Shown here: piece after piece, positions 1 to 64,000 of the stretch | How the letters are laid out: every line of letters starts with the position of its first letter | Numbering within the stretch: position 1 is the stretch's first letter | NCBI RefSeq assembly: GCF_900129495.1 | Contig: NZ_FQVX01000002.1 | Location: 1,178,001 to 1,242,000, forward strand | Length of the DNA stretch: 64,000 bases | Direction of reading: 5' to 3' | From: Geodermatophilus nigrescens | GTDB taxonomy: Bacteria; Actinomycetota; Actinomycetes; Mycobacteriales; Geodermatophilaceae | The notes under the pieces: generated by a model | What the model saw: the letters and a program-made list of their open reading frames with translations, nothing else | What the model was told of the DNA's origin: nothing | Databases searched by the model: none | Program-made: the position numbers and the translations under genes

Positions 1-491
1 CGCGGCCGCCCCGTGCGGCCCGGCGGCGCCGCGAAGCCGGGCGAGAAGGCGAGCAGCGCCTCGAACAGGTCGCCGTTCGCCAGGCCCAGCGACAGCGCGT
101 ACGAGGCGCCGTCGGAGAACCCGCCCAGCGCCAGCCGGGACACCGGCAGCCGCCCGGCGACGGCGTCGAGCGCGGCGTCGAGGACGGCGACGTCGCGGCC
201 GAGCCCGCCGGCGATCAGGTCCCAGGTGGTCGCCACCGAGGAGGTGGCGAGCACCGCCACCCCGCGAGCCGCGGCGACGTCCCCGACCGCGGCCAGCGAC
301 TGCACGGCGTCCCCGCCGGCGCCGTGGCAGAACACCAGCAGCGGGCGCGGCCCGGTGCCCTCGGGTAGCCGGACCAGCGCCTCGGCGTCCCCGCCGAGGT
401 CGAGGCGGGTGACGCCGGCCGGCAGCGGCGGGCCGGCCGGACCGGCGCCGGGCCGGCTGTCGAGGCGGCCCTGCGCCGCGGGCCGCGTCAC
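1..491 (-). CDS. alpha/beta-hydrolase serine esterase, partial (3' end outside window)
   Basis: The visible 163 residues show an oxyanion-type HGAGGD segment and a GFSDGAS nucleophile elbow, both typical of the phospholipase/carboxylesterase and LpqC-like branch of alpha/beta hydrolases. The rest of the protein, with the catalytic Asp and His, lies beyond the left edge. The GTG start at 491 overlaps the stop of the upstream erythromycin-esterase-like gene by GTGA and has GGAG immediately before it, so the gene is the third of a leftward operon. No signal peptide is visible. The substrate cannot be deduced. Confidence 0.75.
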   Translation of the reverse strand, partial: MTRPAAQGRLDSRPGAGPAGPPLPAGVTRLDLGGDAEALVRLPEGTGPRPLLVFCHGAGGDAVQSLAAVGDVAAARGVAVLATSSVATTWDLIAGGLGRDVAVLDAALDAVAGRLPVSRLALGGFSDGASYALSLGLANGDLFEALLAFSPGFAAPPGRTGRP

Positions 492-1783
492 TCCGGGTGC
501 CCCGGCGGGGGCACGTGCTCGTCCGGGCGCTCGAGGTGCAGCGGCTGCAGCGGCGTCGTGTCCTCGAGGTGGAGCAGGGCGTCGTACCGGTCGCCGGTCA
601 CCGTGGGCACGTAGTTGCCCCACCGCTCCCGCTCGGGCCGGTAGACGACGCCGATCGCCCGGTGCCCGAGCCGCCGGTCCAGCCAGGCCGGCCGGTCGCC
701 GCGCGGGACCACGACCAGCGCGTCCCGGCCGACCTCCTCGTGCAACAGCGCCTCCAGGCTGCCCTCCCGCGCCGCGGGCACGGCCATCCGCTCCATCTGC
801 GCGCCCCACTCCCGCCCGGCGACCACGCCGCCGCGGTGGCCGGCGAACCCGACCAGGACGACGTCCCCCGTGCCGTACCGCTCGCGCAGCAGCTGCCCGA
901 CGTTCGTCATGCCGGCGTCGGCCATGTCGGTGGCCCGCGCGTCGCCGACGTGCGTGTTGTGCTCCCAGACCACCGCCTTGGTGCCGGTGTGCCCGAGCAG
1001 CCGGTCGAGGGTGTCGGCCATGTGCTCGTCGCGGACGTTCCAGGACTCCGCCGAGCTGCCGACCATCGCCCGGTAGTAGCGCTCGGCGCCGACGACCACC
1101 GCGGCGTTCTGCTCGGCGGCGAAGCGGTCGTCGCGGTCGTCGGGGTCCCCGGGGCCGTCGTCGGCGGCGCGCCGCTCGCACAGCCGGCGGAGCAGCTCGA
1201 CGACGGTCTCCTCGCAGGTGCTGGGCGCGAACCGGGTGGCGAAGGCGTACTCGGCGCCGTCCTCCCCGAACGGCTCGAAGCAGTGCAGCGCCCGCCGGGC
1301 GGCGGCCACGTGGCCGGGCTCGTGCTCCTCCAGCCAGGCCAGCAGCTCGTGCATGGAGTCCCACAGGCTGTAGACGTCGAGCCCGGCGAAGGCGACCCGC
1401 TCCGGCTCCGGGCGCCCGGCGTTGACCCCGCGCAGCCACCGGGTGAAGTCGACGACGTCGTCGTTGGCCCACATCCAGGTCGGCCACCGGTCGATGGCGT
1501 CCAGGGCGTCCCGCGGGTCGGCGGCCCCGCCCGGTCGCAGCCGCACGCTGCGGTCCACCCGGCGGCAGTCGGGCCAGTCGCCCTCGACGGCCACCAGCCC
1601 GAAGCCGCGCTCCTCCACCAGCCGGCGCGTGAGCGCCGACCGCCAGGCGTAGTACTCGTGCGTGCCGTGGCTGGCCTCGCCGACGGCCACGACGCGCGCG
1701 TCGCCGATCCGGTCGAGCAGCGGGTCCAGGTCGGCGGGGTCGCGCAGGGGCAGCGCGAGCCGCCGGACGTCGTCGGGGTCCAT
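488..1783 (-). CDS. erythromycin esterase family protein
   Basis: A 431-residue protein of the erythromycin-esterase/succinoglycan-biosynthesis family (EreA/EreB-like). The N-terminal block VVAVGEASHGTHEYYAWR contains the Glu and His that form the hydrolytic centre in this family, and the length fits. The ATG at 1783 overlaps the stop of the upstream ligase by one base (TGATG), so the two are translationally coupled; a longer in-frame extension to 1927 would run into that ligase and was not used. Chromosomal members are common in Actinobacteria, and most have no proven role in macrolide resistance. The substrate here is unknown. Confidence 0.85.
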   Translation of the reverse strand: MDPDDVRRLALPLRDPADLDPLLDRIGDARVVAVGEASHGTHEYYAWRSALTRRLVEERGFGLVAVEGDWPDCRRVDRSVRLRPGGAADPRDALDAIDRWPTWMWANDDVVDFTRWLRGVNAGRPEPERVAFAGLDVYSLWDSMHELLAWLEEHEPGHVAAARRALHCFEPFGEDGAEYAFATRFAPSTCEETVVELLRRLCERRAADDGPGDPDDRDDRFAAEQNAAVVVGAERYYRAMVGSSAESWNVRDEHMADTLDRLLGHTGTKAVVWEHNTHVGDARATDMADAGMTNVGQLLRERYGTGDVVLVGFAGHRGGVVAGREWGAQMERMAVPAAREGSLEALLHEEVGRDALVVVPRGDRPAWLDRRLGHRAIGVVYRPERERWGNYVPTVTGDRYDALLHLEDTTPLQPLHLERPDEHVPPPGHPE

Positions 1784-2916
1784 CAGGCCCTCCCGGCCGC
1801 CCCCTCGCGGACGACCCACTCCGCGACCGCCCGGCGGTCGCCCGTGCGCAGCCAGGTGCTCCGCTGCCGCGCCGCCGAGGTACCCCGCCCGAGCAGGTCC
1901 TGCACCAGGGCGGTGACCTCGTCCCACTCCCCGGCGTCGGCGAGGTCGGCCTCCAGCTCACCCAGCAGCCCCCCGACGGCGGCCCGGGCGTCGACCAGCT
2001 CGAGGCGCAGCGGGTCGAACAGCCGGCCGCCGAGGCCCTCCCGCGCCGCCCGCCACCGGGCCGCGCGCAGGTGCTCGGGCCGCACCTCGGGCACCGGCTC
2101 GCCCCGTTCGGCGCGGCCGGCGAGCACCCGCACCAGGGAGCGGACCAGCGCCGCGTGCAGCACCGCGTCGTCGACGGTGGTGCACACGTCGGCCAGCCGG
2201 AACTCGATCGTGGGCAGCCGGGCCGACGGGCGGACGTCCCAGTACAGGTGCGAGCCGTCGGCGACCACGCCGGAGGCGACCAGGCCGGCGAGCACGCGGC
2301 GGTAGCCGTCGGCGTCGCCGAGCGGCTCGGGGGCGCCGGCGTGCGGGAAGCGGGTCCACCACAGCGTCCGCCACGACTCGTAGCCGGTGTCGACGCCGTC
2401 GTGGAACGGCGAGCTGCCGGTCATCGCGAGCAGCAGGGGGACGTAGGGCCGGGCGCGGTCGAGGACGGCGACGGCGGTGTCGAGGTCGGGGACGCCGACG
2501 TGCACGTGGCAGCCGCAGATGTCCTGCTGGCGCGCGAGACCCGCCCAGCGGTCGACCATCGCCTCGTACCGCTCCCCCGGCGTCACCGGCATGGTGTGCC
2601 AGGAGTCCCAGGGGTGGGTGGAGGCCGGCAGCAGGACCAGCCCGTCACGGGCGGCGGCCGCGGCGGCCTGCGCGCGCCCGGCCACGAGGTCGGCGCGCAC
2701 CTCGGCGAGCGTGGTGCACACGCCGCTCGCCGTCTCCAGCTGCGTGGTGGCGATCTCCGGGTGCACCAGCGGGCCGGCCTCCCCGGCCAGCGCCGCGGCC
2801 GCGGCACCCGGTCCCGGGGTCAGGTCGAAGGTGCCGGGGGCGACGAGGTGGAACTCCTCCTCGACGCCGAGGGTGCGCCCGACGGCGCGGTCGGGCGGGG
2901 ACTGCTCGGGGGACAC
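1783..2916 (-). CDS. YbdK-type carboxylate-amine ligase (glutamate-cysteine ligase 2 family)
   Basis: 377 residues. The start LGVEEEFHLV, the DICGCHVHVGV block and the TIEFRLADVC segment are diagnostic of the ATP-dependent carboxylate-amine ligase family (E. coli YbdK; glutamate-cysteine ligase type 2). The family joins a carboxylate, usually glutamate, to an amine. GTG at 2916 was chosen because AGGAG sits four bases upstream; an ATG 54 bases further out lacks a site. It is the first gene of a coupled three-gene leftward operon with the esterase genes. The true product, whether gamma-glutamylcysteine or something else, is not determinable from sequence. Confidence 0.88.
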   Translation of the reverse strand: MSPEQSPPDRAVGRTLGVEEEFHLVAPGTFDLTPGPGAAAAALAGEAGPLVHPEIATTQLETASGVCTTLAEVRADLVAGRAQAAAAAARDGLVLLPASTHPWDSWHTMPVTPGERYEAMVDRWAGLARQQDICGCHVHVGVPDLDTAVAVLDRARPYVPLLLAMTGSSPFHDGVDTGYESWRTLWWTRFPHAGAPEPLGDADGYRRVLAGLVASGVVADGSHLYWDVRPSARLPTIEFRLADVCTTVDDAVLHAALVRSLVRVLAGRAERGEPVPEVRPEHLRAARWRAAREGLGGRLFDPLRLELVDARAAVGGLLGELEADLADAGEWDEVTALVQDLLGRGTSAARQRSTWLRTGDRRAVAEWVVREGAAGRA

Positions 2917-3080
2917 GCCGCTCCTGGGTGCCGTGGGTTCGCCGGGGAAGCCGACGCTACGGCCGCGCACCCGCCGCCGCGCGGTGATCGCTCACGGCGT
3001 AGCCGGGAGGGTGGCCCGCCGGCCCTCCGCAGGCGTCCACTGGTCGCTGTAACGGTGTAATCGACTCCAGGAGGTGCGCC

Positions 3081-4022
3081 GTGACCCGACCGGACACCGA
3101 CGCGGCGCTGGACGCCTACTCGCAGGTGGTCACCGCGGTGGCCGCCGACCTCACCCCGCACGTCGCCGCGCTGCAGGTCACCGGGCCCGACGGGCGCTCG
3201 GGCGCGGGCTCCGCCGTCGTCGTCCCCGGCGACGGGCTGCTGCTCACCAACGCGCACGTCGTCGGCCGGGCCCGCGCCGGGCGGGCCGTGTTCGGCGACG
3301 GCTCCGAGACGCCGGTGGAGGTGGTGGGCACCGACCCGCTGTCGGACCTCGCCGTCGTCCGGGCCACCGCCGGGGCGCCCGAGCCGGTGGTGCTCGGCGA
3401 CGCCGCGCGGCTGCGGGTCGGGCAGCTCGTCGTCGCCGTCGGCAACCCGCTGGGCCTGGCCGGCTCGGTGACCGCCGGCGTCGTCAGCGGCCTGGGCCGG
3501 TCGCTGCCCACGCGGGACGGGCGGACCGCCCGGGTGGTCGAGGACGTCATCCAGACCGACGCAGCGCTCAACCCCGGCAACTCCGGCGGCGCGCTCGCCG
3601 ACTCCGCGAGCCGGGTGGTCGGCATCAACACCGCCGTCGCCGGGTGGGGGCTGGGCCTGGCCGTGCCGGTCAACGACACCACCCGCCGGATCATCGACAC
3701 CCTCGTCCGGGACGGCCGGGTGCGGCGGGCCTACCTCGGCCTGGTCAGCAGCCCCGCGCCGCTGCCCGCGGAGCTGGCCGCGCGCACCGGCCGGCGGCGG
3801 GGGCTGCGCGTGGTCGACGTCGTCGCCGGGTCGCCGGCCGACCGGGCCGGGCTGCGGCCGGGCGACCTCGTGCTCGAGGCCGGGCGCGCGCCGGTGGCCG
3901 AGGCGCAGAGCCTGCAGCGGCTGCTGTTCGCCGAGGCCGTCGGGCAGCCACTGCCCGTGACGGTGTACCGACGCGGCGCGATGGTCGACGTCATCGCCGT
4001 GCCCACGGAGCTCACCGGCTGA
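3081..4022 (+). CDS. HtrA-like trypsin/PDZ serine protease without signal peptide
   Basis: 313 residues: a trypsin-like domain (about 25-215) followed by one PDZ domain (about 220-305). The catalytic triad is visible as His59 (TNAHVVG), Asp89 (LSDLAVV) and Ser168 (NPGNSGGAL). AGGAGG at 3069-3074 supports the GTG start. Actinobacterial HtrA proteins normally carry a transmembrane or signal segment before the protease domain; none is present here, and the protein begins only about 25 residues before the protease fold, so a cytosolic location is inferred. It is divergent from the YbdK ligase gene and followed by a short hairpin and a diguanylate cyclase gene. Confidence 0.88.
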   Translation: MTRPDTDAALDAYSQVVTAVAADLTPHVAALQVTGPDGRSGAGSAVVVPGDGLLLTNAHVVGRARAGRAVFGDGSETPVEVVGTDPLSDLAVVRATAGAPEPVVLGDAARLRVGQLVVAVGNPLGLAGSVTAGVVSGLGRSLPTRDGRTARVVEDVIQTDAALNPGNSGGALADSASRVVGINTAVAGWGLGLAVPVNDTTRRIIDTLVRDGRVRRAYLGLVSSPAPLPAELAARTGRRRGLRVVDVVAGSPADRAGLRPGDLVLEAGRAPVAEAQSLQRLLFAEAVGQPLPVTVYRRGAMVDVIAVPTELTG

Positions 4023-4038
4023 CCACCCGTGCGGGTGG
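4023..4038 (+). terminator. short perfect hairpin after the HtrA-like gene
   Basis: CCACCCG and CGGGTGG form a perfect 16-base inverted repeat starting directly after the stop codon. There is no clear T tract. It may be a terminator or an mRNA-stabilising hairpin before the diguanylate cyclase gene 60 bases downstream. Confidence 0.45.
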
Positions 4039-4097
4039 GGTCTCCTCAGGAGCGCCCGATCAGGTGACGATGCTCCCCCCGTGACGGAGGGAGACCG

Positions 4098-5039
4098 GTG
4101 ACCGGCGACCGCAGGAGCGGGCTGCGCCTGCTCGCGCTGCTGTACGGCTGCGCCGCCGCGATGTGCGCCCTCGGCGCGCTGTGGCCGATGGCCGCGCGCA
4201 CCCCCGTCGCGCTGCTCGCCGTCCTCGCCGTCGCCGGCGGCCTGCTCGCCGCCGCGTTCGAGCTCGGCCGCGACCGCCTCCCCATGGCCGCCGTGCACGC
4301 CGGCCTCGCGCTGTTGGCCGCGCTCACCGCCCTGCTGGCCTGGCAGTCGGTGACCGCGGTCGGCGTCGTGGGACTCGGTCCCGCGCTCGTCGCCCTCGGC
4401 GTCCTCGCCGGCCACGTGCTCCCGGCCCCGCAGGCGCGGCTGCACGTCCTCGGCGCGGTCGCCGTGGTGTCGGCCGGCGCGCTGGCCGCGGTCCCGTCGG
4501 GCTTCCTCGCCCCGTGGCTGACCGCCGTCGTCACCACCGTCGTGCTCACCGAGGCCCAGGTGCGCCAGACCGGCGCGCTGCGGCGCACCGCGGGCACCGA
4601 CCCGCTCACCGGCGTGGCCAACCGCCGGGCCTGGGAGGACGGCGCCGAGCGGCTGCTCGCGACCGCCGAGCGCGCCGGGGAGCCCGTCACCGTCGTGCTG
4701 CTCGACCTCGACGGCTTCAAGGCCGTCAACGACACCGCCGGGCACGCGGCCGGCGACGCGCTGCTGTGCTCGCTGGCCACGGCCTGGCGGCGGGAGCTGC
4801 GCCGCTCGGACCTGCTCGGGCGCCTCGGCGGCGACGAGTTCGCCCTCGTGCTGCCCGGCAGCGACGCCGCGGCCACCGCCGAGCTGCTGCTGCGCCTGCG
4901 CGCGGTCTCGACCGGCGCCTGGTCGGCCGGCACGGCGACCGCCCGCCCGGGCGACGGGCTGACCGCGCTGCTCGCCCGCGCCGACACCGCGCTCTACCGC
5001 GAGAAGGCCGCCCGCTCGCACCGCTCGCGCGTCGACTGA
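4098..5039 (+). CDS. membrane-associated GGDEF diguanylate cyclase
   Basis: 313 residues. The N-terminal half holds about five or six hydrophobic membrane segments (residues 10-150) and the C-terminal half is a GGDEF domain that makes cyclic di-GMP from two GTP. The active-site GGDEF is intact at residues 244-248, and an RRSD inhibitory I-site (RxxD) lies exactly five residues before it (235-238), so product feedback inhibition is expected. A GGAGGGA ribosome site at 4086-4092 precedes the GTG start. No recognisable sensor domain other than the membrane part is present. It seems to be transcribed separately from the protease gene. Confidence 0.9.
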   Translation: MTGDRRSGLRLLALLYGCAAAMCALGALWPMAARTPVALLAVLAVAGGLLAAAFELGRDRLPMAAVHAGLALLAALTALLAWQSVTAVGVVGLGPALVALGVLAGHVLPAPQARLHVLGAVAVVSAGALAAVPSGFLAPWLTAVVTTVVLTEAQVRQTGALRRTAGTDPLTGVANRRAWEDGAERLLATAERAGEPVTVVLLDLDGFKAVNDTAGHAAGDALLCSLATAWRRELRRSDLLGRLGGDEFALVLPGSDAAATAELLLRLRAVSTGAWSAGTATARPGDGLTALLARADTALYREKAARSHRSRVD

Positions 5040-5051
5040 CCCTGCGTACCG

Positions 5052-5079
5052 GCGCGCCCGGGTTCCGCGGACGGCGCGC
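5052..5079 (+). terminator. possible terminator hairpin after the GGDEF gene
   Basis: GCGCGCC (5052-5058) and GGCGCGC (5073-5079) pair across a 14-base loop, 12 bases after the GGDEF stop. There is no T tract, as is usual at this base composition. The remainder up to 5150 shows nothing else recognisable. Confidence 0.4.
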
Positions 5080-5159
5080 ACCGCCCCGTTCCCTCCCCGC
5101 CCGCCGCCGGAGGAGCCTGCCGGCACCACGGGGGGCGACCGGCGGGCGAGGAGGCGGAC

Positions 5160-6566
5160 ATGGCCTCGGTGGTGGTGTGCGGCGGGAGCGTCGTCGGGCT
5201 GTGCGCGGCGATGATGCTGGCCCGCGACGGGCACGAGGTGACGGTGCTGGAGGCCGACCCCGACGGCGCCCCGGCCACGCCGGCGGAGGCCTGGGCGGGC
5301 TGGCGGCGCCGTGGCGTGGCGCAGTTCCGGCAGCCGCACACGTTGCACGCCCGCTTCCGCGCCGTCGCCGACGAGCAGCTGCCGGGGCTCACCGGGCGGC
5401 TGCTGGACGCCGGCTGCGTCTGGGTGGACCGGCTGTCCGCGCTGCCTCCCTCGATCGCCGACCGCGCACCGCGGGACGGCGACGACCGGCTGCGGGGGGT
5501 CACCGGACGGCGGCCGGTCGTCGAGTCGGTGGTGGCGGCGGCCGCCGAGGAGACGGCGGGGGTGGAGATCCGTCGCGGGACCGGCGTCGCGGGCCTGCTG
5601 CCCGGCGCCCCGGCGCTGGCCGGCGTCCCGCACGCCGCCGGGGTCCGGACGACGGCGGGCGAGGACCTGCGGGCGGACCTCGTCGTCGACGCCACCGGCC
5701 GGCGGAGCCGCTCGGCCGGGTGGCTGGCCGAGCTGGGTGCCGTCCCGCCGCGCGTGCGGGCGCAGGACTCGGGCTTCGTCTACTACACCCGCTACCTGGC
5801 GGGCCCGGAGCCGCCGGCAGCGGTCGGCCCGCCGGTGTGCCCGCTGGGCAGCATCTCGCTGCTCACCCTCGTCGGCGACGCCGGCACCTGGTCGGTGACC
5901 GTCTACGGGGAGAGCGGCGACCGGCCGCTCCGGGCGCTGCGCGACCCCGCGACCTTCGACCGGGTCATCGCCGCGTGCCCCCTGCAGGCGCACTGGCTCG
6001 ACGGGACCGCCCTGGACGGCGTGCTGGCGATGGGTGGCGGGCTGGACCGGCACCGCCGCTTCGTCGCCGACGGCCGCCCCGTGGTCACCGGCTTCGCCGC
6101 CGTCGGGGACGCCTGGGCCTGCACGAACCCCTCGGCCGGGCGCGGCCTGTCGGTCGGGATCCTGCACGCCGCGCTGCTGCGCGCCGCGGTCGCCGGCCAC
6201 CTCGACCGGCCCGCCGACCTGGCGACCGCCTTCGCCGAGGCGAGCGAGCGGGACGCCGCCCCGTTCGTCGAGGAGCAGCTGGCCGAGGACCGCGTCCGCC
6301 TCGCGCAGATGGCCGCCGCGCGCGAGGGCCGCCCCGCGCCTCCCCCACCGCCGGAGACGACGGCCTTCCTCGGCGCGGCGATGCAGGACGCCGACCTCTT
6401 CCGGGCGATGGTCGAGTTCCGGCTGTGCATGGCGCCGCTGGCCGAGGTGCTCGCCCGTCCGGAGGTGCGGCAGCGCGTGGACGCGCTGGCCGCGGCCGGG
6501 CCGCGACCGCCCGCCGCCTTCCCGGGGCCCGACCGCGCCCGGCTGCTGGAACTGCTGGACGCCTGA
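5160..6566 (+). CDS. FAD-dependent oxidoreductase (monooxygenase/halogenase-like fold)
   Basis: 468 residues. The N-terminus is a Rossmann FAD-binding site ([14 protein letters not shown] ending in VTVLEAD), and a second flavin-binding block [19 protein letters not shown] lies near residue 315, as in p-hydroxybenzoate-hydroxylase-like monooxygenases and geranylgeranyl-reductase/halogenase relatives. A GAGGAGG site sits five bases before the ATG. The C-terminal 100 residues are Ala/Pro-rich and not recognised. No neighbouring gene suggests a substrate: it stands alone between a diguanylate cyclase gene and a convergent SDR gene. Confidence 0.8.
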
Positions 6567-6581
6567 GTCAGGAAGCCCGGG

Positions 6582-7388
6582 TCAGGGGCGCCGCCAGTCG
6601 TCGGAGGTCATGTGCGACCCGGCCATCGGGCCCATCTGCAGCATGCCGCCGTCGACGGCGTAGGACGCCCCGGTGACGTAGGAGGCCTGCGGCGAGGCGA
6701 GGAAGGCGACGACGGCGGCGACCTCGTGGGCGTACCCGGGCCGGCCGACCGGGACGCCGGGGCGCTCGTGGCCGGGCGAGGCCGGGTCCTCGTCCTCCTG
6801 GCCGGTCATCGGGGTGGCGATCTCGCCCGGCGCGACGGCGTTGACCGTGATGCCGTGCTCGGCCAGCTCGATCGCCGCCACGCGGGTGAGCAGGCCGAGG
6901 CCGCCCTTGGCCGCGCAGTAGGCGGCCGCGCCCACCCGTGGCTGGTGCTCGTGGACGCTGGTGATGTTGACGATCCGCCCGCCGCGGCCGGCGTCGACCA
7001 TCCGCCGCGCGGCGCGCTGCAGGCAGAGGAACGCCGCGTCGAGGTCGGTGGCCAGCACCTCGCGCCAGGTCTCGTAGTCGGTGTCCAGGATGCGCGTCGA
7101 GTGGCCGGTGCCCGCGTCGTTGACCAGGACGTCGACGCCGCCGAGCGCCTCGGCCAGCTCGTCGACGACATCGGCGGCCTGCGGCAGCTGCGTGAGGTCG
7201 ACGTGGCGGACCTCCGCGCGGCGGCCCGTGGAGCGCACCTCCTCGGCGGTGGCCTGCGCGTGCGCCTCGTCGCGGTACCAGGTGATCCCGACGTCGCACC
7301 CCTGCTCGGCCAGCGCGACCGCCACGGCCCGCCCGATGCCCGACTCCGACCCGGTGACGACCGCGACGCGGCCGGCTGACTCCGTCAT
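6582..7388 (-). CDS. short-chain dehydrogenase/reductase
   Basis: 268 residues with the classical SDR layout: TGSESGIG cofactor motif near the N-terminus, NDAG, the Ser of NITS, the YCAAK catalytic pair near residue 160, and a C-terminal YAVDGGM block. The ATG at 7388 overlaps the stop of the upstream WYL regulator gene by ATGA, so the two are co-translated and the regulator may control this enzyme. The reaction is an NAD(P)-dependent oxidation or reduction of an unknown alcohol or carbonyl. Confidence 0.88.
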   Translation of the reverse strand: MTESAGRVAVVTGSESGIGRAVAVALAEQGCDVGITWYRDEAHAQATAEEVRSTGRRAEVRHVDLTQLPQAADVVDELAEALGGVDVLVNDAGTGHSTRILDTDYETWREVLATDLDAAFLCLQRAARRMVDAGRGGRIVNITSVHEHQPRVGAAAYCAAKGGLGLLTRVAAIELAEHGITVNAVAPGEIATPMTGQEDEDPASPGHERPGVPVGRPGYAHEVAAVVAFLASPQASYVTGASYAVDGGMLQMGPMAGSHMTSDDWRRP

Positions 7389-8380
7389 GACCCCATGCTG
7401 GGCGCGGCCGCGCCGGCCCGCGACGCGGCGGCGCAGCGCGCGGCCACGCCGCGCACGTGCGCGGCGAACCCCGGCGGCGACAGCGCGGTGAACGGCGCCC
7501 CCGCCACGACCAGCGCGGCCGTCGCCCAGTCCAGGTCGTCGCCCTCGATCCGCACGCGGCAGGCGTCGCCGAGGTCCTCGGTGACGGTCGCCCAGCGGCC
7601 GATGCGCCCGCGCACCTGCTCCGCCGGGGCGGCCACCTCCGCCTCCACCACGTGCCGCGCCCACGCCTTGTCCAGCCGCTCCCGCACCCAGGCCGCCGCG
7701 TCCTCGGCCGGGAAGCGGCGGGGCGCGGCGCGGGAGCCGGTGCCGCGCGGGGCGTCGAGCCGGTCGAGCCGGAAGGTGCGCCAGTCGCCGCGGTCGAGGT
7801 CCCAGGCGACGAGGTACCAGCGGCGCCCCAGCGAGACCAGCCGGTGCGGCTCGACCAGCCGCTCCTCGCGCTCCCGGTCCGGCGGGGCGTAGCCGAACCC
7901 GAGCCGCTCGGTGTCGCGGCAGGCCAGCGCGACGGCGGTGAGCACGTCGGGGTCGACGGCGTCGGGGCTGCCCGGGGCCGGGGCGACGCCGGCCGGCACG
8001 GTCACCGCGCGCAGGGCCTCGACGCGGCCGCGCAGGCGCCCGGGCATCACCTGCACGAGCTTGGCCAGCACCCGCAGGGACGTCTCGGCCATGCCGGCGA
8101 CCGGCCCCGCCGCGGCGGCCTGCAGCCCGACGGCCAGCGCGACCGCCTCGTCGTCGTCGAGCACCAGCGGCGGCAGCGCCGCGCCGCGGGCCAGCGCGTA
8201 CCCGCCGTCGGTGCCGCGGGAGGCGTCGACCGGGTAGCCGAGCTCGCGGAGCCGCTCGACGTCGCGGCGCAGCGTGCGCACGGAGACGCCGAGCCGGGCG
8301 GCGAGGTCGGGGCCGGACCAGAAGCGGCGGGTCTGCAGCAGCGAGAGCAGGCGGAGCGTGCGGACGGCCGGGTCGCTCAT
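7385..8380 (-). CDS. WYL-domain transcriptional regulator (HTH-11/DeoR-like N-terminus)
   Basis: 331 residues. Residues 1-60 form a winged helix (LAARLGVSVRTLRRDVERL), followed by a central WYL domain (SLGRRWYLVAWDLDRGDWRTFRLDRL, about 190-215) and a C-terminal WCX-like extension. WYL regulators bind DNA and often sense a nucleic-acid-like or small ligand. The gene is divergent from a DinB-family gene 88 bases away, a pairing often seen in Actinobacteria, and overlaps the downstream SDR gene by four bases. The ATG at 8380 was chosen because it starts directly at the helix-turn-helix. Confidence 0.88.
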   Translation of the reverse strand: MSDPAVRTLRLLSLLQTRRFWSGPDLAARLGVSVRTLRRDVERLRELGYPVDASRGTDGGYALARGAALPPLVLDDDEAVALAVGLQAAAAGPVAGMAETSLRVLAKLVQVMPGRLRGRVEALRAVTVPAGVAPAPGSPDAVDPDVLTAVALACRDTERLGFGYAPPDREREERLVEPHRLVSLGRRWYLVAWDLDRGDWRTFRLDRLDAPRGTGSRAAPRRFPAEDAAAWVRERLDKAWARHVVEAEVAAPAEQVRGRIGRWATVTEDLGDACRVRIEGDDLDWATAALVVAGAPFTALSPPGFAAHVRGVAARCAAASRAGAAAPSMGS

Positions 8381-8468
8381 GCGCCCATCCTGGCCCGCCC
8401 AGCGGACAGGATCCGTCCGCTTCCCCGCGACGATGGAGACACCGGCAGACGACGACCAGGAGGACCCC

Positions 8469-8993
8469 GTGACCGCTCCGACCGCTCCCCCGACCGGCTC
8501 CCCCGCCCTCTCCGCCGAGCGGGCCGACCTGCTCGAGACGCTGGCCGCGCACCGCGGCTTCCTGCGTTTCACGGTGCGCGGCCTGACCGACGAGCAGGCC
8601 GCCCGCCGCACCACGGCCAGCGAGCTGACCCTCGCCACGCTCGTCAAGCACGTCGCCGTCACCGAGCGGTCCTGGGCGGACTTCGCGGTGCGCGGGACGG
8701 CGGCGCTGGAGCAGTCGCCGGAGGACTGGGGCGCCGACTGGGTGCTGCAGCCGGGCGAGACGCTCGCCTCGGTCCTCGCGCTCTACGACGAGGTGGCCGC
8801 GCGCACCGACGAGCTGGTGCGCAGCCTCGACCTCGACACGGCCCACCCGCTGCCCGAGGCGCCGTGGTTCCCGCCGGGCGCCGTCCGCTCGGTCCGCCGG
8901 GTCTTCCTGCACGTCGTGGCCGAGACCGCCCAGCACGCCGGGCACGCGGACATCCTGCGGGAGTCCCTGGACGGCCAGCGGACGATGGGCTAG
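8469..8993 (+). CDS. DinB family (DUF664) protein
   Basis: 174 residues with a four-helix DinB-like fold pattern. Putative metal-binding histidines lie in LVKHVA near residue 60 and in the C-terminal QHAGHADILRE. DinB proteins are metal-dependent enzymes or thiol transferases of mostly unknown substrate. AGGAGG at 8458-8463, five bases before GTG 8469, decides the start. Its stop codon TAG forms a CTAG tetranucleotide with the stop of the convergent gene, so the two genes overlap tail to tail by three bases. Control by the divergent WYL regulator is inferred. Confidence 0.85.
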   Translation: MTAPTAPPTGSPALSAERADLLETLAAHRGFLRFTVRGLTDEQAARRTTASELTLATLVKHVAVTERSWADFAVRGTAALEQSPEDWGADWVLQPGETLASVLALYDEVAARTDELVRSLDLDTAHPLPEAPWFPPGAVRSVRRVFLHVVAETAQHAGHADILRESLDGQRTMG

Positions 8994-9916
8994 CGCCCGG
9001 CCCGCTCGAGATCGGTCACCCGGGCGGCCGCCGCGTCGCGCTCCGCGGCCGCCCGCTCCGCCGCCCGCCCGGCCGCGTCGGCCCGGCGCCGGGCGGTCCC
9101 CGCCTCGCCGTCGGCTTCGGCGGCCTCCTCGCGCACCCGCGCGAGCTCGGCGGCCAGCTCCTCGACCCGTGCCGCGAGTTCCGCCGCCCGGCGCTCCGCC
9201 CGCCCGGCCCGCTCCCGGGCGGTGCGGGCGCCCCGCGCCGCCTCCTCGGCCAGGTCCGCGGCCGCCTCCGCGTCCTCCCGCGCCTCGGCCAGCTCCCGCT
9301 GCCGCCGCTCCTCGGCCGCCCGCCGCCGCTCCTCCTCGGCCCGGCGGCGCTCCTCGGCCGCCGGGTCCGGAGCCGGCCGGGCAGGCCGCTCGGGGACGGG
9401 CCGGGCCGGCCGCGGGGGCGGCACCACCCGCAGGTCGGGCCGCACGCCGAGCCCGCCGGACACCGACAGCGGGCCGGTGAGCCGCCCCGCCAGCAGCGCC
9501 TCGCCGGCGTCGGGGTCGGCCAGCGCCGCGCGCAGCGTCTGCTCCACCTGGTCGGCGACGGCGTCGCTGAGCGGGAGGCCGAGCCGCGCGGCCACGACCC
9601 GCGCCTGGCGGGTGAGCGCGGCGAGCAGCCGGGAGCGCTGGGTGCCGAGCGCCCGCAGCTGGTCGCCGGCCAGGCTCTCCTGCGCCTCCCGCAGCAGGTC
9701 ACCGAGCTCCACCAGGCCGGCGATCTCGTCGGGCTGCTCGCGCACCAGCGCGTTGCACGCCCACGCCGCCGTCGACGGCTTGCCGAGGGCGGCGACCTCC
9801 GTCGCCAGCGCCCTGTCCCCCGCCGCGCGGGCCCGGCGGGCGGCCTCGGTGCGGGCGGCCACGAAGTCGCCGGGCAGCAGCCCGTAGAGCTCGTCGGCGA
9901 CCTCCTCGAGGTCCAC
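8990..9916 (-). CDS. conserved actinobacterial protein with long C-terminal coiled coil
   Basis: 308 residues. The first 170 are helical and contain ALGKPSTAAWACNALVREQPDE, a pattern I associate with conserved hypothetical proteins of Actinobacteria without a known role. After a Pro/Arg-rich linker (about 180-210), the last 100 residues are a highly charged Ala/Glu/Arg coiled coil, probably a dimer or scaffold segment. GTG at 9916 is chosen because a GGGAGGGGG stretch lies seven bases upstream and the conserved part starts there. It converges on the DinB gene. Confidence 0.7.
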   Translation of the reverse strand: MDLEEVADELYGLLPGDFVAARTEAARRARAAGDRALATEVAALGKPSTAAWACNALVREQPDEIAGLVELGDLLREAQESLAGDQLRALGTQRSRLLAALTRQARVVAARLGLPLSDAVADQVEQTLRAALADPDAGEALLAGRLTGPLSVSGGLGVRPDLRVVPPPRPARPVPERPARPAPDPAAEERRRAEEERRRAAEERRQRELAEAREDAEAAADLAEEAARGARTARERAGRAERRAAELAARVEELAAELARVREEAAEADGEAGTARRRADAAGRAAERAAAERDAAAARVTDLERAGR

Positions 9917-10049
9917 GTCGCCCCCTCCCGGCCCGTGCGGTCGCCGCCGACCCTGCCACGGGAAGACGCGACCGGCCGCGGGACGTTGCCGCCCGCGTCG
10001 CGCCGGTGGTCGACTCCCGGGCGGCGGAGAACGAGGAGGAGGGGGCGGG

Positions 10050-10307
10050 ATGACGACCTGCGGGCACCTGGACCAGATCCGGGACGTGACGCCGGACTCG
10101 ACGGAGGGGTGCGGCGACTGCCTGGCCATCGGCAGCCGGTGGGTGCACCTGCGGATGTGCCTGTCGTGCGGGCACGTGGCCTGCTGCGACTCCTCGCCGA
10201 ACCGGCACGCCACCGCGCACGCCGGGACCTCCGGCCACCCGATCATCCGGTCGGTGGAGCCGGGTGAGTCCTGGCGCTGGTGCTATCCCGACGCGGCGCT
10301 CGTCTGA
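10050..10307 (+). CDS. stand-alone UBP-type zinc-finger protein
   Basis: 85 residues. The spacing of Cys4, His6, Cys21, Cys24, Cys37, Cys40, His42, Cys44, Cys45, His53, His57 and His63 matches the UBP (ubiquitin-carboxyl-terminal-hydrolase) zinc finger, including the MCLSCGHVACC core. In eukaryotes this fold binds the free C-terminus of ubiquitin; bacteria lack ubiquitin, and the bacterial version is often linked to Na+/H+ antiporters. Here its TGA overlaps the antiporter ATG by one base (TGATG), so the two are translationally coupled. A regulatory subunit of the antiporter is a reasonable inference. Confidence 0.85.
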   Translation: MTTCGHLDQIRDVTPDSTEGCGDCLAIGSRWVHLRMCLSCGHVACCDSSPNRHATAHAGTSGHPIIRSVEPGESWRWCYPDAALV

Positions 10308-11878
10308 TGGAGCTCCCGCTCGTCGCGCTGCTGGCCGGCTCCTTCGCGGTCACCGTGCTCGCCCGGCGGACCGGCGTCTCGGCGCCGCTGCTGCTGGTCG
10401 TCGTCGGCCTGGCGCTGTCGTTCGTGCCCGGGGTCCCCGACTACGCGCTGGACCCCGAGCTGATCCTCACGCTGGTGCTGCCGCCACTGCTGTACTCGGC
10501 GGCGCTGGACAGCTCCTACCTGCGGCTGCGCGCCAACCTGCGCCCGATCGGCCTGCTCGCGCTGGGCGCCGTCCTGCTGACCACGGTCGCGGTCGGGCTC
10601 GCGGCGTGGTGGCTGGTGCCCGGGCTGCCGCTGGCCTCGGCGCTGGTGCTCGGCGCCGTCGTCGCCCCGCCCGACGCCGTCGCGGCCACCGCCGTCGGCC
10701 GGCGCCTGGGCCTGCCGCGGCGGGTGATGACGATCCTCGGCGGCGAGAGCCTGGTGAACGACGCGACCGCGCTGACCGCCTACCGGGTGGCGGTCGCGGT
10801 GGCCGCCGGCGCCGGGTACGGCATCGCGCAGGGCCTCGGCGTGTTCGTGCTGGCCGCCGCGGGCGGCGCCGCGATCGGCTGGGCGCTGGGCTGGCTGGTC
10901 GACCGGATCCGGCGGCTGCTGCACGACGGCGTGCTCGAGTCCGCGATGGGCCTGCTCGTGCCCTTCGTCGGCTTCGTCGTCGCCGAGGAGGTGCACGCCT
11001 CCGGGGTGCTGGCCGTCGTGCTGGCCGGCCTCTACCTGGGGCACCGCTCCCCGGCGGCCGACCCGGTCGCCCGGCTGCAGGACCGCGCCGTCTGGCAGGC
11101 CGCCGACACCGTCCTCGAGGCCACGGTGTTCGCCCTCATCGGCCTGCAGCTGCGCGCGGTGGTGGAGGGCGTCGGGCCGTCGGTGTGGGGCATGACCGCC
11201 GTCGGGCTGGTGCTGGTGCTCGTCGCCCTGGTCGCGCGGGTGGCGTTCGTCTTCCCGACGACCTACCTGCGGCCGCTGGCCCGCCGCCGGGCCGACTGGG
11301 AGTCGCCGTCGTGGCGGCACCTGGCAGTGGTGTCGTGGGCCGGGATGCGCGGCGTGGTCTCGCTCGCCGCCGCGGCCGGCATCCCGCTGACCACGCTGGA
11401 CGGCGACCCCTTCCCCGGCCGCGCGGAGGTCGTCTACCTGGCGTTCGTCGTCACCGTCGGCACGCTGCTGCTGCACGGGCTGACGCTGCCCGCCCTCATC
11501 CGCCGGCTCGGTGTGCGCGGCACGGAGAGCTCCGCCGACGCGCTGGCCGAGGCCCAGGCGCAGACCGACGCCGGGACGGCCGCCGTCGCCCGGCTCGAGG
11601 CGCTCGACGACGGCGACCCGCTGCACGCGCAGACCGTCACCGAGCTGCGCTCGCGCATCGAGGCGCGCACCAACGCCGCGTGGGAGCGGCTCGGCGGGCC
11701 GATCGCGGGCGGCGGGGAGACGCCGAGCGCGGTGTACCGGCGGCTGCGCCGGGCGATGCTCGAGGCCGAGCGGGAGGTGTTCGTGCGCTACCGCGACCAG
11801 CGCCGCATCGACGACGAGGTGTTCCGCCGGGTGCAGCACGAGATGGACCTGGAGGAGGTCACGCTGCTGCGCGAGTGA
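10307..11878 (+). CDS. CPA1-family Na+/H+ (cation/proton) antiporter
   Basis: 523 residues with about 12 transmembrane segments over residues 1-390 and a charged cytoplasmic tail over the last 130. The ion-binding region APPDAVAATAV and the GESLVNDATAL motif are those of NhaP/CPA1 exchangers, which expel Na+ (or K+) in exchange for protons. The tail has no zinc finger of its own; a UBP finger is encoded by the overlapping gene just upstream. A phosphatase-fold gene follows 114 bases downstream. Likely roles are pH and salt homeostasis. Confidence 0.92.
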   Translation: MELPLVALLAGSFAVTVLARRTGVSAPLLLVVVGLALSFVPGVPDYALDPELILTLVLPPLLYSAALDSSYLRLRANLRPIGLLALGAVLLTTVAVGLAAWWLVPGLPLASALVLGAVVAPPDAVAATAVGRRLGLPRRVMTILGGESLVNDATALTAYRVAVAVAAGAGYGIAQGLGVFVLAAAGGAAIGWALGWLVDRIRRLLHDGVLESAMGLLVPFVGFVVAEEVHASGVLAVVLAGLYLGHRSPAADPVARLQDRAVWQAADTVLEATVFALIGLQLRAVVEGVGPSVWGMTAVGLVLVLVALVARVAFVFPTTYLRPLARRRADWESPSWRHLAVVSWAGMRGVVSLAAAAGIPLTTLDGDPFPGRAEVVYLAFVVTVGTLLLHGLTLPALIRRLGVRGTESSADALAEAQAQTDAGTAAVARLEALDDGDPLHAQTVTELRSRIEARTNAAWERLGGPIAGGGETPSAVYRRLRRAMLEAEREVFVRYRDQRRIDDEVFRRVQHEMDLEEVTLLRE

Positions 11879-11992
11879 TGCGCCCGCGGGCCGGGGGTGG
11901 CACGGTGGGCCCGGAGGACGGCGCCGTCCCCGCCCGGACGACGTCCCGACGCGACCGGCCTCAGCCGGCGCACGACCCGCACCGGAGTGCCC

Positions 11993-12427
11993 GTGGTCCC
12001 CTCCCCCGCTCCCCAGCGCAGCGCCCCCGACCCGGCCGTCGGCCCGCCGACGGTGCTGTTCGTCGCCGCCTCCGACGCGGCCGTCTCGCCGATGGCCGCC
12101 GCGCTGCTCGCCCGGCGCGCGTCCGGCCGGGTGCGGGCGCTGTCGGCCGGCTCCGCCCCGGCGGCGCGGGTCGACCCGGCCGCCGTGGCGGCGATGGCGG
12201 AGGTCGGCGTCGACCTCGCCGCCCGGCTGCCCCGGCCGCTGACCGCCGACGCGGTGCACGTCTCCGCCGTCGTCGTGCGGCTCGGCGCCGTCCGCGGCTG
12301 CCCGGTGCTGCCGGGCACCCGCTACCTCGACTGGCCGGTCGAGGAACCGGCCGGCGGGGACGCCCGCCCGGTGCGTGACGAGCTCGACCGCCGCGTGCGC
12401 GGGCTGCTGGACGAGCTGGTGGCCTGA
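11993..12427 (+). CDS. low-molecular-weight phosphatase/arsenate-reductase-fold protein lacking catalytic residues
   Basis: 144 residues from the GTG at 11993, which has GGAG at 11983-11986. The body aligns with ArsC/LMW-PTP proteins: a VLFV strand, the P-loop position, a MAAALLA helix, SAGSAP, the VAAMAEVGVDL helix, and a C-terminal PVLPGTRYLDWPVEEPAG block. However, the CX5R loop reads AASDAAVS: the catalytic Cys is Ala25 and the phosphate-binding Arg is Val31. The protein should therefore be unable to perform phosphatase or arsenate-reductase chemistry. It lies downstream of the antiporter gene. A binding or sensing role is speculation. Confidence 0.78.
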   Translation: MVPSPAPQRSAPDPAVGPPTVLFVAASDAAVSPMAAALLARRASGRVRALSAGSAPAARVDPAAVAAMAEVGVDLAARLPRPLTADAVHVSAVVVRLGAVRGCPVLPGTRYLDWPVEEPAGGDARPVRDELDRRVRGLLDELVA

Positions 12428-12461
12428 GGCGCGAGCGCCCCGACCGGCGGCACCCGGGCCG

Positions 12462-12860
12462 CTAGCGCCCGAGCGCGGCCACCCGCTCCGCGCGGGCGGC
12501 GCGCAGCAGGGCCGGCAGCCGCGGGTCGGCCAGCACGGCGGCGTCCCGGACGGCGAGCTTGCGGAAGCTCTTCCCGGTGCCCTCGAGCAGCCCGCCGTCG
12601 GCGCCCGCCCCCGCCAGCGCCGCCCCGCGGTTGAAGCCCAGGTTGAGGTGCCGGTCGTACACGTCGAGGTAGGCGTAGTGCTCGGTGTTCTTCCGCGGCC
12701 CGACGCCGTAGCCGACCGTGCGCTGGTGCGGCCAGACCACCCGCACGACGGCGGGGTCGGCCTCGCGCACCAGCGCGTCGGCGGCGCGGACGAGGTCGGC
12801 GGTCGCCGGGGCGAGGCCGGCGAGCAGCAGGTCCCACGGGTCGTCGTCCATCCGGGCCAT
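12462..12860 (-). CDS. DUF1801-like (YdhG/YdeI-type) small protein
   Basis: 132 residues (129 if the in-frame ATG at 12851 is used). VVRVVWPHQRTVGYGVGP, the HYAYLDVYDRHLNLGFNRG segment and GTGKSFRKLAVRD near the end match the DUF1801 fold, a small domain related to iron-chaperone-like YdhG proteins. Function unknown. A weak GGCAGG precedes the first ATG. It converges with the antiporter-phosphatase run, with only 34 bases between, and is divergent from the small membrane protein at 12912. Confidence 0.75.
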   Translation of the reverse strand: MARMDDDPWDLLLAGLAPATADLVRAADALVREADPAVVRVVWPHQRTVGYGVGPRKNTEHYAYLDVYDRHLNLGFNRGAALAGAGADGGLLEGTGKSFRKLAVRDAAVLADPRLPALLRAARAERVAALGR

Positions 12861-12911
12861 CCTGCCGCGCGCCGGGCCTAGGCTGGCCGCACCGACCCCG
12901 GAGGTGACCCT

Positions 12912-13067
12912 GTGTGGCTCAAGCTGCTCGGCCTGCTGCTCGTCGTCTGGCTCGTCGTCACCGTGGTCGGCTGGGTCGTCGAGGGGCTGTTCTGGCTGGC
13001 CGTCGTCGGCCTGCTGCTGGTCCTCGTGACCGGGGCGTTCGGCGTGCGGGAGCGCACCCGCCGCTAG
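12912..13067 (+). CDS. 51-residue hydrophobic membrane protein
   Basis: Two nearly continuous hydrophobic segments (residues 2-22 and 24-42) are followed by the basic tail VRERTRR. GGAGGTGA at 12900-12907 and GTG at 12912 make an excellent start. It resembles the short hydrophobic proteins of about 50 residues found across Actinobacteria, which have no known role. The last codons and the TAG stop lie inside a strong hairpin: the 5' arm encodes the basic tail and the stop falls in the loop. Confidence 0.75.
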   Translation: MWLKLLGLLLVVWLVVTVVGWVVEGLFWLAVVGLLLVLVTGAFGVRERTRR

Positions 13068-13083
13068 ACGGGTGCGCTCCCGC
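13046..13083. terminator. strong bidirectional terminator hairpin overlapping the small ORF stop
   Basis: A perfect 15-base stem (13046-13060 with 13069-13083) has an 8-base loop that contains the TAG stop of the small membrane protein. It lies between that gene and the convergent MFS gene, whose stop is 9 bases further, and can end transcription from both sides. Confidence 0.85.
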
Positions 13084-13091
13084 GCCGGGCG

Positions 13092-14339
13092 TCAGTGCGC
13101 GGCGGCCACCGCGGCCGGCCGGCTGACCCGGACCCCGACGGCGGCCACGAGGCTCACCGCGCCGAGGACGGCCAGCGCGGTGCCGAGCCCGCCGAGCGCG
13201 CCGGTGAGGGCGAGCACCACCAGCGGGCAGAAGAACTGCCCGATGAAGAAGGCCGACGTCCAGACGCCGGTACCGCGGCCGCGCTGCTCGAAGCTCAGCG
13301 AGCCGAGCGCCCAGGTGAGCAGCGACGGCAGGATCAGGCCGTTGCCGAGCCCGGTGACGACGGCGAACGCGATCACCGCGGGCACCGCCGAGGACAGGCC
13401 GAGCCCGACGATGCCGACGCCGGAGAGGGCGAAGGCGAGCGGCACGAGGACCGCCGGGCCGCGCTTGGCCAGCCGGCCGAAGAGGATGCCGCCGGCCGCG
13501 GTGCCGAGCGACGCGACCGCGCTGGCCGCGCCGATGACCGCCGTGGACTCCACGCCGATGTCGTCGAGCTTGAAGGACAGCTGGACGATCAGGACGTAGA
13601 AGACCAGGCCGCCGACCAGGGACACGCCGATCGGCGCGGCGAGCCGGCGCCAGGGCAGGGCCGGCAGCTTCTCGGCGCGCGCCGCCGCCTGCGCCTGCGG
13701 GGCCGGCTGCCAGATCAGCTTCGCCGCAGCGAGCGCGAGCGGCAGGCTGAGCGCGTACAGCCAGAAGGGCGTCCGCCAGTCGCCGGCGCCCAGCGCGCCG
13801 CCGACCGCGAAGAAGACGGTCGCCGCGACGGTGGTGAACACGACCTGGAGGCCGAAGTACCGCTCCCGCTGCGAGCCGTGGAAGTAGTCGGCCAGCAGCG
13901 TCGTGCAGCAGGTCATGATCGCGGCCTCGGTGAGGCCGAGGAGCACGCGGCTGGCGACGATGAGCTGCAGGGACGGCAGCCACAGCGGTGCGGTCCCGAC
14001 GACGGCGTAGGCCACGAGCGCGCCGACGAGCAGCCGCTTGCGGCCCACCCGGTCGACGATGCGGCCGGCCACCATCGCGGTGAGGCCGATGACCAGCGCC
14101 GGCGCGGTGAGCACGACCGGCGCCAGCGCCTCGACGCCGGGGGTGCCGGCGAAGGCGTCCTGGATGCGCGGCAGGACGGGCGCCAGCAACACCGCGCCGA
14201 GCACAGCGAGGCAGCTGGACAGCAGCAGCACCAGCGCCTGCGGGCGCCCGGCGGGGCGACCCGTGGTGGGGTCGACGGCGACCTCGCCGGCCAGCGGCTC
14301 CTCCGCCGACCGCTCAGGGACCAGGACGTTCTCCGACAC
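13092..14339 (-). CDS. MFS transporter
   Basis: 415 residues with about 12 transmembrane segments and the MFS loop motif GRIVDRVGRKRLL after the second segment, plus the ALSGVG and GLGNGLILP helices in the second half. GTG at 14339 was preferred because GGAG lies six bases upstream; an ATG four codons further out would place this site inside the coding region. The gene lies downstream of the LysR gene on the same strand and next to the catabolic operon, so it probably imports that pathway's substrate. The leader can form a hairpin covering the ribosome site. Confidence 0.85.
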   Translation of the reverse strand: MSENVLVPERSAEEPLAGEVAVDPTTGRPAGRPQALVLLLSSCLAVLGAVLLAPVLPRIQDAFAGTPGVEALAPVVLTAPALVIGLTAMVAGRIVDRVGRKRLLVGALVAYAVVGTAPLWLPSLQLIVASRVLLGLTEAAIMTCCTTLLADYFHGSQRERYFGLQVVFTTVAATVFFAVGGALGAGDWRTPFWLYALSLPLALAAAKLIWQPAPQAQAAARAEKLPALPWRRLAAPIGVSLVGGLVFYVLIVQLSFKLDDIGVESTAVIGAASAVASLGTAAGGILFGRLAKRGPAVLVPLAFALSGVGIVGLGLSSAVPAVIAFAVVTGLGNGLILPSLLTWALGSLSFEQRGRGTGVWTSAFFIGQFFCPLVVLALTGALGGLGTALAVLGAVSLVAAVGVRVSRPAAVAAAH

Positions 14340-14346
14340 GGGCGTC

Positions 14347-14395
14347 TCCATCGACGGGCGCGCCGGTCCCGGTGACCGGCATCACTGGCGATGGA
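14347..14395 (-). promoter_or_regulatory. possible RBS-sequestering leader hairpin of the MFS gene
   Basis: In the transcript, UCCAUCG (14395-14389) can pair with CGAUGGA (14353-14347), whose GGA belongs to the Shine-Dalgarno sequence of the MFS start at 14339. Between the arms an inner 7-base stem (14362-14368 with 14374-14380) makes the structure compact. Folding would hide the ribosome site. The pairing is seen in the sequence; regulation is inferred. Confidence 0.4.
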
Positions 14396-14424
14396 GTGTC
14401 AGGACGGCGGACGCCGAGCGGAAA

Positions 14425-15420
14425 TCACTTGTCGTTACGGTCCCCATCGACCGGGTGGATACCCGCCGACTGCTCCCCGACCGCCAGCCGGGCCGCGCGC
14501 GAGACCAGGTCGCGGAGGTAGGCGTGCTCCGGGTCGTCGTCGAACACCGGGTGCCACCACATCGCCTCGATGAGCGGGCCGGCGTCGAAGGGGCACGGCA
14601 GCGCCCGGATGCCGGTGTTGAGCGGCAGCAGGTCGACGAGCCGGCGCTGCAGCAGCGCGATCCGGTCGCTGCCCGACACCAGCGCGGGGACGGTCAGGAA
14701 GCTCTCGGTGACCACCTGCACCTGCGGCTCGATCCCGAGCATGCGCATCTGCCGCGCGGCCGGGGTCGACGCCGTCGGCCCGTGGTAGGTGGCCACCCAC
14801 GGGAGGGTCTCGAGGTCGCCGACGGTCAGGCCCGCGTCCACCACCGGGTTGTCGGCGGCCACCACGCACACCCACTCGTCGCGGTACAGGTCCCGGCGGG
14901 AGAGGTCGGTGAGGAAGCCCGGCGGCAGGAAGAGGAGGTCGGCGGTCAGCAGCGCCTGCTCCGCCCGGTCCACGATCGCCGGCGAGTGCGCGCTCAGCCG
15001 CAGCCGGGTGTGCGGCGCCTCCTCGGCCAGCAGCCCCGCGACGGTGTCCCCGAGCACCGCGACGACGTAGTCGCTGACGAGCAGGGTGAACTCGCGCGTC
15101 GAGGACGCCGGGTCGAAGCCGGGCTGGGCGGTGAACACCCGCTCCACCCCCGACAGGGCGATCCGGGCGAGCTCCCGGAGCTGGACGGCGAGCGGCGTCA
15201 GGCGGTACTCGTTGCCGACCCGGGAGAGCAGCTCGTCGCCGAAGTGCCGGCGGAGGCGGGCCAGCGACGCCGACAGCGCCGGCTGGCTCAGCCCCATCTG
15301 CGCCGCCGCCCGCGTGACGCTGCGCTGCTGGAGCAGGGCGTCGAGGGACACGAGCAGGTTGAGGTCCAGGCTCGCGAGGTTCACGGAGCGCACCGTATCG
15401 ACGCCGCTGATGCCCGTCAT
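14425..15420 (-). CDS. LysR-type transcriptional regulator
   Basis: 331 residues. The winged helix (SVTRAAAQMGLSQPALSASLARLRRHFGD, about 33-62) and the two-lobed effector domain are typical of LysR regulators, most like the NodD/NahR-type group in length. ATG 15420 has no close ribosome site; GTG at 15384 is an equally plausible start because conserved homology begins there (NLASLDLNLLVSLDALL). It is divergent from the catabolic operon, with 49 bases between the ATG codons, and upstream of the MFS gene. It is expected to activate the operon with a pathway compound as inducer. Confidence 0.9.
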   Translation of the reverse strand: MTGISGVDTVRSVNLASLDLNLLVSLDALLQQRSVTRAAAQMGLSQPALSASLARLRRHFGDELLSRVGNEYRLTPLAVQLRELARIALSGVERVFTAQPGFDPASSTREFTLLVSDYVVAVLGDTVAGLLAEEAPHTRLRLSAHSPAIVDRAEQALLTADLLFLPPGFLTDLSRRDLYRDEWVCVVAADNPVVDAGLTVGDLETLPWVATYHGPTASTPAARQMRMLGIEPQVQVVTESFLTVPALVSGSDRIALLQRRLVDLLPLNTGIRALPCPFDAGPLIEAMWWHPVFDDDPEHAYLRDLVSRAARLAVGEQSAGIHPVDGDRNDK

Positions 15421-15427
15421 CAGGCAT
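15410..15427. promoter_or_regulatory. inverted repeat, candidate LysR binding site
   Basis: ATGCC (15410-15414) and GGCAT (15423-15427) are inverted with eight bases between, and the upstream LysR ATG lies in the centre. A second palindrome, TGGGCTGGCCCA at 15447-15458, is closer to the cyclase gene. Both lie in the short divergent region, where a LysR regulator would bind. If the first is an operator, the GTG at 15384 is the more likely LysR start. Confidence 0.4.
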
Positions 15428-15469
15428 TCGGTCTTCCCTCACTCCTGTGGGCTGGCCCACTGTCGGGAC

Positions 15470-16495
15470 ATGCACCACGGCCCTGACCACCACGGCCCCG
15501 ACCACCTCGACCGCACGGACCCCGAGGGCGCCATCGCCGCCGCCGCGAAGCGCTGCTCCAACTGGGGCCGGTGGGGCGCCGACGACGTGCTCGGCACGCT
15601 GAACTTCCTCGACGAGGCGAAGCGGCGCGAGGGCGCGGCGCTGGTCCGCCGGGGGGCGAGCTTCTCGCTGTCGCAGTCCTTCGACACCGACGGCCCGCAG
15701 AAGGGCTGGCGCCGGCGGACCAACCCCGTGCACACGATGACCGACACGGGCACCGACGCCGAGCGGGGCGTGCAGGGCTTCCCGCACGGTATCGGCGGCG
15801 CCGATGACGTCATCGCGATGCCCCTGCAGTGCTCGACGCAGTGGGACGGCCTCGGGCACATCTTCGACCACGGCATGGCCTGGAACGGGCGCCGCGCGGG
15901 CGACGTGGTGACCAGCCTCGGCGACTCGGTGACCGGCATCGAGACCGTCGCCGACCTGATCGCCGGCCGCGGGGTGCTGCTCGACGTCGGCCGCGCCATC
16001 GGTCACACGCTCGGCACCGACGGGGAGCTCCCCGACGGCTTCGCGATCACGACCGAGCACCTCGAGGCGACGATCGCCGCCCAGGGCGCGTCCGCGGCCG
16101 TCGGCCGGGGCGACCTGCTCCTCGTGCGCACCGGGCGGCTCACCCGCGCCCGGCGCGACATCGCCGAGGGCCGCGGCTGGGGCGACTACGCCGGCGGCGC
16201 CGCCCCCGGCCTGTCGTTCACCACCGCCGACTGGCTGCACGCCACCGAGGTCGCCGGCGTCGCCACCGACACCTGGGGCTTCGAGGTCCGGCCCAACGAG
16301 TTCGACGTCGCCTTCCAGCCGCTGCACCAGGTCGCGATCCCCAACATGGGCCTGTTCATCGGCGAGATGTGGGACCTCGACGCCCTCGCCGCCGACTGCG
16401 CGCGGGACGGGCAGTGGGACTTCTGGCTCACCGCGGCCCCGCTCCGCGTGACCGGCGCCGTCGGCGCCCCCGTCAACCCGATCGCCGTCAAGTAG
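15470..16495 (+). CDS. cyclase-family (kynurenine-formamidase-like) metal hydrolase
   Basis: 341 residues of the cyclase superfamily (PF04199), the group that includes kynurenine formamidase and isatin hydrolase. The metal-site region is the variant CSTQWDGLGHIFDHG rather than HxGTHxDxPxH, as seen in the long single-domain members of the family. Its N-terminus is His/Asp-rich (MHHGPDHHGPDH). It is the first gene of the seven-gene catabolic operon, and the FAD monooxygenase follows 10 bases after it. Hydrolysis of an amide or lactone ring is the likely chemistry; the substrate is unknown. Confidence 0.85.
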   Translation: MHHGPDHHGPDHLDRTDPEGAIAAAAKRCSNWGRWGADDVLGTLNFLDEAKRREGAALVRRGASFSLSQSFDTDGPQKGWRRRTNPVHTMTDTGTDAERGVQGFPHGIGGADDVIAMPLQCSTQWDGLGHIFDHGMAWNGRRAGDVVTSLGDSVTGIETVADLIAGRGVLLDVGRAIGHTLGTDGELPDGFAITTEHLEATIAAQGASAAVGRGDLLLVRTGRLTRARRDIAEGRGWGDYAGGAAPGLSFTTADWLHATEVAGVATDTWGFEVRPNEFDVAFQPLHQVAIPNMGLFIGEMWDLDALAADCARDGQWDFWLTAAPLRVTGAVGAPVNPIAVK

Positions 16496-16505
16496 GAGGA
16501 CCGAC

Positions 16506-17636
16506 ATGCCCGCTGTGAACACCGTCCTCGTCGTGGGCGGCGGCCTGGCCGGCGCCGGCGCCGCCGTCCACCTCGCGCAGGCCGGCGTCGCCGTCGACCT
16601 GGTCGAGATCAAGCCCGACACCGCCGCGCTCGGGTCCGGCATCACGCTGCAGGGCAACGCCCTGCGCGAGCTGCGGTCCCTCGGCGTGTGGGAGCAGGTG
16701 CAGGCCGCCGGGTACGCCTTCGACGTCACCGGCATCCGCGCGCCCGACCCGCACGGCACGGTGGTCGCCGAGGTGCCGGACGCCAAGACCGGCGGCCCGG
16801 ACCTGCCCGCCGCGATGGGCATGCTCCGCCCGGAGCTCGCCCGCATCCTCCTCGACCGGGCCACCGAGGTCGGCGTCAAGGTGCGGTTCGGCACCACCCA
16901 CACCGCGCTGGTCCAGGACGCCGACGGCGTCGACGTGACCTTCGCCGACGGGTCCACCGGCCGCTACGACCTCGTGGTCGGCGCCGACGGCGTCCGGTCG
17001 TGGACCCGCCGCGCGCTCGGCGTGAACCTGGAGACCCGGTCGGTCGGCATGGGCATCTGGCGGGCGTTCGGCCCGCGGCCGGCGAGCGTCACCCGCACCG
17101 ACCTGTACTACGGCGGCCCGTCCTACATCGCCGGCTACTGCCCGACCGGCGAGGACTCCCTCTACGCCTACATCGTCGAGGACGCCCAGGACCGCAGTGC
17201 CCTGACCCCCGACGAGCAGCTCGCCACGATGAAGGAGCTCTCCCGGGCCTACCACGGCCCCTGGGACGAGATCCGCGAGACGCTCACCGACCCCTCGCGG
17301 GTCAACTACACCTGGTTCGAGACCCACGTCCTCGACGAGCCCTGGAACCGGGGCCGGGTCGTGCTGATCGGCGACGCCGCGCACACCTGCCCGCCCACCA
17401 TCGCGCAGGGCGGGGCCATGGCCCTGGAGGACGCCGTCGTCCTCGCCGAGCTGCTGGTCGACCGGTCCGCGCTCGACCAGGACCTGTGGGACGCCTTCCA
17501 CGCCCGCCGCCTCGAGCGCGCGCGGACCGTCGTCGACGCCTCCAACCAGCTCGCCCAGTGGCAGCTCGACCACGTGCGGGGCGACATCCCTGCCCTCATG
17601 CGCTCGATCGCCCAGCTGACCAGCCAGCCCGCCTAG
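16506..17636 (+). CDS. class A FAD-dependent aromatic monooxygenase (PHBH/salicylate-hydroxylase type)
   Basis: 376 residues. GGGLAGAGAAVHL near the N-terminus binds the FAD ADP part, VVGADGVRS near residue 160 is the DG motif shared by FAD and NAD(P)H binding, and LIGDAAHTCPPTIAQGG near 285 binds the flavin ribityl chain. This is the complete signature of single-component aromatic hydroxylases. AGGAGG lies six bases upstream of the ATG at 16506. Within the operon it probably hydroxylates the ring before cleavage by the dioxygenase encoded next. Confidence 0.9.
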   Translation: MPAVNTVLVVGGGLAGAGAAVHLAQAGVAVDLVEIKPDTAALGSGITLQGNALRELRSLGVWEQVQAAGYAFDVTGIRAPDPHGTVVAEVPDAKTGGPDLPAAMGMLRPELARILLDRATEVGVKVRFGTTHTALVQDADGVDVTFADGSTGRYDLVVGADGVRSWTRRALGVNLETRSVGMGIWRAFGPRPASVTRTDLYYGGPSYIAGYCPTGEDSLYAYIVEDAQDRSALTPDEQLATMKELSRAYHGPWDEIRETLTDPSRVNYTWFETHVLDEPWNRGRVVLIGDAAHTCPPTIAQGGAMALEDAVVLAELLVDRSALDQDLWDAFHARRLERARTVVDASNQLAQWQLDHVRGDIPALMRSIAQLTSQPA

Positions 17637-17646
17637 CCAGCCTCCC

Positions 17647-17666
17647 GCCTCCCGCGCGCGGGAGGC
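17647..17666. repeat. 20-base perfect palindrome in the operon
   Basis: A perfect self-complementary 20-base sequence built of GCCTCCCGCG and its complement lies between the monooxygenase and dioxygenase genes, eight bases before the AGGAGA ribosome site. As RNA it can form a hairpin, so it may stabilise or attenuate the downstream message. Confidence 0.6.
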
Positions 17667-17686
17667 GCCGTTCCAGGAGAACGACC

Positions 17687-18625
17687 ATGACCCAGCGCCT
17701 GATCACCCACCTGCGGCACGTCGACCTCGCCGTGCCGGACCTGCGCACGCAGGAGGACTTCTTCACCAACACGTGGGGCCTGAAGGCCGAGCACAGCGAC
17801 TCGGGCCTGACGTTCCTGGCCGCCGAGGGCAGCCCCGAGCAGTACGTCGTCCGGCTGCGCGAGGCCACCGACAAGCGGATCGACCTGATCTCCTTCGGCG
17901 CGGCCACCGCCGCCGACGTCGACACCCTCGCCGGGCAGCTCGCCCGCGACGGCGTCCAGCTCGTCGGCGAGCCCGACACCCTGCAGACCCCCGGCGGCGG
18001 CTACGGGTTCCGGTTCTTCGACAACGAGGGCCGCACGGTGGAGATCAGCTCCGACGTCGCCGTCCGGCAGCACCGCCGGATCGAGGAGGGCGAGTCGATC
18101 CCGGTCCGCCTCTCGCACGTCGTCATCAACTCCGCCGACCCCGAGGGCACGCGGGCGTTCTACGAGAAGCACCTGGCCTTCGCCCTGTCGGACACGCTCG
18201 TGCACCCGCGGATGGGCAACATGATGTGGTTCATGCGGGTCAACGCCTGGCACCACAGCATGGCCATCGCCCGCGGCCCGCACCCCTCGCTGCACCACGC
18301 CTCCTTCGAGATGCGCGGCATCGACGAGTACATGCGCGGCACCGGCCGGCTGCTGCGCGCGGGCGTGGAGAAGATCTGGGGCCCGGGCCGGCACCTGGCC
18401 GGCAACAACACCTTCAGCTACTTCCTCGACCCGCACGGCAACACCGTCGAGTACACGACCGAGCTCGATCTGCTCGACGAGGACACCTGGCACCCGCACG
18501 TCTACGACATCAGCAACCCCGAGGTCAGCGACCAGTGGGGCACGGCGAACGCCATGAACGAGTTCGTCGCGCAGAAGTCGTTCAACGACCCGGACAAGGG
18601 CCTGTTCGTGGCCCCGCCCGTCTGA
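17687..18625 (+). CDS. type I extradiol ring-cleavage dioxygenase (VOC fold)
   Basis: 312 residues made of two vicinal-oxygen-chelate domains. The iron ligands of BphC-type extradiol dioxygenases are present in the second domain: His144 (RLSHVV), His204 (SLHHASFE) and Glu255 (NTVEYTTE), with Tyr245 before the last. The enzyme should cleave a catechol-like ring next to its hydroxyl groups with Fe(II) and O2. AGGAGA at 17675-17680 supports the ATG. The FAH-family hydrolase start overlaps its stop (TGATG), coupling cleavage and the next hydrolytic step. Confidence 0.9.
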   Translation: MTQRLITHLRHVDLAVPDLRTQEDFFTNTWGLKAEHSDSGLTFLAAEGSPEQYVVRLREATDKRIDLISFGAATAADVDTLAGQLARDGVQLVGEPDTLQTPGGGYGFRFFDNEGRTVEISSDVAVRQHRRIEEGESIPVRLSHVVINSADPEGTRAFYEKHLAFALSDTLVHPRMGNMMWFMRVNAWHHSMAIARGPHPSLHHASFEMRGIDEYMRGTGRLLRAGVEKIWGPGRHLAGNNTFSYFLDPHGNTVEYTTELDLLDEDTWHPHVYDISNPEVSDQWGTANAMNEFVAQKSFNDPDKGLFVAPPV

Positions 18626-19599
18626 TGCGGTTCGCCACCTGGTCCGCCGGGGGCGCGGTGCGGGCCGGCGTCGTGAGCGACTCCGGCCTGCACGCGCTCC
18701 CCGAGGGGACGACGGTCCTCGACCTCGTGCGCGCGGGGCTGCCCGCCGCGCTCGCGGCCGGGGAGGAGGCGCTGCGCGGTCCGGCCGTGCCGCTGGACTC
18801 CGTCCGCCTGCTGCCGCCGCTGGAGGCGCCGACGGTCCGCGACTTCGTCACCTTCGAGGAGCACGTCGAGGGCATGGTCGCGCCCAGCGGCGAGCCGGTC
18901 GCGCCGGAGTGGTACCAGGCGCCGACGTTCTACTTCACCAATCCGTACGCGCTCGTCGGCGCGCACGACGACGTCCCGGTGCCGCCGGGCTCGCAGCGCT
19001 TCGACTTCGAGCTCGAGGTCGCCGTGGTGGTCGGCGCTGTCGAGGGCTCCGACGGCGCCTCGCTCACGCCCGAGCAGGCGCGCGACCACGTGTTCGGGTA
19101 CACGGTCCTCAACGACTGGTCGGCCCGCGACCTGCAGTTCCGGGAGATGGCCGTCAAGCTCGGCCCGGCCAAGGGCAAGGACTCCGCCACGACCCTCGGG
19201 CCGTGGCTGGTGACCGCCGACGAGCTGGAGCCGCACCGGGACGCCGAGGGGTTCCTGGCCCTCGACATGCGGGTGTCGGTCAACGGCGAGCAGATCGGGC
19301 AGGACCTGCTGTCCAACATGGGCTGGCCGTTCGAGGAGCTGATCGCCTACGCCTCCCGCGGCACGGAGGTCCGCGCCGGCGACGTGCTGGGCTCGGGCAC
19401 CTGCGGCAACGGCGGCTGCCTCGGCGAGCTCTGGGGCCGCCGCGGCGAGCTGTCCCCGCCGCCGCTGCGGCCCGGCGACGTCGTGGAGATGACCGTCGAG
19501 GGCATCGGCACCATCCGCAACCGCGTCGTCGAGGGCGTCGAGCTGCCGCCGGTCCGGGCCGCCCGGCCCCGCCCGCGCACCCGCACGCGCGCGGCGTGA
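18625..19599 (+). CDS. fumarylacetoacetate-hydrolase family protein
   Basis: 324 residues. The metal site shows as RFDFELEVAVVVG, and GYTVLNDWSARDLQ with a downstream GSGTCGNG block follows in the usual order for FAH-family hydrolases and ketopentenoate hydratase/decarboxylase relatives. Such enzymes act on C-C bonds or enol-keto tautomers of ring-cleavage products. The start overlaps the dioxygenase stop by one base. The C-terminus ends in an Arg/Pro/Thr-rich tail of about 15 residues that lacks family similarity. Confidence 0.88.
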   Translation: MRFATWSAGGAVRAGVVSDSGLHALPEGTTVLDLVRAGLPAALAAGEEALRGPAVPLDSVRLLPPLEAPTVRDFVTFEEHVEGMVAPSGEPVAPEWYQAPTFYFTNPYALVGAHDDVPVPPGSQRFDFELEVAVVVGAVEGSDGASLTPEQARDHVFGYTVLNDWSARDLQFREMAVKLGPAKGKDSATTLGPWLVTADELEPHRDAEGFLALDMRVSVNGEQIGQDLLSNMGWPFEELIAYASRGTEVRAGDVLGSGTCGNGGCLGELWGRRGELSPPPLRPGDVVEMTVEGIGTIRNRVVEGVELPPVRAARPRPRTRTRAA

Positions 19600-19606
19600 G
19601 CCCCTC

Positions 19607-20371
19607 GTGAGTCTCGCCGGCCGGGTCGTCGTCGTCACCGGCGCGGCCCAGGGGCAGGGGGCGGCCGAGGCCCGGCTGCTCGCCGCCGAGGGCGCGGTCG
19701 TCGTCGCCACCGACGTGCAGGACGCCCCCGCCGAGGACCTCGGCGGGGCCGCCTACCGGCGGCTCGACGTCACCGACGCCGCCGGCTGGGCGGCGCTCGC
19801 CGCCGACCTCCGTGCGGAGCACGGCCGCGTGCACGGGCTGGTCGCCAACGCCGGGGTCACCTGGCGGGCGCGGCTGGCCGACCTCGACCCCGCCGACCTC
19901 GCCCGGGTGTCCGGGGTGAACGTCACCGGGACGCTGCTCGGCATCCAGGCGCTGACCCCGCTGATGACCGGCGGCGGCTCGGTCGTCGTCGTCGGCTCGG
20001 TGGCCGCGCTGACCGGGCACTTCCCGGTCGCCTACACCGCGTCGAAGTGGGCGCTGCGGGGGCTGGCCAAGGCCGCCTGCCTGGAGCTCGGCCCGTACGG
20101 CATCCGGGTCAACACGGTCCACCCCGGCTACGTCGAGACGCCGATGACCGCCTCGGCGGCACCGGCGTTCCGCGCCGCCAACGTCGCCGAGACCCCGCTC
20201 GGCCGCACCGGCACCGTCGACGAGGTGGCGCCCCTGGTGGCCTTCCTCCTCGGCGACGGTGCCTCCTTCATCACCGGCGCCGAGATCCCCGTCGACGGCG
20301 GGATGACCGCCCACGGCGGCGTGAAGTCGATCAGCGACGCCGTGTCCGCCGCGGCGCCGGCCGCACCCTGA
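19607..20371 (+). CDS. short-chain dehydrogenase/reductase of the catabolic operon
   Basis: 254 residues starting at GTG 19607. It shows TGAAQGQGAAEA (cofactor loop), NAG, the Ser of VVVGSVAAL and a YTASK catalytic pair near residue 144, and ends with a GAEIPVDGGM block. It lies eight bases after the FAH-family gene and 14 bases before the hydrolase gene, so it is part of the operon. It probably oxidises an alcohol formed from the ring-cleavage product or from the starting substrate. Confidence 0.88.
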   Translation: MSLAGRVVVVTGAAQGQGAAEARLLAAEGAVVVATDVQDAPAEDLGGAAYRRLDVTDAAGWAALAADLRAEHGRVHGLVANAGVTWRARLADLDPADLARVSGVNVTGTLLGIQALTPLMTGGGSVVVVGSVAALTGHFPVAYTASKWALRGLAKAACLELGPYGIRVNTVHPGYVETPMTASAAPAFRAANVAETPLGRTGTVDEVAPLVAFLLGDGASFITGAEIPVDGGMTAHGGVKSISDAVSAAAPAAP

Positions 20372-20384
20372 GAGGAACTCCCCC

Positions 20385-21569
20385 GTGTTCGAGTACTTCC
20401 CCACCGGCCCCTACACCTGGAACCTGTCCGTCGTCGCCACGCTGAACTCCGGCGGGCTCATCGACGAGGTCGACCGCGCCTGCCGGCCGATCAAGGACGC
20501 CGCGAACGCCGGTGAGGACGCCGGGACGCCGGACTTCCTGCGCGCCTGGACCGCGCTGACCGACCAGCTCGTCGGCCAGGCCGAGGAAGCCGAGAAGGCC
20601 GGGCACGTGCGCACCGCCGGGCAGCTGTGGTTCCGCGCGTCGAACTACCTGGCGCAGGCCGAGCGGATGCTCGCCCACTCCGACCCGAACCGGGTGCCCA
20701 CCTACCGGCGGATGCTCGAGATCGCGCAGAAGGCGTTCGACACGCACAGCCCGCGCGTCTCCCGGGTCGAGGTCCCCTACGAGGGCACGACGCTGCCCGC
20801 CTACTTCTCGCAGGCGCCGGCCGCCGACGACGGCCCCGTCCCGGTCGTCGTGCTGGTCAACGGGCTGGACTCCACCAAGGAGCACATGTACGCGTCGAAC
20901 CACTGGGAGGAGCTGGCCGCGCGCGGCATCTCCTGCCTGATGCTCGACCAGCCCGGCACCGGTGAGTCGCTGCGGCTGCAGGGGCTGACGGCGCGGGTGG
21001 ACACCGAGGCCTGGGGCGGCGCCGCCGTGGACTACCTGGAGACGCGCGAGGACGTCGACGCCTCGCGGATCGGGATCGTCGGCTGGTCGCTGGGCGGCTA
21101 CTACGCCCCGCGCGCCGCGGCGTTCGAGAAGCGGTTCGCCCTCTGCGTGGCGTGGGGCGCCAACCACGACTGGGGCGCGGTGCAGCGCCGTCGTCGGCAG
21201 CGCGAGGGCGAGCGCCCGGTGCCGCACTACTGGGAGCACGTGCTCTGGGTGTGGGGCCAGCCCGGCGACGAGAACGACCTCGACGCCTTCCTCGACTTCG
21301 CCGACCAGGTGAACCTCGAGGGCGTCGTCGAGCAGATCACCGTGCCGTTCCTCGTCGCCCACGGCGCCAACGACCGGCAGATCCCGCTGGAGATGGCGCA
21401 CCGCAGCCACTCCCAGGCCGTGAACTCGCCCAAGGCGGAGCTGCGGGTGTTCACGCCCGAGGAGGGCGCGACCGAGCACATCGGCCTGGACCACCTGCCG
21501 TACGTGAGCACCTTCGTCGCCGACTGGGTGGCCGACACCTTCGCCGAGCTCGGCCGGACGACGTCGTGA
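20385..21569 (+). CDS. alpha/beta-hydrolase of the FrsA/2,6-dihydroxypseudooxynicotine-hydrolase type
   Basis: 394 residues. An N-terminal helical lid region (1-125) precedes an alpha/beta-hydrolase core with VLVNGLDSTKEHMY, DQPGTGES and the nucleophile elbow GWSLGGYY (Ser235); a C-terminal His follows near residue 365 (EHIGLDH). The long helical cap and DQPG motif match the family of 2,6-dihydroxypseudooxynicotine hydrolase, a C-C bond hydrolase of nicotine degradation. In this operon a C-C hydrolysis of a side-chain ketone or a ring-cleavage product is plausible. Its stop overlaps the next start by GTGA. Confidence 0.85.
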   Translation: MFEYFPTGPYTWNLSVVATLNSGGLIDEVDRACRPIKDAANAGEDAGTPDFLRAWTALTDQLVGQAEEAEKAGHVRTAGQLWFRASNYLAQAERMLAHSDPNRVPTYRRMLEIAQKAFDTHSPRVSRVEVPYEGTTLPAYFSQAPAADDGPVPVVVLVNGLDSTKEHMYASNHWEELAARGISCLMLDQPGTGESLRLQGLTARVDTEAWGGAAVDYLETREDVDASRIGIVGWSLGGYYAPRAAAFEKRFALCVAWGANHDWGAVQRRRRQREGERPVPHYWEHVLWVWGQPGDENDLDAFLDFADQVNLEGVVEQITVPFLVAHGANDRQIPLEMAHRSHSQAVNSPKAELRVFTPEEGATEHIGLDHLPYVSTFVADWVADTFAELGRTTS

Positions 21570-21967
21570 GCATGCTGTTCGTCAAGCTGCCGGTGCGCGA
21601 CCTGCCCGCGGCGCGGGCGTTCTACCAGGCGCTCGGCTTCCGCGTGGAGGAGAACTCCTCCGACGACGGCGAGGCCGCGGTGGTCCTGGGCGACGAGCAG
21701 GTGCTGTCGCTGCAGACCCGTGAGCGCTTCGCCGCGCTGCTCCCGGGCGAGCCGGGCGACCCCTCGTCGGCCCCGACGGCGGTGCACGCCCTCACCGCCG
21801 GCGGCCGCGCCGAGGTCGACGACCTGGTGTCCCGCGCGATCGCGGCCGGCGGCCGTCCCGGCGCTCCCGCGCGCGAGGAGGAGGCCAGCTACAGCCGCAG
21901 CTTCGCCGACCCGGACGGCAACGTCTGGGAGGTCGTCTGGATCGACCACGTGCACGTCGTCAACTGA
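21566..21967 (+). CDS. glyoxalase/bleomycin-resistance (VOC) domain protein
   Basis: 133 residues, one VOC unit with two beta-alpha-beta-beta-beta modules (LPVRDLPAARAFYQALGF and SFADPDGNVWEVVW). The GTG at 21566 overlaps the hydrolase stop; ATG 21572 is an alternative. The last gene of the catabolic operon: it may be an accessory isomerase, a dioxygenase-related protein or a protective binding protein. A strong hairpin follows five bases after its stop. Confidence 0.8.
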   Translation: MSMLFVKLPVRDLPAARAFYQALGFRVEENSSDDGEAAVVLGDEQVLSLQTRERFAALLPGEPGDPSSAPTAVHALTAGGRAEVDDLVSRAIAAGGRPGAPAREEEASYSRSFADPDGNVWEVVWIDHVHVVN

Positions 21968-21972
21968 CGCCG

Positions 21973-22004
21973 GGTCGCCTGGGGGCGGACGCCCTCAGGC
22001 GACC
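21973..22004. terminator. bidirectional terminator between the catabolic operon and the LigB-type dioxygenase gene
   Basis: A 14-base stem with one G-U pair (21973-21986 with 21991-22004) and the loop GGAC. It lies between two convergent genes and overlaps the last codons of the leftward gene. Confidence 0.8.
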
Positions 22005-22879
22005 TGGAACGAGCGCCTGGCCAAGCCGATGAAGAAGCCGTCGATGGCCGTGGTGACGCCGGCCGCGGGGTCCGTGGCCACACCGAGCGTGACGAACAGC
22101 GGCGTGAAGTGCTCGACCGTGGGGTGGGCGTAGCGCAGGCCGGGCGCCCGCAGCCGGAACCGCGCCAGCTCCTCGACGTCGCCGCGCGCCAGCGCGTCGG
22201 CGGCCCACGCGTCGAAGTCCGCCGACCAGCCGGGCACCGCGCCGCCGAGCATCTCGCGGGTCAGGTACGGCAGGCCGTGGGTCATGAACCCCGACCCGAC
22301 CACCAGCACGCCCTGCTCCCGCAGCGGCCGCAGCCGCTCGCCGAGCGCCAGCAGCGTCGCGGTGTCGTGGGTGGGCAGGCTCAGCTGCAGCACCGGGACG
22401 TCGGCCTCCGGGTACATGACCTTGAGCGGCACCCAGGCGCCGTGGTCGAGGCCCCGCCCGCGGTGCTCGTGCACGTGCGCGGTCTCCGGCAGGACGGCGA
22501 GCAGCTGCCGCGCCAGGTCGGAGGACTCCGGGGTGTCGTAGCGCATCCGCGCGTACATCGGGTCGAACCCGCCGAAGTCGTAGACGAGCTCGGTGGGCAC
22601 CGTGCTGGTGATGCCGAGGGAGTCCGACTCCCAGTGCGCGCTGACGATGAGCACCGCCCGCGGCCGGGGCAGCGCCCGCGCCCAGGCGGCCAGGTCGCGC
22701 ATCCAGGCGGCGTCCTCGAACAGCGGCGGCGCGCCGTGGGAGAGGTACAGCGCCGGCAGCGGGCCGTCGTCCGGCGTCCAGGGGCGGTGCTCCCCCAGCC
22801 CGGCCACGTGCCCGAGGTGGGCGGCGAACGGGTGGCGGGGGTCGATGCGCGCGTCGGCGAGGGCGGTCGTCGAGGCCAC
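21995..22879 (-). CDS. LigB-type class III extradiol dioxygenase (DODA family)
   Basis: 294 residues. LSHGAPPLF, IVSAHWES, DHGAWVPLKVMYP and GSGFMTHGL contain the metal-binding histidines of 4,5-DOPA-dioxygenase/LigB-type enzymes and their relatives, including bacterial quinone- or catechol-stress dioxygenases. The GTG start lies three bases after the ribA stop, so the two genes form an operon. Expression is probably controlled by the divergent MarR gene through two palindromes. The catechol substrate is unknown; it is unrelated in fold to the dioxygenase at 17687. Confidence 0.87.
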   Translation of the reverse strand: MASTTALADARIDPRHPFAAHLGHVAGLGEHRPWTPDDGPLPALYLSHGAPPLFEDAAWMRDLAAWARALPRPRAVLIVSAHWESDSLGITSTVPTELVYDFGGFDPMYARMRYDTPESSDLARQLLAVLPETAHVHEHRGRGLDHGAWVPLKVMYPEADVPVLQLSLPTHDTATLLALGERLRPLREQGVLVVGSGFMTHGLPYLTREMLGGAVPGWSADFDAWAADALARGDVEELARFRLRAPGLRYAHPTVEHFTPLFVTLGVATDPAAGVTTAIDGFFIGLARRSFQVA

Positions 22880-22882
22880 CGG

Positions 22883-23575
22883 TCAGCCCGCCAGCGGGAG
22901 GTCGAGGGCGGGCAGGTCGAGCGTGTGCGCGGTGTGGTCGCGCTTGACGGCGAGGTAGCGCGCGTTGGCCGCCGACAGGTGGACGCCGGTGGGCACCCGC
23001 TCGGTCACCGCGACGCCGGCGAGCTCGAGCTGCGCGGCCTTGTCGGGGTTGTTCGACAGCAGGCGCACGCGGTCGGCGCCGACGGCGGCGAGCATCTGCG
23101 CGGCGGCGGTGTAGTCGCGCTCGTCGTCGCCGCGGCCCAGCGCGCGGTTGGCCGCGTAGGTGTCGAGGCCGGCGTCCTGCAGGGCGTAGGCGTCGAGCTT
23201 GGCGTACAGCCCGATGCCGCGGCCCTCCTGGCGGAGGTAGAGCAGGAACCCGCCCGCGGTGGTGATCCGCTCGGCCGCCTCGCGCAGCTGCGGGCCGCAG
23301 TCGCACCGCTCCGAGCCGAAGACGTCCCCGGTGAGGCACTCGCTGTGCGGGCGCACCAGGGGCGCCTCGCCGCCGGCGGCCGACCGCTCGAGCGCGCCGC
23401 GCCAGTCGCCGAGGCCGAGCAGCAGGTGCTCGCGGCCGTCGGCCAGCCCGTCGAAGGTGACGACGTCGGCCGTCGTCGCGTAGCCGTCGGGGAAGCGCAT
23501 CGGCACCGTCACGCGGGTGCGCACGGTCGCCGCCGGGGCCGGGGACACGACGCCCGCGTCGAGGGAGAGAGTCAT
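22883..23575 (-). CDS. ribA: GTP cyclohydrolase II
   Basis: 230 residues. HSECLTGDVFGSERCDCG supplies the three zinc cysteines, RQEGRGIGLYAK contains the catalytic Tyr/Arg region, and LLSNNPDK the GTP-binding end, all complete. The enzyme opens GTP to the first riboflavin precursor. It stands outside a rib operon, is not fused to ribB, and is joined to a LigB-type dioxygenase gene under an apparent MarR operator. It is therefore probably a second, inducible copy, though the main rib genes lie outside the window. Confidence 0.93.
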   Translation of the reverse strand: MTLSLDAGVVSPAPAATVRTRVTVPMRFPDGYATTADVVTFDGLADGREHLLLGLGDWRGALERSAAGGEAPLVRPHSECLTGDVFGSERCDCGPQLREAAERITTAGGFLLYLRQEGRGIGLYAKLDAYALQDAGLDTYAANRALGRGDDERDYTAAAQMLAAVGADRVRLLSNNPDKAAQLELAGVAVTERVPTGVHLSAANARYLAVKRDHTAHTLDLPALDLPLAG

Positions 23576-23591
23576 CGCGACCTCCGCTTCA

Positions 23592-23640
23592 GTTGTACCT
23601 ACAACCGATGACGCTAGTCCCCTTTGGTTGAAGCGACAAG
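23592..23640. promoter_or_regulatory. two MarR-type operators on the ribA-dioxygenase promoter
   Basis: GTTGTA-CC-TACAAC at 23592-23605 is a perfect inverted repeat; a second copy at 23627-23640 agrees at 10 of 14 positions. On the minus strand a promoter fits between and over them: -35 TTGTCG (23639-23634), 17 bases, -10 TAGCGT (23616-23611). Operator 2 covers the -35 and operator 1 the start region. The intergenic space is shared with the MarR gene, which begins at 23664. Confidence 0.75.
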
Positions 23641-23663
23641 TACCGCGGTGTCACCATGGGGTC

Positions 23664-24173
23664 GTGGCGGAGTGGCTGAGCGAGGACGAAATGGCGGCGT
23701 GGGTGCGCCTGGTCGCCGTCGTGGAGCTGCTGCCCGGCGTCCTCGACGGCCAGCTGCGCCGCGACGCGCAGGTGACCCACTTCGACTACCACGTGCTGGC
23801 GATGCTGTCGGAGGCCCCGGACCGGACGCTGCGCATGACCGAGCTGGCCACCCGCACCAACGCCACGCTGCCGCGGCTGTCCCACGTCGTGCGCCGGCTC
23901 GAGGAGCGCGGGCTGGTCGAGCGGGCACCCTGCCCCTGGGACGGCCGGGCCACCAACGCCCGGCTCACCGACGCGGGCTGGGCGAAGGTGCGCGCGACCG
24001 CGCCGGGGCACGTGGCCACCGTCCGCGAGCACGTCATCGACGCGCTCACCCCCGAGCAGGTGACGCAGCTGGCCGGCATCGCCGACGCGGTCCTGCGCCG
24101 CCTCGACCCCGACGGGAAGATGGCCGGGCTGCCGGGGGACGCCCCCGGAGGGGACCGCCGTCGGGCAGGGTGA
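23664..24173 (+). CDS. MarR-family transcriptional regulator
   Basis: 169 residues with the winged helix of MarR proteins: FDYHVLAMLSEAPDRTLRMTELATRTNATLPRLSHVVRRLEERGLVER, where the wing follows as DGRATNARLTDAGW. GTG at 23664 is chosen because it directly precedes the first helix; no good ribosome site is visible, and the transcript may be leaderless. It is divergent from ribA and lies next to two palindromes, so it most likely represses ribA and the LigB-type dioxygenase gene and releases on binding a phenolic or quinone ligand. Confidence 0.87.
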   Translation: MAEWLSEDEMAAWVRLVAVVELLPGVLDGQLRRDAQVTHFDYHVLAMLSEAPDRTLRMTELATRTNATLPRLSHVVRRLEERGLVERAPCPWDGRATNARLTDAGWAKVRATAPGHVATVREHVIDALTPEQVTQLAGIADAVLRRLDPDGKMAGLPGDAPGGDRRRAG

Positions 24174-24177
24174 GCCC

Positions 24178-24864
24178 ATGACCGCTCCCCTCGCCGTGCT
24201 GGTCCACGGCCTGTGGCACGGCGCCTGGTGCTTCGACGGCGTCCGCGCCGCCCTCGGCGAGCGCGGCGTCGACAGCCTCGCCGTCGACCTGCCGCTCACC
24301 GACCTGCCCGCCGACACCGCGGCGCTCCGGTCGGCGCTGGACGCCGCGGGCCGCCCGGCGGTGCTGGTCGGGCACTCCTACGGCGGCGCGGTGGTCACCG
24401 GCGCCGGCACGCACCCGCTGGTCCGCGAGCTGGTGTTCCTCGCCGCCTTCGCGCTCGACGACGGCGAGTCGGTGAGCCGCACCCGGCTCGGCGACCTGCC
24501 CGACACCCGGCTGGCCGAGGCGATGGTGGTGTCCGGCGACGAGATGGGCCTGGACCCCGTGCTGGGCGCCCGGCTGCTCTACGGCGACGCGCCGTTCGAG
24601 GTCGCCGCGGCGGCGCTGGCCCGGCTGCGCCCGGTGGGCCGGCAGGTGTTCCGCGGCGTGCCGGGGTCGATCGCCTGGCGCGGCGTGCCCTCGACCTATG
24701 CCGTGTGCACCGCCGACGAGGCCGTGCACCCCGAGCGGCAGCGCGCGATGGCGACCCGGGCGGGCGCCCGCACGGTCGAGTGGACCTGCGGCCACAGCCC
24801 GGCCGCCACCTGCCCGGAGGCGGTCGCCGACCTCGTCGCGGAGCGGGTCCGGGCCCTGGGCTGA
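24178..24864 (+). CDS. alpha/beta hydrolase (EstC/pheophytinase-like small esterase)
   Basis: 228 residues. VHGLWHGAWCFDGV is the oxyanion loop, VGHSYGGAVVTG the nucleophile elbow, and the catalytic Asp and His are expected near TADEAVHP and CGHSPAATCP. The compact length without a cap matches the salicylate-esterase/EstC-like group. It begins four bases after the marR stop, so it is probably co-transcribed with it. The substrate is not known. Confidence 0.87.
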   Translation: MTAPLAVLVHGLWHGAWCFDGVRAALGERGVDSLAVDLPLTDLPADTAALRSALDAAGRPAVLVGHSYGGAVVTGAGTHPLVRELVFLAAFALDDGESVSRTRLGDLPDTRLAEAMVVSGDEMGLDPVLGARLLYGDAPFEVAAAALARLRPVGRQVFRGVPGSIAWRGVPSTYAVCTADEAVHPERQRAMATRAGARTVEWTCGHSPAATCPEAVADLVAERVRALG

Positions 24865-24925
24865 CCGATGAGCCGGGGGTCCCCGGCCGGTCTGCCCTGG
24901 GGACGCACCGACGAGGAGGAGCCCT

Positions 24926-25261
24926 ATGACCGTCACGAGCGTGCTCGCGCAGGCCACCGTCAGCGACCTCGACCGCGCCGAGCGGTGGTACGCCACCCTG
25001 TTCGGCCGCGCCCCCGACAGCCGGCCCATGGACGGGCTGATCGAGTGGCACCTGACCGCCGACGCCGGCGTGCAGGTGTGGCACGACCCGGAGCGCGCCG
25101 GCCGGTCGACGACGGTCCTCGGCGTCAGCGACGTCGACGCCGCCGCCCGCGACCTGACCGCGGCCGGCGTCGCGCACGTCGGGCCGGAGCCCGGCGGCGG
25201 GAGCCGCGTCGTCCGGCTGGACGACCCCGACGGCAACCGCGTCGTCCTGATCGGCGACTGA
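24926..25261 (+). CDS. VOC (glyoxalase-like) family protein
   Basis: 111 residues with two VOC modules (VSDLDRAERWYATLFGR and VVRLDDPDGNRVVLIGD). GAGGAGGAG at 24912-24920 precedes the ATG. Small stand-alone members of this group are of unknown function. It converges on the glycolipid-binding-domain gene with 26 bases between that contain a hairpin. Confidence 0.82.
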   Translation: MTVTSVLAQATVSDLDRAERWYATLFGRAPDSRPMDGLIEWHLTADAGVQVWHDPERAGRSTTVLGVSDVDAAARDLTAAGVAHVGPEPGGGSRVVRLDDPDGNRVVLIGD

Positions 25262-25267
25262 CGGCGC

Positions 25268-25296
25268 GCCGGCCCTCCGGCGGGAGGTCAGCCGGC
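25268..25296. terminator. bulged hairpin between convergent genes
   Basis: GCCGGC-CCTCC pairs with GGAGG-TCA-GCCGGC: an 11-base-pair stem with a three-base bulge that holds part of the stop of the leftward gene, and a GGCG loop. Confidence 0.5.
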
Positions 25297-25848
25297 CACG
25301 CGGGTGGACATCCCGGTGTAGTCGACGACGAGGCCGTCGTCATCGACGGTGAGCTCGAAGGCGCCGTGGGCGTCGTCGGAGTACCGCCAGCTCCGCTCCC
25401 CCAGGCGCCGGTAGGTCTGGTCGACGCGGGTGACGCCCAGCGCCGGGACGTCGACCCACGCCACGGGGGTGACCACCTCCTCCCCCGCGGCCAGGCCCGC
25501 GAGCCGCCGGATCGGGAGGGTGTTGGTGAGCGGGGTGGCCGCGACGTCGACGTCGACGCAGCCGTCGAGCGCCGGGTCGGGCTCGCCGTCGCGGGTCCAC
25601 CGGCGGTCGTCGCCGGCCGCGAGCACCAGCCTCCGCTCGCCCGCCGCGGACACCGCCGTCACCTCCACCGACCGCGTCGCACAGGCGTCGTCGACCTCGA
25701 CGCGGAACGAGCAGGCGAGCAGGGTCTCCGGTCCGGCGAGCACCTCGGTGCCGTGGAACAGCCAGCCGCCCGGCCGCCGCTCCATCCGCGCCAGGCTGTG
25801 CCCGGCGTCCTCGTCGGCCCGCCGCCACGCCACCACCCGGGTCGTCAT
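25288..25848 (-). CDS. putative glycolipid-binding domain protein (PF06475 type)
   Basis: 186 residues without a signal peptide. The segments RSVEVTAVS, LDGCVDVDVAATPLTNTLPIRRL and RVDQTYRRLGERSWRYSD match the family named putative glycolipid-binding (Pseudomonas PA1994-like), a beta-rich fold of unknown activity. Its ATG overlaps the stop of the response regulator gene by ATGA, so it is the third gene of the two-component operon. Confidence 0.82.
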   Translation of the reverse strand: MTTRVVAWRRADEDAGHSLARMERRPGGWLFHGTEVLAGPETLLACSFRVEVDDACATRSVEVTAVSAAGERRLVLAAGDDRRWTRDGEPDPALDGCVDVDVAATPLTNTLPIRRLAGLAAGEEVVTPVAWVDVPALGVTRVDQTYRRLGERSWRYSDDAHGAFELTVDDDGLVVDYTGMSTRVAG

Positions 25849-26531
25849 GCGCGGAGGCTAGGACCCCCTGCCGACGGTCGCGGGGCGCTCACCCCGGCCG
25901 AGCGGGCGAGCAGGGCGGCCTGCATGCGGCTCGTGAGCCCGAGCTTGGCCAGCACGCGGGAGACGTGCGTCTTCGCCGTCGCCTCGGTGATGGTCAGCGC
26001 GGCCGCGACGTCGGCGTTGGACATCCCCTCCCCGAGGCAGCCGAGGACGTCCCGCTCGCGCGGTGTGAGCCCGGCGAGCTCCGGGGGCGGTGGCTGCGCG
26101 TCCCCCGCGGCCGGGACGACGAACCGGTCGAGCAGCCGCCGCGTCACCTCGGGGGCGAGCACGCCCTGCCCGCCAGCGACGCGGCGGACGGCGTCGACGA
26201 GGGTGGCCGCGCCGGCGGACTTGAGCAGGAAGCCCGCGGCGCCGGCCTGCAGGGCACCGACGACGTACTCGTCGAGGTCGAAGGTGGTGAGCACGAGCAC
26301 CTCCGCGAGCCGCTCGGAGACGACGGCACGGGTGGCCGCGATGCCGTCGGTGCCGGGCATCCGCAGGTCCATGAGGACGACGTCGGGGCGCAGCGCCCGG
26401 GCGTTGCCGACCGCGGCGGCGCCGTCGGCGGCCTCGCCCACGACCTCGATCCCCTCGCCGGTCTCCAGCAGCGCGCGCAGGCCGCTGCGCACGGCGGGGT
26501 GGTCGTCGGCGAGCAGCACCCGCACGGTCAC
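25845..26531 (-). CDS. NarL/LuxR-family response regulator
   Basis: 228 residues: a receiver domain (1-120) with the acidic pair DD at 9-10 and phosphoacceptor Asp55 (VVLMDLRMPG), Thr/Lys switch residues (LTTFD, LLKSAG), and a LuxR helix-turn-helix near the C-terminus (LTPRERDVLGCLGEGMSNADVA). The GTG start overlaps the kinase stop by GTGA. It is the partner of the kinase encoded immediately upstream; targets are unknown. Confidence 0.93.
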   Translation of the reverse strand: MTVRVLLADDHPAVRSGLRALLETGEGIEVVGEAADGAAAVGNARALRPDVVLMDLRMPGTDGIAATRAVVSERLAEVLVLTTFDLDEYVVGALQAGAAGFLLKSAGAATLVDAVRRVAGGQGVLAPEVTRRLLDRFVVPAAGDAQPPPPELAGLTPRERDVLGCLGEGMSNADVAAALTITEATAKTHVSRVLAKLGLTSRMQAALLARSAGVSAPRPSAGGPSLRA

Positions 26532-27754
26532 GCGCCGACCCCCGCGGGGACGGCGAGCGGCAGCTCCGCGGCGACCGACCAGCGGGTGCGGGCGTCGTCG
26601 GCCCAGCCGGCGGCGAAGCGGCCGCCCAGGGACTCGGCGCGCTCGCGCATGGTGAGCAGGCCCAGGCCGGCGCCGGGGACGTCGGGGCCGCCGGAGCCGC
26701 CCGGGCCGTCCGCGCTGTCGACCCGCAGGGCGAGCCGGCCCCCCGACGTCCCGACGGCCACCTCCGCGCGGCCGCCGGGCGCGTGCTTGACCACGTTGGT
26801 GAGCGCCTCCTGCAGCACCCGGTAGGCCGCCTGCTCCACCGCCGCCGGGAGCTCCGGCAGCGGCCCGGCGTCGAGGGTGACCGTCAGCCCGGCGGTGCGG
26901 GCGCCGGCGACCAGGGCGCCGAGCCGGTCGAGGCGCGGGGCGGCCGCGACGGGTCCGGCGTCGGCGCGCAGCAGCAGGATCATCGCCCGCATCTCCTCCA
27001 GCGACGTGAGGGCGGACGCGCGGACGGCCTCCAGCGCCGCGCGCTCCCGCTCGGCGCCGGGCACGGGCGGGCGGGCGAGCGCGGCCTCGGCGTGCAGCGC
27101 CACCGCGGAGACGTTCCCGGCGACGGCGTCGTGCAGGTCGCGCGCCATCCGCCCGCGCTCCTCGGCCCGGGCCTCGGCCGCGCGGAGGTCGGCGAGGTCG
27201 CGCAGGTCGTCGGCGCGGGCGCGGGCGAGGTCGGCCAGCTCGCGCTCGCGCCGGACGGCCAGACCCCACCACAGCGGCGTGGTGAGCACGACGAACGTCT
27301 GCAGCGCGAGGAACGCCGTGACCCGCAGGTCCCGGGTCGCCGTCCACCCGAGCACCAGCGACAGGGACACCAGCGCCCACGACGCGGCGCGCAGCCGCAG
27401 CACCGCCGTCGGCCCCGCGTGCAGCGCGGCGGAGTAGACGAGGTCGAACAGGACGAGCAGCATCCCGATGCTGCCGCCGAGCGCCACGTCGGCGGCGAAG
27501 AGGACGGCGCCGGCGGACAACGCGGCCACCGGACGGCGCCGCCTGCCGAGCATCGCCAGGCAGCCGAGCACGAGCGGGACGGCGTGCCACCAGCCGCTGC
27601 CGTCCGGCCGGCCGCTCCACAGGCCGGACAGGCCGGCGGCGACCAGCACCAGGCCGGCGGCGCCGGTGAGCACGGCGTCGCTGACGTCTCGGGCGCGATC
27701 GGTGCCCCGCACCCGCGTGACCCACAGGTGCCGGAGGACGGCGAGGGCTCCCAC
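26528..27754 (-). CDS. NarL-type sensor histidine kinase (HisKA_3)
   Basis: 408 residues. Five or six membrane segments (about 30-165) without a large extracellular loop are followed by HisKA_3 with the phosphoacceptor in MARDLHDAVAGNVSAVALH (DHp), the N box LTNVVKHAPGG and the G box GAGLGLLTMRERAESLGG. This is the DesK/LiaS-like class that usually senses membrane state. GTG at 27754 begins just before the first membrane segment. It is co-transcribed with the response regulator and the glycolipid-binding-domain gene. Confidence 0.9.
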   Translation of the reverse strand: MGALAVLRHLWVTRVRGTDRARDVSDAVLTGAAGLVLVAAGLSGLWSGRPDGSGWWHAVPLVLGCLAMLGRRRRPVAALSAGAVLFAADVALGGSIGMLLVLFDLVYSAALHAGPTAVLRLRAASWALVSLSLVLGWTATRDLRVTAFLALQTFVVLTTPLWWGLAVRRERELADLARARADDLRDLADLRAAEARAEERGRMARDLHDAVAGNVSAVALHAEAALARPPVPGAERERAALEAVRASALTSLEEMRAMILLLRADAGPVAAAPRLDRLGALVAGARTAGLTVTLDAGPLPELPAAVEQAAYRVLQEALTNVVKHAPGGRAEVAVGTSGGRLALRVDSADGPGGSGGPDVPGAGLGLLTMRERAESLGGRFAAGWADDARTRWSVAAELPLAVPAGVGA

Positions 27755-27872
27755 CCGCTCATCCCAGCACGGGGTGCCACCCGCCGACGTCCGTCGAAGG
27801 GTGTACGCCGCGCCCCGGGGACACCTCCTCCGGCCGACGACGGCGGCGGTCCGGGGGGCGAGGGTCGGCGTC

Positions 27873-28616
27873 GTGGACCTCGAACTGCTCGCCCTCGTCC
27901 CGCTGGCGCTGGTGGACAGCACCAGCGTCGGGACCCTGCTGCTGCCGATCTGGTTCCTGCTCGCGCCGGGCCGGGTGCGCGCGCGGCGGCTGCTGGTCTT
28001 CCTGGGCACGATCGCCGGCTTCTACCTGCTGGTGGGTCTGGCCCTGCTGGCCGGCGCGGAGGCCCTGCGGGACCGGGCCGCGGGACTCGGCGACTCCTCC
28101 GCGCTGACCGTCGTGCAGCTGCTGCTCGGCGTCACGCTGTTCGCGTCGAGCTTCGCGATGGGCCGCCGGCGCGAGGGGAGCCGCCGGTCCGGCCGGGTGC
28201 TGCGCTGGCGGGACCGGGCCGTGGGCGGCGGGGAGGGCGGCGGGGAGGGCGGCACCGGCGTGCTGGTCGGGCTCGCGCTGGGTGCGGGGCTGCTCGAGCT
28301 GGCCACGATGCTGCCCTACCTCGCCGCGATCGGGCTGCTCGGCGGGTCGGGCCTGTCCCCCGTGCTGCAGGGCGGTGTGCTGGCCGGCTACTGCCTGGTG
28401 ATGGTGCTGCCGGCGCTGCTCCTGCTGGCGCTGCGGCTGCTGGCCGCCCGGCAGGTGGAGCCGCTGCTCGCGCGGGTGGGGTCGTGGCTGGAACGCACCG
28501 GCGCCGAGACGACGGCGTGGGTCGTCGGGATCGCCGGCTTCCTGCTCGCGCGCGACGCGCTCGGCCGCCTGCCGGCGCTGACCGGGTGGCTCGACGGCCT
28601 GGGGACCGGCGTCTGA
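27873..28616 (+). CDS. GAP/SfLAP-type six-helix membrane protein
   Basis: 247 residues with about six transmembrane segments and a Gly/Glu-rich cytoplasmic loop near 110-130. The opening LLALVPLALVDSTSVGTLLLPIWFLL, with its small helix 1 and DS motif, is typical of the GAP family (sulfolipid-1-addressing protein, PF11139), which in mycobacteria is needed for surface glycolipid export. Divergent from the histidine kinase gene, whose operon includes a glycolipid-binding-domain protein. A common envelope role is inferred. Confidence 0.75.
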   Translation: MDLELLALVPLALVDSTSVGTLLLPIWFLLAPGRVRARRLLVFLGTIAGFYLLVGLALLAGAEALRDRAAGLGDSSALTVVQLLLGVTLFASSFAMGRRREGSRRSGRVLRWRDRAVGGGEGGGEGGTGVLVGLALGAGLLELATMLPYLAAIGLLGGSGLSPVLQGGVLAGYCLVMVLPALLLLALRLLAARQVEPLLARVGSWLERTGAETTAWVVGIAGFLLARDALGRLPALTGWLDGLGTGV

Positions 28617-28659
28617 CTCCGCCGCGGTCCGGGGAACCGACCCGTCCGCGGCGCGTCGT

Positions 28660-28684
28660 GTGCGCCCGCCGGGGGCCGGGTAGG
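28660..28684 (+). promoter_or_regulatory. possible stress-sigma-type promoter (GTGC-N14-GGGTAGG)
   Basis: GTGC at 28660-28663 and GGGTA at 28678-28682 are spaced like the GTTT-N14-17-GGGTA promoters of SigB/SigF-type factors, with a poor -35. The start codon of the small gene lies 41 bases downstream of GGGTA. A nearly identical element precedes the small gene at 49370. Confidence 0.3.
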
Positions 28685-28722
28685 TGGCCGCCGACCTGCA
28701 CGTTCCGAACCAGGGAGCACCG

Positions 28723-28980
28723 ATGACCACGCCCGAGACGACGACCCGTGACGCCGCCACCGGCCAGCGCGACATCAAGTCCCACGAGACGACCAGCTTC
28801 GCCGACCTCGGCAAGGAGATGTGGTCCTACCTCACCGGCAAGGGCGCGGCGATCAACTACGAGTTCGTCGACATGACCGTCGAGGTGCCGCGCGAGACCG
28901 GGCCGTCCGCGCCCCGGGCCACGTGGAAGCTCAACGGGACGCTGCGCATCACGACCGCCGAGAACGCCAGCCGGGGATGA
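28723..28980 (+). CDS. 85-residue conserved hypothetical protein
   Basis: Not recognised. The protein begins with a polar Thr/Glu-rich stretch, then KEMWSYLTGKGAAINYEFVDMTVEVP and a C-terminal WKLNGTLRITT strand, suggesting a small beta-sheet domain. AGGGAG at 28712-28717 and the ATG make a good start. Its stop overlaps the ATG of the following membrane-tail protein (ATGA), so the products probably act together. Confidence 0.7.
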   Translation: MTTPETTTRDAATGQRDIKSHETTSFADLGKEMWSYLTGKGAAINYEFVDMTVEVPRETGPSAPRATWKLNGTLRITTAENASRG

Positions 28981-29408
28981 CCCCGGAGGGCGACCGCCGG
29001 CTCGAGGTGACCGCCGACCTGCGCCTGGAGGTCGACGGCGTCCCGGTGCGGGTGGAGGCGTCCGGGTCGGAGATCTCGGTGACCTCCGACGACGTCCGGC
29101 GCCTGTTCGCCGCCGTCCGGGTGGCCGGCGGGGCCGCCACCCAGGGGTCACCCGGGCGGACCGAGCTGGCGCGCGTGGCCGACACGCTCGCCGGCCACGG
29201 GCTCACCGCGCGGCTCGACGGGCCGGCCGGCCGGGTGCTGAGCCTGGGGGCCGACGTCGACTCGCCGGCCGGCTCGGCCCTCCTGGGCACGCGGCGGGCC
29301 CGGCTGCACCCCGCCGGGGCGCTGCGCAGCAGCGGCCCGGTCCCCGTGGCGGCCGCGGGGCTGCTGCTGATAGCGATCGCCGCGCTGGCCCGCCGGCGAC
29401 GGCGCTGA
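28977..29408 (+). CDS. 143-residue protein with C-terminal membrane anchor
   Basis: Not recognised. The soluble part (1-115) is rich in beta strands (RLEVTADLRLEVDGVPVRVEA). A single hydrophobic segment near the end (VPVAAAGLLLIAIAALA) is followed by RRRRR, the layout of a tail-anchored protein with a cytosolic body or an N-out protein held by the basic end. The start overlaps the previous gene by four bases. A strong terminator follows. Confidence 0.7.
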   Translation: MTPEGDRRLEVTADLRLEVDGVPVRVEASGSEISVTSDDVRRLFAAVRVAGGAATQGSPGRTELARVADTLAGHGLTARLDGPAGRVLSLGADVDSPAGSALLGTRRARLHPAGALRSSGPVPVAAAGLLLIAIAALARRRRR

Positions 29409-29410
29409 GT

Positions 29411-29443
29411 CCGGGCCGGCCCGCGTCGCGCGGGCCGGCCCGG
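29411..29443. terminator. strong bidirectional terminator
   Basis: A perfect 15-base stem (29411-29425 with 29429-29443) has a TCG loop, placed between the stops of two convergent genes (29408 and 29460). Confidence 0.88.
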
Positions 29444-29459
29444 GACGTCCCGCGCGCGC

Positions 29460-30491
29460 TCAGGCGGTGCGGGCGCCCTCCCACAGGTCGATGCCGGCGT
29501 CGACCGCGTGCTGGTCGATGCGGCGGAGCTCGTCCTCGGAGAACTGCAGGTTCCCCAGCGCCGCGACGTTCTGCTCGAGCTGGCCGACGCTGCTCGCGCC
29601 GATGAGCACGCTGGTGACCCGCTCGTGGCGCAGCGCCCACGCCAGCGCCATCTGCGCGAGCGACTGACCCCGCTCCTGCGCCATCCCGTTCAGGGCACGG
29701 ACGTGCGCGAGCGACTCCTCGGTGAGCAGGTCGGTCGACAGCGACTTGCCCTGCGTGGCGCGGGAGCCTGCGGGGATGCCGTCGAGGTACTTGTCGGTGA
29801 GCATCCCCTGCGCGAGCGGGGAGAAGGCGATGCAGCCGGCACCGACGTCGGCGAGGGTGTCGAGCAGTCCCTCGGTCTCCACCCAGCGGTTGAGCATCGA
29901 GTAGCTGGGCTGGTGGATGAGCAGCGGCGTGCCGAGGTCGGCGAGGATCGCGGCGGCCTTCGCGGTGTCCTGCGGCGAGTAGGACGAGATGCCGGCGTAG
30001 AGCGCCTTTCCCGACCGGACGGCGGTGTCGAGCGCGCCCATCGTCTCCTCGAGCGGCGTCGTCGGGTCGGGCCGGTGGGAGTAGAAGACGTCGACGTAGT
30101 CCAGGCCCATGCGGGCCAGCGACTGGTCGAGGCTCGCCAGCACGTACTTCCGCGACCCGCCGCCCTGGCCGTAGGGGCCGGGCCACATGTCCCAGCCGGC
30201 CTTGGTGGAGAGGACCAGCTCGTCGCGGTACGGGCGGAAGTCGTCGCGCAGGTGCCGGCCGAAGTTGGTCTCCGCGCTGCCATAGGGCGGGCCGTAGTTG
30301 TTGGCCAGGTCGAAGTGGGTGATCCCGAGGTCGAAGGCCCGGCGCAGGACGGCGCGCTGGCGGTCGAGCGGGACGTCGTCGCCGAAGTTGTGCCAGAGGC
30401 CGAGGCTGACGGCCGGGAGGTCCAGGCCGCTGCGGCCGGTGCGGCGGTAGGTCATGGAGTCGTAGCGGTTCTCGGCGGCGGCATACGTCAT
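29460..30491 (-). CDS. aldo/keto reductase (YghZ/L-glyceraldehyde-3-phosphate reductase type)
   Basis: 343 residues. DLANNYGPPYGSAE (catalytic Asp/Tyr), STKAGWDMWPGPYGQGGG (Lys and the YghZ-type loop), YSHRPDPTTPLEET (His) and the NADPH-binding GASSVGQLEQNVAAL are in order. The MWPGPYG loop distinguishes this branch, which reduces methylglyoxal or L-glyceraldehyde 3-phosphate in E. coli. Likely a detoxifying NADPH reductase. It stands 40 bases downstream of the HNH gene on the same strand. Confidence 0.92.
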   Translation of the reverse strand: MTYAAAENRYDSMTYRRTGRSGLDLPAVSLGLWHNFGDDVPLDRQRAVLRRAFDLGITHFDLANNYGPPYGSAETNFGRHLRDDFRPYRDELVLSTKAGWDMWPGPYGQGGGSRKYVLASLDQSLARMGLDYVDVFYSHRPDPTTPLEETMGALDTAVRSGKALYAGISSYSPQDTAKAAAILADLGTPLLIHQPSYSMLNRWVETEGLLDTLADVGAGCIAFSPLAQGMLTDKYLDGIPAGSRATQGKSLSTDLLTEESLAHVRALNGMAQERGQSLAQMALAWALRHERVTSVLIGASSVGQLEQNVAALGNLQFSEDELRRIDQHAVDAGIDLWEGARTA

Positions 30492-30531
30492 GACGTCGAT
30501 CCTGCCTCCCACTCCTCCAGGCCGCGCCGGG

Positions 30532-32631
30532 TCACCAGGGCGGCGGCTGCGTGGTCGCGGTGAGGCCACTGGGCGTGGTGACGGTGAGCGTGCCGTCGGG
30601 CTGCAGGTCGTGGCGCCAGCCGGGTGCCTGGTGCTTGCCGCGGTGGTGGCCGGTGCAGAAGCCGGTGAGGTTGCCGGCGGCGGTCGCACCGAGCGGCCAG
30701 GGCGTGCCGTGGTCGAGCTCGCCCTTCCTGGGGACGGGGCGGCGGCAGCCGGGGAAGCGGCAGCGGCGGTCGCGGGCGCGGACGTGCCGGTCGAGGGCGG
30801 CGCCGGGCCGGTAGCTGTCGGTCTCGCCGGGTGCGTGCAGGCCGGTGCCGGCGCGGGTGGCGCGGCGCAGGCCGGGCAGGTCGGTGAGGGTGAGCAGGGC
30901 GCCGGTGAGGGCGTGGGTGACGGCGATGCGGGGCCGGTCGGCGAGCCCGCCGCCCGCGGTGCGGGTGAGCAGGTCGCCGAGCTCCGCTCGGGTGGCGTCG
31001 GTGGCTCGCGCCAGGGCGGTGATCGCGTCGGCCGCTGCGGTCACGCGGCCGGCCGGACTGTCCACCCAGGCGCCCTCGTCACTTGCGTCGGCGCGCTCGG
31101 CGGTGGCCACCAGGCGGCGGGCGTGGCCGACCGCATCCTGCGCGGCGAGCAGCGCGGAGCCGGCGGCGGTCACCGCGTCGTCGGCGCGGGCCCACCACCC
31201 GTCGGGCGCGGTTTGGGGTGCTGGCGGGGTGTCGGGCCGGGGCTCGCCCGGGTCGGGATCGAGGTCGCCGCACGGTGGTGACCAGCCGGGTGGTGGCCCG
31301 GGCTCGTCATCGAGCGCGGGGTCGAGGTCGGCGTAGAGCTCGCCGGTGGCGACGCGGCGTTCGATCTCGGCCCACCAGGCCGCCTCGACCTCCAGTTCGG
31401 CGATGTGCTGGGCGATGGCGGCGTCGCTCAGGCCGCGCAGCGGGTCCTCGCCCTTGACCAGGCTGACGGTCTCGCCCGTGCCGGGGGCCGTGGTGTCCTC
31501 GGCCGTGGCGTCCGCGGCGGCGCCCTCGGCTGAGGCGGGTTTCCCGGCGGCTGTGCCGTCCGCTGCGGGGTCGCCCGTCTCCACGGGTGCTGGTCGCTCA
31601 CCCGCGGCGGTGCCCTCGGCGGTGTCCGTGCCGGCCGGCGCGGAGTCCTCGGGCACGGCGTCCTCGGCGGGGTCCCCAGCAGCGGCCTCCTCGGCGGGGG
31701 TGATGCGGGCGCCGGTCAGGGCGGCGAGCAGGGCCCGGACGACCTCGGCCGGGACGACCTGGCCGTCGATCTCGCACGGCTGGTCACCACCGAGCAGCGC
31801 GCCGACCGGAGCGACCACGGTCAGCACTATCTGCACCGGTGACAGCCCGTGCTCCCCGGGCCGCAGCACCAGATCCATCAGGGCGTCGGCCATCTTCTGC
31901 CCGCGGGTGCGCCCGTCGTCGGGCAGCGCATCGGCATAGGCGCCCAGCGCCGCCATCAGCGCCGCGGCTTCGGGAGTGGTGAGCAGCGCGGAGACGACCG
32001 CCATGCCGTCACAGGAGTCCGGCCGGCACGACAGGCCGCGCCGCGTGATGGCCCGCGCGAGGTCCTCGGCCGCGGACCGGGCCTTGCGCTTGAGCACCTC
32101 GCGGCGGGCCTTGTCCCGCAGCTGCGCCGGCGTGCACACCGTCCCCCGGCGGACGGCCCACGCCAGCAGGTCCCGCTCCAGCGCGGCGCGCACCGTGTCG
32201 TCGGCGACCGGCGCGACGTGGTCGAGCAGCGCGGTGACGTGCCCGCCGTGCACCGCCCCGGACTCCAGCGCGTCCAGCGTCGCCGGCAGCCGGTGGACCA
32301 GCGTCAGCGACCGCACCAGCAGCGCCTCCGCGGCGTTCGAGGTCAGCGACAGCGCCACCACCAGCTCCTGGGTGGCCCACTCGCTCACCGACCGCAGCAG
32401 CTCCGGCCGCGCCGCCCACCGGTCCGCCGCCATCGCACCCCGCGCGCCCTGCGGCCGGTCCACCGAGGACGGCCGCGAGAGCGCGAACGCCGCCACCGCC
32501 CGGTACCGCAGCGCCGACTGCCGCGACACCTCACGATCCGCGGCCTGCACCAGCCCCAGCGGCCCGGACGCCCACCCCACGGCAGGCGCCCCGGCGGGAG
32601 CGGGCAGGACCGTCGTCACGTTCTCGATCAT
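30532..32631 (-). CDS. DUF222/HNH endonuclease-domain protein (13E12 repeat family)
   Basis: 699 residues. The DUF222 region covers about 20-310 and the C-terminal HNH domain is marked by CRFPGC, LDHGTPWPLG and CTGHHRGKHQAPGW, with Cys pairs and the metal-binding His. Between them (about 310-390) is a low-complexity Ala/Thr/Gly/Glu insertion, then a charged linker. Members are multicopy in actinobacterial genomes (13E12 family of M. tuberculosis) and may be nucleases of mobile or defence-like origin; function is unproven. The ATG at 32631 starts MIENVTTV. Confidence 0.88.
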   Translation of the reverse strand: MIENVTTVLPAPAGAPAVGWASGPLGLVQAADREVSRQSALRYRAVAAFALSRPSSVDRPQGARGAMAADRWAARPELLRSVSEWATQELVVALSLTSNAAEALLVRSLTLVHRLPATLDALESGAVHGGHVTALLDHVAPVADDTVRAALERDLLAWAVRRGTVCTPAQLRDKARREVLKRKARSAAEDLARAITRRGLSCRPDSCDGMAVVSALLTTPEAAALMAALGAYADALPDDGRTRGQKMADALMDLVLRPGEHGLSPVQIVLTVVAPVGALLGGDQPCEIDGQVVPAEVVRALLAALTGARITPAEEAAAGDPAEDAVPEDSAPAGTDTAEGTAAGERPAPVETGDPAADGTAAGKPASAEGAAADATAEDTTAPGTGETVSLVKGEDPLRGLSDAAIAQHIAELEVEAAWWAEIERRVATGELYADLDPALDDEPGPPPGWSPPCGDLDPDPGEPRPDTPPAPQTAPDGWWARADDAVTAAGSALLAAQDAVGHARRLVATAERADASDEGAWVDSPAGRVTAAADAITALARATDATRAELGDLLTRTAGGGLADRPRIAVTHALTGALLTLTDLPGLRRATRAGTGLHAPGETDSYRPGAALDRHVRARDRRCRFPGCRRPVPRKGELDHGTPWPLGATAAGNLTGFCTGHHRGKHQAPGWRHDLQPDGTLTVTTPSGLTATTQPPPW

Positions 32632-32784
32632 ACGTTCGAGCAGGAGCGCGAACAACCCCTGTGGACAGATGTAACCGCAGGTCAGGAGGCCGCCGCGACG
32701 CTCCTGGACCCCGCCGTCCGGAGCCTCACGCCCCTCGCCCATGCTGGCCCGGTACGGAACCGAACCGGTCGGACAGGGGTGGAC

Positions 32785-33531
32785 ATGGGCAACGGCACCG
32801 TCGTCATCACGGGCGCCAGCGCGGGGCTCGGCGCGGAGATGGCGCGGCAGTTCGCCGCCCGCGGCTGGGACCTCGCCCTGTGCGCCCGCCGCACCGACCG
32901 GCTCGACGCCCTCGCCGCGGAGATCCGGGAGCGGACCGGCCGGCGCGTCGAGACCGCCGCCCTCGACGTCACCGACGCCGACGCCGTCCCCGCCGTGTTC
33001 CGGCGGTTCGACGAGGCGTTCGGCGGCCTCGACCGGGTCGTGGTCAACGCGGGCCTCGGCAAGGGTGCACCGCTGGGCACCGGCCGCGCCGACGCCAACC
33101 GCGAGACGGCGATGACCAACTTCGTCGGCGCGCTGGCGCAGTGCGAGGCGGCGCTCGAGGTCTTCCGCCGCCAGCGGCGCGGCCACCTCGTCCTCGTCAG
33201 CTCCATGTCGGCGCTGCGCGGGATGCGGCGGAGCATGACCACGTACGCCGCCACCAAGGCCGGCGTCGCCGCGCTCGCCGAGGGCCTGCGCTCCGAGCGC
33301 ATCCCCGGGGTCGACGTGTCGGTCGTCTACCCCGGCTACATCCGCTCGGAGATGAACGAGCACGTGCAGCAGGCCACCCGCTTCATGGTCGACACCGAGA
33401 CCGGCGTGCGGGCGATGGTCCAGGCGATCGAGGCGCGGAAGGCCAAGGCGTACGTGCCGGCCTGGCCGTGGGTACCCATCGGCGTCGCGATGCGCGTCCT
33501 GCCCCTGTCGGTCGTGCGGAAGCTGTCGTGA
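32785..33531 (+). CDS. short-chain dehydrogenase/reductase
   Basis: 248 residues: TGASAGLGAEMA, LCARRTDRL, NAG, SSMSALRG and a YAATK catalytic pair near residue 153. The C-terminus ends with a hydrophobic segment (WVPIGVAMRVLPLSVVRKLS), suggesting membrane association as in other SDRs acting on lipids. ATG 32785 is preceded by AGGGG. The stop overlaps the GTG of the following fusion gene (GTGA). Confidence 0.87.
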   Translation: MGNGTVVITGASAGLGAEMARQFAARGWDLALCARRTDRLDALAAEIRERTGRRVETAALDVTDADAVPAVFRRFDEAFGGLDRVVVNAGLGKGAPLGTGRADANRETAMTNFVGALAQCEAALEVFRRQRRGHLVLVSSMSALRGMRRSMTTYAATKAGVAALAEGLRSERIPGVDVSVVYPGYIRSEMNEHVQQATRFMVDTETGVRAMVQAIEARKAKAYVPAWPWVPIGVAMRVLPLSVVRKLS

Positions 33532-35636
33532 CCGACGCGCGCCCGGTCCGCGCCGAGGACGCCTTCGACGTCGAGGCCGTCGCCGCGTGGCTGGCGCGGC
33601 ACGCCGACCCGCAGCGCGCCGGCGTCGACCTCGGCGCCGTCCCCGAGGTGCGCCAGTTCTCCGGCGGGGTCTCCAACCTGACCTACCTGCTGCGCTACCC
33701 CGACGGCGACCTGGTGCTGCGCCGGCCGCCGCGCGGGCAGCACACCGGCACCGCGCACGACGTCGCCCGCGAGTACCGCGTCCAGGAGGCGCTGGGCCGG
33801 GTGCTGCCGGCGGTGCCGCGGACGGTCGCGCTGTGCGAGGACACCGCCGTCGTCGGCACGCCGTTCTCCGTCGTCCGGCGGATCGAGGGGCCGATCCCCC
33901 GCCGCAGCCTGCCGCCCGGCGTCGACCTGACCCAGGACCAGGTCGCGGAGCTCTGCCGCAACGTCGTCGACCTGCTCGTCGACCTGCACCGCGTCGACGT
34001 CGACGCCGCCGGGCTGGCCGCCCTCGACCGCGGCCCCGGTTACGTGCGCCGCCAGGTCGACAACTGGACGAGCCGGTACGCGCGGGCCCGGACCCGCGAC
34101 GTGCCCGGCTACGCACGGGTGACGGCGTGGCTGGCCGCGCACCAACCCGCCGACCGGCCGCACACCCTCGTGCACAACGACTTCCGCTTCGACAACGTCG
34201 TGCTCGACCCCGCCGACCCGACCCGTCCGGCCGGGCTGCTGGACTGGGAGCTGGCCACCGTCGGCGACCCGCTGATGGACCTCGCGAGCGCGCTCGGCTA
34301 CTGGATCCAGGCCGACGACGGCCCGCTGATGCGCCGGTTCAGCCGCCAGCCGACGACGCTGCCCGGGATGATGACCCGCGAGCAGGTCGTCGCCCACTAC
34401 TGCGCGCGCACCGGCGAGCGCGTCACGAACGCCGAGTGGGCCTGGTACGAGGTGTTCGGCCTGTTCCGCGTCGCGGTCATCGCCCAGCAGGTCTACGCCC
34501 GCTACCGCGCCGGGCAGACGACGAACCCGGCGTTCCGCTCCTTCGGCATCGCCGTCCGGCTGCTCGAGCTGCGGTGCCGCCGGGTGATCGCGCGGGCGGA
34601 GCGGCTGACCCCCGACCGCGCGGCCGCCCAGGTCGGCAGCCCGCTGCTCACCCGCCGCCGGATCCGCCCGCGCCGGTGGACCCCGCCGCCGTTCGCCGAC
34701 CCCGGCCCCACCGCCCCGCTGCGGATCTCCCGCCGGCTCGACCCCGGCGGGCACGGCCCCGAGGACGTCGTCCTCGACGACGCCGGGCTGGCCGTCACGG
34801 GGCTGCGCGACGGCAGCGTCGTCCGCGTCGACGTGCGCACCGGGGAGCGCACGGTGGTCGGCCGCACCGGCGGGCGGCCGCTCGGCGTGGAGCCGCTCCC
34901 CGACGGCGCCGTGCTGGTGTGCGACCACGACCGCGGGCTGCTGCGCGTCGGCCCCGACGGCGCGGTCGACGTGCTCGTGGGCGAGGTCGACGGCGAGCCG
35001 GTGACCTTCGCCAGCAACGTCGTCGCCGCGCCCGACGGCACCGCGTGGTTCACGACGTCGACCAGCCGCTGGGACGTCGAGCACCACCTCGGCGACGTGT
35101 TCGAGCACTCGGCCACCGGCCGGCTGCTGCGGCGCGACCCCGACGGCACGGTGACGACGGTCCTGTCCGGGCTCGGCTTCGCCAACGGCCTGGTCCGCGC
35201 GGCCGACGGCTCACACCTGCTGGTCGCCGAGACCAGCCGCTACCGGGTGCTGCGGCACTGGCTCGCCGGGCCGCGCGCCGGCACCACCGAGCCGCTCGTG
35301 GAGAACCTGCCCGGCTTCCCCGACAACGCCTCGCTCGGCAGCGACGGCCTGCTCTGGGTGGCGATCGCCGCGCCGCGCAACGCGCTGCTCGACCGGCTCC
35401 TGCCGCTGCCCGGCGTGCTCCGGCTGGCCCTGTGGAACGTGCCCGAGCGCGTGCGGCCGAGGGCGACGCCGATCGCCTGGGTGATGGCCTTCGACCCGGC
35501 CGACGGGCGCCGCGTGCACGACCTGCGCGCTCCCGACGCCGGGTACGGCTTCGTCACCGCGGTCGCCGAGCGCGACGGCACGGTCGTCGTCGCCGGGCTG
35601 CACGAGGACGACCTGGCGGTGCTCGACCGCTCCTAG
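33528..35636 (+). CDS. phosphotransferase (APH) - SMP-30/strictosidine-synthase-like fusion protein
   Basis: 702 residues in one uninterrupted frame. Residues 1-360 are an aminoglycoside-phosphotransferase-type kinase of the ACAD10/11-like group, with FSGGVSNLTYLL (nucleotide loop), His216-Asn-Asp218 in VHNDFRFDN and DWE in LLDWELATVGDP. Residues 395-700 are a six-bladed propeller of the SMP-30/strictosidine-synthase/APMAP type (DGAVLVCDHDRGLLRV, ASNVVAAPDGTAWFTTS, FPDNASLGSDGLLWVA). The two families are normally separate proteins. An SDR gene is coupled upstream. Substrate unknown; the ACAD10/11 link suggests hydroxyacyl or lactone-type compounds. Confidence 0.85.
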   Translation: MTDARPVRAEDAFDVEAVAAWLARHADPQRAGVDLGAVPEVRQFSGGVSNLTYLLRYPDGDLVLRRPPRGQHTGTAHDVAREYRVQEALGRVLPAVPRTVALCEDTAVVGTPFSVVRRIEGPIPRRSLPPGVDLTQDQVAELCRNVVDLLVDLHRVDVDAAGLAALDRGPGYVRRQVDNWTSRYARARTRDVPGYARVTAWLAAHQPADRPHTLVHNDFRFDNVVLDPADPTRPAGLLDWELATVGDPLMDLASALGYWIQADDGPLMRRFSRQPTTLPGMMTREQVVAHYCARTGERVTNAEWAWYEVFGLFRVAVIAQQVYARYRAGQTTNPAFRSFGIAVRLLELRCRRVIARAERLTPDRAAAQVGSPLLTRRRIRPRRWTPPPFADPGPTAPLRISRRLDPGGHGPEDVVLDDAGLAVTGLRDGSVVRVDVRTGERTVVGRTGGRPLGVEPLPDGAVLVCDHDRGLLRVGPDGAVDVLVGEVDGEPVTFASNVVAAPDGTAWFTTSTSRWDVEHHLGDVFEHSATGRLLRRDPDGTVTTVLSGLGFANGLVRAADGSHLLVAETSRYRVLRHWLAGPRAGTTEPLVENLPGFPDNASLGSDGLLWVAIAAPRNALLDRLLPLPGVLRLALWNVPERVRPRATPIAWVMAFDPADGRRVHDLRAPDAGYGFVTAVAERDGTVVVAGLHEDDLAVLDRS

Positions 35637-36493
35637 CCGGTGACCGCGGCGACGAACGCGCGGGTGCCGGCGCGGCCCTCCGGCGTCGGCGTCAGCGAGT
35701 AGACGTGCACCGCGCGCCGGACGGCGGTGACCTCCACCCGCGTGCCCTCGGCCGCCGCCCGGTCCCGCAGCCGCAGGACGTCGGGGTACAGCAGGTCGCG
35801 GGTGCCCACCCAGACGCGCACCGGCGGGAGGCCGGCGAACGGGCCGTGCAGCGGGCTGAGCCGCGGGTCGGCCGGGTCGTCGCCGCCGGCCCACGCGCGC
35901 CCGGCCTCGCGCAGGCCCGCGCTGGACAGCCACGGGTCGCGGGCCTCGGCCACCGCGACCGCGGGGTCGGCCAGCGCGAGGTCGAGCCACGGGGCGATCA
36001 GCGCGACCTGGCGGGGCTGCGGTCGGCCGGAGCCGAGCAGGGTCTGCGCGAACCCGAGCGCCAGCCCGCCGCCGGCCGAGTCGCCGGCCAGCACGACGTC
36101 GTCGCCGAGGTCCGGGTACAGGGCGTCGAGCAGCCGGTACGCCTCCCGGTACGTGTGCCGGGGCGCGAGCCCGTAGTCCGGGACCACCACCCGCGCGCCG
36201 GCGTCGGCCAGCCGCCCGGCCAGCGTCCAGTGCTGCGGCGCCGCGCCCGCGACGTACGCGCCGCCGTGCAGGTACAGGACGGTCCGCGTCGCGCCGCCGC
36301 GCGGGGTCACGGTGGTCACGGGGAAGCCCTCGACGTTGCGGGTGTCCACCTCGTGGCGACGGCGCAGCGCCGCGGGCGCCGCCGCGGCCGGGCCCGGGTC
36401 GGCCATCCGGCGGCGGGCCGCCTCGGCGGTGGCCATCCGCGGCTTGGCCGTCAGCCGCAGGTACGCCGCGACCGCCCGCATCCGCACGCTCAT
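35633..36493 (-). CDS. alpha/beta-hydrolase fold-3 (HSL-like) lipase/esterase
   Basis: 286 residues. LYLHGGAYVAG is the HGG oxyanion motif, LAGDSAGGGLALG the nucleophile elbow, and VWVGTRDLLYPD and AVHVYSL the Asp and His region of hormone-sensitive-lipase-type esterases. It begins four bases after the epimerase stop, so it is the second gene of that operon. Its stop forms CTAG with the stop of the convergent fusion gene (three-base overlap). Confidence 0.9.
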   Translation of the reverse strand: MSVRMRAVAAYLRLTAKPRMATAEAARRRMADPGPAAAAPAALRRRHEVDTRNVEGFPVTTVTPRGGATRTVLYLHGGAYVAGAAPQHWTLAGRLADAGARVVVPDYGLAPRHTYREAYRLLDALYPDLGDDVVLAGDSAGGGLALGFAQTLLGSGRPQPRQVALIAPWLDLALADPAVAVAEARDPWLSSAGLREAGRAWAGGDDPADPRLSPLHGPFAGLPPVRVWVGTRDLLYPDVLRLRDRAAAEGTRVEVTAVRRAVHVYSLTPTPEGRAGTRAFVAAVTG

Positions 36494-36497
36494 GCGC

Positions 36498-37487
36498 TCA
36501 CCCTCGCACGGTGTAGGGGCCGGTCGACGTCGGGTGGTAGCCCTTGGCGCCGACGCTGCGGGCGAGCGCGCTGCGCGGCGGGCGGCCGGCGGCGAGCGCG
36601 TCGAGGGCCGCGCGGAAGTCCCACTCCGGGGTCCACCCGAGGTCGGCGCGGGCGGCGTCGTTGACGTACACCCGGTCGATCGAGGGGAACAGCCGCCAGC
36701 CGAGCCGCGCGTACAGCTCCGGGGCGTCGGGGAACAGCCGGGCGACGACGGCCGGCGCGTCGGTGCGCAGCCGCGCGAGGTCGCCGCGACCGAACGGCGT
36801 GGTGGCGCTCACGACGTACCGGCCGAAGCCGAGGGCGGGCGCGCGGTCGAGCGCGGCCCGGTGCGCCGAGACGACGTCGGCGAGGTCGACCCGGCGGTAC
36901 AGCAGCTCGTTGACCTTGACGTTGTCGTCGGCGTACGCGGTGCGGACGTCGTCGCTGTCGTCGCCCTCCGGGAAGAACCGCGAGGTGCGCAGCACGACGA
37001 CGGGCAGGCCGGTGTCGCGGGCGACGAGCTCGGCGAGGTCCTCGGCGGCGACCTTCGTGGCGCCGTAGACGTTGCGCACGCGCGGCGGGACCGCCTCGTC
37101 CACCCACGCCGCGGGCTCCCCCGGCGCCGGGGTCAGCGCGCGGCCGAAGGCGCTGGTCGTGCTGGTGACCACCGCCCGCCCGACCCCGGCTGCCGCGGCC
37201 TCCTCCAGCACGGTCAGCGTGCCGGTGACGTTGGTGTCGACGAACTCCTGCCGGCTGTGCGTGCCGACGTGCGGCTTGTGCAGCGTGGCGGTGTGCACGA
37301 GTGCGTCGGCGCCGCGGACCGCGGACCGGACCGCCGCGCGGTCGCCCACCGAGGCGACGACGTCGGTGGTCGGCGCGGGCAGCAGGTCCAGGCCCACGAC
37401 GTCGTCGCCGGCCTCCCGCAGCACGCGCACCAGCGCCTCGCCGAGGTGGCCCGAGCTGCCGGTGACCAGGACGCGCACGTGCTCCAC
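36498..37487 (-). CDS. NAD-dependent epimerase/dehydratase (extended SDR)
   Basis: 329 residues. VLVTGSSGHLGEALVRVL binds NAD; TSTTSAFG and YGATK (Tyr and Lys of the active site, near residues 142-146) follow. Extended-SDR enzymes act on nucleotide sugars or steroid-like alcohols; the surrounding lipase, SDR and phosphotransferase genes favour a non-sugar substrate, which is an inference. The start is GTG at 37487 with a weak ribosome site; GTG at 37478 is possible. Confidence 0.88.
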   Translation of the reverse strand: MEHVRVLVTGSSGHLGEALVRVLREAGDDVVGLDLLPAPTTDVVASVGDRAAVRSAVRGADALVHTATLHKPHVGTHSRQEFVDTNVTGTLTVLEEAAAAGVGRAVVTSTTSAFGRALTPAPGEPAAWVDEAVPPRVRNVYGATKVAAEDLAELVARDTGLPVVVLRTSRFFPEGDDSDDVRTAYADDNVKVNELLYRRVDLADVVSAHRAALDRAPALGFGRYVVSATTPFGRGDLARLRTDAPAVVARLFPDAPELYARLGWRLFPSIDRVYVNDAARADLGWTPEWDFRAALDALAAGRPPRSALARSVGAKGYHPTSTGPYTVRG

Positions 37488-37512
37488 CCTGGCACGGCGC
37501 CGGGGCGTGCCG

Positions 37513-38193
37513 TCAGGCCGCGGCGGCCAGGCGGGGACGCGGCCGGCGGGCGGCCAGCGCGACCACCGGGGCGAGCGGGCGGCGGCCGGACACCACGGCG
37601 AGGGTGACCAGCGCGCAGGCGAGCCCGACCGCGGCCGACAGCGCCATCAGCGACTGGTCCGCGACGGCGCCGTACCCGGCCCACGCGGCGCACGAGCCGG
37701 CGCCGAGCCACCACCGCACCGGCGACATGCCGGACAGGTCCTGGCCGCGGTCGCGCAGCAGCGCCAGCGGCTGCGGCAGCGCAGCGGCTGCGCCGACGAC
37801 GGCGGCGACCGCCGCGAGGACGTCCGCGGCCCCGGACGGCGCGACCCCGAGGAGCAGCACGGCGCCGGTGCAGCCGGCCGTCACCGCGGTCAGGCCCGCG
37901 GCGCACGAGGCGGTGCGCAGCAGCGCGCGGCCGGTGCGCAGGTCCGGCCGGGCGAGGAGCAGGGCGGCCAGCACCGCGGTGTTCCCCGCCCCGACGACGG
38001 TGTTGGTGACCACCTGAGCGGGGTCGGCGATCAGGAGCCCGACGACGAGCCAGGACAGGTTGAGCGGGGCGGCGAGCCAGGCGGCCGAGGGCGAGAGGCC
38101 GGCGGTGCGGCCGTGCCGGCAGGACAGCCAGACCTGGGGCCAGATGACGGCGATGCTGAGGACGGTCGCGACGAGGCCGAGGGCGGCGGGCAT
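37513..38193 (-). CDS. PQ-loop repeat membrane protein
   Basis: 226 residues with about seven hydrophobic segments. Two PQ-loop repeats are visible: IAVIWPQVWLSCRHGRTAGLSP near the N-terminus and ALPQPLALLRDRGQDLSGMSP near the middle. This is the layout of PQ-loop/SemiSWEET-like small-solute transporters. The ATG at 38193 begins the first helix; further upstream in-frame codons have no similarity. Substrate unknown. It precedes the epimerase gene on the same strand by 25 bases. Confidence 0.78.
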   Translation of the reverse strand: MPAALGLVATVLSIAVIWPQVWLSCRHGRTAGLSPSAAWLAAPLNLSWLVVGLLIADPAQVVTNTVVGAGNTAVLAALLLARPDLRTGRALLRTASCAAGLTAVTAGCTGAVLLLGVAPSGAADVLAAVAAVVGAAAALPQPLALLRDRGQDLSGMSPVRWWLGAGSCAAWAGYGAVADQSLMALSAAVGLACALVTLAVVSGRRPLAPVVALAARRPRPRLAAAA

Positions 38194-38411
38194 GGCGGAG
38201 CGGGATCCGTTCGGGTGGTGCGGGCGAGGCCGGCCACCCGCCGGGAGACGGTGCTCCTCCGGGCCGCGGTCCCTCGTCGCCGAGCGGATCCGCCGGCGCT
38301 GCGCGGTGGCCGCACGGGTCATCGGCATACCGGAACCGATTCGTCACCCGATCCCCCGCGTCGGCGCTGTGACCTCGCTCGCGCCCCTCCCCGCTGCGCC
38401 CGCCCGCCGCC

Positions 38412-39014
38412 TCAGGCGCGCGCGGCCGGCAGCGCGGCCGCGGAGGAGACCACGTGGTCGACCAGGCCGTAGGCGCGCGCCTCCTCCGGGGTGAACCAGC
38501 GGTCGCGGTCGGAGTCGCGCTCGATGCGCTCGACGTCCTGGCCGGTGTGCAGGGCCTGCAGCTCGTTCACCTGGCGCTTGAGGCGGCGCAGCACGTCGGC
38601 CTGGATGGCGATGTCGGACTGGGTGCCACCGACGCCGGCGGAGGGCTGGTGCACCAGGATCCGGGTGTGCGGCAGCGCGTGGCGCTTGCCCGGCGTGCCC
38701 GCGGTCAGCAGGAACTGCCCCATCGACGCCGCCATCCCGAACGCGTACGTGGCCACGTCGCAGCCGATGAACCGCATGGTGTCGTAGACGGCCAGCCCCG
38801 CGTCCACGGAGCCGCCCGGCGAGTTGACGTAGAGGTGCACGTCGCGGTGGGGGTCGTCGGCGGCGAGCAGCAGCATCCGCGCGCACAGCTGGTTGGCGAC
38901 GTCGTCGTCGACCGCGCTGCCGAGGACGAGGATGCGCTCGCTCAGCAGCTGGTCGGAGACGGCGTCCTGCAACGACCGGGCGCCGCTGGCCTCTCGCATG
39001 GTCGGGTGGGACAT
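38412..39014 (-). CDS. clpP: ATP-dependent Clp protease proteolytic subunit
   Basis: 200 residues. LYVNSPGGSVDAGLAVYDTM, the catalytic Ser97 (GMAASMGQFLL) and His122 (ILVHQPSAG) and the RDRWFTPEEARAYGLVD end are complete. ClpP forms the two-ring protease barrel fed by ClpX or ClpC. AGGAGG lies five bases before the ATG. It stands alone, with no second clpP or clpX beside it, so it is probably an extra ClpP of an actinobacterium with several. The 219 bases between it and the PQ-loop gene show nothing else. Confidence 0.93.
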   Translation of the reverse strand: MSHPTMREASGARSLQDAVSDQLLSERILVLGSAVDDDVANQLCARMLLLAADDPHRDVHLYVNSPGGSVDAGLAVYDTMRFIGCDVATYAFGMAASMGQFLLTAGTPGKRHALPHTRILVHQPSAGVGGTQSDIAIQADVLRRLKRQVNELQALHTGQDVERIERDSDRDRWFTPEEARAYGLVDHVVSSAAALPAARA

Positions 39015-39130
39015 GGTGCCTCCTGCGTCGCCGGGACCGGACGACCGCAGTACAGCGGGAATGGTCGCGGAATGCGCCGGGAGAATGGCCCATTACGCTT
39101 CCCGCGCATTTCTTGTGCCGAGCGCGGAAA

Positions 39131-39174
39131 GACCGGTGCCCCGGCCCCGCGAGTGCGGGACCGGGGCACCGGTC
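39131..39174 (-). terminator. nrdJ terminator
   Basis: A 20-base stem with one C-A mismatch (39131-39150 with 39155-39174) and a GAGT loop begins 16 bases after the nrdJ stop; on the minus strand it is followed by TTTCC. Confidence 0.9.
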
Positions 39175-39190
39175 GTGGATCAGCCGTCGG

Positions 39191-42073
39191 TCAGCTGCAG
39201 CCGCTGGTGGAGCCGCAGCCCTCGCAGACGTAGCAGCTGCCGGCCGGGCGCATCTTCGTGCCGCAGGTCATGCACAGCGGCGCGTCGGTGGCGGTGCCGG
39301 TGACCAGCTCGAGGAGCTCGGCCGAGGAGTGGGCCTCCTTGATCGACTTCGGGCCCTCGGGGGTGACCTTCTCCTTGGCCACGCTCGTGGTGCCGGCCTC
39401 GGTCGGCACCGAGCCGCGCAGCGCCTCGACGTCGACCTCCTCCTCGACGACCTCCGCGGTGGAGGCCGAGCCGTAGTTCCCGGCCACCTGCGCGGCGCGC
39501 TCCTCGGCGCTGAAGATGCCGAGGGTGGCGCGGGTGTCGACCGGCAGGTGGTCGAGCGCCAGGCGACGGAAGATGTAGTCCATCACCGACTGGGCGATGC
39601 GGATGTCCGGGTCGTCGGTCATGCCGGCCGGCTCGAAGCGCATGTTGGTGAACTTCTGGATGTAGGTCTCCAGCGGCACACCGTGCTGCAGCGCGATCGA
39701 GATGCCGATCGAGAAGGCGTCCATGACACCGGCCAGGGTCGAGCCCTGCTTGCCCAGCTTGAGGAACACCTCGCCGAGGCTGCCGTCCTCGTACATCCCG
39801 GCCGTCATGTAGCCCTCGGCGCCGGCGACGCTGAACGACGTCGTCATGCTCTGGCGCTTCTTGGGCAGCCGACGGCGCACCGGGTGCGACGTGGTGGCCA
39901 CCGGGGCCGCCTCGACCTCGGCCACGGTCTCGGTCTTCTTGGCCTTGGCGTCGGACAGCGGCTGGCCGACCTTGCAGTTGTCGCGGTAGATCGCCAGCGC
40001 CTTGAGGCCGAGCTTCCAGCCCTGGAAGTAGATGTTCTCGACGTCCTCGACGGTCGCCGTCTCCGGCATGTTGACCGTCTTGCTGATGGCGCCGGAGATG
40101 AACGGCTGCACCGCGGCCATCATCCGGACGTGGCCCATCGGGGAGATGGCCCGCTCGCCCATGGCGCAGTCGAAGACCTCGTAGTGCTCCGGGCGCAGGC
40201 TCGGCGCGTCGACGACGTGGCCGTGCTCGGAGATGTACTCGACGATCGCCTCGACCTGCTCGTCCTGGTAGCCCAGGCTCTTGAGGGCCCGCGGGACGGT
40301 CTGGTTGACGATCTGCATGGAGCCGCCGCCGACCAGCTTCTTGTACTTGACCAGCGAGAAGTCCGGCTCGATGCCGGTCGTGTCGCAGTCCATCATGAAG
40401 CCGATCGTGCCGGTGGGGGCCAGCACGGAGGCCTGGGCGTTGCGCCAGCCGTTGTCCGCGCCGATCTCCAGGCACTCCTGCCACTGGGCGGTGGCGACGC
40501 GCAGCACGTCGGCGTCGTCGGCGCCGACCGGGCGGATCGCGTCGTTGGCCGCGGCGTGCTTGCGCATGACCCGGGCGTGGGCGTCGGCGTTGCGGGCGAA
40601 GCCCTCGTAGGCGCCGACGATGCCCGCCAGCTCGGCCGAGCGCCGGTAGGCGGTGCCGGTCATCAGCGAGGTGATCGCCGCCGCCAGCGTCTGGCCGCCC
40701 CGCGAGTCGTAGGCGTGGCCGGTGGCCATGAGCAGCGCGCCGAGGTTGGCGTAGCCGATGCCCAGCTGGCGGTAGGCGCGGGTGGTCTCGCCGATCGGCG
40801 CGGTCGGGAAGTCGGCGAAGCAGATGGAGATGTCCATCGCCGTGATGACCAGCTCGACGGCCTTGACGAAGGTCCGGGAGTCGAAGGTCCCGTCGTCCTT
40901 GAGGAACTTCATGAGGTTCAGGGACGCCAGGTTGCACGAGCTGTTGTCGAGGCTCATGTACTCCGAGCAGGGGTTGGACGCGTTGATCCGGCCCGTCTCG
41001 GGGTTGGTGTGCCAGTCGTTGATCGTGTCGTCGTACTGGATGCCGGGGTCGGCGCACTCCCACGCGGCCTGGGTGACCTTGCGGAACAGCTCCTTGGCGT
41101 CGACGGTCTCGATCACCGAGCCGTCGAGCCGGGCGCGCAGACCGAACGGGTCGCCCTCCTCGACCGCGCGCATGAACTCGTCGGAGACGCGGACGCTGTT
41201 GTTCGCGTTCTGGTACTGGACGCTGGTGATGTCCTTGCCACCGAGGTCCATGTCGTAGCCGGCGTCGCGCAGCGCGCGGATCTTGTCCTCCTCGCGCGCC
41301 TTGGTCTCGATGAACTCCTCGATGTCGGGGTGGTCGATGTCGAGGACGACCATCTTCGCGGCGCGACGGGTGGCCCCACCGGACTTGATGGTGCCGGCGG
41401 AGGCGTCGGCGCCGCGCATGAAGGAGACCGGGCCGGAGGCGGTGCCACCGGAGGACAGCAGCTCCTTGGAGGAGCGGATGCGGGAGAGGTTCAGGCCGGC
41501 ACCGGAGCCGCCCTTGAAGATCAGGCCCTCCTCGCGGTACCAGTTCAGGATCGAGTCCATCTCGTCGTCGACGGCGAGGATGAAGCAGGCGCTGACCTGC
41601 TGCGGGGCGCTCGTGCCGACGTTGAACCACACGGGGCTGTTGAAGCTGAAGTACTGGTGCATGAGCATCCAGGTCAGCTCGTGCTCGAAGACCTCGGCGT
41701 CGCCCTCGGTGGCGAAGTAGCCGTGCTCGCGACCGGCCGCGCCGTAGGTGAGCACCACGCGGTCGATCAGCTGGCGCAGGCTGGTCTCCCGCTGCGGGGT
41801 GCCGACCGCGCCGCGGAAGTACTTCGTCGTGACGATGTTGGTGGCGTTGATGCTCCACTCGGCGGGGAACTCCACGCCGCGCTGCTCGAAGTTGATCGAG
41901 CCGTCGCGCCAGTTGGTCATGACGACGTCGCGGCGCTCCCAGGTCACCTCGTCGTACGGGTGCACACCGGCGGTGGTGAAGACGCGCTTGATCTTCAGGC
42001 CCTTCCCCCGGGTCGGCGCCTTGGCGGCGGCGCGACGCGTACGGCCTGCCACGCGGTCCTCGGTCTCGGTCAC
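39191..42073 (-). CDS. nrdJ: vitamin B12-dependent class II ribonucleotide reductase
   Basis: 960 residues, the usual size of the large actinobacterial NrdJ. The active-site cysteine segments SACFILAVDDEMDS and NPCSEYMSLDNSSCNLASLNL, the GGSGAGLNLSRIRS loop and the C-terminal zinc/thiol block CMTCGTKM and CYVCEGCGSTSGCS are present. The enzyme reduces ribonucleotides with adenosylcobalamin, independent of oxygen. GTG at 42073 has AGGGAG five bases upstream. It is the second gene of the nrdR-nrdJ operon, controlled by two NrdR boxes upstream of nrdR; the 133-base gap shows no recognised riboswitch. Confidence 0.97.
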   Translation of the reverse strand: MTETEDRVAGRTRRAAAKAPTRGKGLKIKRVFTTAGVHPYDEVTWERRDVVMTNWRDGSINFEQRGVEFPAEWSINATNIVTTKYFRGAVGTPQRETSLRQLIDRVVLTYGAAGREHGYFATEGDAEVFEHELTWMLMHQYFSFNSPVWFNVGTSAPQQVSACFILAVDDEMDSILNWYREEGLIFKGGSGAGLNLSRIRSSKELLSSGGTASGPVSFMRGADASAGTIKSGGATRRAAKMVVLDIDHPDIEEFIETKAREEDKIRALRDAGYDMDLGGKDITSVQYQNANNSVRVSDEFMRAVEEGDPFGLRARLDGSVIETVDAKELFRKVTQAAWECADPGIQYDDTINDWHTNPETGRINASNPCSEYMSLDNSSCNLASLNLMKFLKDDGTFDSRTFVKAVELVITAMDISICFADFPTAPIGETTRAYRQLGIGYANLGALLMATGHAYDSRGGQTLAAAITSLMTGTAYRRSAELAGIVGAYEGFARNADAHARVMRKHAAANDAIRPVGADDADVLRVATAQWQECLEIGADNGWRNAQASVLAPTGTIGFMMDCDTTGIEPDFSLVKYKKLVGGGSMQIVNQTVPRALKSLGYQDEQVEAIVEYISEHGHVVDAPSLRPEHYEVFDCAMGERAISPMGHVRMMAAVQPFISGAISKTVNMPETATVEDVENIYFQGWKLGLKALAIYRDNCKVGQPLSDAKAKKTETVAEVEAAPVATTSHPVRRRLPKKRQSMTTSFSVAGAEGYMTAGMYEDGSLGEVFLKLGKQGSTLAGVMDAFSIGISIALQHGVPLETYIQKFTNMRFEPAGMTDDPDIRIAQSVMDYIFRRLALDHLPVDTRATLGIFSAEERAAQVAGNYGSASTAEVVEEEVDVEALRGSVPTEAGTTSVAKEKVTPEGPKSIKEAHSSAELLELVTGTATDAPLCMTCGTKMRPAGSCYVCEGCGSTSGCS

Positions 42074-42206
42074 GAGCTCTCCCTTGGTGATCGGTGCGGG
42101 CGGCTGGGGAAGAGAGCCGCCCCTGTTCTAGCGGGTGGTGCTGACGGTTCTGGCTGTCCTGCGGGGGCCGTCGGCGGCGCTGCCGGCGGGTGGTGCTCGG
42201 GGATGG

Positions 42207-42746
42207 TCAGGTGCCCGCCGGGGCGCTGCGCCCGCCGCCCCGGCGGCGGGGCACCGGGGGCTCGAGCTGCAGGCCGGGCAGGGGCGGGGTGCCGCCGCGG
42301 TGGTGGCGCTCCCGCAGCTCGGTGATCTCCTTCTCGAAGTCCTCGACCGAGGTGAAGGCGCGGTACACGCTCGCGAAGCGCAGGTAGGCGACCTCGTCGA
42401 GCTCGCGCAGCGGCTGCAGGATGGCCAGCCCCACCTCGTTGCTCGGGACCTCGGCCACGCCGCTCGCGCGGATGGTGTCCTCCACCTGCTGGGCCAGCTG
42501 CTGGAGCTGGTCCTCGTCGACCGGCCGGCCCTGGCAGGCGCGGCGCACACCGGCGACGACCTTGGCGCGGTTGAAGGGCTCGCTGACACCGCTGCGCTTG
42601 ACGACGGCGAGCACCGCCTCCTCCACGGTGGTGAAGCGGCGACCGCAGGCCGGGCACGAGCGGCGGCGGCGGGTGGTGGCCCCCTCGTCGGCCTCGCGCG
42701 AGTCGATCACCCGGCTGTCGGCGTTGTGGCAGAACGGGCAGCGCAC
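42207..42746 (-). CDS. nrdR: transcriptional repressor NrdR
   Basis: 179 residues. The zinc ribbon [16 protein letters not shown] and [10 protein letters not shown] is followed by the ATP-cone domain ([24 protein letters not shown]). NrdR senses dATP/ATP and shuts off ribonucleotide reductase genes. The GTG start is preceded by GGAGGAGGTGAA. The C-terminal 25 residues (Pro/Arg/Gly-rich) extend beyond the usual end. It should repress its own operon, which includes nrdJ. Confidence 0.96.
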
Positions 42747-42857
42747 TGCGGTTCACCTCCTCCGCGGACGGTCGGGCTGTGGACCCCTCTGGGGACATCC
42801 GGTGGAGACGCCGGGGAAGACCTGAGGACGAGCTGTGGAGGACTTCCATCGGTGCAA

Positions 42858-42905
42858 CTACTAGATGTAGGGGGACAGTAGGCCGCCCTCCACTACATCT
42901 GCAAG
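42858..42905. promoter_or_regulatory. paired NrdR boxes
   Basis: Two elements, 42858-42873 (core ACTAGATGTAG) and 42890-42905 (core CACTACATCT, inverted), resemble NrdR boxes. Their centres are 32 bases apart, three helical turns, the spacing known for cooperative NrdR binding. They lie 112 bases upstream of the nrdR start. Confidence 0.85.
42875..42904 (-). promoter_or_regulatory. nrdR-nrdJ promoter
   Basis: On the minus strand TTGCAG (42904-42899), 18 bases and TACTGT (42880-42875) form a -35/-10 pair. One NrdR box covers the -35 and the other lies at the expected transcription start, a repression layout. Confidence 0.65.
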
Positions 42906-42988
42906 ACGATGCCGGGCGTGTCTCTTCCCGCGCGACGAGACCGTGACTCACTGGTGACCAGGCGCGAGCAGTTCTCCCAGCCGTCACA

Positions 42989-43015
42989 CGACACGCCGCG
43001 GCGCCGCGCGTGTCG
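42989..43015 (-). terminator. possible terminator downstream of the gene at 43172
   Basis: CGACACGC and GCGTGTCG pair across an 11-base GC-rich loop. It lies in the 425-base space between the leftward gene ending at 43172 and nrdR. That space otherwise holds the NrdR boxes, the promoter and a 12-base tandem repeat, and no supported gene. Confidence 0.4.
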
Positions 43016-43073
43016 GCGCGCGGGAGGCCGGGAGGTGGCGTACACGCGACGGCCGGGGCACTGCCTCCGCGCG

Positions 43074-43109
43074 CTGCTCCGGGCACTGCTCCGGGCACTG
43101 CTCCGGGCA
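43074..43109. repeat. three perfect 12-base tandem repeats
   Basis: CTGCTCCGGGCA occurs three times in direct succession (43074-43085, 43086-43097, 43098-43109), with a decayed copy just before (GGCACTGCCTCC near 43056). It lies in noncoding sequence downstream of the gene at 43172. Confidence 0.85.
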
Positions 43110-43171
43110 CGCCGGAGGGACGCGGGAGCCGGCCGGACCGGCCCCCGCGGGACGTCCCGGGAGGAGCGCGC

Positions 43172-43834
43172 TCAGGCGGTGGGGACCGCCGGGCGGCCGC
43201 CGCGGGGGTTCGGCACGAGGTCGCCGAGCCGGATGGGGCGGGTGAGCAGGTCGGGCTCGGGCGCGGGCAGGCGCACCGCGGGCGCGACGACGGTCGCGTC
43301 ACCGACGGGGGCCGCCACGGCAGGGGCCGCGACCGGGATCCCGGCCGGGTTCGCGGCAGAGGTGGCGGCAGGGTCCACGACGACCGCCGGCATCTCCGTC
43401 GTGAGCGCGCGGTGCCGGCCGGGGACGGCCTCGGCCGGCGCGCGGTGGCGGCCGGCGCCGGCGGCGCCGACGGCCGGCTGCTCGGCGGTGACGTCGCCGC
43501 CGTGCCGCCGGGACCGGCGCGACGCACGGGACGCGCGGCGCCCGCCGGCCGGCGCGCCGGACCCCTGGTCGAGGACGGGCTCCGGGGCGGGAGCGGGGGC
43601 GAGCGCGAGGTGGCGCTCGGGCAGCCGCACGTCGACCAGGCCGACCCACGTGCCGGCGCCCTCGACGACCCCGGGCACGTCGGCCCGCAGTCGCACCCAG
43701 GCCTCGCACGCGCCCGTCGCGTCGTGCCGCCAGCCGAGCATCGCGCCCGGCACCCAGGCGCCCTCGACGAGCACCTCGACGTCCTGCGGGGACCCGAAGG
43801 ACACCGCGGCCCTGCTGTTCACGGCTGCTGACAC
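43172..43834 (-). CDS. hypothetical protein near lexA/nrdR
   Basis: 220 residues, not recognised with certainty. The first 80 residues look like a small beta barrel (DVEVLVEGAWVPGAMLGWRHDATGACEAWVRL and VGLVDVRLPERHLAL), reminiscent of a PilZ- or SH3-like domain; the rest is a low-complexity Ala/Pro/Arg region ending LLTRPIRLGDLVPNPRGGRP. GTG 43834 has AGGAG only one base away, so the start is uncertain; a GTG four codons later is possible. It follows the LysM gene on the same strand after 134 bases. Confidence 0.6.
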   Translation of the reverse strand: MSAAVNSRAAVSFGSPQDVEVLVEGAWVPGAMLGWRHDATGACEAWVRLRADVPGVVEGAGTWVGLVDVRLPERHLALAPAPAPEPVLDQGSGAPAGGRRASRASRRSRRHGGDVTAEQPAVGAAGAGRHRAPAEAVPGRHRALTTEMPAVVVDPAATSAANPAGIPVAAPAVAAPVGDATVVAPAVRLPAPEPDLLTRPIRLGDLVPNPRGGRPAVPTA

Positions 43835-43968
43835 GCTCCTGACCGTAGGTGCCGATCCGACCTCGGCGGGTGAGCGACCGGGGGCCGATCGTTGACGAAC
43901 TCCCGCCGCGCTTCTCGTCACTTCTCCGACCACCACACCGACACCGGCCTCAGCACCCGGGACCCGGC

Positions 43969-44610
43969 TCAGGGCAGCCGGAGCACCTGGCCGACCTCGA
44001 CGACGGAGCCCTCGAGGTCGTTGAGCGCCTCGATCGCGTCGACGACGGCGCGCACGTCCTGGTCGTCGCGGGCGACCTCCGCGGCGATCGACCACACGGT
44101 GTCCCCCTCCCCCACCACGACGCTGCTGCCGGCGGCCAGCTGCAGCCCCTCGTCGGGCGCGAGGACCTCCCGGCCCAGCACCGCGCCGCCCACCCCGGCG
44201 GCGAGCACGAGGACGGCGACGAGCCGCCGCCCGCGGCCGGTTAGCCGGACCGGCACCGGGGCGGGCGCGGCCGGACGGCGGCCGGACCCCCGCGCGGGCT
44301 CGGCGCGCACCGGGCGGCCACCGGGCCGCGCCGGGTCGCGCCGGGTGCGCGGCGCCTCGGCGGCCGGACCGGCGGAGGGACCCGTGGCCCGCGGCGCCGC
44401 GACGGCCCGCCGGTCGGGCACCGGGCGCAGGTGACCGGCCACGCGCGGACCGGAGCCCGGCAGCGCGCCCGCCTCCCCCACGGCGCCGGCGGGCCGGCGC
44501 GGCGGCGTCCGGCGGGCCGCGGGCGCCGGTGCCCGCTCGTCGAGGAGCGGCCGCCACGGCACCCGCACCGCCGCGTCGAACTCGAGCACTGCCTGCCGCA
44601 CGCCGCCCAT
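43969..44610 (-). CDS. LysM-domain protein, ChiZ/DivS/YneA-like SOS cell-division inhibitor
   Basis: 213 residues: an Arg/Pro/Ala-rich cytoplasmic part (1-125), one membrane segment ([19 protein letters not shown]) and a C-terminal LysM domain ([20 protein letters not shown] to GQVLRLP). This layout, together with position divergent from lexA, matches Rv2719c (ChiZ) of M. tuberculosis, DivS of C. glutamicum and YneA of Bacillus, which stop division during DNA damage. GAGGAGGAG precedes the ATG. A perfect SOS box lies 27 bases upstream of the start. Confidence 0.85.
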
Positions 44611-44636
44611 GACCCGCTCCTCCTCGTCGACCGCCC

Positions 44637-44652
44637 TCGAACGCGCGTTCGA
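44637..44652. promoter_or_regulatory. LexA (SOS) box of the LysM gene
   Basis: TCGAACGCGCGTTCGA is a perfect 16-base palindrome matching the actinobacterial LexA consensus TCGAAC-N4-GTTCGA, placed 26 bases from the LysM start codon. Confidence 0.93.
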
Positions 44653-44716
44653 TTCGAACGTCTGTGCGATGTCTACCGCATGCCCCCGACGAGGTCGACA
44701 CGACACCGCGGGTGTT

Positions 44717-44732
44717 TCGAACACACGTTTGA
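44717..44732. promoter_or_regulatory. LexA (SOS) box of lexA
   Basis: TCGAACACACGTTTGA matches TCGAAC-N4-GTTCGA with one mismatch. It overlaps the -35 of the lexA promoter, so LexA should repress its own gene. Confidence 0.9.
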
Positions 44733-44757
44733 AGTGGCGGCCCCGAGGCGCTACGGT
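44729..44757 (+). promoter_or_regulatory. lexA promoter
   Basis: TTGAAG (44729-44734), a 17-base spacer and TACGGT (44752-44757). Transcription would start near 44764, giving a leader of about 139 bases before the lexA GTG. Confidence 0.65.
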
Positions 44758-44902
44758 CCGACCAGCACCCCGTCCGTCCGGTGTCCCCCGCGGGACGTCC
44801 GTCCGCTCCCTCCCGGTCCACCCGGGAGCCGGGCGGCCGCCCGGGCGGCACGGCAACCGAGCAGGAGACCAGGTCGCGGCACGCGGCCGGCGAGGAGGAG
44901 AC

Positions 44903-45706
44903 GTGGCGGGCACGAGCGGGACCGGCCGGCGCACGGACGGCGAGACGGCGCGGGGCACCACGGCCTCTCGCCGCCCGGCCGCCCGGCGGGGAGCGGACGC
45001 CGGGGGCGCCGCCACCGCCACGGGCACCGCCGCGGTGCGCACCTTCCCCGACCGGGCCGAGGCCGGCGACGGGCTCACCCAGCGCCAGCGCCGGGTCCTC
45101 GAGGTCATCCGCGACTCGATCGAGCGCCGCGGCTACCCGCCCTCGGTCCGGGAGATCGGCGAGGCGGTCGGCCTGTCGTCGGCGTCGTCGGTCGCCCACC
45201 AACTGTCGGTGCTGCAGAAGAAGGGCTGGCTGCGGCGCGATCCGAACCGCCCCCGCGCGCTGGACGTCCGGCTGCCCGGCGACACCGCCGCCGAGTCGGC
45301 GCCGGCCGCCCCGGCCGCCGACGGCACGGCCGCCCCCACCTACGTCCCGCTGGTCGGCCGGATCGCCGCCGGTGGCCCGGTGCTGGCCGAGCAGGCGGTC
45401 GAGGACGTCTTCCCGCTGCCGCGCGAGCTCGTCGGCGACGGCACGCTGTTCATGCTCAAGGTCGCCGGTGACTCGATGGTCGACGCGGCCATCTGCGACG
45501 GCGACTGGGTCGTCGTGCGCCAGCAGCCGACCGCGGAGAACGGCGAGATCGTGGCCGCGATGCTCGACGGCGAGGCCACGGTGAAGACCTACAAGCGGCG
45601 CGACGGGCACGTGTGGCTGCTGCCGCACAACCCGGCGTACGAGCCCATCCCGGGCGACGAGGCGACCATCCTCGGCCGGGTGGTCACCGTCCTGCGCCGG
45701 GTCTGA
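44903..45706 (+). CDS. lexA: SOS repressor LexA
   Basis: 267 residues, with about 55 extra N-terminal Thr/Gly/Arg-rich residues before the winged helix ([36 protein letters not shown]). The self-cleavage site Ala156-Gly157, nucleophile Ser191 (GDSMVD) and Lys228 (ATVKTYKRR) are intact. RecA-stimulated self-cleavage derepresses SOS genes. GAGGAGGAG at 44892-44900 fixes the GTG at 44903. It is divergent from the LysM gene, with two SOS boxes between. Confidence 0.96.
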
Positions 45707-45714
45707 CGACAGCT

Positions 45715-45746
45715 CCCGGGGTCCGGCCCGCGCGCCGGACCCCGGG
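45715..45746. terminator. bidirectional terminator after lexA
   Basis: A perfect 13-base stem (45715-45727 with 45734-45746) with a CCGCGC loop, between the convergent lexA gene and the secreted-protein gene. Confidence 0.88.
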
Positions 45747-45776
45747 CGGGTCCGGGGCGACCCGCGGGCGGTCGCG

Positions 45777-46865
45777 TCAGGCGGCGGGCGGCTGGTCGGG
45801 CGAGCGCCGCCAGCGCAGCCGCCCGGCGAGCCACACGAGCAGGGTGGCCACCGCGGCGGCGAGCAGCCCCGCGGCCAGCGGGGGCGTGCCGTCGTCGCCG
45901 CCGTCGAGCAGGCCCGACGGCCCGGCAGCGGTCGACGCGGGCGTCGCGGGTGCCGCCGTCTCCGCGGGGACGGGCACGAGCGTGACGTCCCCGGGCAGGC
46001 CCTCCCCCGCCACCAGCAGCGCGCCGCCGTCGGCAGTGAAGGACACCGCCTCCCCCTGCGGCGCGTCGGGGAGCGCCACCCGCACCGGCTCGCCGGCGAG
46101 CGCGGCCGGGACGTCGGAGCCGGCGAGCGGCCAGACGTAGGCGTCGGTGTAGGTGCGCAGCGCGATGCGGCTGCCGTCGCGCGCCACCGCGCCACCGGTC
46201 ACCAGCAGCTGTCCCGCGCGGCCGACCGGCCCGCCCGGCGTGCCGGTCAGGGTGAAGGTCACCGTCCCGACGTCGGCCAGCGCGACCGTGCCGCCGTCGA
46301 CCAGCGGCGCCGCGGGGCGGTAGACGTGGCTCGCGCCCAGCACCTCCTTGGTCACGATGTACGGCGTCCCGTCGGGGGCCACGAGCAGCGCCTCGGCGTC
46401 GTGCGGCCCGTCGGGATAGGTGAGCCGGTACAGCGCCGTGCCGCCGTCGGGGCGCAGCGCGATGAGCGCGACGGTCGCCCGGGTGGCGTTGTTGTCGCCG
46501 GTGTCGGCCAGCCACACGGTGCCGTCGGCGCCGACGCCGAGGTCCTCGGGGTCGTAGGGGTCCAGCGGCGCGGTGGTCACGTCGACGACCTGGCACCCGC
46601 CGTCGAGGACGGCGACGCTCACCTGGTCCCCGCCGTCGGGGATGGCCAGCATCCGCTCGCCGACGTCGACGAGCCCGGACAGCTCGGCGAGCCGCGGGTC
46701 GGTCACCTGGCAGCGCACCGACGGCGCGCCCGTCTCCTCCGCGCGGGCGGGGGCCGCGAGCAGCGCGGGCAGCAGGGCGAGCGCGAGGGCCGGCGCGAGG
46801 ACCGCGGCCGATGCCCGTCCCGTGCGCGCGGTCGCGCTAGGCGGGAGGACGGCCGGCTCGGGCAC
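45777..46865 (-). CDS. secreted, membrane-anchored propeller-like protein
   Basis: 362 residues: a signal peptide (hydrophobic core LAPALALALLPALLAAPARA, cleavage near 42), a middle region of repeated strand motifs (DGGDQVSVAVLDGGCQVVDV, DPYDPEDLGVGADGTVWLADTGDN, GPHDAEALLVAPDGTPYIVT) consistent with a beta propeller, and a C-terminal membrane segment followed by RLRWRRS. It is thus displayed outside the cell. The GTG start lies inside the end of the PAP2 gene (29-base overlap), so translation is probably coupled. Function unknown. Confidence 0.78.
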   Translation of the reverse strand: MPEPAVLPPSATARTGRASAAVLAPALALALLPALLAAPARAEETGAPSVRCQVTDPRLAELSGLVDVGERMLAIPDGGDQVSVAVLDGGCQVVDVTTAPLDPYDPEDLGVGADGTVWLADTGDNNATRATVALIALRPDGGTALYRLTYPDGPHDAEALLVAPDGTPYIVTKEVLGASHVYRPAAPLVDGGTVALADVGTVTFTLTGTPGGPVGRAGQLLVTGGAVARDGSRIALRTYTDAYVWPLAGSDVPAALAGEPVRVALPDAPQGEAVSFTADGGALLVAGEGLPGDVTLVPVPAETAAPATPASTAAGPSGLLDGGDDGTPPLAAGLLAAAVATLLVWLAGRLRWRRSPDQPPAA

Positions 46866-47568
46866 TCGCCCAGCGTGACAGGACGGATGCGTCGAGTGCG
46901 TGCACCACGCCCAGGAGGAGCAGCCCGACGGCCGCGCCGACGACCGCGTCGGTGACCCAGTGGAAGTCCAGCGACACCATCGCGATCCCGGTGGCGACCG
47001 GGCCGACGACGGCGAGCCACCACAGCAGCGTCTGCACGCGCGGGGGCAGGGCGTACTCGGCGGCCTGCCAGCGCGCGACGCCCCACATGAGCACGGCGTT
47101 GGCCACGTGCCCGGAGGGGTAGCTGGCGCCGTCGCGGTGGAAGAAGGACCCCGGGTAGGCGGGGGCGGTCCGGCCGGTGCCGAACTTGAAGGCGTAGACC
47201 ACGACGGTGAGCAGGACCAGCGCAGTGAGCACCCGGACCAGGGGCAGCAGGGTGCGCCCGCGCACGCACAGCCAGGCCACCAGCCCGGCGAAGACGATGA
47301 GGATGGTGCCGCGGCCGCCGACCTGGGTGACCACCCAGACCGGCCAGTAGGCCGGCGAGTCCCGCAGGTCCCAGCGGCTCACGACCTCCGAGACCTGCAG
47401 GTCCAGCCGCTCGAGGACGCCGCGGCTGAGCAGGTCGGCGGTGACCGCGACTGTCACGGCGAACGCGACCAGCAGCAGCCACCACGGCGGCCGGCCCGCG
47501 CGCACGGCGGGCGGCGGCACGGACGCGTCGCCGTCGGCCGGCGTCCCGCCCCGCACGGCGCCGCTCAT
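46837..47568 (-). CDS. PAP2-family membrane phosphatase
   Basis: 243 residues with about six membrane segments. The three acid-phosphatase motifs are KFGTGRTAP, YPSGHVAN and SLDFHWVTDAVVG; the first departs slightly from KxxxxxxRP (T in place of P), yet the catalytic His residues are present. Likely a phosphatidate or polyprenyl-diphosphate phosphatase. The ATG at 47568 was chosen; in-frame GTG 47586 is possible, and neither has a clear ribosome site. Confidence 0.85.
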   Translation of the reverse strand: MSGAVRGGTPADGDASVPPPAVRAGRPPWWLLLVAFAVTVAVTADLLSRGVLERLDLQVSEVVSRWDLRDSPAYWPVWVVTQVGGRGTILIVFAGLVAWLCVRGRTLLPLVRVLTALVLLTVVVYAFKFGTGRTAPAYPGSFFHRDGASYPSGHVANAVLMWGVARWQAAEYALPPRVQTLLWWLAVVGPVATGIAMVSLDFHWVTDAVVGAAVGLLLLGVVHALDASVLSRWASARAGRPPA

Positions 47569-47643
47569 GACACGGCCGCTGGTCACGTCGTCACGGTACC
47601 GGCCCGTGACCCACCCGTGACCTCCCGAACGGGGGACGGCGAG

Positions 47644-47681
47644 CCGCCCGGGTGACCGGCGGGGGCCGGACACCCGGGCGG
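47644..47681 (-). terminator. hflX terminator
   Basis: An 11-base outer stem (47644-47654 with 47671-47681) encloses a second 5-base stem in its loop. It begins 28 bases beyond the hflX stop. Confidence 0.75.
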
Positions 47682-47709
47682 ACGCCGGGAGGGGACGCGG
47701 GAGGAGCGG

Positions 47710-49269
47710 TCAGGCGACGGGGACGGCGAACCGCTCGAGCGCCGCGGCCAGGCCCCCGTCGACGCGGGCGGTCAGCCGGGTGCCGGCCGCCTCGTGCAGC
47801 TCGCTGAGCACCTCGCCGTCGCGGTGCACGCGGGCCACCAGGTCGCCCCGGTCGTAGGGCACCAGCACCTCGACCTCGACGTCGGGGTGCGGCAGCCGCG
47901 CCGACACGATCTCGCGCAGCTTCTCGATGCCCTCGCCGGTGCGCGCCGAGACCGACACCGCGCCGGGCAGCGCCTGACGGAGGGTGAGCACGTCGTCCTC
48001 GGTCATGGCGTCGACCTTGTTGACGACGACGAGCTCCGGCACCGCGGCGGCGTCAATCTCGCGCAGCACCACGTGCACCGCGTCGATCTGGCCGAGCGGG
48101 TCGGGGTCGGAGCCGTCGACCACGTGCAGCAGCAGGTCGGCGCCGGCCACCTCCTCCAGCGTCGACCGGAACGCGTCGACGAGCTGGTGGGGCAGGTGCC
48201 GCACGAACCCGACGGTGTCGGTGAGCGTGTACTCGCGGCCGTCGGGCGACTGGGCCCGGCGCACCGTCGGGTCGAGGGTGGCGAACAGCGCGTCCTCCAC
48301 CAGCACGCCCGCCCCGGTCAGCCGGTTGAGCAGGCTCGACTTGCCGGCGTTGGTGTAGCCGGCGATCGCCACGCTCGGGACGGCGTTGCGGCCGCGGGCC
48401 GAGCGCTGGGTGGCGCGCGCGGTGGCCATGCCGGCGATCTCGCGGCGCAGCTTGCTCACCCGCGCGCGGATCCGCCGGCGGTCGGTCTCGATCTTCGTCT
48501 CACCGGGACCGCGGGTACCGATGCCGCCACCGCCGGCGACGCGGCCACCGGCCTGCCGGGACAGCGACTCACCCCAGCCGCGCAGGCGCGGCAGCATGTA
48601 CTGCATCTGCGCCAGCTCGACCTGGGCCTTGCCCTCCCGGCTGGTGGCGTGCTGGGCGAAGATGTCGAGGATCAGCGCGGTCCGGTCGACCACCTTCACC
48701 TTGAGGATCTTCTCCAGCGCGTTGAGCTGGCCGGGGGTCAGCTCGCCGTCGGCGATGACGGTGTCGGCGCCGGTCGCGGCCACGATGTCGCGGATCTCGG
48801 CGGCCTTGCCCGAGCCCACGTAGGTGCCGGCGTCGGGCTTGTCGCGCCGCTGGCTCACGGCCTCGAGCACCTCCGAGCCCGCCGTCTCGGCGAGCGCGGC
48901 CAGCTCGGCCAGCGAGCGGTCGGCGTCGGCCTGGGTGCCCTCGGTCCAGACGCCCACGAGCACCACGCGCTCGAGGCGCAGCTGCCGGTACTCGACCTCG
49001 CTGACGTCGGCGAGCTCGGTGGACAGGCCCGCCACGCGGCGCAGCGCGCCACGCGCCTCGAGGTCGTAGGAGCCGGTGGTCCCGTCGACGTCGTCGGGGG
49101 TGTCCCACTGCCCGGCCGGGGCGGGGCGGACGTCGGCCGGCGAGGCGGCACGGTCGGCCCGGTCCTGTGCGTCGGCGAGCACGGCGCGGTTCTGTGCGGT
49201 CGTCATCACGTCCAATGTGACACGGGCGGGAGCGGCGGTCACCTGGGTTGTCTTCTCTGCAGTCGTCAT
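47710..49269 (-). CDS. hflX: ribosome-associated GTPase HflX
   Basis: 519 residues. The N-terminal HflX domain (DKPDAGTYVGSGKAAEI, ADGELTPGQLNALE, DRTALILDIFAQHATSREGKAQVELAQMQY) and the glycine-rich linker GGGGIGTRGPGETKIE precede the GTPase domain with GYTNAGKSSL (G1), DTVGF (G3) and NKVD (G4). HflX splits stalled ribosomes under stress. Two ATG starts, 49269 and 49206, each begin MTTA and neither has a strong ribosome site; the longer is given. Confidence 0.94.
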   Translation of the reverse strand: MTTAEKTTQVTAAPARVTLDVMTTAQNRAVLADAQDRADRAASPADVRPAPAGQWDTPDDVDGTTGSYDLEARGALRRVAGLSTELADVSEVEYRQLRLERVVLVGVWTEGTQADADRSLAELAALAETAGSEVLEAVSQRRDKPDAGTYVGSGKAAEIRDIVAATGADTVIADGELTPGQLNALEKILKVKVVDRTALILDIFAQHATSREGKAQVELAQMQYMLPRLRGWGESLSRQAGGRVAGGGGIGTRGPGETKIETDRRRIRARVSKLRREIAGMATARATQRSARGRNAVPSVAIAGYTNAGKSSLLNRLTGAGVLVEDALFATLDPTVRRAQSPDGREYTLTDTVGFVRHLPHQLVDAFRSTLEEVAGADLLLHVVDGSDPDPLGQIDAVHVVLREIDAAAVPELVVVNKVDAMTEDDVLTLRQALPGAVSVSARTGEGIEKLREIVSARLPHPDVEVEVLVPYDRGDLVARVHRDGEVLSELHEAAGTRLTARVDGGLAAALERFAVPVA

Positions 49270-49298
49270 ACGCCGGGTACAACACCGGAACGGGTCAG

Positions 49299-49323
49299 GT
49301 GCATCCCGCGGGGAGCCGGGTAG
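49299..49323 (+). promoter_or_regulatory. possible stress-sigma-type promoter (GTGC-N15-GGGTAGG)
   Basis: GTGC at 49299-49302 and GGGTA at 49318-49322 repeat the element found at 28660-28684. The start codon of the small gene lies 48 bases downstream. Confidence 0.3.
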
Positions 49324-49369
49324 GGCGCGACGAGGACCACGACGACGACGCCGACCCCAGGAGGCACCC

Positions 49370-49585
49370 GTGAGCACCAGCAGCAGCGAGGGCATCGAGG
49401 ACCCGGGCCGCGACCCCGCCGGCCTCGAGGTCCCCCGCAACCCCTTCGGCGGCGCCGACCAGGACACCGGTCGCGGCGAGCCGCGCGGCACCGGCAACGT
49501 GGGCCCCGGCGACAAGCCGGAGGCGCCGACCGACGAGCCGGAGACCCGCGCCGACACCCCGGACGACCCCGCGGCCGACCGCTAG
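49370..49585 (+). CDS. 71-residue disordered acidic protein
   Basis: A polar protein without hydrophobic segments, rich in Asp, Glu, Gly, Pro and Thr (LEVPRNPFGGADQDTGRGEP), probably unfolded. Not recognised. AGGAGG at 49359-49364 and GTG at 49370 make a strong start, which is the main evidence that it is a gene. Divergent from hflX. Confidence 0.6.
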   Translation: MSTSSSEGIEDPGRDPAGLEVPRNPFGGADQDTGRGEPRGTGNVGPGDKPEAPTDEPETRADTPDDPAADR

Positions 49586-49622
49586 CGGCAGCCGGCCGGG
49601 TCCCGCTGCGGGCCCGGCCGGG

Positions 49623-50237
<615 letters not shown>

Positions 50238-50255
50238 GACCGCATCCTGCCACTG

Positions 50256-50301
50256 ATGTTGACGCCGTTCACACCTCGGCCTATGTTGATGCCGTTCACA
50301 C
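50256..50301 (+). promoter_or_regulatory. promoter with two direct-repeat operators
   Basis: ATGTTGAYGCCGTTCACAC occurs at 50256-50274 and 50283-50301, 18 of 19 bases identical, period 27. The -35 TTGACG (50259-50264) and -10 TATGTT (50282-50287), 17 bases apart, lie in or at the edge of the repeats. The divergent TetR regulator is the likely ligand. Confidence 0.8.
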
Positions 50302-50313
50302 AGGAGGTGTGCG

Positions 50314-51003
50314 GTGTACGTGTCGTGGACGGCCCTGGAGCTCGGGGCCCCGGCCGCGGTGTGCCCCTGGCGGCCCGCCGGTGCCGCGTCCAGCCAGGCC
50401 GGCATCGCCGGTGCCGGACGGGCCGAGCTGCCCGAGGACCCCGGCACCTGGTGGTCGGTCCTCGGGACGTGGGACGACCCGGTGGAGGCGCTGCGCGCGG
50501 CACCGGCGCCCGGCGGCCCGGTGCGCGCCGCCTGGCACGTCGTCGTCCAGCCGGTGTCCTACCGGGGCGACGCGGTGCTCGCCGGCGGCGCACGCCCCTT
50601 CGACCGGCTCCCCCGCCGCGGGAAGGTGGCCGGCGCCGCCGCCGTGATCACCCTGGCCGGGCTGGGGGACGACGCCGCGCGCACCGGGGAGTTCCTCGAG
50701 CGCTTCGGGGTCCTGGGCCGGCAGGTGGGCGACGCCCCCGGCTCCCTGGCCGCGCTCGTCCAGGCGCCGGACGACGGCGCCGTCCTCACCTTCTCCGCGT
50801 GGCGCACCCTGCGCGACGCCGTCACGTGGGCCTACCACCGGCCGGAGCACGCCGCCGCGGTCGCGCGGCACGAGGCCCACCGGCTGCTGCCGAGCACCGG
50901 CTTCCTCCGCTGTGCCGTCCTGGGCAGCTCCGGCACGCTCGGCGGCACCGACCCCCTCGCCGGCCTCACCGGCACCCCCGTCCTCCCGGAGGAGACCCCG
51001 TGA
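50314..51003 (+). CDS. spheroidene-monooxygenase (CrtA)-like protein
   Basis: 229 residues. VLTFSAWRTLRDAVTWAYHRPEHAAAV followed by RLLPSTGFLRCAVLGSSGTLGGTDP resembles the C-terminal part of CrtA-like proteins, a ferredoxin-like dimeric alpha-beta barrel that binds heme in carotenoid oxygenases. The overall identity is too low to claim that reaction, and no other carotenoid gene is near. AGGAGG precedes the GTG at 50314. Its stop overlaps the next start (GTGA), and a TetR-type operator controls the pair. Confidence 0.55.
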   Translation: MYVSWTALELGAPAAVCPWRPAGAASSQAGIAGAGRAELPEDPGTWWSVLGTWDDPVEALRAAPAPGGPVRAAWHVVVQPVSYRGDAVLAGGARPFDRLPRRGKVAGAAAVITLAGLGDDAARTGEFLERFGVLGRQVGDAPGSLAALVQAPDDGAVLTFSAWRTLRDAVTWAYHRPEHAAAVARHEAHRLLPSTGFLRCAVLGSSGTLGGTDPLAGLTGTPVLPEETP

Positions 51004-51374
51004 CCACTGCCGATCACCTCGACCCCGTGGACGCCTACGGGGCGGCCTGGCTCGCCACCGATGCCGCCGAGCGGCTGTCCCTGCTCGAGCGGGCCTGGGC
51101 GCCCGACGGCGTCTACTGCGACCCGCTCGCCCACGTCACCGGGCGCCAGGCGCTCTCCGACCACATCGCCGGGACGCAGGAGCAGCTCGCCGGTGGCCGC
51201 GTGGAGGTGACCAGCCGCCCCGTGCGCCACCACGACAGCGCGCTGTTCCACTGGCGCATTACCGACGCCGCCGGCACGACGGTGCTCACCGGCCTCGACG
51301 TGGTCCAGGTCGACGACGAGGGCCGCATCCGCCGGCTGACCGGCTTCTTCGACGACGCCCCGGCCCCATCCTGA
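51000..51374 (+). CDS. SnoaL/NTF2-like fold protein
   Basis: 124 residues. AYGAAWLATDAAERLSLLERAWAPDGVYCDPLAHVTGRQAL and the C-terminal VVQVDDEGRIRRLTGFF match the cone-shaped NTF2/SnoaL fold found in isomerases, hydratases and binding proteins. Co-translated with the CrtA-like gene (four-base overlap), so the two probably act on one compound. The catalytic residue cannot be assigned. Confidence 0.75.
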   Translation: MTTADHLDPVDAYGAAWLATDAAERLSLLERAWAPDGVYCDPLAHVTGRQALSDHIAGTQEQLAGGRVEVTSRPVRHHDSALFHWRITDAAGTTVLTGLDVVQVDDEGRIRRLTGFFDDAPAPS

Positions 51375-51385
51375 CCGGCGTCAGG
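51370..51385. terminator. short hairpin spanning two convergent stops
   Basis: CCTGAC-CGGC-GTCAGG is a perfect inverted repeat that contains the TGA of the SnoaL-like gene and the stop of dapF. The stem is only six pairs, so its strength as terminator is doubtful. Confidence 0.35.
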
Positions 51386-52277
51386 CCCGGAGCCACTCCG
51401 GGGTGAGGTCCCCGGTCGCGACGACGACCGCGGGGCCGCGCAGCACCGTCGTCGCCGGGGAGACGTCGACCGTCAGCCGCCCACCCGGGACGTCGACGAC
51501 GACCGTGCCGTGCTGCGGCCCCTCGGGTTCCGGCGACCGGGCGGCCAGCGCCGCGTAGGCCGTGGCGCACGCGCCGGTGCCGCAGGAGCGGGTCTCCCCC
51601 ACCCCGCGCTCGTGCACCCGCAGGCGGACGTGCGCGTCGGCGCCCTCGGCGGGGCTCGCCAGCACCTGCACGAACTCGACGTTGACGCCCTCGGGGAACA
51701 GGCCGTCGTCGAAGCCCGGCTGGGCGGTCAGGTCGAGGGTGCCGAGGTCCGCGTCGGTCAGGCAGACCAGGTGCGGGTTGCCCATCGACACCGCCTGGCC
51801 GGGGAACGCCCGCCCGGCGACGGTGGCCTCGCCGTGCCCGAACGGCCGGGCGGGGCCCATGTCGACCCAGTAGCCGCCGCCCGCGTCGGCGCCCACCCGC
51901 CGCGGCCCGCCGCGGGTGCCCACGAGCACGCCGTCGGCGCAGGCGGCGCGGTCGAGCAGGCCCTCGGTGACCAGCACGTGCAGGAACAGCCGGATGCCGT
52001 TGCCGCACATCTCCGCGTGCGAGCCGTCGGCGTTGCGGTGGTCCATGAACCACTCGCACGCGTCGAGGTGATCGCCGAGGACGGCGGGGGCGTCGGGCAC
52101 GTGCCGGCTGCGCACCACCCGCAGGACGCCGTCGCCGCCGAGGCCGGACCGGCGCTCGCACAGGCACCGGACGAGGGCGGCGTCGAGGCGGTCCTCGGGC
52201 CAGCGGTCCCCGTCGGGGTCGGGCAGGACGACGAAGTCGTTCTCGGTGCCGTGCCCGAGGAGGAACCGGTCGCTCAC
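51381..52277 (-). CDS. dapF: diaminopimelate epimerase
   Basis: 298 residues. The two catalytic cysteines are in MCGNGIRLF and SCGTGACAT, and GHGTENDFVVL opens the first domain. The enzyme converts LL- to meso-diaminopimelate for lysine and peptidoglycan. The GTG at 52277 overlaps the miaA stop (GTGA), continuing the leftward operon. The order miaA-dapF-hflX is typical of Actinobacteria; here a TetR-controlled pair and a small gene separate dapF from hflX. Confidence 0.95.
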   Translation of the reverse strand: MSDRFLLGHGTENDFVVLPDPDGDRWPEDRLDAALVRCLCERRSGLGGDGVLRVVRSRHVPDAPAVLGDHLDACEWFMDHRNADGSHAEMCGNGIRLFLHVLVTEGLLDRAACADGVLVGTRGGPRRVGADAGGGYWVDMGPARPFGHGEATVAGRAFPGQAVSMGNPHLVCLTDADLGTLDLTAQPGFDDGLFPEGVNVEFVQVLASPAEGADAHVRLRVHERGVGETRSCGTGACATAYAALAARSPEPEGPQHGTVVVDVPGGRLTVDVSPATTVLRGPAVVVATGDLTPEWLRA

Positions 52278-53206
52278 CGCCCGATCGTACGGCCGGCGAG
52301 CAGCGCCTCGACCGCGCCGGCGAGGTCGGGGCGGGCGGCGTCGAACCACGCCGTCGCCGGGTCGCGGCGGAACCACGACCGCTGCCGGCGGACGAAGCGG
52401 CGGGTGGTGGTCACCGTGCGCTCGCGCGCCTCCTCGGGGGTCAGCTCGCCGTCGAGCTGGGCGAGCACCTGCGCGTAGCCGAGCGCCCGGGAGGCGGTGG
52501 GGCCCTCCCGCAGGCCCTCGGCCACCAGCGCCTCCACCTCGGCGACGAACCCGGCCGCCCACATCCGGTCCACCCGGGCGGCGACCCGCCCGTCGAGCTC
52601 GGCGACCTCCCGGTCCAGGCCGACGACGACGGCCGGGTAGCGCGGCCGCGGCTCGGGCAGCGTGGCGCGGAACGGCCCGCCGGTCAGCTCCACCACCTCC
52701 AGCGCGCGCACGATCCGCCGGCCGTTGGAGGGCAGGACGGCGGCCGCGGCGGCCGGGTCGACGGCGGCCAGCCGGGCGTGCAGCGCAGCGGGCCCGGACG
52801 CCTCCAGCTCGGCCTGCAGGCGGGCCCGCACGGCGGGGTCGGTGCCGGGGATGTCGAGGTCGTCGAGGACGGCGCGCGCGTACAGGCCCGACCCGCCGAC
52901 CAGCAGCGGGAGCCGGCCCGCCGCCCGCAGCCGGTCGACCTCCGCCCGGGCCAGCCGCGCGTACTCCGCCACCGACGCCGCCTGCCGCACCGGCCAGACG
53001 TCGAGCAGGTGGTGCGGCACGCCCCGGCGCTCGGCGGCGTCGGGCTTGGCGGTGCCGATGTCCATGCCGCGGTAGAGCTGCATGGAGTCGGCGTTGACCA
53101 CCTCGCCGCCGAGCCGCCGCGCCAGCTCCACCGCCAGCGCGGTCTTGCCGGTGGCGGTGGGGCCCACCACCGCGACCACGGGCGGCAGCGCACCCCCCGC
53201 GGTCAC
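52274..53206 (-). CDS. miaA: tRNA dimethylallyltransferase
   Basis: 310 residues. VVGPTATGKTALAVELA (P-loop), NADSMQLYRGMDIGTAKP, LVGGSGLYARAVLDDLDIP and the C-terminal RRFVRRQRSWFRRD tRNA-binding segment are complete. It adds a dimethylallyl group to A37 of tRNAs that read UNN codons; MiaB, encoded 2.7 kb away, then methylthiolates the product. The GTG start overlaps the stop of the LigB-like gene by four bases. Confidence 0.96.
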   Translation of the reverse strand: MTAGGALPPVVAVVGPTATGKTALAVELARRLGGEVVNADSMQLYRGMDIGTAKPDAAERRGVPHHLLDVWPVRQAASVAEYARLARAEVDRLRAAGRLPLLVGGSGLYARAVLDDLDIPGTDPAVRARLQAELEASGPAALHARLAAVDPAAAAAVLPSNGRRIVRALEVVELTGGPFRATLPEPRPRYPAVVVGLDREVAELDGRVAARVDRMWAAGFVAEVEALVAEGLREGPTASRALGYAQVLAQLDGELTPEEARERTVTTTRRFVRRQRSWFRRDPATAWFDAARPDLAGAVEALLAGRTIGR

Positions 53207-53910
53207 CGGGCGGTCCAGGACGCCACCAGGTAGCCGACGCCGAACGGCGCCTCGTCGGCGAGCAGCCGCGCCTCGACGTGGCGCCCGGCCAGCAGCGCCC
53301 CGACCGCCCGCCACACCGGCACGCCGGCCGCCATCAGCCGCGCCCCCTCGGCGGCGTCGAGGCCGGCCAGCGCGGCGGCGTCCCCGGTCGCGAGCGCGGC
53401 GGCGACGGCGGCGTCGAAGGGGGCGGCGGCCTCGTCGAGGTGCCCGGGCGCCTTGACGCCACGCCGCGCCGACCCGTCCCCCAGAGCCAGCACGCCGACC
53501 GTCCCGGACAGCCCCGCGACGACGGCGGCGAGGTCCCGCGGGCCGGCGCCCACCCGGGTCCCGGCGTGCCCCGCCTCGTCCAGCAGCCAGGCGCCGACGG
53601 TCAGGCCGGGCGGCGTCCGGCGCCCGCCCGGCCGCACCCCGCCGGACAGCGGCACCTCGACGTCGACGCCGAAGCCGCGCAGGTCCCCGGCGTCGCCCTG
53701 CCCGTAGCGGCCCTCGGCGTCGGGGGACACGAGGACGACGACCTCGGGACCGGCCGCGAGCAGCGCGTCGAGGGCCGCGGCGCAGGCGGCGCGCAGCCCG
53801 GCGGTGTCCGCGGCGGCGCGGCCGGCGACCCGCGGGAGGAGCAGCGGGGGGCACGGGCAGAAGGCGACCGACAGCGGCGGCGTGCCGGTCGGGCCGGGCG
53901 GGCTGCTCAC
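53203..53910 (-). CDS. class III extradiol-dioxygenase (LigB)-like protein of the miaA-miaB region
   Basis: 235 residues. It resembles the protein found between miaA and miaB in many Actinobacteria (Rv2728c-like), annotated as a class III extradiol dioxygenase subunit-B-like domain. The N-terminal metal-site segment normally contains His before PPLLLP; here it reads FCPCPPLLLP, with Cys in that place. No clear dioxygenase metal site can be assembled, so an enzymatic role is doubtful. First gene of the coupled run to miaA and dapF. Confidence 0.7.
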   Translation of the reverse strand: MSSPPGPTGTPPLSVAFCPCPPLLLPRVAGRAAADTAGLRAACAAALDALLAAGPEVVVLVSPDAEGRYGQGDAGDLRGFGVDVEVPLSGGVRPGGRRTPPGLTVGAWLLDEAGHAGTRVGAGPRDLAAVVAGLSGTVGVLALGDGSARRGVKAPGHLDEAAAPFDAAVAAALATGDAAALAGLDAAEGARLMAAGVPVWRAVGALLAGRHVEARLLADEAPFGVGYLVASWTAR

Positions 53911-53950
53911 CGCACGAGTGTCGCGGATGCGGCGTGGGACACTGCGGTGC

Positions 53951-55429
53951 GTGTCGAGCACGGAGAACCCCGGAGACGGGTCGCAGCAGGTCCCCACGCC
54001 CGAGACGGCGGGTCCCGACGCGGTCACCCCCGACGCGGGGACGCCCGCCGCCCCCACCCCGGAGGCGGCCGCGCTGGCCGACCCGACGGCGGATGCGGCG
54101 CCCGTCGCGGAGCCGACGACCGAGCCAACCGCGGAGACCCCCGCCGAGGTCCCGGCCGAGGCCGCCCCGGAGCAGGCCGCCCCGGTGCCGCACGCCCCGG
54201 AGACCGCGGTGGCCGCCACCTCGGACCCCGCGCAGTGGGGCCGCGTCGACGACGAGGGCACCGTCTACGTGCGCACCGCCGACGGCGAGCGCGCCGTCGG
54301 GTCCTGGCAGGCCGGCGAGCCCGCCGCCGGGCTCGCGCACTTCGCCCGCCGCTACGACGACCTCGCCACCGAGGTGTCGCTGCTCGAGGCACGGCTCAAG
54401 GCGCACACCGGAAACCCCTCGGAGATCAAGACCAAGGCGCAGGCGCTCGCCGAGACCATCCCCACCGCCACCGCCGTCGGCGACCTCGACGGCCTGGCCG
54501 CCCGCGCCCGCGCGATGGTGGAGACCGCCGACTCCGCGGCCGCCGAGTCGCGCGCCGAGAAGGCCGCCGCCCGCGCCGCGCAGGTCGCCCGCAAGGAGGC
54601 GCTGGCCGCCGAGGCGGAGCAGATCGCCGCGGAGTCGACGTCGTGGAAGGCCGCCGGCGACCGCCTCAAGGCGATCGTCGAGGAGTGGAAGACCATCCGC
54701 GGCATCGACCGCAAGACCGACGAGGCGCTGTGGACCCGGTTCGCCGCGGCCCGCGACGCCTTCGGCCGGCGGCGCGGCGCGCACTTCGCCGCGCTCGACG
54801 CGCAGCGCGGTGAGGCGCGGGCGGCCAAGCAGGAGCTGATCGCCGAGGCGCAGCGGCTGTCGGCGTCGACCGACTGGGGCCCGACCAGCGCCGCCATGCG
54901 CTCGCTGATGGACCGGTGGAAGGCCGTGCCGCGCACCGGCCGCGACGGCGACGACGACCTGTGGAAGCAGTTCCGCGCCGCGCAGGACGTCTTCTTCAGC
55001 GCCCGCTCCGAGTCCGACAAGGCGCGCAACAGCGAGCAGGCCGCCAACCAGCAGGCCAAGGAGGAGCTGCTCGCCGAGGCCGAGAAGCTCGACCCCTCCA
55101 CCGACCTGCGCGGCGCCCAGGCGGCGCTGCGGCGGATCCAGGAGCGCTACGACGCGATCGGCCACGTGCCGCGCGGCGCGATGCGCTCGCTGGAGGACCG
55201 CATGCAGGCCGTCGAGCAGCGGGTGCGCGGCGCGGCCGACGCCGGCCGGGTGCGCACCGCGCCGGAGAACCCGATGGTCACCTCGATGCGCGCAGCGGTG
55301 ACCAAGGCCGAGGAGCAGCTGGCCAAGGCCGAGGCGTCCGGGGACGCCCGGCGCATCTCGCAGGCGCAGGCCGACCTGGCCACCCGCCGCGAGTGGCTGG
55401 CCGAGGCCGAGAAGGCCGCCCGGCGGTGA
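53951..55429 (+). CDS. DUF349-domain coiled-coil protein
   Basis: 492 residues. The N-terminal 90 are a disordered Pro/Ala/Thr/Glu region, followed by repeated DUF349 helical units, each with a W-K-x-I/A-V or D-W-G pattern (SWKAAGDRLKAIVEEWKTI, DWGPTSAAMRSLMDRWKAV, DLRGAQAALRRIQERYDAI). DUF349 proteins are widespread in Actinobacteria in this neighbourhood. Role unknown, possibly nucleic-acid or ribosome association. The start is GTG 53951; no strong ribosome site. Divergent from the LigB-like gene; its stop overlaps the next start. Confidence 0.87.
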   Translation: MSSTENPGDGSQQVPTPETAGPDAVTPDAGTPAAPTPEAAALADPTADAAPVAEPTTEPTAETPAEVPAEAAPEQAAPVPHAPETAVAATSDPAQWGRVDDEGTVYVRTADGERAVGSWQAGEPAAGLAHFARRYDDLATEVSLLEARLKAHTGNPSEIKTKAQALAETIPTATAVGDLDGLAARARAMVETADSAAAESRAEKAAARAAQVARKEALAAEAEQIAAESTSWKAAGDRLKAIVEEWKTIRGIDRKTDEALWTRFAAARDAFGRRRGAHFAALDAQRGEARAAKQELIAEAQRLSASTDWGPTSAAMRSLMDRWKAVPRTGRDGDDDLWKQFRAAQDVFFSARSESDKARNSEQAANQQAKEELLAEAEKLDPSTDLRGAQAALRRIQERYDAIGHVPRGAMRSLEDRMQAVEQRVRGAADAGRVRTAPENPMVTSMRAAVTKAEEQLAKAEASGDARRISQAQADLATRREWLAEAEKAARR

Positions 55430-55929
55430 CCGGGCCGGGGCACGCCCCCGGGGTCCGTGTGCGCGAGGCGGGCGACGGCGACCACGCCGCCGTCCGGCGG
55501 ATGCTGACCGCCTACCACCTCACGACCGAGCGCGAGAAGGGCTGCCCGGTCGACGACGCCGCCCGGCTCCCCTCCGCGTACCGCGCGGAGATCGCCGCCG
55601 GGCGGCCCGCGACCGGCCGGCTCTTCCTCCTCCTCGACGACGACGCGGGCGCGGTCGGCACGTACGTGCTCGCGCCGACGCCGGACCGGTCGACCGCCGA
55701 GCTCAAGCGGCTCTGGGTCGAGCCGGCGGAGCGGGGCCGGGGGCTGGGCGAGCTGGCCCTCCGGGACGCCGTCCGGCGGTGCGCGGAGGCCGGGACCGGG
55801 ACGCTCCGGCTCAGCGTGTGGGAGTGGCGGTCCGCGGCGATCTCGCTCTACCGCCGGATGGGCTTCACCGACCACCCGCCGTGGGACCCGCGCCCCGGCC
55901 TCGTCTGCCTGGGACGGCGCACGGGCTGA
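55426..55929 (+). CDS. GNAT-family N-acetyltransferase
   Basis: 167 residues. The acetyl-CoA loop is LKRLWVEPAERGRGLGELAL (motif A, RGRGLG), followed by LRLSVWEWRSAAISLYRRMGF, the usual end of the fold. GTG overlaps the DUF349 stop by GTGA. Substrate unknown; protein or small-molecule amine acetylation is possible. Confidence 0.88.
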   Translation: MTGPGHAPGVRVREAGDGDHAAVRRMLTAYHLTTEREKGCPVDDAARLPSAYRAEIAAGRPATGRLFLLLDDDAGAVGTYVLAPTPDRSTAELKRLWVEPAERGRGLGELALRDAVRRCAEAGTGTLRLSVWEWRSAAISLYRRMGFTDHPPWDPRPGLVCLGRRTG

Positions 55930-55955
55930 CGCCGGCTGCCGGTCAGCAGCCGGCG
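55930..55955. terminator. bidirectional terminator overlapping the miaB stop
   Basis: A 10-base stem (55930-55939 with 55946-55955) and a CGGTCA loop that includes part of the miaB stop. It begins directly after the GNAT stop codon. Confidence 0.75.
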
Positions 55956-57418
55956 GTCGCCGGGAGCGGCGCGGGGACGCCGATCGACGGCATGCCCAGG
56001 GAGACGCCGGGCGTCGTCGGCCGGGTGCCGGCCTCGTGCGCGTCGCCGGCGCGGGTGCGGCGGTGCGACAGCAGCGGCCCGTCGGCGACCAGGTGGTGCG
56101 GCGCGGCCGCCGTCACGACGGTCTCGACGACGTCGCCCGGGCGCACGCCCTCGCCGCCCGCGAAGTGCACCAGCCGCCCGTCGCGGGCGCGGCCGCTCAT
56201 CCGCCCGGTGCGGGCGTCCTTGCTGCCCTCCCCCGCCGCGGCCAGCAGCTCCACCGTGCGCCCGACCTGCGCGCGGTTCTCGGCCCAGCTGATCTCGTCC
56301 TGCAGGGCGGTCAGCCGCAGGTAGCGCTCCTGCACGACCTCCTTGGGCAGCTGGCCGTCCATCTCGGCGGCCGGCGTCCCGGGACGCTTGGAGTACTGGA
56401 AGGTGAAGGCGCTGGCGAAGCGCGCCTGCCGGACCACCTCGAGGGTCTGCTCGAAGTCGGCCTCGGTCTCGCCGGGGAACCCGACGATGACGTCGGTGGT
56501 GATGGCGGCGTCGGGCATCGCGGCGCGGACCCGGTCGATGATCCCGAGGTAGCGCTCCTGCCGGTAGCCGCGGCGCATGCGGCGCAGGACGTCGTCGGAC
56601 CCGCTCTGCAGCGGCATGTGCAGCTGGTGGCACACCGCGGGCGTCCCGGCCATGGCCTCGATGACGTCGTCGGTGAACTCCCGCGGGTGCGGGCTGGTGA
56701 ACCGGACCCGCTCCAGGCCCTCGATGCGGCCGGTGGCGCGCAGCAGGTCGGCGAAGGCGCCGCGGTCGCGGAAGCCGACGCCGTAGGCGTTGACGTTCTG
56801 GCCGAGCAGGGTCACCTCGAGCACGCCCTGGTCTACGAGCGCCTGCACCTCGGCGAGGATCTCGCCGGGCCGTCGGTCCTCCTCCTTGCCGCGCAGCGAC
56901 GGGACGATGCAGAACGTGCAGGTGTTGTTGCACCCCACGCTGATCGACACCCAGCCGGAGTAGGCCGAGTCCCGCTTGGCGGGCAGCGTGGACGGGAAGA
57001 CCTCGAGCGCCTCGGCGATCTCCACCTGGGCCTCGGCGTTGTGCCGGGCGCGCTCGAGCAGCGCCGGCAGCGACCCGACGTTGTGGGTGCCGAAGACGAC
57101 GTCGACCCAGGGCGCGCGACGCACGATCTCGCCGCGGTCCTTCTGCGCCAGGCACCCGCCGACGGCGATCTGCATCCCCGGGTGCGCGTCCTTCACCGGG
57201 CGCAGGTGGCCGAGGTTGCCGTAGAGGCGGTTGTCGGCGTTCTCCCGCACCGCGCAGGTGTTGAGCACGACGACGTCGGCGTCGGCCCCCTCGGGCGCGG
57301 CGGCGTACCCCGCGGCCTCGAGCAGGCCGGAGAGGCGCTCGGAGTCGTGCACGTTCATCTGGCACCCGTAGGTGCGCACGCGGTAGGTGCGCTGCGGGCT
57401 GTCGACCTCGGTTCCCAT
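55943..57418 (-). CDS. miaB: tRNA-2-methylthio-N6-dimethylallyladenosine synthase
   Basis: 491 residues. The N-terminal UPF0004 cluster uses the cysteines of TYGCQMN, NTCAVRE and GGCLAQ; the radical-SAM cluster is [12 protein letters not shown]; a C-terminal TRAM domain follows ([35 protein letters not shown]). It methylthiolates i6A37 of tRNA made by MiaA. A 50-residue C-terminal Pro/Gly-rich tail goes beyond the TRAM domain. Divergent from the glu ABC transporter operon. Confidence 0.96.
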
Positions 57419-57530
57419 GGCGGCATCGAGGGTACGGCGCGGCTCCGGTCACACGGCGTCACCGACTCCGTTACTGGATCGTGACGGCCCCGGGACCACC
57501 GCGTCCCCGCGCGGCCCTAGGGTCCTCCTG

Positions 57531-58286
57531 GTGACCAGCCAGCTAGCCGGAGGACCTCTCGTCCAGCTGACCGGCGTCAACAAGTGGTTCGGTGAGCTGC
57601 ACGTGCTGCAGGACATCGACCTCTCGATCGACCGCGGCGAGGTCGTCGTCGTCATCGGGCCGTCGGGCTCGGGCAAGTCGACGCTGTGCCGGACGATCAA
57701 CCGGCTCGAGACGATCCAGCAGGGCGAGATCCGCATCGACGGCGAGAAGCTGCCCGAGGAGGGCAAGGCGCTCGCCCGGCTGCGCAGCGACGTCGGGATG
57801 GTGTTCCAGAGCTTCAACCTGTTCGCGCACAAGACGATCCTCGAGAACGTCACGCTCGCCCCGACGAAGGTGCGCCGGCAGTCGAAGGCGCAGGCCGAGC
57901 AGCGGGCGCGGGAGCTCCTGGACCGGGTCGGCGTCGGCCACCAGGCCGACAAGTACCCGGCACAGCTGTCCGGCGGCCAGCAGCAGCGGGTGGCGATCGC
58001 CCGGGCGCTGGCCATGGACCCCAAGGTGATCCTCTTCGACGAGCCGACCTCGGCGCTCGACCCGGAGATGATCAACGAGGTCCTCGACGTCATGACGACG
58101 CTGGCCCGCGAGGGCATGACCATGGTCGTCGTCACCCACGAGATGGGCTTCGCCCGCCGGGCGGCCAACCGCGTCGTCTTCATGGACGGCGGCCGGATCG
58201 TCGAGGCCGCCGAGCCGGAGACGTTCTTCTCGAACCCGCGCTCGGAGCGGGCCCGCGACTTCCTCTCCAAGATCCTCAACCACTAG
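57531..58286 (+). CDS. gluA: amino-acid (glutamate-type) ABC transporter ATP-binding protein
   Basis: 251 residues with GPSGSGKST (Walker A), Q-loop [14 protein letters not shown] signature and [11 protein letters not shown] (Walker B), closest in layout to GluA/GlnQ-type polar-amino-acid ATPases. First gene of a complete transporter operon in the order A-B-C-D, identical to gluABCD of Corynebacterium. The symbol is given by synteny; the exact amino acid is not proven. GTG 57531 is preceded by TCCTCCTG and a weak site. Confidence 0.9.
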
Positions 58287-58306
58287 AACCCACGGGAGGA
58301 CACCCC

Positions 58307-59200
58307 ATGCGCACCACCCGGAAGGTGGCGGCCCTCGCCGCCCTCGGCCTCACCCTCGCCGCCTGCTCCAGCGAGGCGGGCAGCCAGGCCGAGGAGTCGG
58401 CGTCCAGCGCCCCCACCGCCGCCGAGGACGTCGACTTCCCCGAGGGCTCGACGATGGCCGAGCTCAACGAGGCCGGCGCGATCACCATCGGCACCAAGTA
58501 CGACCAGCCCGGGTTCGGCCTGCTCAACCCGCAGTCGGGCGCCCCCGAGGGCTTCGACGTCGAGATCGCCAAGATCGTGGCCGCCGAGCTCGGCATCCCC
58601 GAGGACGGCATCACCTGGACCGAGACGGTGTCGGCCAACCGCGAGCCGTTCATCCAGAACGGCCAGGTCGACATGGTCGTGGCCACCTACACGATCAACG
58701 ACGCCCGCAAGCAGGTCGTCGACTTCGCCGGCCCGTACTACGTCGCCGGCCAGGACATCATGGTCGCCGAGGGCAACCCCGAGGGCATCGAGGGCCCGGA
58801 GGACCTGGCCGGCAAGACGGTCTGCTCGGTCGAGGGCTCCACCCCCGCCCAGCGGATCCGGGACGAGTACCCCGAGGCCAACCTCGTGACCTACGACGTC
58901 TACTCCAAGTGCGCCGACGACCTGCGCAACGGCGGGGTCCAGGCCGTCACCACCGACAACGTCATCCTCACCGGCCTGGTCGCCGGCAGCGACGGCGCGT
59001 TCGAGCTCGTGGGCAACCCCTTCACCGAGGAGCCCTACGGCATCGGCATGGAGCTCGGCGACACCGACTTCCGCAACTTCGTCAACGACGTGCTCGAGGA
59101 GTCCTTCGAGGACGGCCGCTGGGCCGACGCCTGGGACCGCACCGCCGGAGCGATCACCGGCGAGGAGGCCCCCGAGCCGCCGTCGGTCGACCGCTACTGA
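58307..59200 (+). CDS. gluB: glutamate-type ABC transporter substrate-binding lipoprotein
   Basis: 297 residues. A lipoprotein signal ends LTLAAC with Cys20 as the lipidated residue. The mature part is a periplasmic-binding-protein class 3 fold (TIGTKYDQPGFGLLN, GFDVEIAKIVAAELG, VDFAGPYYVAGQDIMV). It captures an acidic or polar amino acid outside the cell. GGAGGA at 58295-58300. A very stable hairpin follows seven bases after the stop, before the permease genes. Confidence 0.92.
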   Translation: MRTTRKVAALAALGLTLAACSSEAGSQAEESASSAPTAAEDVDFPEGSTMAELNEAGAITIGTKYDQPGFGLLNPQSGAPEGFDVEIAKIVAAELGIPEDGITWTETVSANREPFIQNGQVDMVVATYTINDARKQVVDFAGPYYVAGQDIMVAEGNPEGIEGPEDLAGKTVCSVEGSTPAQRIRDEYPEANLVTYDVYSKCADDLRNGGVQAVTTDNVILTGLVAGSDGAFELVGNPFTEEPYGIGMELGDTDFRNFVNDVLEESFEDGRWADAWDRTAGAITGEEAPEPPSVDRY

Positions 59201-59206
59201 GCACCG

Positions 59207-59245
59207 CGGTGCCGCCGGGCGGGTCTCCCCCGCCCGGCGGCACCG
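59207..59245 (+). terminator. intra-operon hairpin after gluB
   Basis: A perfect 17-base stem (59207-59223 with 59229-59245) with a TCTCC loop, between the binding-protein gene and the permease genes. It may terminate part of the transcripts or protect the gluAB message from 3' decay, so that more binding protein than permease is made. Confidence 0.85.
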
Positions 59246-59281
59246 GCTCGCGCCCGGACGACGGGCCCCGACCAGCTCTCC

Positions 59282-59316
59282 CTGGCGACCTCCCCTGACG
59301 ACCTCCCCCTGACGAC
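59282..59316. repeat. short imperfect tandem repeat before gluC
   Basis: About two and a half copies of CTGACGACCTCCCC (the first with GGCG for GACG), in the leader of gluC. They provide repeated CCTCCCC and GACGA runs; no function is apparent. Confidence 0.6.
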
Positions 59317-59324
59317 GAGGCGCG

Positions 59325-59975
59325 ATGCAGTTCCTGAGTGACAACGCCGACCTGCTGTGGAGCGCGTTCCTGACGACGCTCTCGCTGGCCGTGGTCAGCG
59401 GCGTGTGCGCCCTGGTGCTCGGCACCGTGCTGGCCGGCATGCGGGTCAGCCCGATCGCGCCGCTGCGCGGCCTGGCCACGTTCTACGTCGAGGTCTTCCG
59501 CAACACCCCGCTGACGGTGGTGTTCTTCTTCCTCGCCTTCGGCATCGTGCAGATCGACCTGCAGTTCCCGAGCCGCTTCATCACCGCCGTCGCCGCCCTG
59601 TCGCTCTACACCGCGGCATTCGTCTGCGAGGCGCTGCGCTCGGGCATCAACGCCGTCCCGTCCGGGCAGGCCGAGGCCGCCCGCGCGCTCGGGCTGACGT
59701 TCGGGCAGTCGCTGCGCCAGATCGTGCTGCCGCAGGCGTTCCGCACCGTCGTGCCGCCGCTGGGCAACGTGTGGATCGCGCTGGCCAAGAACACCTCGAT
59801 CGCCGCCGGGTTCGCCGTCACCGACCTGACCGCGGCGCTGCAGCGCCTGGCCAACGCCAACGCCGACCAGCTGCTGGCCGTCTTCGCCGCCGTCGTCGCC
59901 GGCTACCTGGTCATCACACTGCCCTCCGCCTGGCTCATCCGGGTGGTCGAGAACCGGGTGGCGATCGTCCGATGA
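59325..59975 (+). CDS. gluC: glutamate-type ABC transporter permease
   Basis: 216 residues with about five membrane segments and the permease EAA loop EAARALGLTFGQSLRQIVLPQAFRTVVPPLGN contacting the ATPase. The N-terminal ALSLYTAAFVCEALRSGINAVP block is typical of HisM/GlnP-type permeases. The stop overlaps the gluD start (ATGA). Confidence 0.92.
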   Translation: MQFLSDNADLLWSAFLTTLSLAVVSGVCALVLGTVLAGMRVSPIAPLRGLATFYVEVFRNTPLTVVFFFLAFGIVQIDLQFPSRFITAVAALSLYTAAFVCEALRSGINAVPSGQAEAARALGLTFGQSLRQIVLPQAFRTVVPPLGNVWIALAKNTSIAAGFAVTDLTAALQRLANANADQLLAVFAAVVAGYLVITLPSAWLIRVVENRVAIVR

Positions 59976-60874
59976 GCACCAACGTCCTGTTCGACCTGCC
60001 CGGGCCGCGCGCCCGCCGCCGGCAGCGCATCGGCACCGTCGTCGGCGCGCTGCTCATCGCGGCGCTCATCGGGCTGGCGCTCTACCGCCTGGGCGCCAAC
60101 GGCCAGCTCGAGGCCGACCGCTGGGCGGTGCTGTTCGACCCGGCGTCGGGGGTGCCGCAGGCGCTCGGCGAGGGGCTGCTCAACACCCTGAGCGTGGCCG
60201 CGGTGGGCATGGTGCTCGCGACGGTGTTCGGCGCGCTGCTGGCCGTGGGGCGGCTGTCAGACCACGCGTGGGTGCGCGGTCCGGTGGGCGTGGTCATCGA
60301 GCTCTTCCGCGCCGTGCCGCTGCTGATCCTCATCCTGTTCTGCCTGTTGTTCCTGCCGACCGTCGGCGTCCCGATGACCGCCTTCCGGGCGCTGGTGCTG
60401 GGGCTGACGCTCTACAACATGGCCGTGCTGGCCGAGATCTTCCGGGCCGGCATCCTGTCGGTCGACCGCGGGCAGCGCGAGGCCGCCTTCGCCCTCGGCA
60501 TGCGCAAGACCCAGGTGATGACGCTCGTCCTGCTGCCGCAGGCGGTCCGCCGGATGCTGCCGGTCCTGGTGGCGCAGCTGGTCGTCCTGCTCAAGGACAG
60601 CTCGCTCGGCTTCATCGTCAGCTACCTGGAGTTGCTGCGGACCGCGCGCAGCCTGGTCGAGTTCTTCAACTTCAGCTTCGGCAACCGCTACACCTTCCAG
60701 CTCTACGTGGCGGCCGGGCTGATCTACATCGTCGTCAACGTGCTGCTCTCGCAGCTGGCGAAGTACGTGGAGAAGCGCACCCGCCGCAACCGCAAGACGG
60801 CGGGCACCGGGCAGGTCGAGCTGCCGGCCGACGCGCAGATGGGCGGCGGCAGCGGGGTGGCCGCGACGCCCTGA
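59972..60874 (+). CDS. gluD: glutamate-type ABC transporter permease
   Basis: 300 residues. Longer than gluC because of an N-terminal extension with its own membrane segment (RIGTVVGALLIAALIGLALY) and a polar tail (RRNRKTAGTG to GGGSG). The EAA loop is REAAFALGMRKTQVMTLVLLPQAVRRMLP. It pairs with GluC to form the channel. Last gene of the operon. Confidence 0.92.
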   Translation: MSTNVLFDLPGPRARRRQRIGTVVGALLIAALIGLALYRLGANGQLEADRWAVLFDPASGVPQALGEGLLNTLSVAAVGMVLATVFGALLAVGRLSDHAWVRGPVGVVIELFRAVPLLILILFCLLFLPTVGVPMTAFRALVLGLTLYNMAVLAEIFRAGILSVDRGQREAAFALGMRKTQVMTLVLLPQAVRRMLPVLVAQLVVLLKDSSLGFIVSYLELLRTARSLVEFFNFSFGNRYTFQLYVAAGLIYIVVNVLLSQLAKYVEKRTRRNRKTAGTGQVELPADAQMGGGSGVAATP

Positions 60875-60886
60875 CCGGCGCCGGAG

Positions 60887-60916
60887 GGCCGCGGGGTGCG
60901 TGCGCCCCGGGTGGCC
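60887..60916 (+). terminator. possible terminator after gluD
   Basis: GGCC-N-CGGGG pairs with CCCCG-N3-GGCC around an 8-base loop, 12 bases after the gluD stop. The rest of the 165 bases before the next gene shows nothing recognisable. Confidence 0.45.
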
Positions 60917-61039
60917 GGTGGGCCGGGCGGGGCGGGTGCGGCGGTCACCGGACGGTCACGCGGTGTCCCGCGCGTCCCGCGGTCCGCGACGGCCCCGTGT
61001 GTCGTCCGGCTCCGGGGCGCGGCTGCCGAGAGAGACGGC

Positions 61040-61603
61040 GTGGACACCGCTCTCCGCCCCGTCGTGCCGCCGCTGCCGTCCGTGGTGCGCGTCCCCGAGG
61101 GGCAGGCCGACGCCGCGCAGGAGTTCGTGAACCGGCTCCGTGCCGCGGCGCCGCGCTTCGCGGAGGCCGCGCTGGCGGAGTCCGCGGTGGTCCGCGAGGT
61201 GGTGCCGCCGGCGCGGCACCGGCGGGCGCGCTGCCGCATCGTGCTGCGGGCCGCCGACGGCGGTGAGCGCGACCTGACCTTCGTCGGCACGGTGGACCGC
61301 CCCTCCCCGCGGCCCGGCCCGGCGTTCGAGGAGCAGATCGCGCGCTGGCTGACCGCCGCGCCCGCCGAGGAGGACGCGGGCCTGGTCGACGACGACGAGT
61401 CGCCCGACGGCCTGGCGATCGACCTGACGGCCTGGACGCCGCCGGTCGCCGCTCCCACCCCTCCCCCGGCCTCCGTCCCCGGGGCGCCCGCCGTCTCCCC
61501 GGTTGTGCCGCCGGTCACCACGCTGCCCACGGTCGCCATGCCGGCCGTGGCCCCCGGCGCCGGGCTGCCGACCCAGGTGAGGGGGATCCCGGTCGCCGGC
61601 TGA
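61040..61603 (+). CDS. hypothetical protein with Pro/Val-rich tail
   Basis: 187 residues from GTG 61040 (weak GAGAGA ribosome site; the start is uncertain). The central part (AAQEFVNRLRAAAPRFAEAALAESAVVREVVPPARHRRARCRIVL) is helical, then a short beta region and a 70-residue Pro/Ala/Val tail. Not recognised. Convergent with the MBL-fold gene, nine bases apart. Confidence 0.55.
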   Translation: MDTALRPVVPPLPSVVRVPEGQADAAQEFVNRLRAAAPRFAEAALAESAVVREVVPPARHRRARCRIVLRAADGGERDLTFVGTVDRPSPRPGPAFEEQIARWLTAAPAEEDAGLVDDDESPDGLAIDLTAWTPPVAAPTPPPASVPGAPAVSPVVPPVTTLPTVAMPAVAPGAGLPTQVRGIPVAG

Positions 61604-61612
61604 CCGGACCGC

Positions 61613-62302
61613 TCAGCCGAAGGGGTCGGTGGCCGCGCGCAGGGCCGCGGCCGCTCCCCCGGCGACCGGCTGCCCGTGGCCGGGACAGACGACGTCGGCC
61701 TCCAGGCCGGCCAGGCGCTGCAGCGAGTCCCAGGCACGCCCCCGGTCGGCGTTGAACGGCCCGAGGACCAGTCCGCCCTCGTGCTCGGCGACCGTGTCGC
61801 CGGTGATCAGCACACCGGCCGCGGGCAGGTGCACCGCGAGGCTGCCGGGCGTGTGCCCGGGGACGGCCACCGCCACGGCGCCACCGCCCAGGTCGGCCCC
61901 GTCGGCGACCGGTGTGGCCGCCCGGCAGGCCGGCGCCCGCGGCAGCCCCGTCGACACGCGGGCGTGCAGGGCGCGCTCGGCGGGGGTGAGCACCGGCTCG
62001 GGGCCGGGCCGGTCGCGGCGGATGACCGGGACGTCGGCCGCGCCGGCGACCACCGGCGCGCGGCCCCAGGCGCGCACCGCCGCGGCCGAGCCGACGTGGT
62101 CGTCGTGGAAGTGGGTGAGCACGACGCGGCGCACGTCCTCGCGGCGCAGGCCGAGGGCGCCGAGCGCCTCCGCGATGGCGGGCGCGCTGCCGGCCGGCCC
62201 GGTGTCGACCAGCGTGACGCCGCCGTCGTGGCGCCACAGGTAGGCGTTGCTGATGCCGAGCGGGAGCAGGTGCAGGCCGGGGACCACCTCGGACACGCCC
62301 AT
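61613..62302 (-). CDS. metallo-beta-lactamase-fold hydrolase
   Basis: 229 residues. The binuclear metal motif is THFHDDHVG, followed by PGHTPGS, the bridging Asp in LITGDTVA and a final GHGQPV. Together these define glyoxalase-II-like MBL hydrolases. Substrate unknown; thioester, lactone or phosphodiester hydrolysis are all possible. It lies 133 bases downstream of recX on the same strand; the gap shows nothing recognisable. Confidence 0.9.
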   Translation of the reverse strand: MGVSEVVPGLHLLPLGISNAYLWRHDGGVTLVDTGPAGSAPAIAEALGALGLRREDVRRVVLTHFHDDHVGSAAAVRAWGRAPVVAGAADVPVIRRDRPGPEPVLTPAERALHARVSTGLPRAPACRAATPVADGADLGGGAVAVAVPGHTPGSLAVHLPAAGVLITGDTVAEHEGGLVLGPFNADRGRAWDSLQRLAGLEADVVCPGHGQPVAGGAAAALRAATDPFG

Positions 62303-62435
62303 GCCGGAACGCTAGGCCCGCCGGGCCCGGAGCCCCGCGTGTCGTCCGCGCGGGGCGGACAGGCCTGCGCGGGTCGTGCAGGGCGGTGGACAGCGCGAGT
62401 GGCACCGCAGGCGGCGCGGGCTCGGGCGGCGCGGG

Positions 62436-63182
62436 TCAGGCGTCCTCGGTGTCCCAGCCGTCGGCGTCGGGGTCCTCGGTGCCGAAGCCGGTCTCGTCCA
62501 TCACCTCGCGGACGACGCCGGCGGCCAGCCCGCCGTTGTAGCCCTTGCGGGCGAGCATGCCGATCAGCCGGCGGGTGGCGGTCTGCCGGTCGACGCGGCG
62601 CAGCGCGGGCAGCCGCCGCTCGACCAGGTGGCGGGCGGCGGCCCGCTCGTCGTCGTCGTCGACCTCGGCGAGGGCCTGCTCGGCCTCCTCGCCGTCGACG
62701 CCCTTGGCGCGCAGCTCGGCGCGCAGGGCGCGGCGGGCGAGGCCGCGGCCGGCCTGGCGGGAGGTGACCCAGGCCCGGGCGAAGGCGGCGTCGTCGATCA
62801 GCCCGACCTCGGTGAACCGGTCGAGGACGGCGGTGGCCGCCTCCTCCGGGATGCCGCGCCGCTCGAGGAGGTCGGCGAGCTGCTGCCGGGTGCGGGCGGC
62901 GCCGGTGAGCGCCCGCAGGCAGATGGCGCGGGCGACGGACTCGGGATCGCCGGCCTCGTCGGCCGGGTCCCCGTCCACCGCACCCTCGGGGAGGCCGGAG
63001 TCCTGGCCGGGGAGGGCGGCGGCCGGGCCGTCCGGGTCAGGGGACGGCCCGGCGCGCCGCCGCCCGCGGCCGGCACGGTCACCGGGACCCGGTGCACGGG
63101 TCCGGCGTCCGCGCCGGCCGCCGGGGCGGCCGGTCAGCTCGGGGTCGACCTCCTCGGAGGCCGGGCCGGGCCAGCCGGTCAC
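62436..63182 (-). CDS. recX: RecA regulator RecX
   Basis: 248 residues. A charged Pro/Arg/Gly-rich N-terminal extension (1-80) precedes the RecX helices (ICLRALTGAARTRQQLADLLERRGIPEEAATAVLDRFTEVGLIDDAAFARAWV). RecX binds RecA filaments and blocks their extension. GTG 63182 lies nine bases after the recA stop, so the two are co-transcribed, and no strong ribosome site is present. The extension is longer than in most RecX proteins. Confidence 0.93.
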   Translation of the reverse strand: MTGWPGPASEEVDPELTGRPGGRRGRRTRAPGPGDRAGRGRRRAGPSPDPDGPAAALPGQDSGLPEGAVDGDPADEAGDPESVARAICLRALTGAARTRQQLADLLERRGIPEEAATAVLDRFTEVGLIDDAAFARAWVTSRQAGRGLARRALRAELRAKGVDGEEAEQALAEVDDDDERAAARHLVERRLPALRRVDRQTATRRLIGMLARKGYNGGLAAGVVREVMDETGFGTEDPDADGWDTEDA

Positions 63183-63190
63183 GGGGCGGC

Positions 63191-64000
63191 TCAGAAGTCG
63201 GCGGTCTCGGCGGCCGGCGCGTCGACCTGCGGGCCGATGCCCAGCTTCTCCTTGACCTTCTTCTCGATCTCGTCGGCGAGGTCGGGGTTGTCGCGGAGGA
63301 ACGTGCGGACGTTCTCCTTGCCCTGGCCGAGCTGGTCGCCCTCGTACGTGTACCAGGCGCCGGACTTGCGGATGAAGCCCTGCTCGACGCCGGCGTCGAT
63401 CAGGCCGCCCTCGCGGCTGAAGCCGTGGCCCCACAGCAGGTCGAGCTCGGCCTGCTTGAACGGGGCGGCGACCTTGTTCTTGACGACCTTCACCCGGACC
63501 CGGCTGCCGACGGCGTCGGTGCCCTGCTTGAGGGTCTCGATGCGGCGCACGTCGAGGCGGACCGACGAGTAGAACTTCAGCGCGCGACCACCGGTGGTGA
63601 CCTCGGGCGAGCCGTAGACGATGCCGACCTTCTCGCGCAGCTGGTTGATGAAGATCGCGGTGGTGCCGGAGTTGTTCAGCGCACCGGTGATCTTCCGCAG
63701 CGCCTGGCTCATGAGGCGGGCCTGCAGACCGACGTGGCTGTCACCCATCTCGCCCTCGATCTCGGCGCGGGGCACGAGGGCCGCCACGGAGTCGATGACG
63801 ATGATGTCGAGCGCGCCGGAGCGGATCAGCATGTCGGCGATCTCGAGCGCCTGCTCACCGGTGTCGGGCTGGCTGACCAGCAGCGCGTCGGTGTCGACGC
63901 CGATGGCCCGGGCGTACTCGGGGTCGAGCGCGTGCTCGGCGTCGATGAAGGCCGCGATGCCGCCGGCGGCCTGGGCGTTGGCCACCGCGTGCAGGGCGAC
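63191..64000 (-). CDS. recA: recombinase RecA, partial (N-terminal part outside window)
   Basis: The 269 visible C-terminal residues include the Walker B strand [24 protein letters not shown], loop L1/L2 ([46 protein letters not shown]) and the C-terminal domain. The Walker A segment and start lie beyond the right end: codons continue upstream as [10 protein letters not shown]. RecA drives homologous recombination and triggers LexA self-cleavage, so the SOS sensor and repressor genes both lie in this window, 18 kb apart. Confidence 0.98.

Follow-up and report, generated by a model that had tools for sequence, protein, structure and literature searches.

The marR–ribA2–dioxygenase locus

The window, a stretch of 64,000 nucleotides from Geodermatophilus nigrescens, contains a MarR-family regulator gene divergent from ribA2, a gene for GTP cyclohydrolase II, and from a LigB-type dioxygenase gene, as judged from the open reading frames of the window and their Pfam domains (GTP_cyclohydro2, LigB, and MarR). 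The features are the following.

21995..22879, minus strand: LigB/DODA-type class III extradiol dioxygenase gene (Pfam LigB; PDB matches)
22883..23575, minus strand: ribA2, stand-alone GTP cyclohydrolase II, the genome's second copy (Pfam GTP_cyclohydro2; active-site positions kept)
23592-23605: predicted operator 1, perfect palindrome GTTGTACCTACAAC (GTTGTA-CC-TACAAC), just behind the ribA2 -10 box
23611-23616, minus strand: ribA2 -10 box TAGCGT, 17-bp spacer
23627-23640: predicted operator 2, imperfect 10/14 copy GTTGAAGCGACAAG, offset from operator 1 by 35 bp and spanning the -35 box
23634-23639, minus strand: ribA2 -35 box TTGTCG
23664..24173, plus strand: MarR-family regulator gene of the SCO3205/AbsC type (Pfam MarR_2; best PDB matches 3zpl and 3zmd; residue conservation)

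The dioxygenase gene comes second, behind ribA2, at a distance of 3 bp. The gene positions, this short gap, and the Pfam domains bear out the operon of ribA and dioxygenase divergent from marR that had been proposed in a first-pass annotation. The start of marR is most likely the GTG at 23664 rather than the open-frame start at 23517, because, in the protein read from this GTG, the alignment with SCO3205 of Streptomyces coelicolor sets in at residue 3. The marR gene is followed after 4 bp by an alpha/beta hydrolase gene (24178-24864), perhaps in the same transcript; the hydrolase gene has no tblastn match (E 1e-6, >60 aa) in the 109 related loci described below. Another set of genes, at 16506-21968, is convergent and comprises an FAD monooxygenase, a VOC-type protein, an FAH-like protein, an SDR, an alpha/beta hydrolase, and a VOC-like protein, where the VOC, FAH, and SDR labels are what we take these sequences to be; the gene order is kept in locus L033, and in L062 as far as the record extends.

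The same annotation had seen a perfect palindrome and a 10/14 copy on a promoter of the form TTGTCG-17-TAGCGT between marR and ribA, and we found both at those positions, with the -35 box inside the weak copy and the -10 box between the two sites. Shuffled versions of the window gave a mean of 0.29 palindrome matches at ≤3 mismatches, and at least two matches in 8 of 100 shuffles, a control that applies to loose matches and not to the exact palindrome. The palindrome core TTGTANNTACAA occurs exactly once in the whole genome (4,738,773 bases), and the pattern TTGWANNTWCAA likewise once, against zero for its control pattern. With one mismatch, TTGTANNTACAA has two more genomic sites (L146 1551-1562 and L147 1510-1521), which are about what chance would give, because one site of this kind is found for the reversed control pattern too; the L146 site lies 36 bp before a 372-aa open frame resembling a membrane protein. 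The genome-wide search that the annotation had suggested thus recovered the palindrome core of the locus and no further exact copy in 4.74 Mb. A regulon of many exact sites is not supported, the palindrome core being unique.

A spare GTP cyclohydrolase II and its partners

Another GTP cyclohydrolase II of this genome sits in a ribD-ribE-ribBA-ribH operon (L145), and ribA2 is therefore a spare copy. The annotation had set against MarR control the case of a constitutively expressed ribA that is the only one in the genome; this case does not apply and is rejected, since the separate rib operon is present. RibA2 scores 249.7 bits with the NCBIfam subfamily model NF001591 (over the cut-off of 148) and 177.4 bits with the equivalog model TIGR00505 (under the cut-off of 205.85). 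The neighboring dioxygenase scores 102.2 bits with the LigB domain of Pfam (cut-off 26.3), and its PDB matches are 4,5-DOPA dioxygenase extradiol and YgiD. DOPA is not claimed as the substrate because the score with the 4,5-DOPA dioxygenase equivalog NF007914 is 149.9 bits, below the cut-off of 233.

We collected 109 loci of the ribA2 clade. A sample of 121 genomes of the order gave 29 of them, with scores over about 189 bits and the G. nigrescens locus itself not counted; the other 80 are named loci, a set in which high identity with the window is over-represented. A locus was counted as linked when tblastn (E ≤1e-4) placed an SCO3205-type MarR within -3.5/+4.5 kb of ribA2. When genes were first picked by GC bias, MarR appeared in only 27 loci, and the census was redone with tblastn seeds. 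MarR is linked to ribA2 in 53 of the 109 loci (9/29 of the order-sampled ones); adding the window gives 54 linked and 56 unlinked loci. The linked loci span 11 named genera, with Microbacterium contributing 20/54. Positions C80, C91, C93, R119, Y130, D151, and R153 of RibA2, presumably the cysteine and active-site positions of GTP cyclohydrolase II, are kept in all 54 linked proteins. In SCO6655 of S. coelicolor, a Tyr-to-Met change goes with loss of GTP cyclohydrolase II function; a loss of this kind is rejected here, as Tyr130 is present in 54/54 linked and 56/56 unlinked proteins.

The architectures among the 53 linked loci are ribA-MarR (31), ribA-deaminase-MarR (5), MarR/ribA-DODA (3), MarR/ribA (3), ribA-MarR-RibD (2), ribA-DODA-MarR (2), ribA-nitroreductase-MarR (2), and five single types. 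DODA genes are found in 8/54 linked and nitroreductase genes in 4/54, as compared to 0/56 unlinked loci for each, and one or both occur in only 11/54 linked loci, so that the aromatic part appears to be accessory. These counts refer to loci picked by ribA2, and MarR-DODA pairs without ribA2, like SCO3205/3204, lie outside them. A RibD-type deaminase or RibD is present in 9/54 linked loci. Of the unlinked loci, 35 have RibD_C and/or PTPS genes and 21 do not.

In a phylum sample of 197 genomes, a member of the clade (E 1e-60) was found in 10, G. nigrescens among them, and MarR is present in 6 of the 8 newly fetched loci. Reductase and deaminase sequences stand side by side in 5/6 further linked loci, all from one genus; in L161, the only one of the five tested, they form a single fused protein by Pfam. 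RibA2 is fused to an extra domain in L098 (Arthrobacter sp. S39) and L157, and the best models for this domain are HsaA and the oxygenase of p-hydroxyphenylacetate hydroxylase, with scores under the cut-offs of those models. Neither fusion locus has a MarR in range, and L098 has an operator-like site. On a RibA2 tree from a quick search, in which 54/110 inner branches are open, MarR linkage needs 8 changes, as compared to 38.1 on shuffled labels; linkage is thus clustered on the tree, from which a single origin does not follow.

The regulator and its predicted operators

The best PDB match of the window MarR is 3zpl (SCO3205; E 2.1e-33, residues 3-157 of 169), followed by 3zmd (AbsC), and 70 of 155 aligned residues are identical to SCO3205. 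According to passages of the SCO3205 paper (PMC3737563), the SCO3205 gene lies divergently to that of a class III extradiol dioxygenase, and its product binds two operators (KD 1.3 and 2.4 nM) with the consensus TTnAAnnnTCAA; the authors assigned it no function and saw no clear physiological theme. The window shares with the SCO3205-SCO3204 pair the divergent arrangement, the two pseudopalindromic operators between the genes, and the operator geometry described in those passages; aligned with the published consensus, its two sites show 1 and 2 mismatches. In contrast to that pair, the window has ribA2 as the first gene of the divergent operon, its half-site is TTGTA and not TTGAA, and Pro70 replaces Ser73. 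The passages mention no ribA, either with SCO3205 or with AbsC. A pairing of MarR with a dioxygenase is already known, and the GTP cyclohydrolase is the addition; a literature search covering titles and the starts of abstracts found, among the papers listed, nothing on an operon of ribA, MarR, and dioxygenase.

Residues W13 and H116 of the window MarR align with the Trp and His named in the SCO3205 paper, and C90 is the equivalent of Cys93 in the wing of SCO3205. In passages of that paper (PMC3737563), the Trp/His pair is reported to bind salicylate in AbsC, and Cys93 to show extra density suggesting oxidation. The window MarR keeps both the pair, as in AbsC and SCO3205, and the wing cysteine of SCO3205; across 61 regulators, SCO3205 and the window MarR included, W13 is conserved in 59, H116 in 61, and C90 in 58. 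Judging from this conservation, the sensor could be the Trp13/His116 pocket or the near-invariant wing Cys90. The MarR of L052, with Ala at 70 and 74 and Val at 90, is probably unrelated to the others by its residues and was left in all counts. Unlike the window MarR, AbsC is implicated in zinc-dependent antibiotic production, according to the same passages (PMC3737563).

Operators were sought in a region that begins 220 bp ahead of the ribA2 match and includes its first 40 bp. An exact copy of the SCO3205 consensus as published, on either strand, is present in 42/54 linked but only 6/56 unlinked loci, and a copy with ≤1 mismatch in 52/54 and 9/56, respectively. The motif TTGNANNTNCAA, with ≤1 mismatch, is present in 48/54 linked and 6/56 unlinked loci, against a mean of 0.92 (largest 3) of 54 in shuffled linked regions; this motif and the variant half-sites were learnt from the same loci, and only the published consensus is independent. 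At least one site-bearing linked locus was found under 18 of 20 genus labels, the others being Pimelobacter (0/2) and one more (0/1), and sites are present in part in Nocardioides (1/3) and in one other label (1/2). A second site, for which 2 mismatches were allowed, lies 33-35 bp away in 16 of the 22 linked loci that have one at 25-45 bp. In 9/21 site pairs, TANNNT follows 16-19 bp behind the upstream TTGNAN, where 0.81 would be expected. The six unlinked loci with an operator-like site upstream of ribA2 are L069, L098, L102, L122, L124, and L128; such a site therefore needs no nearby MarR, and the regulator may be encoded elsewhere in those genomes. As for the two closest MarR paralogues in the G. 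nigrescens genome (44% and 39%), neither has a TTGNANNTNCAA site with ≤1 mismatch in the searched surrounding DNA, and near one of them a sequence fits the published consensus with 1 mismatch.

The operator form varies together with the recognition helix. Residues 70 and 74 of MarR are equivalent to Ser73 and His77 of SCO3205, which belong to the three residues contacting major-groove bases according to passages of PMC3737563. TTGTA half-sites are present in 5/5 loci with Pro70 and in 0 of the other 55, and TTCAA half-sites in 7/7 loci with Tyr74 and in 0 of the other 53; the Tyr74 loci were searched over 420 bp and the others over 220 bp, and the variant forms had been noticed before being counted. 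Through mixed sites, 3/5 Pro70 loci partly fit the TTGAA form as well, and 17/60 loci have none of the three strict half-site forms. This covariation amounts to few events, because Pro70 is limited to Geodermatophilus and kin of the same genus and Tyr74 to few lineages.

We also compared the locus with the MhqR system. The dioxygenases of MhqR regulons belong to another family than LigB/DODA. MhqR of Bacillus subtilis and Staphylococcus aureus controls quinone-responsive regulons with ring-cleavage dioxygenases and nitroreductases, and passages of PMC6798810 name no GTP cyclohydrolase among them. The window system resembles it, as far as described there, in having a MarR-type repressor with a dioxygenase partner and differs in its operator: the 9-9 bp operator of S. 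aureus MhqR has no match in the window at ≤3 mismatches.

Proposed control and alternative readings

Comparison across loci supports the operators, their overlap with the promoter, the kept enzyme residues, and the conserved linkage. We infer that MarR binds in this strain and acts in repression rather than activation: a dimer would bind both pseudopalindromes, the one that covers the -35 box of ribA2 and the one that follows shortly after its -10 box, and by promoter occlusion would repress ribA2 and the dioxygenase gene, possibly also its own gene. The presumed ligand, an aromatic acid or quinone-like compound, would release MarR, the mode of sensing being either the Trp13/His116 pocket or modification of Cys90. 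Release would raise the supply of GTP cyclohydrolase II, which catalyzes the committed step of flavin synthesis, and of a dioxygenase with a putative ring-cleavage substrate; the extra precursor, with flavin as the supposed end product, may serve flavin-dependent oxygenases or reductases acting on the aromatic compound. We assign a probability of about 0.5 to the reading in which flavin-precursor supply and ring cleavage are both induced through a repressor that senses an aromatic or electrophilic compound. A wider formulation seems rather unlikely to hold as a whole, namely that an SCO3205-type MarR guards a modular operon with a spare GTP cyclohydrolase II in the 11 named actinobacterial genera and several further ones, making a special pyrimidine- or flavin-like product on demand with a varied deaminase, reductase, nitroreductase, or dioxygenase, and is a dual sensor with a salicylate-type pocket and an oxidisable wing cysteine.

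MarR control of the ribA–dioxygenase operon, as the first-pass annotation had it, is well supported by the conserved operators, the published SCO3205 operators, and the operator/helix covariation. A raised flavin supply, which it also suggested, is favored to some extent by the RibD-type enzymes next to RibA2 and by the two fusions to a flavin-dependent hydroxylase-like domain, though these fusions are in loci with no MarR nearby. The phenolic or quinone stress that it proposed is a conjecture: the regulator is of the SCO3205/AbsC type, the MhqR operator has no match in the window, and dioxygenase or nitroreductase genes are present in a low share (11/54) of the linked loci.

RibA2 might instead be the entry to a pathway of its own whose product is a pyrimidine-derived metabolite; deaminase, reductase, oxygenase, and dioxygenase would then be tailoring enzymes, and there would be no flavin boost. 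Stand-alone deaminases, the reductase-deaminase fusion of L161, and the hydroxylase fusions beside or on RibA2 would fit such a pathway, as would the 35/109 loci of the same clade that have RibD_C and/or PTPS without MarR, and the glycosyltransferase, methyltransferase-like, and dehydrogenase-like genes of L083, which fall into clusters with genes from about 20-30 further loci. However, of the gene families searched for, 31/109 loci have only ribA2 and MarR, which would not make up a pathway unless its other genes are located elsewhere, and no deaminase or reductase stands beside ribA2 in the window; we consider this reading improbable. Ordinary catabolic regulation, with the dioxygenase as the target of MarR and ribA2 as a passenger, would agree with SCO3205/SCO3204 as a MarR-dioxygenase pair for which the passages of PMC3737563 mention no ribA, and with the convergent set holding an FAD monooxygenase and an alpha/beta hydrolase. 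It is very unlikely, given that DODA occurs in only 8/54 linked loci (chosen by ribA2) and that the link between ribA2 and MarR remains while their order and orientation vary.

5-amino-6-ribitylaminouracil is a precursor common to coenzyme F420 and flavins, and extra amounts of it might feed F420 besides or instead of flavins, with F420-dependent reductases handling quinones. The genome encodes a CofG-domain (FbiC-like) protein (463 bits, 893-aa frame), in keeping with this idea, to which we give little credence. In E. coli, ribA is, to our knowledge, the only one. It is under soxRS control there, and GTP cyclohydrolase II hydrolyses 8-oxo-dGTP, as cited in passages of PMC6092379; the likeness to the window is a stress-controlled GTP cyclohydrolase II, and the differences are another regulator and a gene that is not a spare copy. 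By analogy, RibA2 might clean the nucleotide pool by hydrolysing oxidised guanine nucleotides under redox stress, but this would leave the RibD-type partners and the hydroxylase fusions unexplained, and its chances appear slim.

Under the preferred reading, in which flavin precursor is supplied on induction and in connection with aromatic oxidation, the recurrent spare GTP cyclohydrolase II would suggest a role for SCO3205-type regulators; for SCO3205 itself, the operators have been mapped and a crystal structure of the DNA complex has been solved. The locus also offers natural operator and recognition-helix variants for the study of MarR specificity, and the near-invariant wing cysteine is a candidate redox sensor.

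A second kind of locus without MarR has, alongside ribA2, genes for a RibD_C reductase, a PTPS/QueD-like protein, or both (L035, L036, L083, and others; 34/109 with L100 set aside). By gene content, these loci look like an undescribed pterin- or pyrimidine-type pathway. In L083, glycosyltransferase, methyltransferase-like, and dehydrogenase-like genes lie near ribA2.
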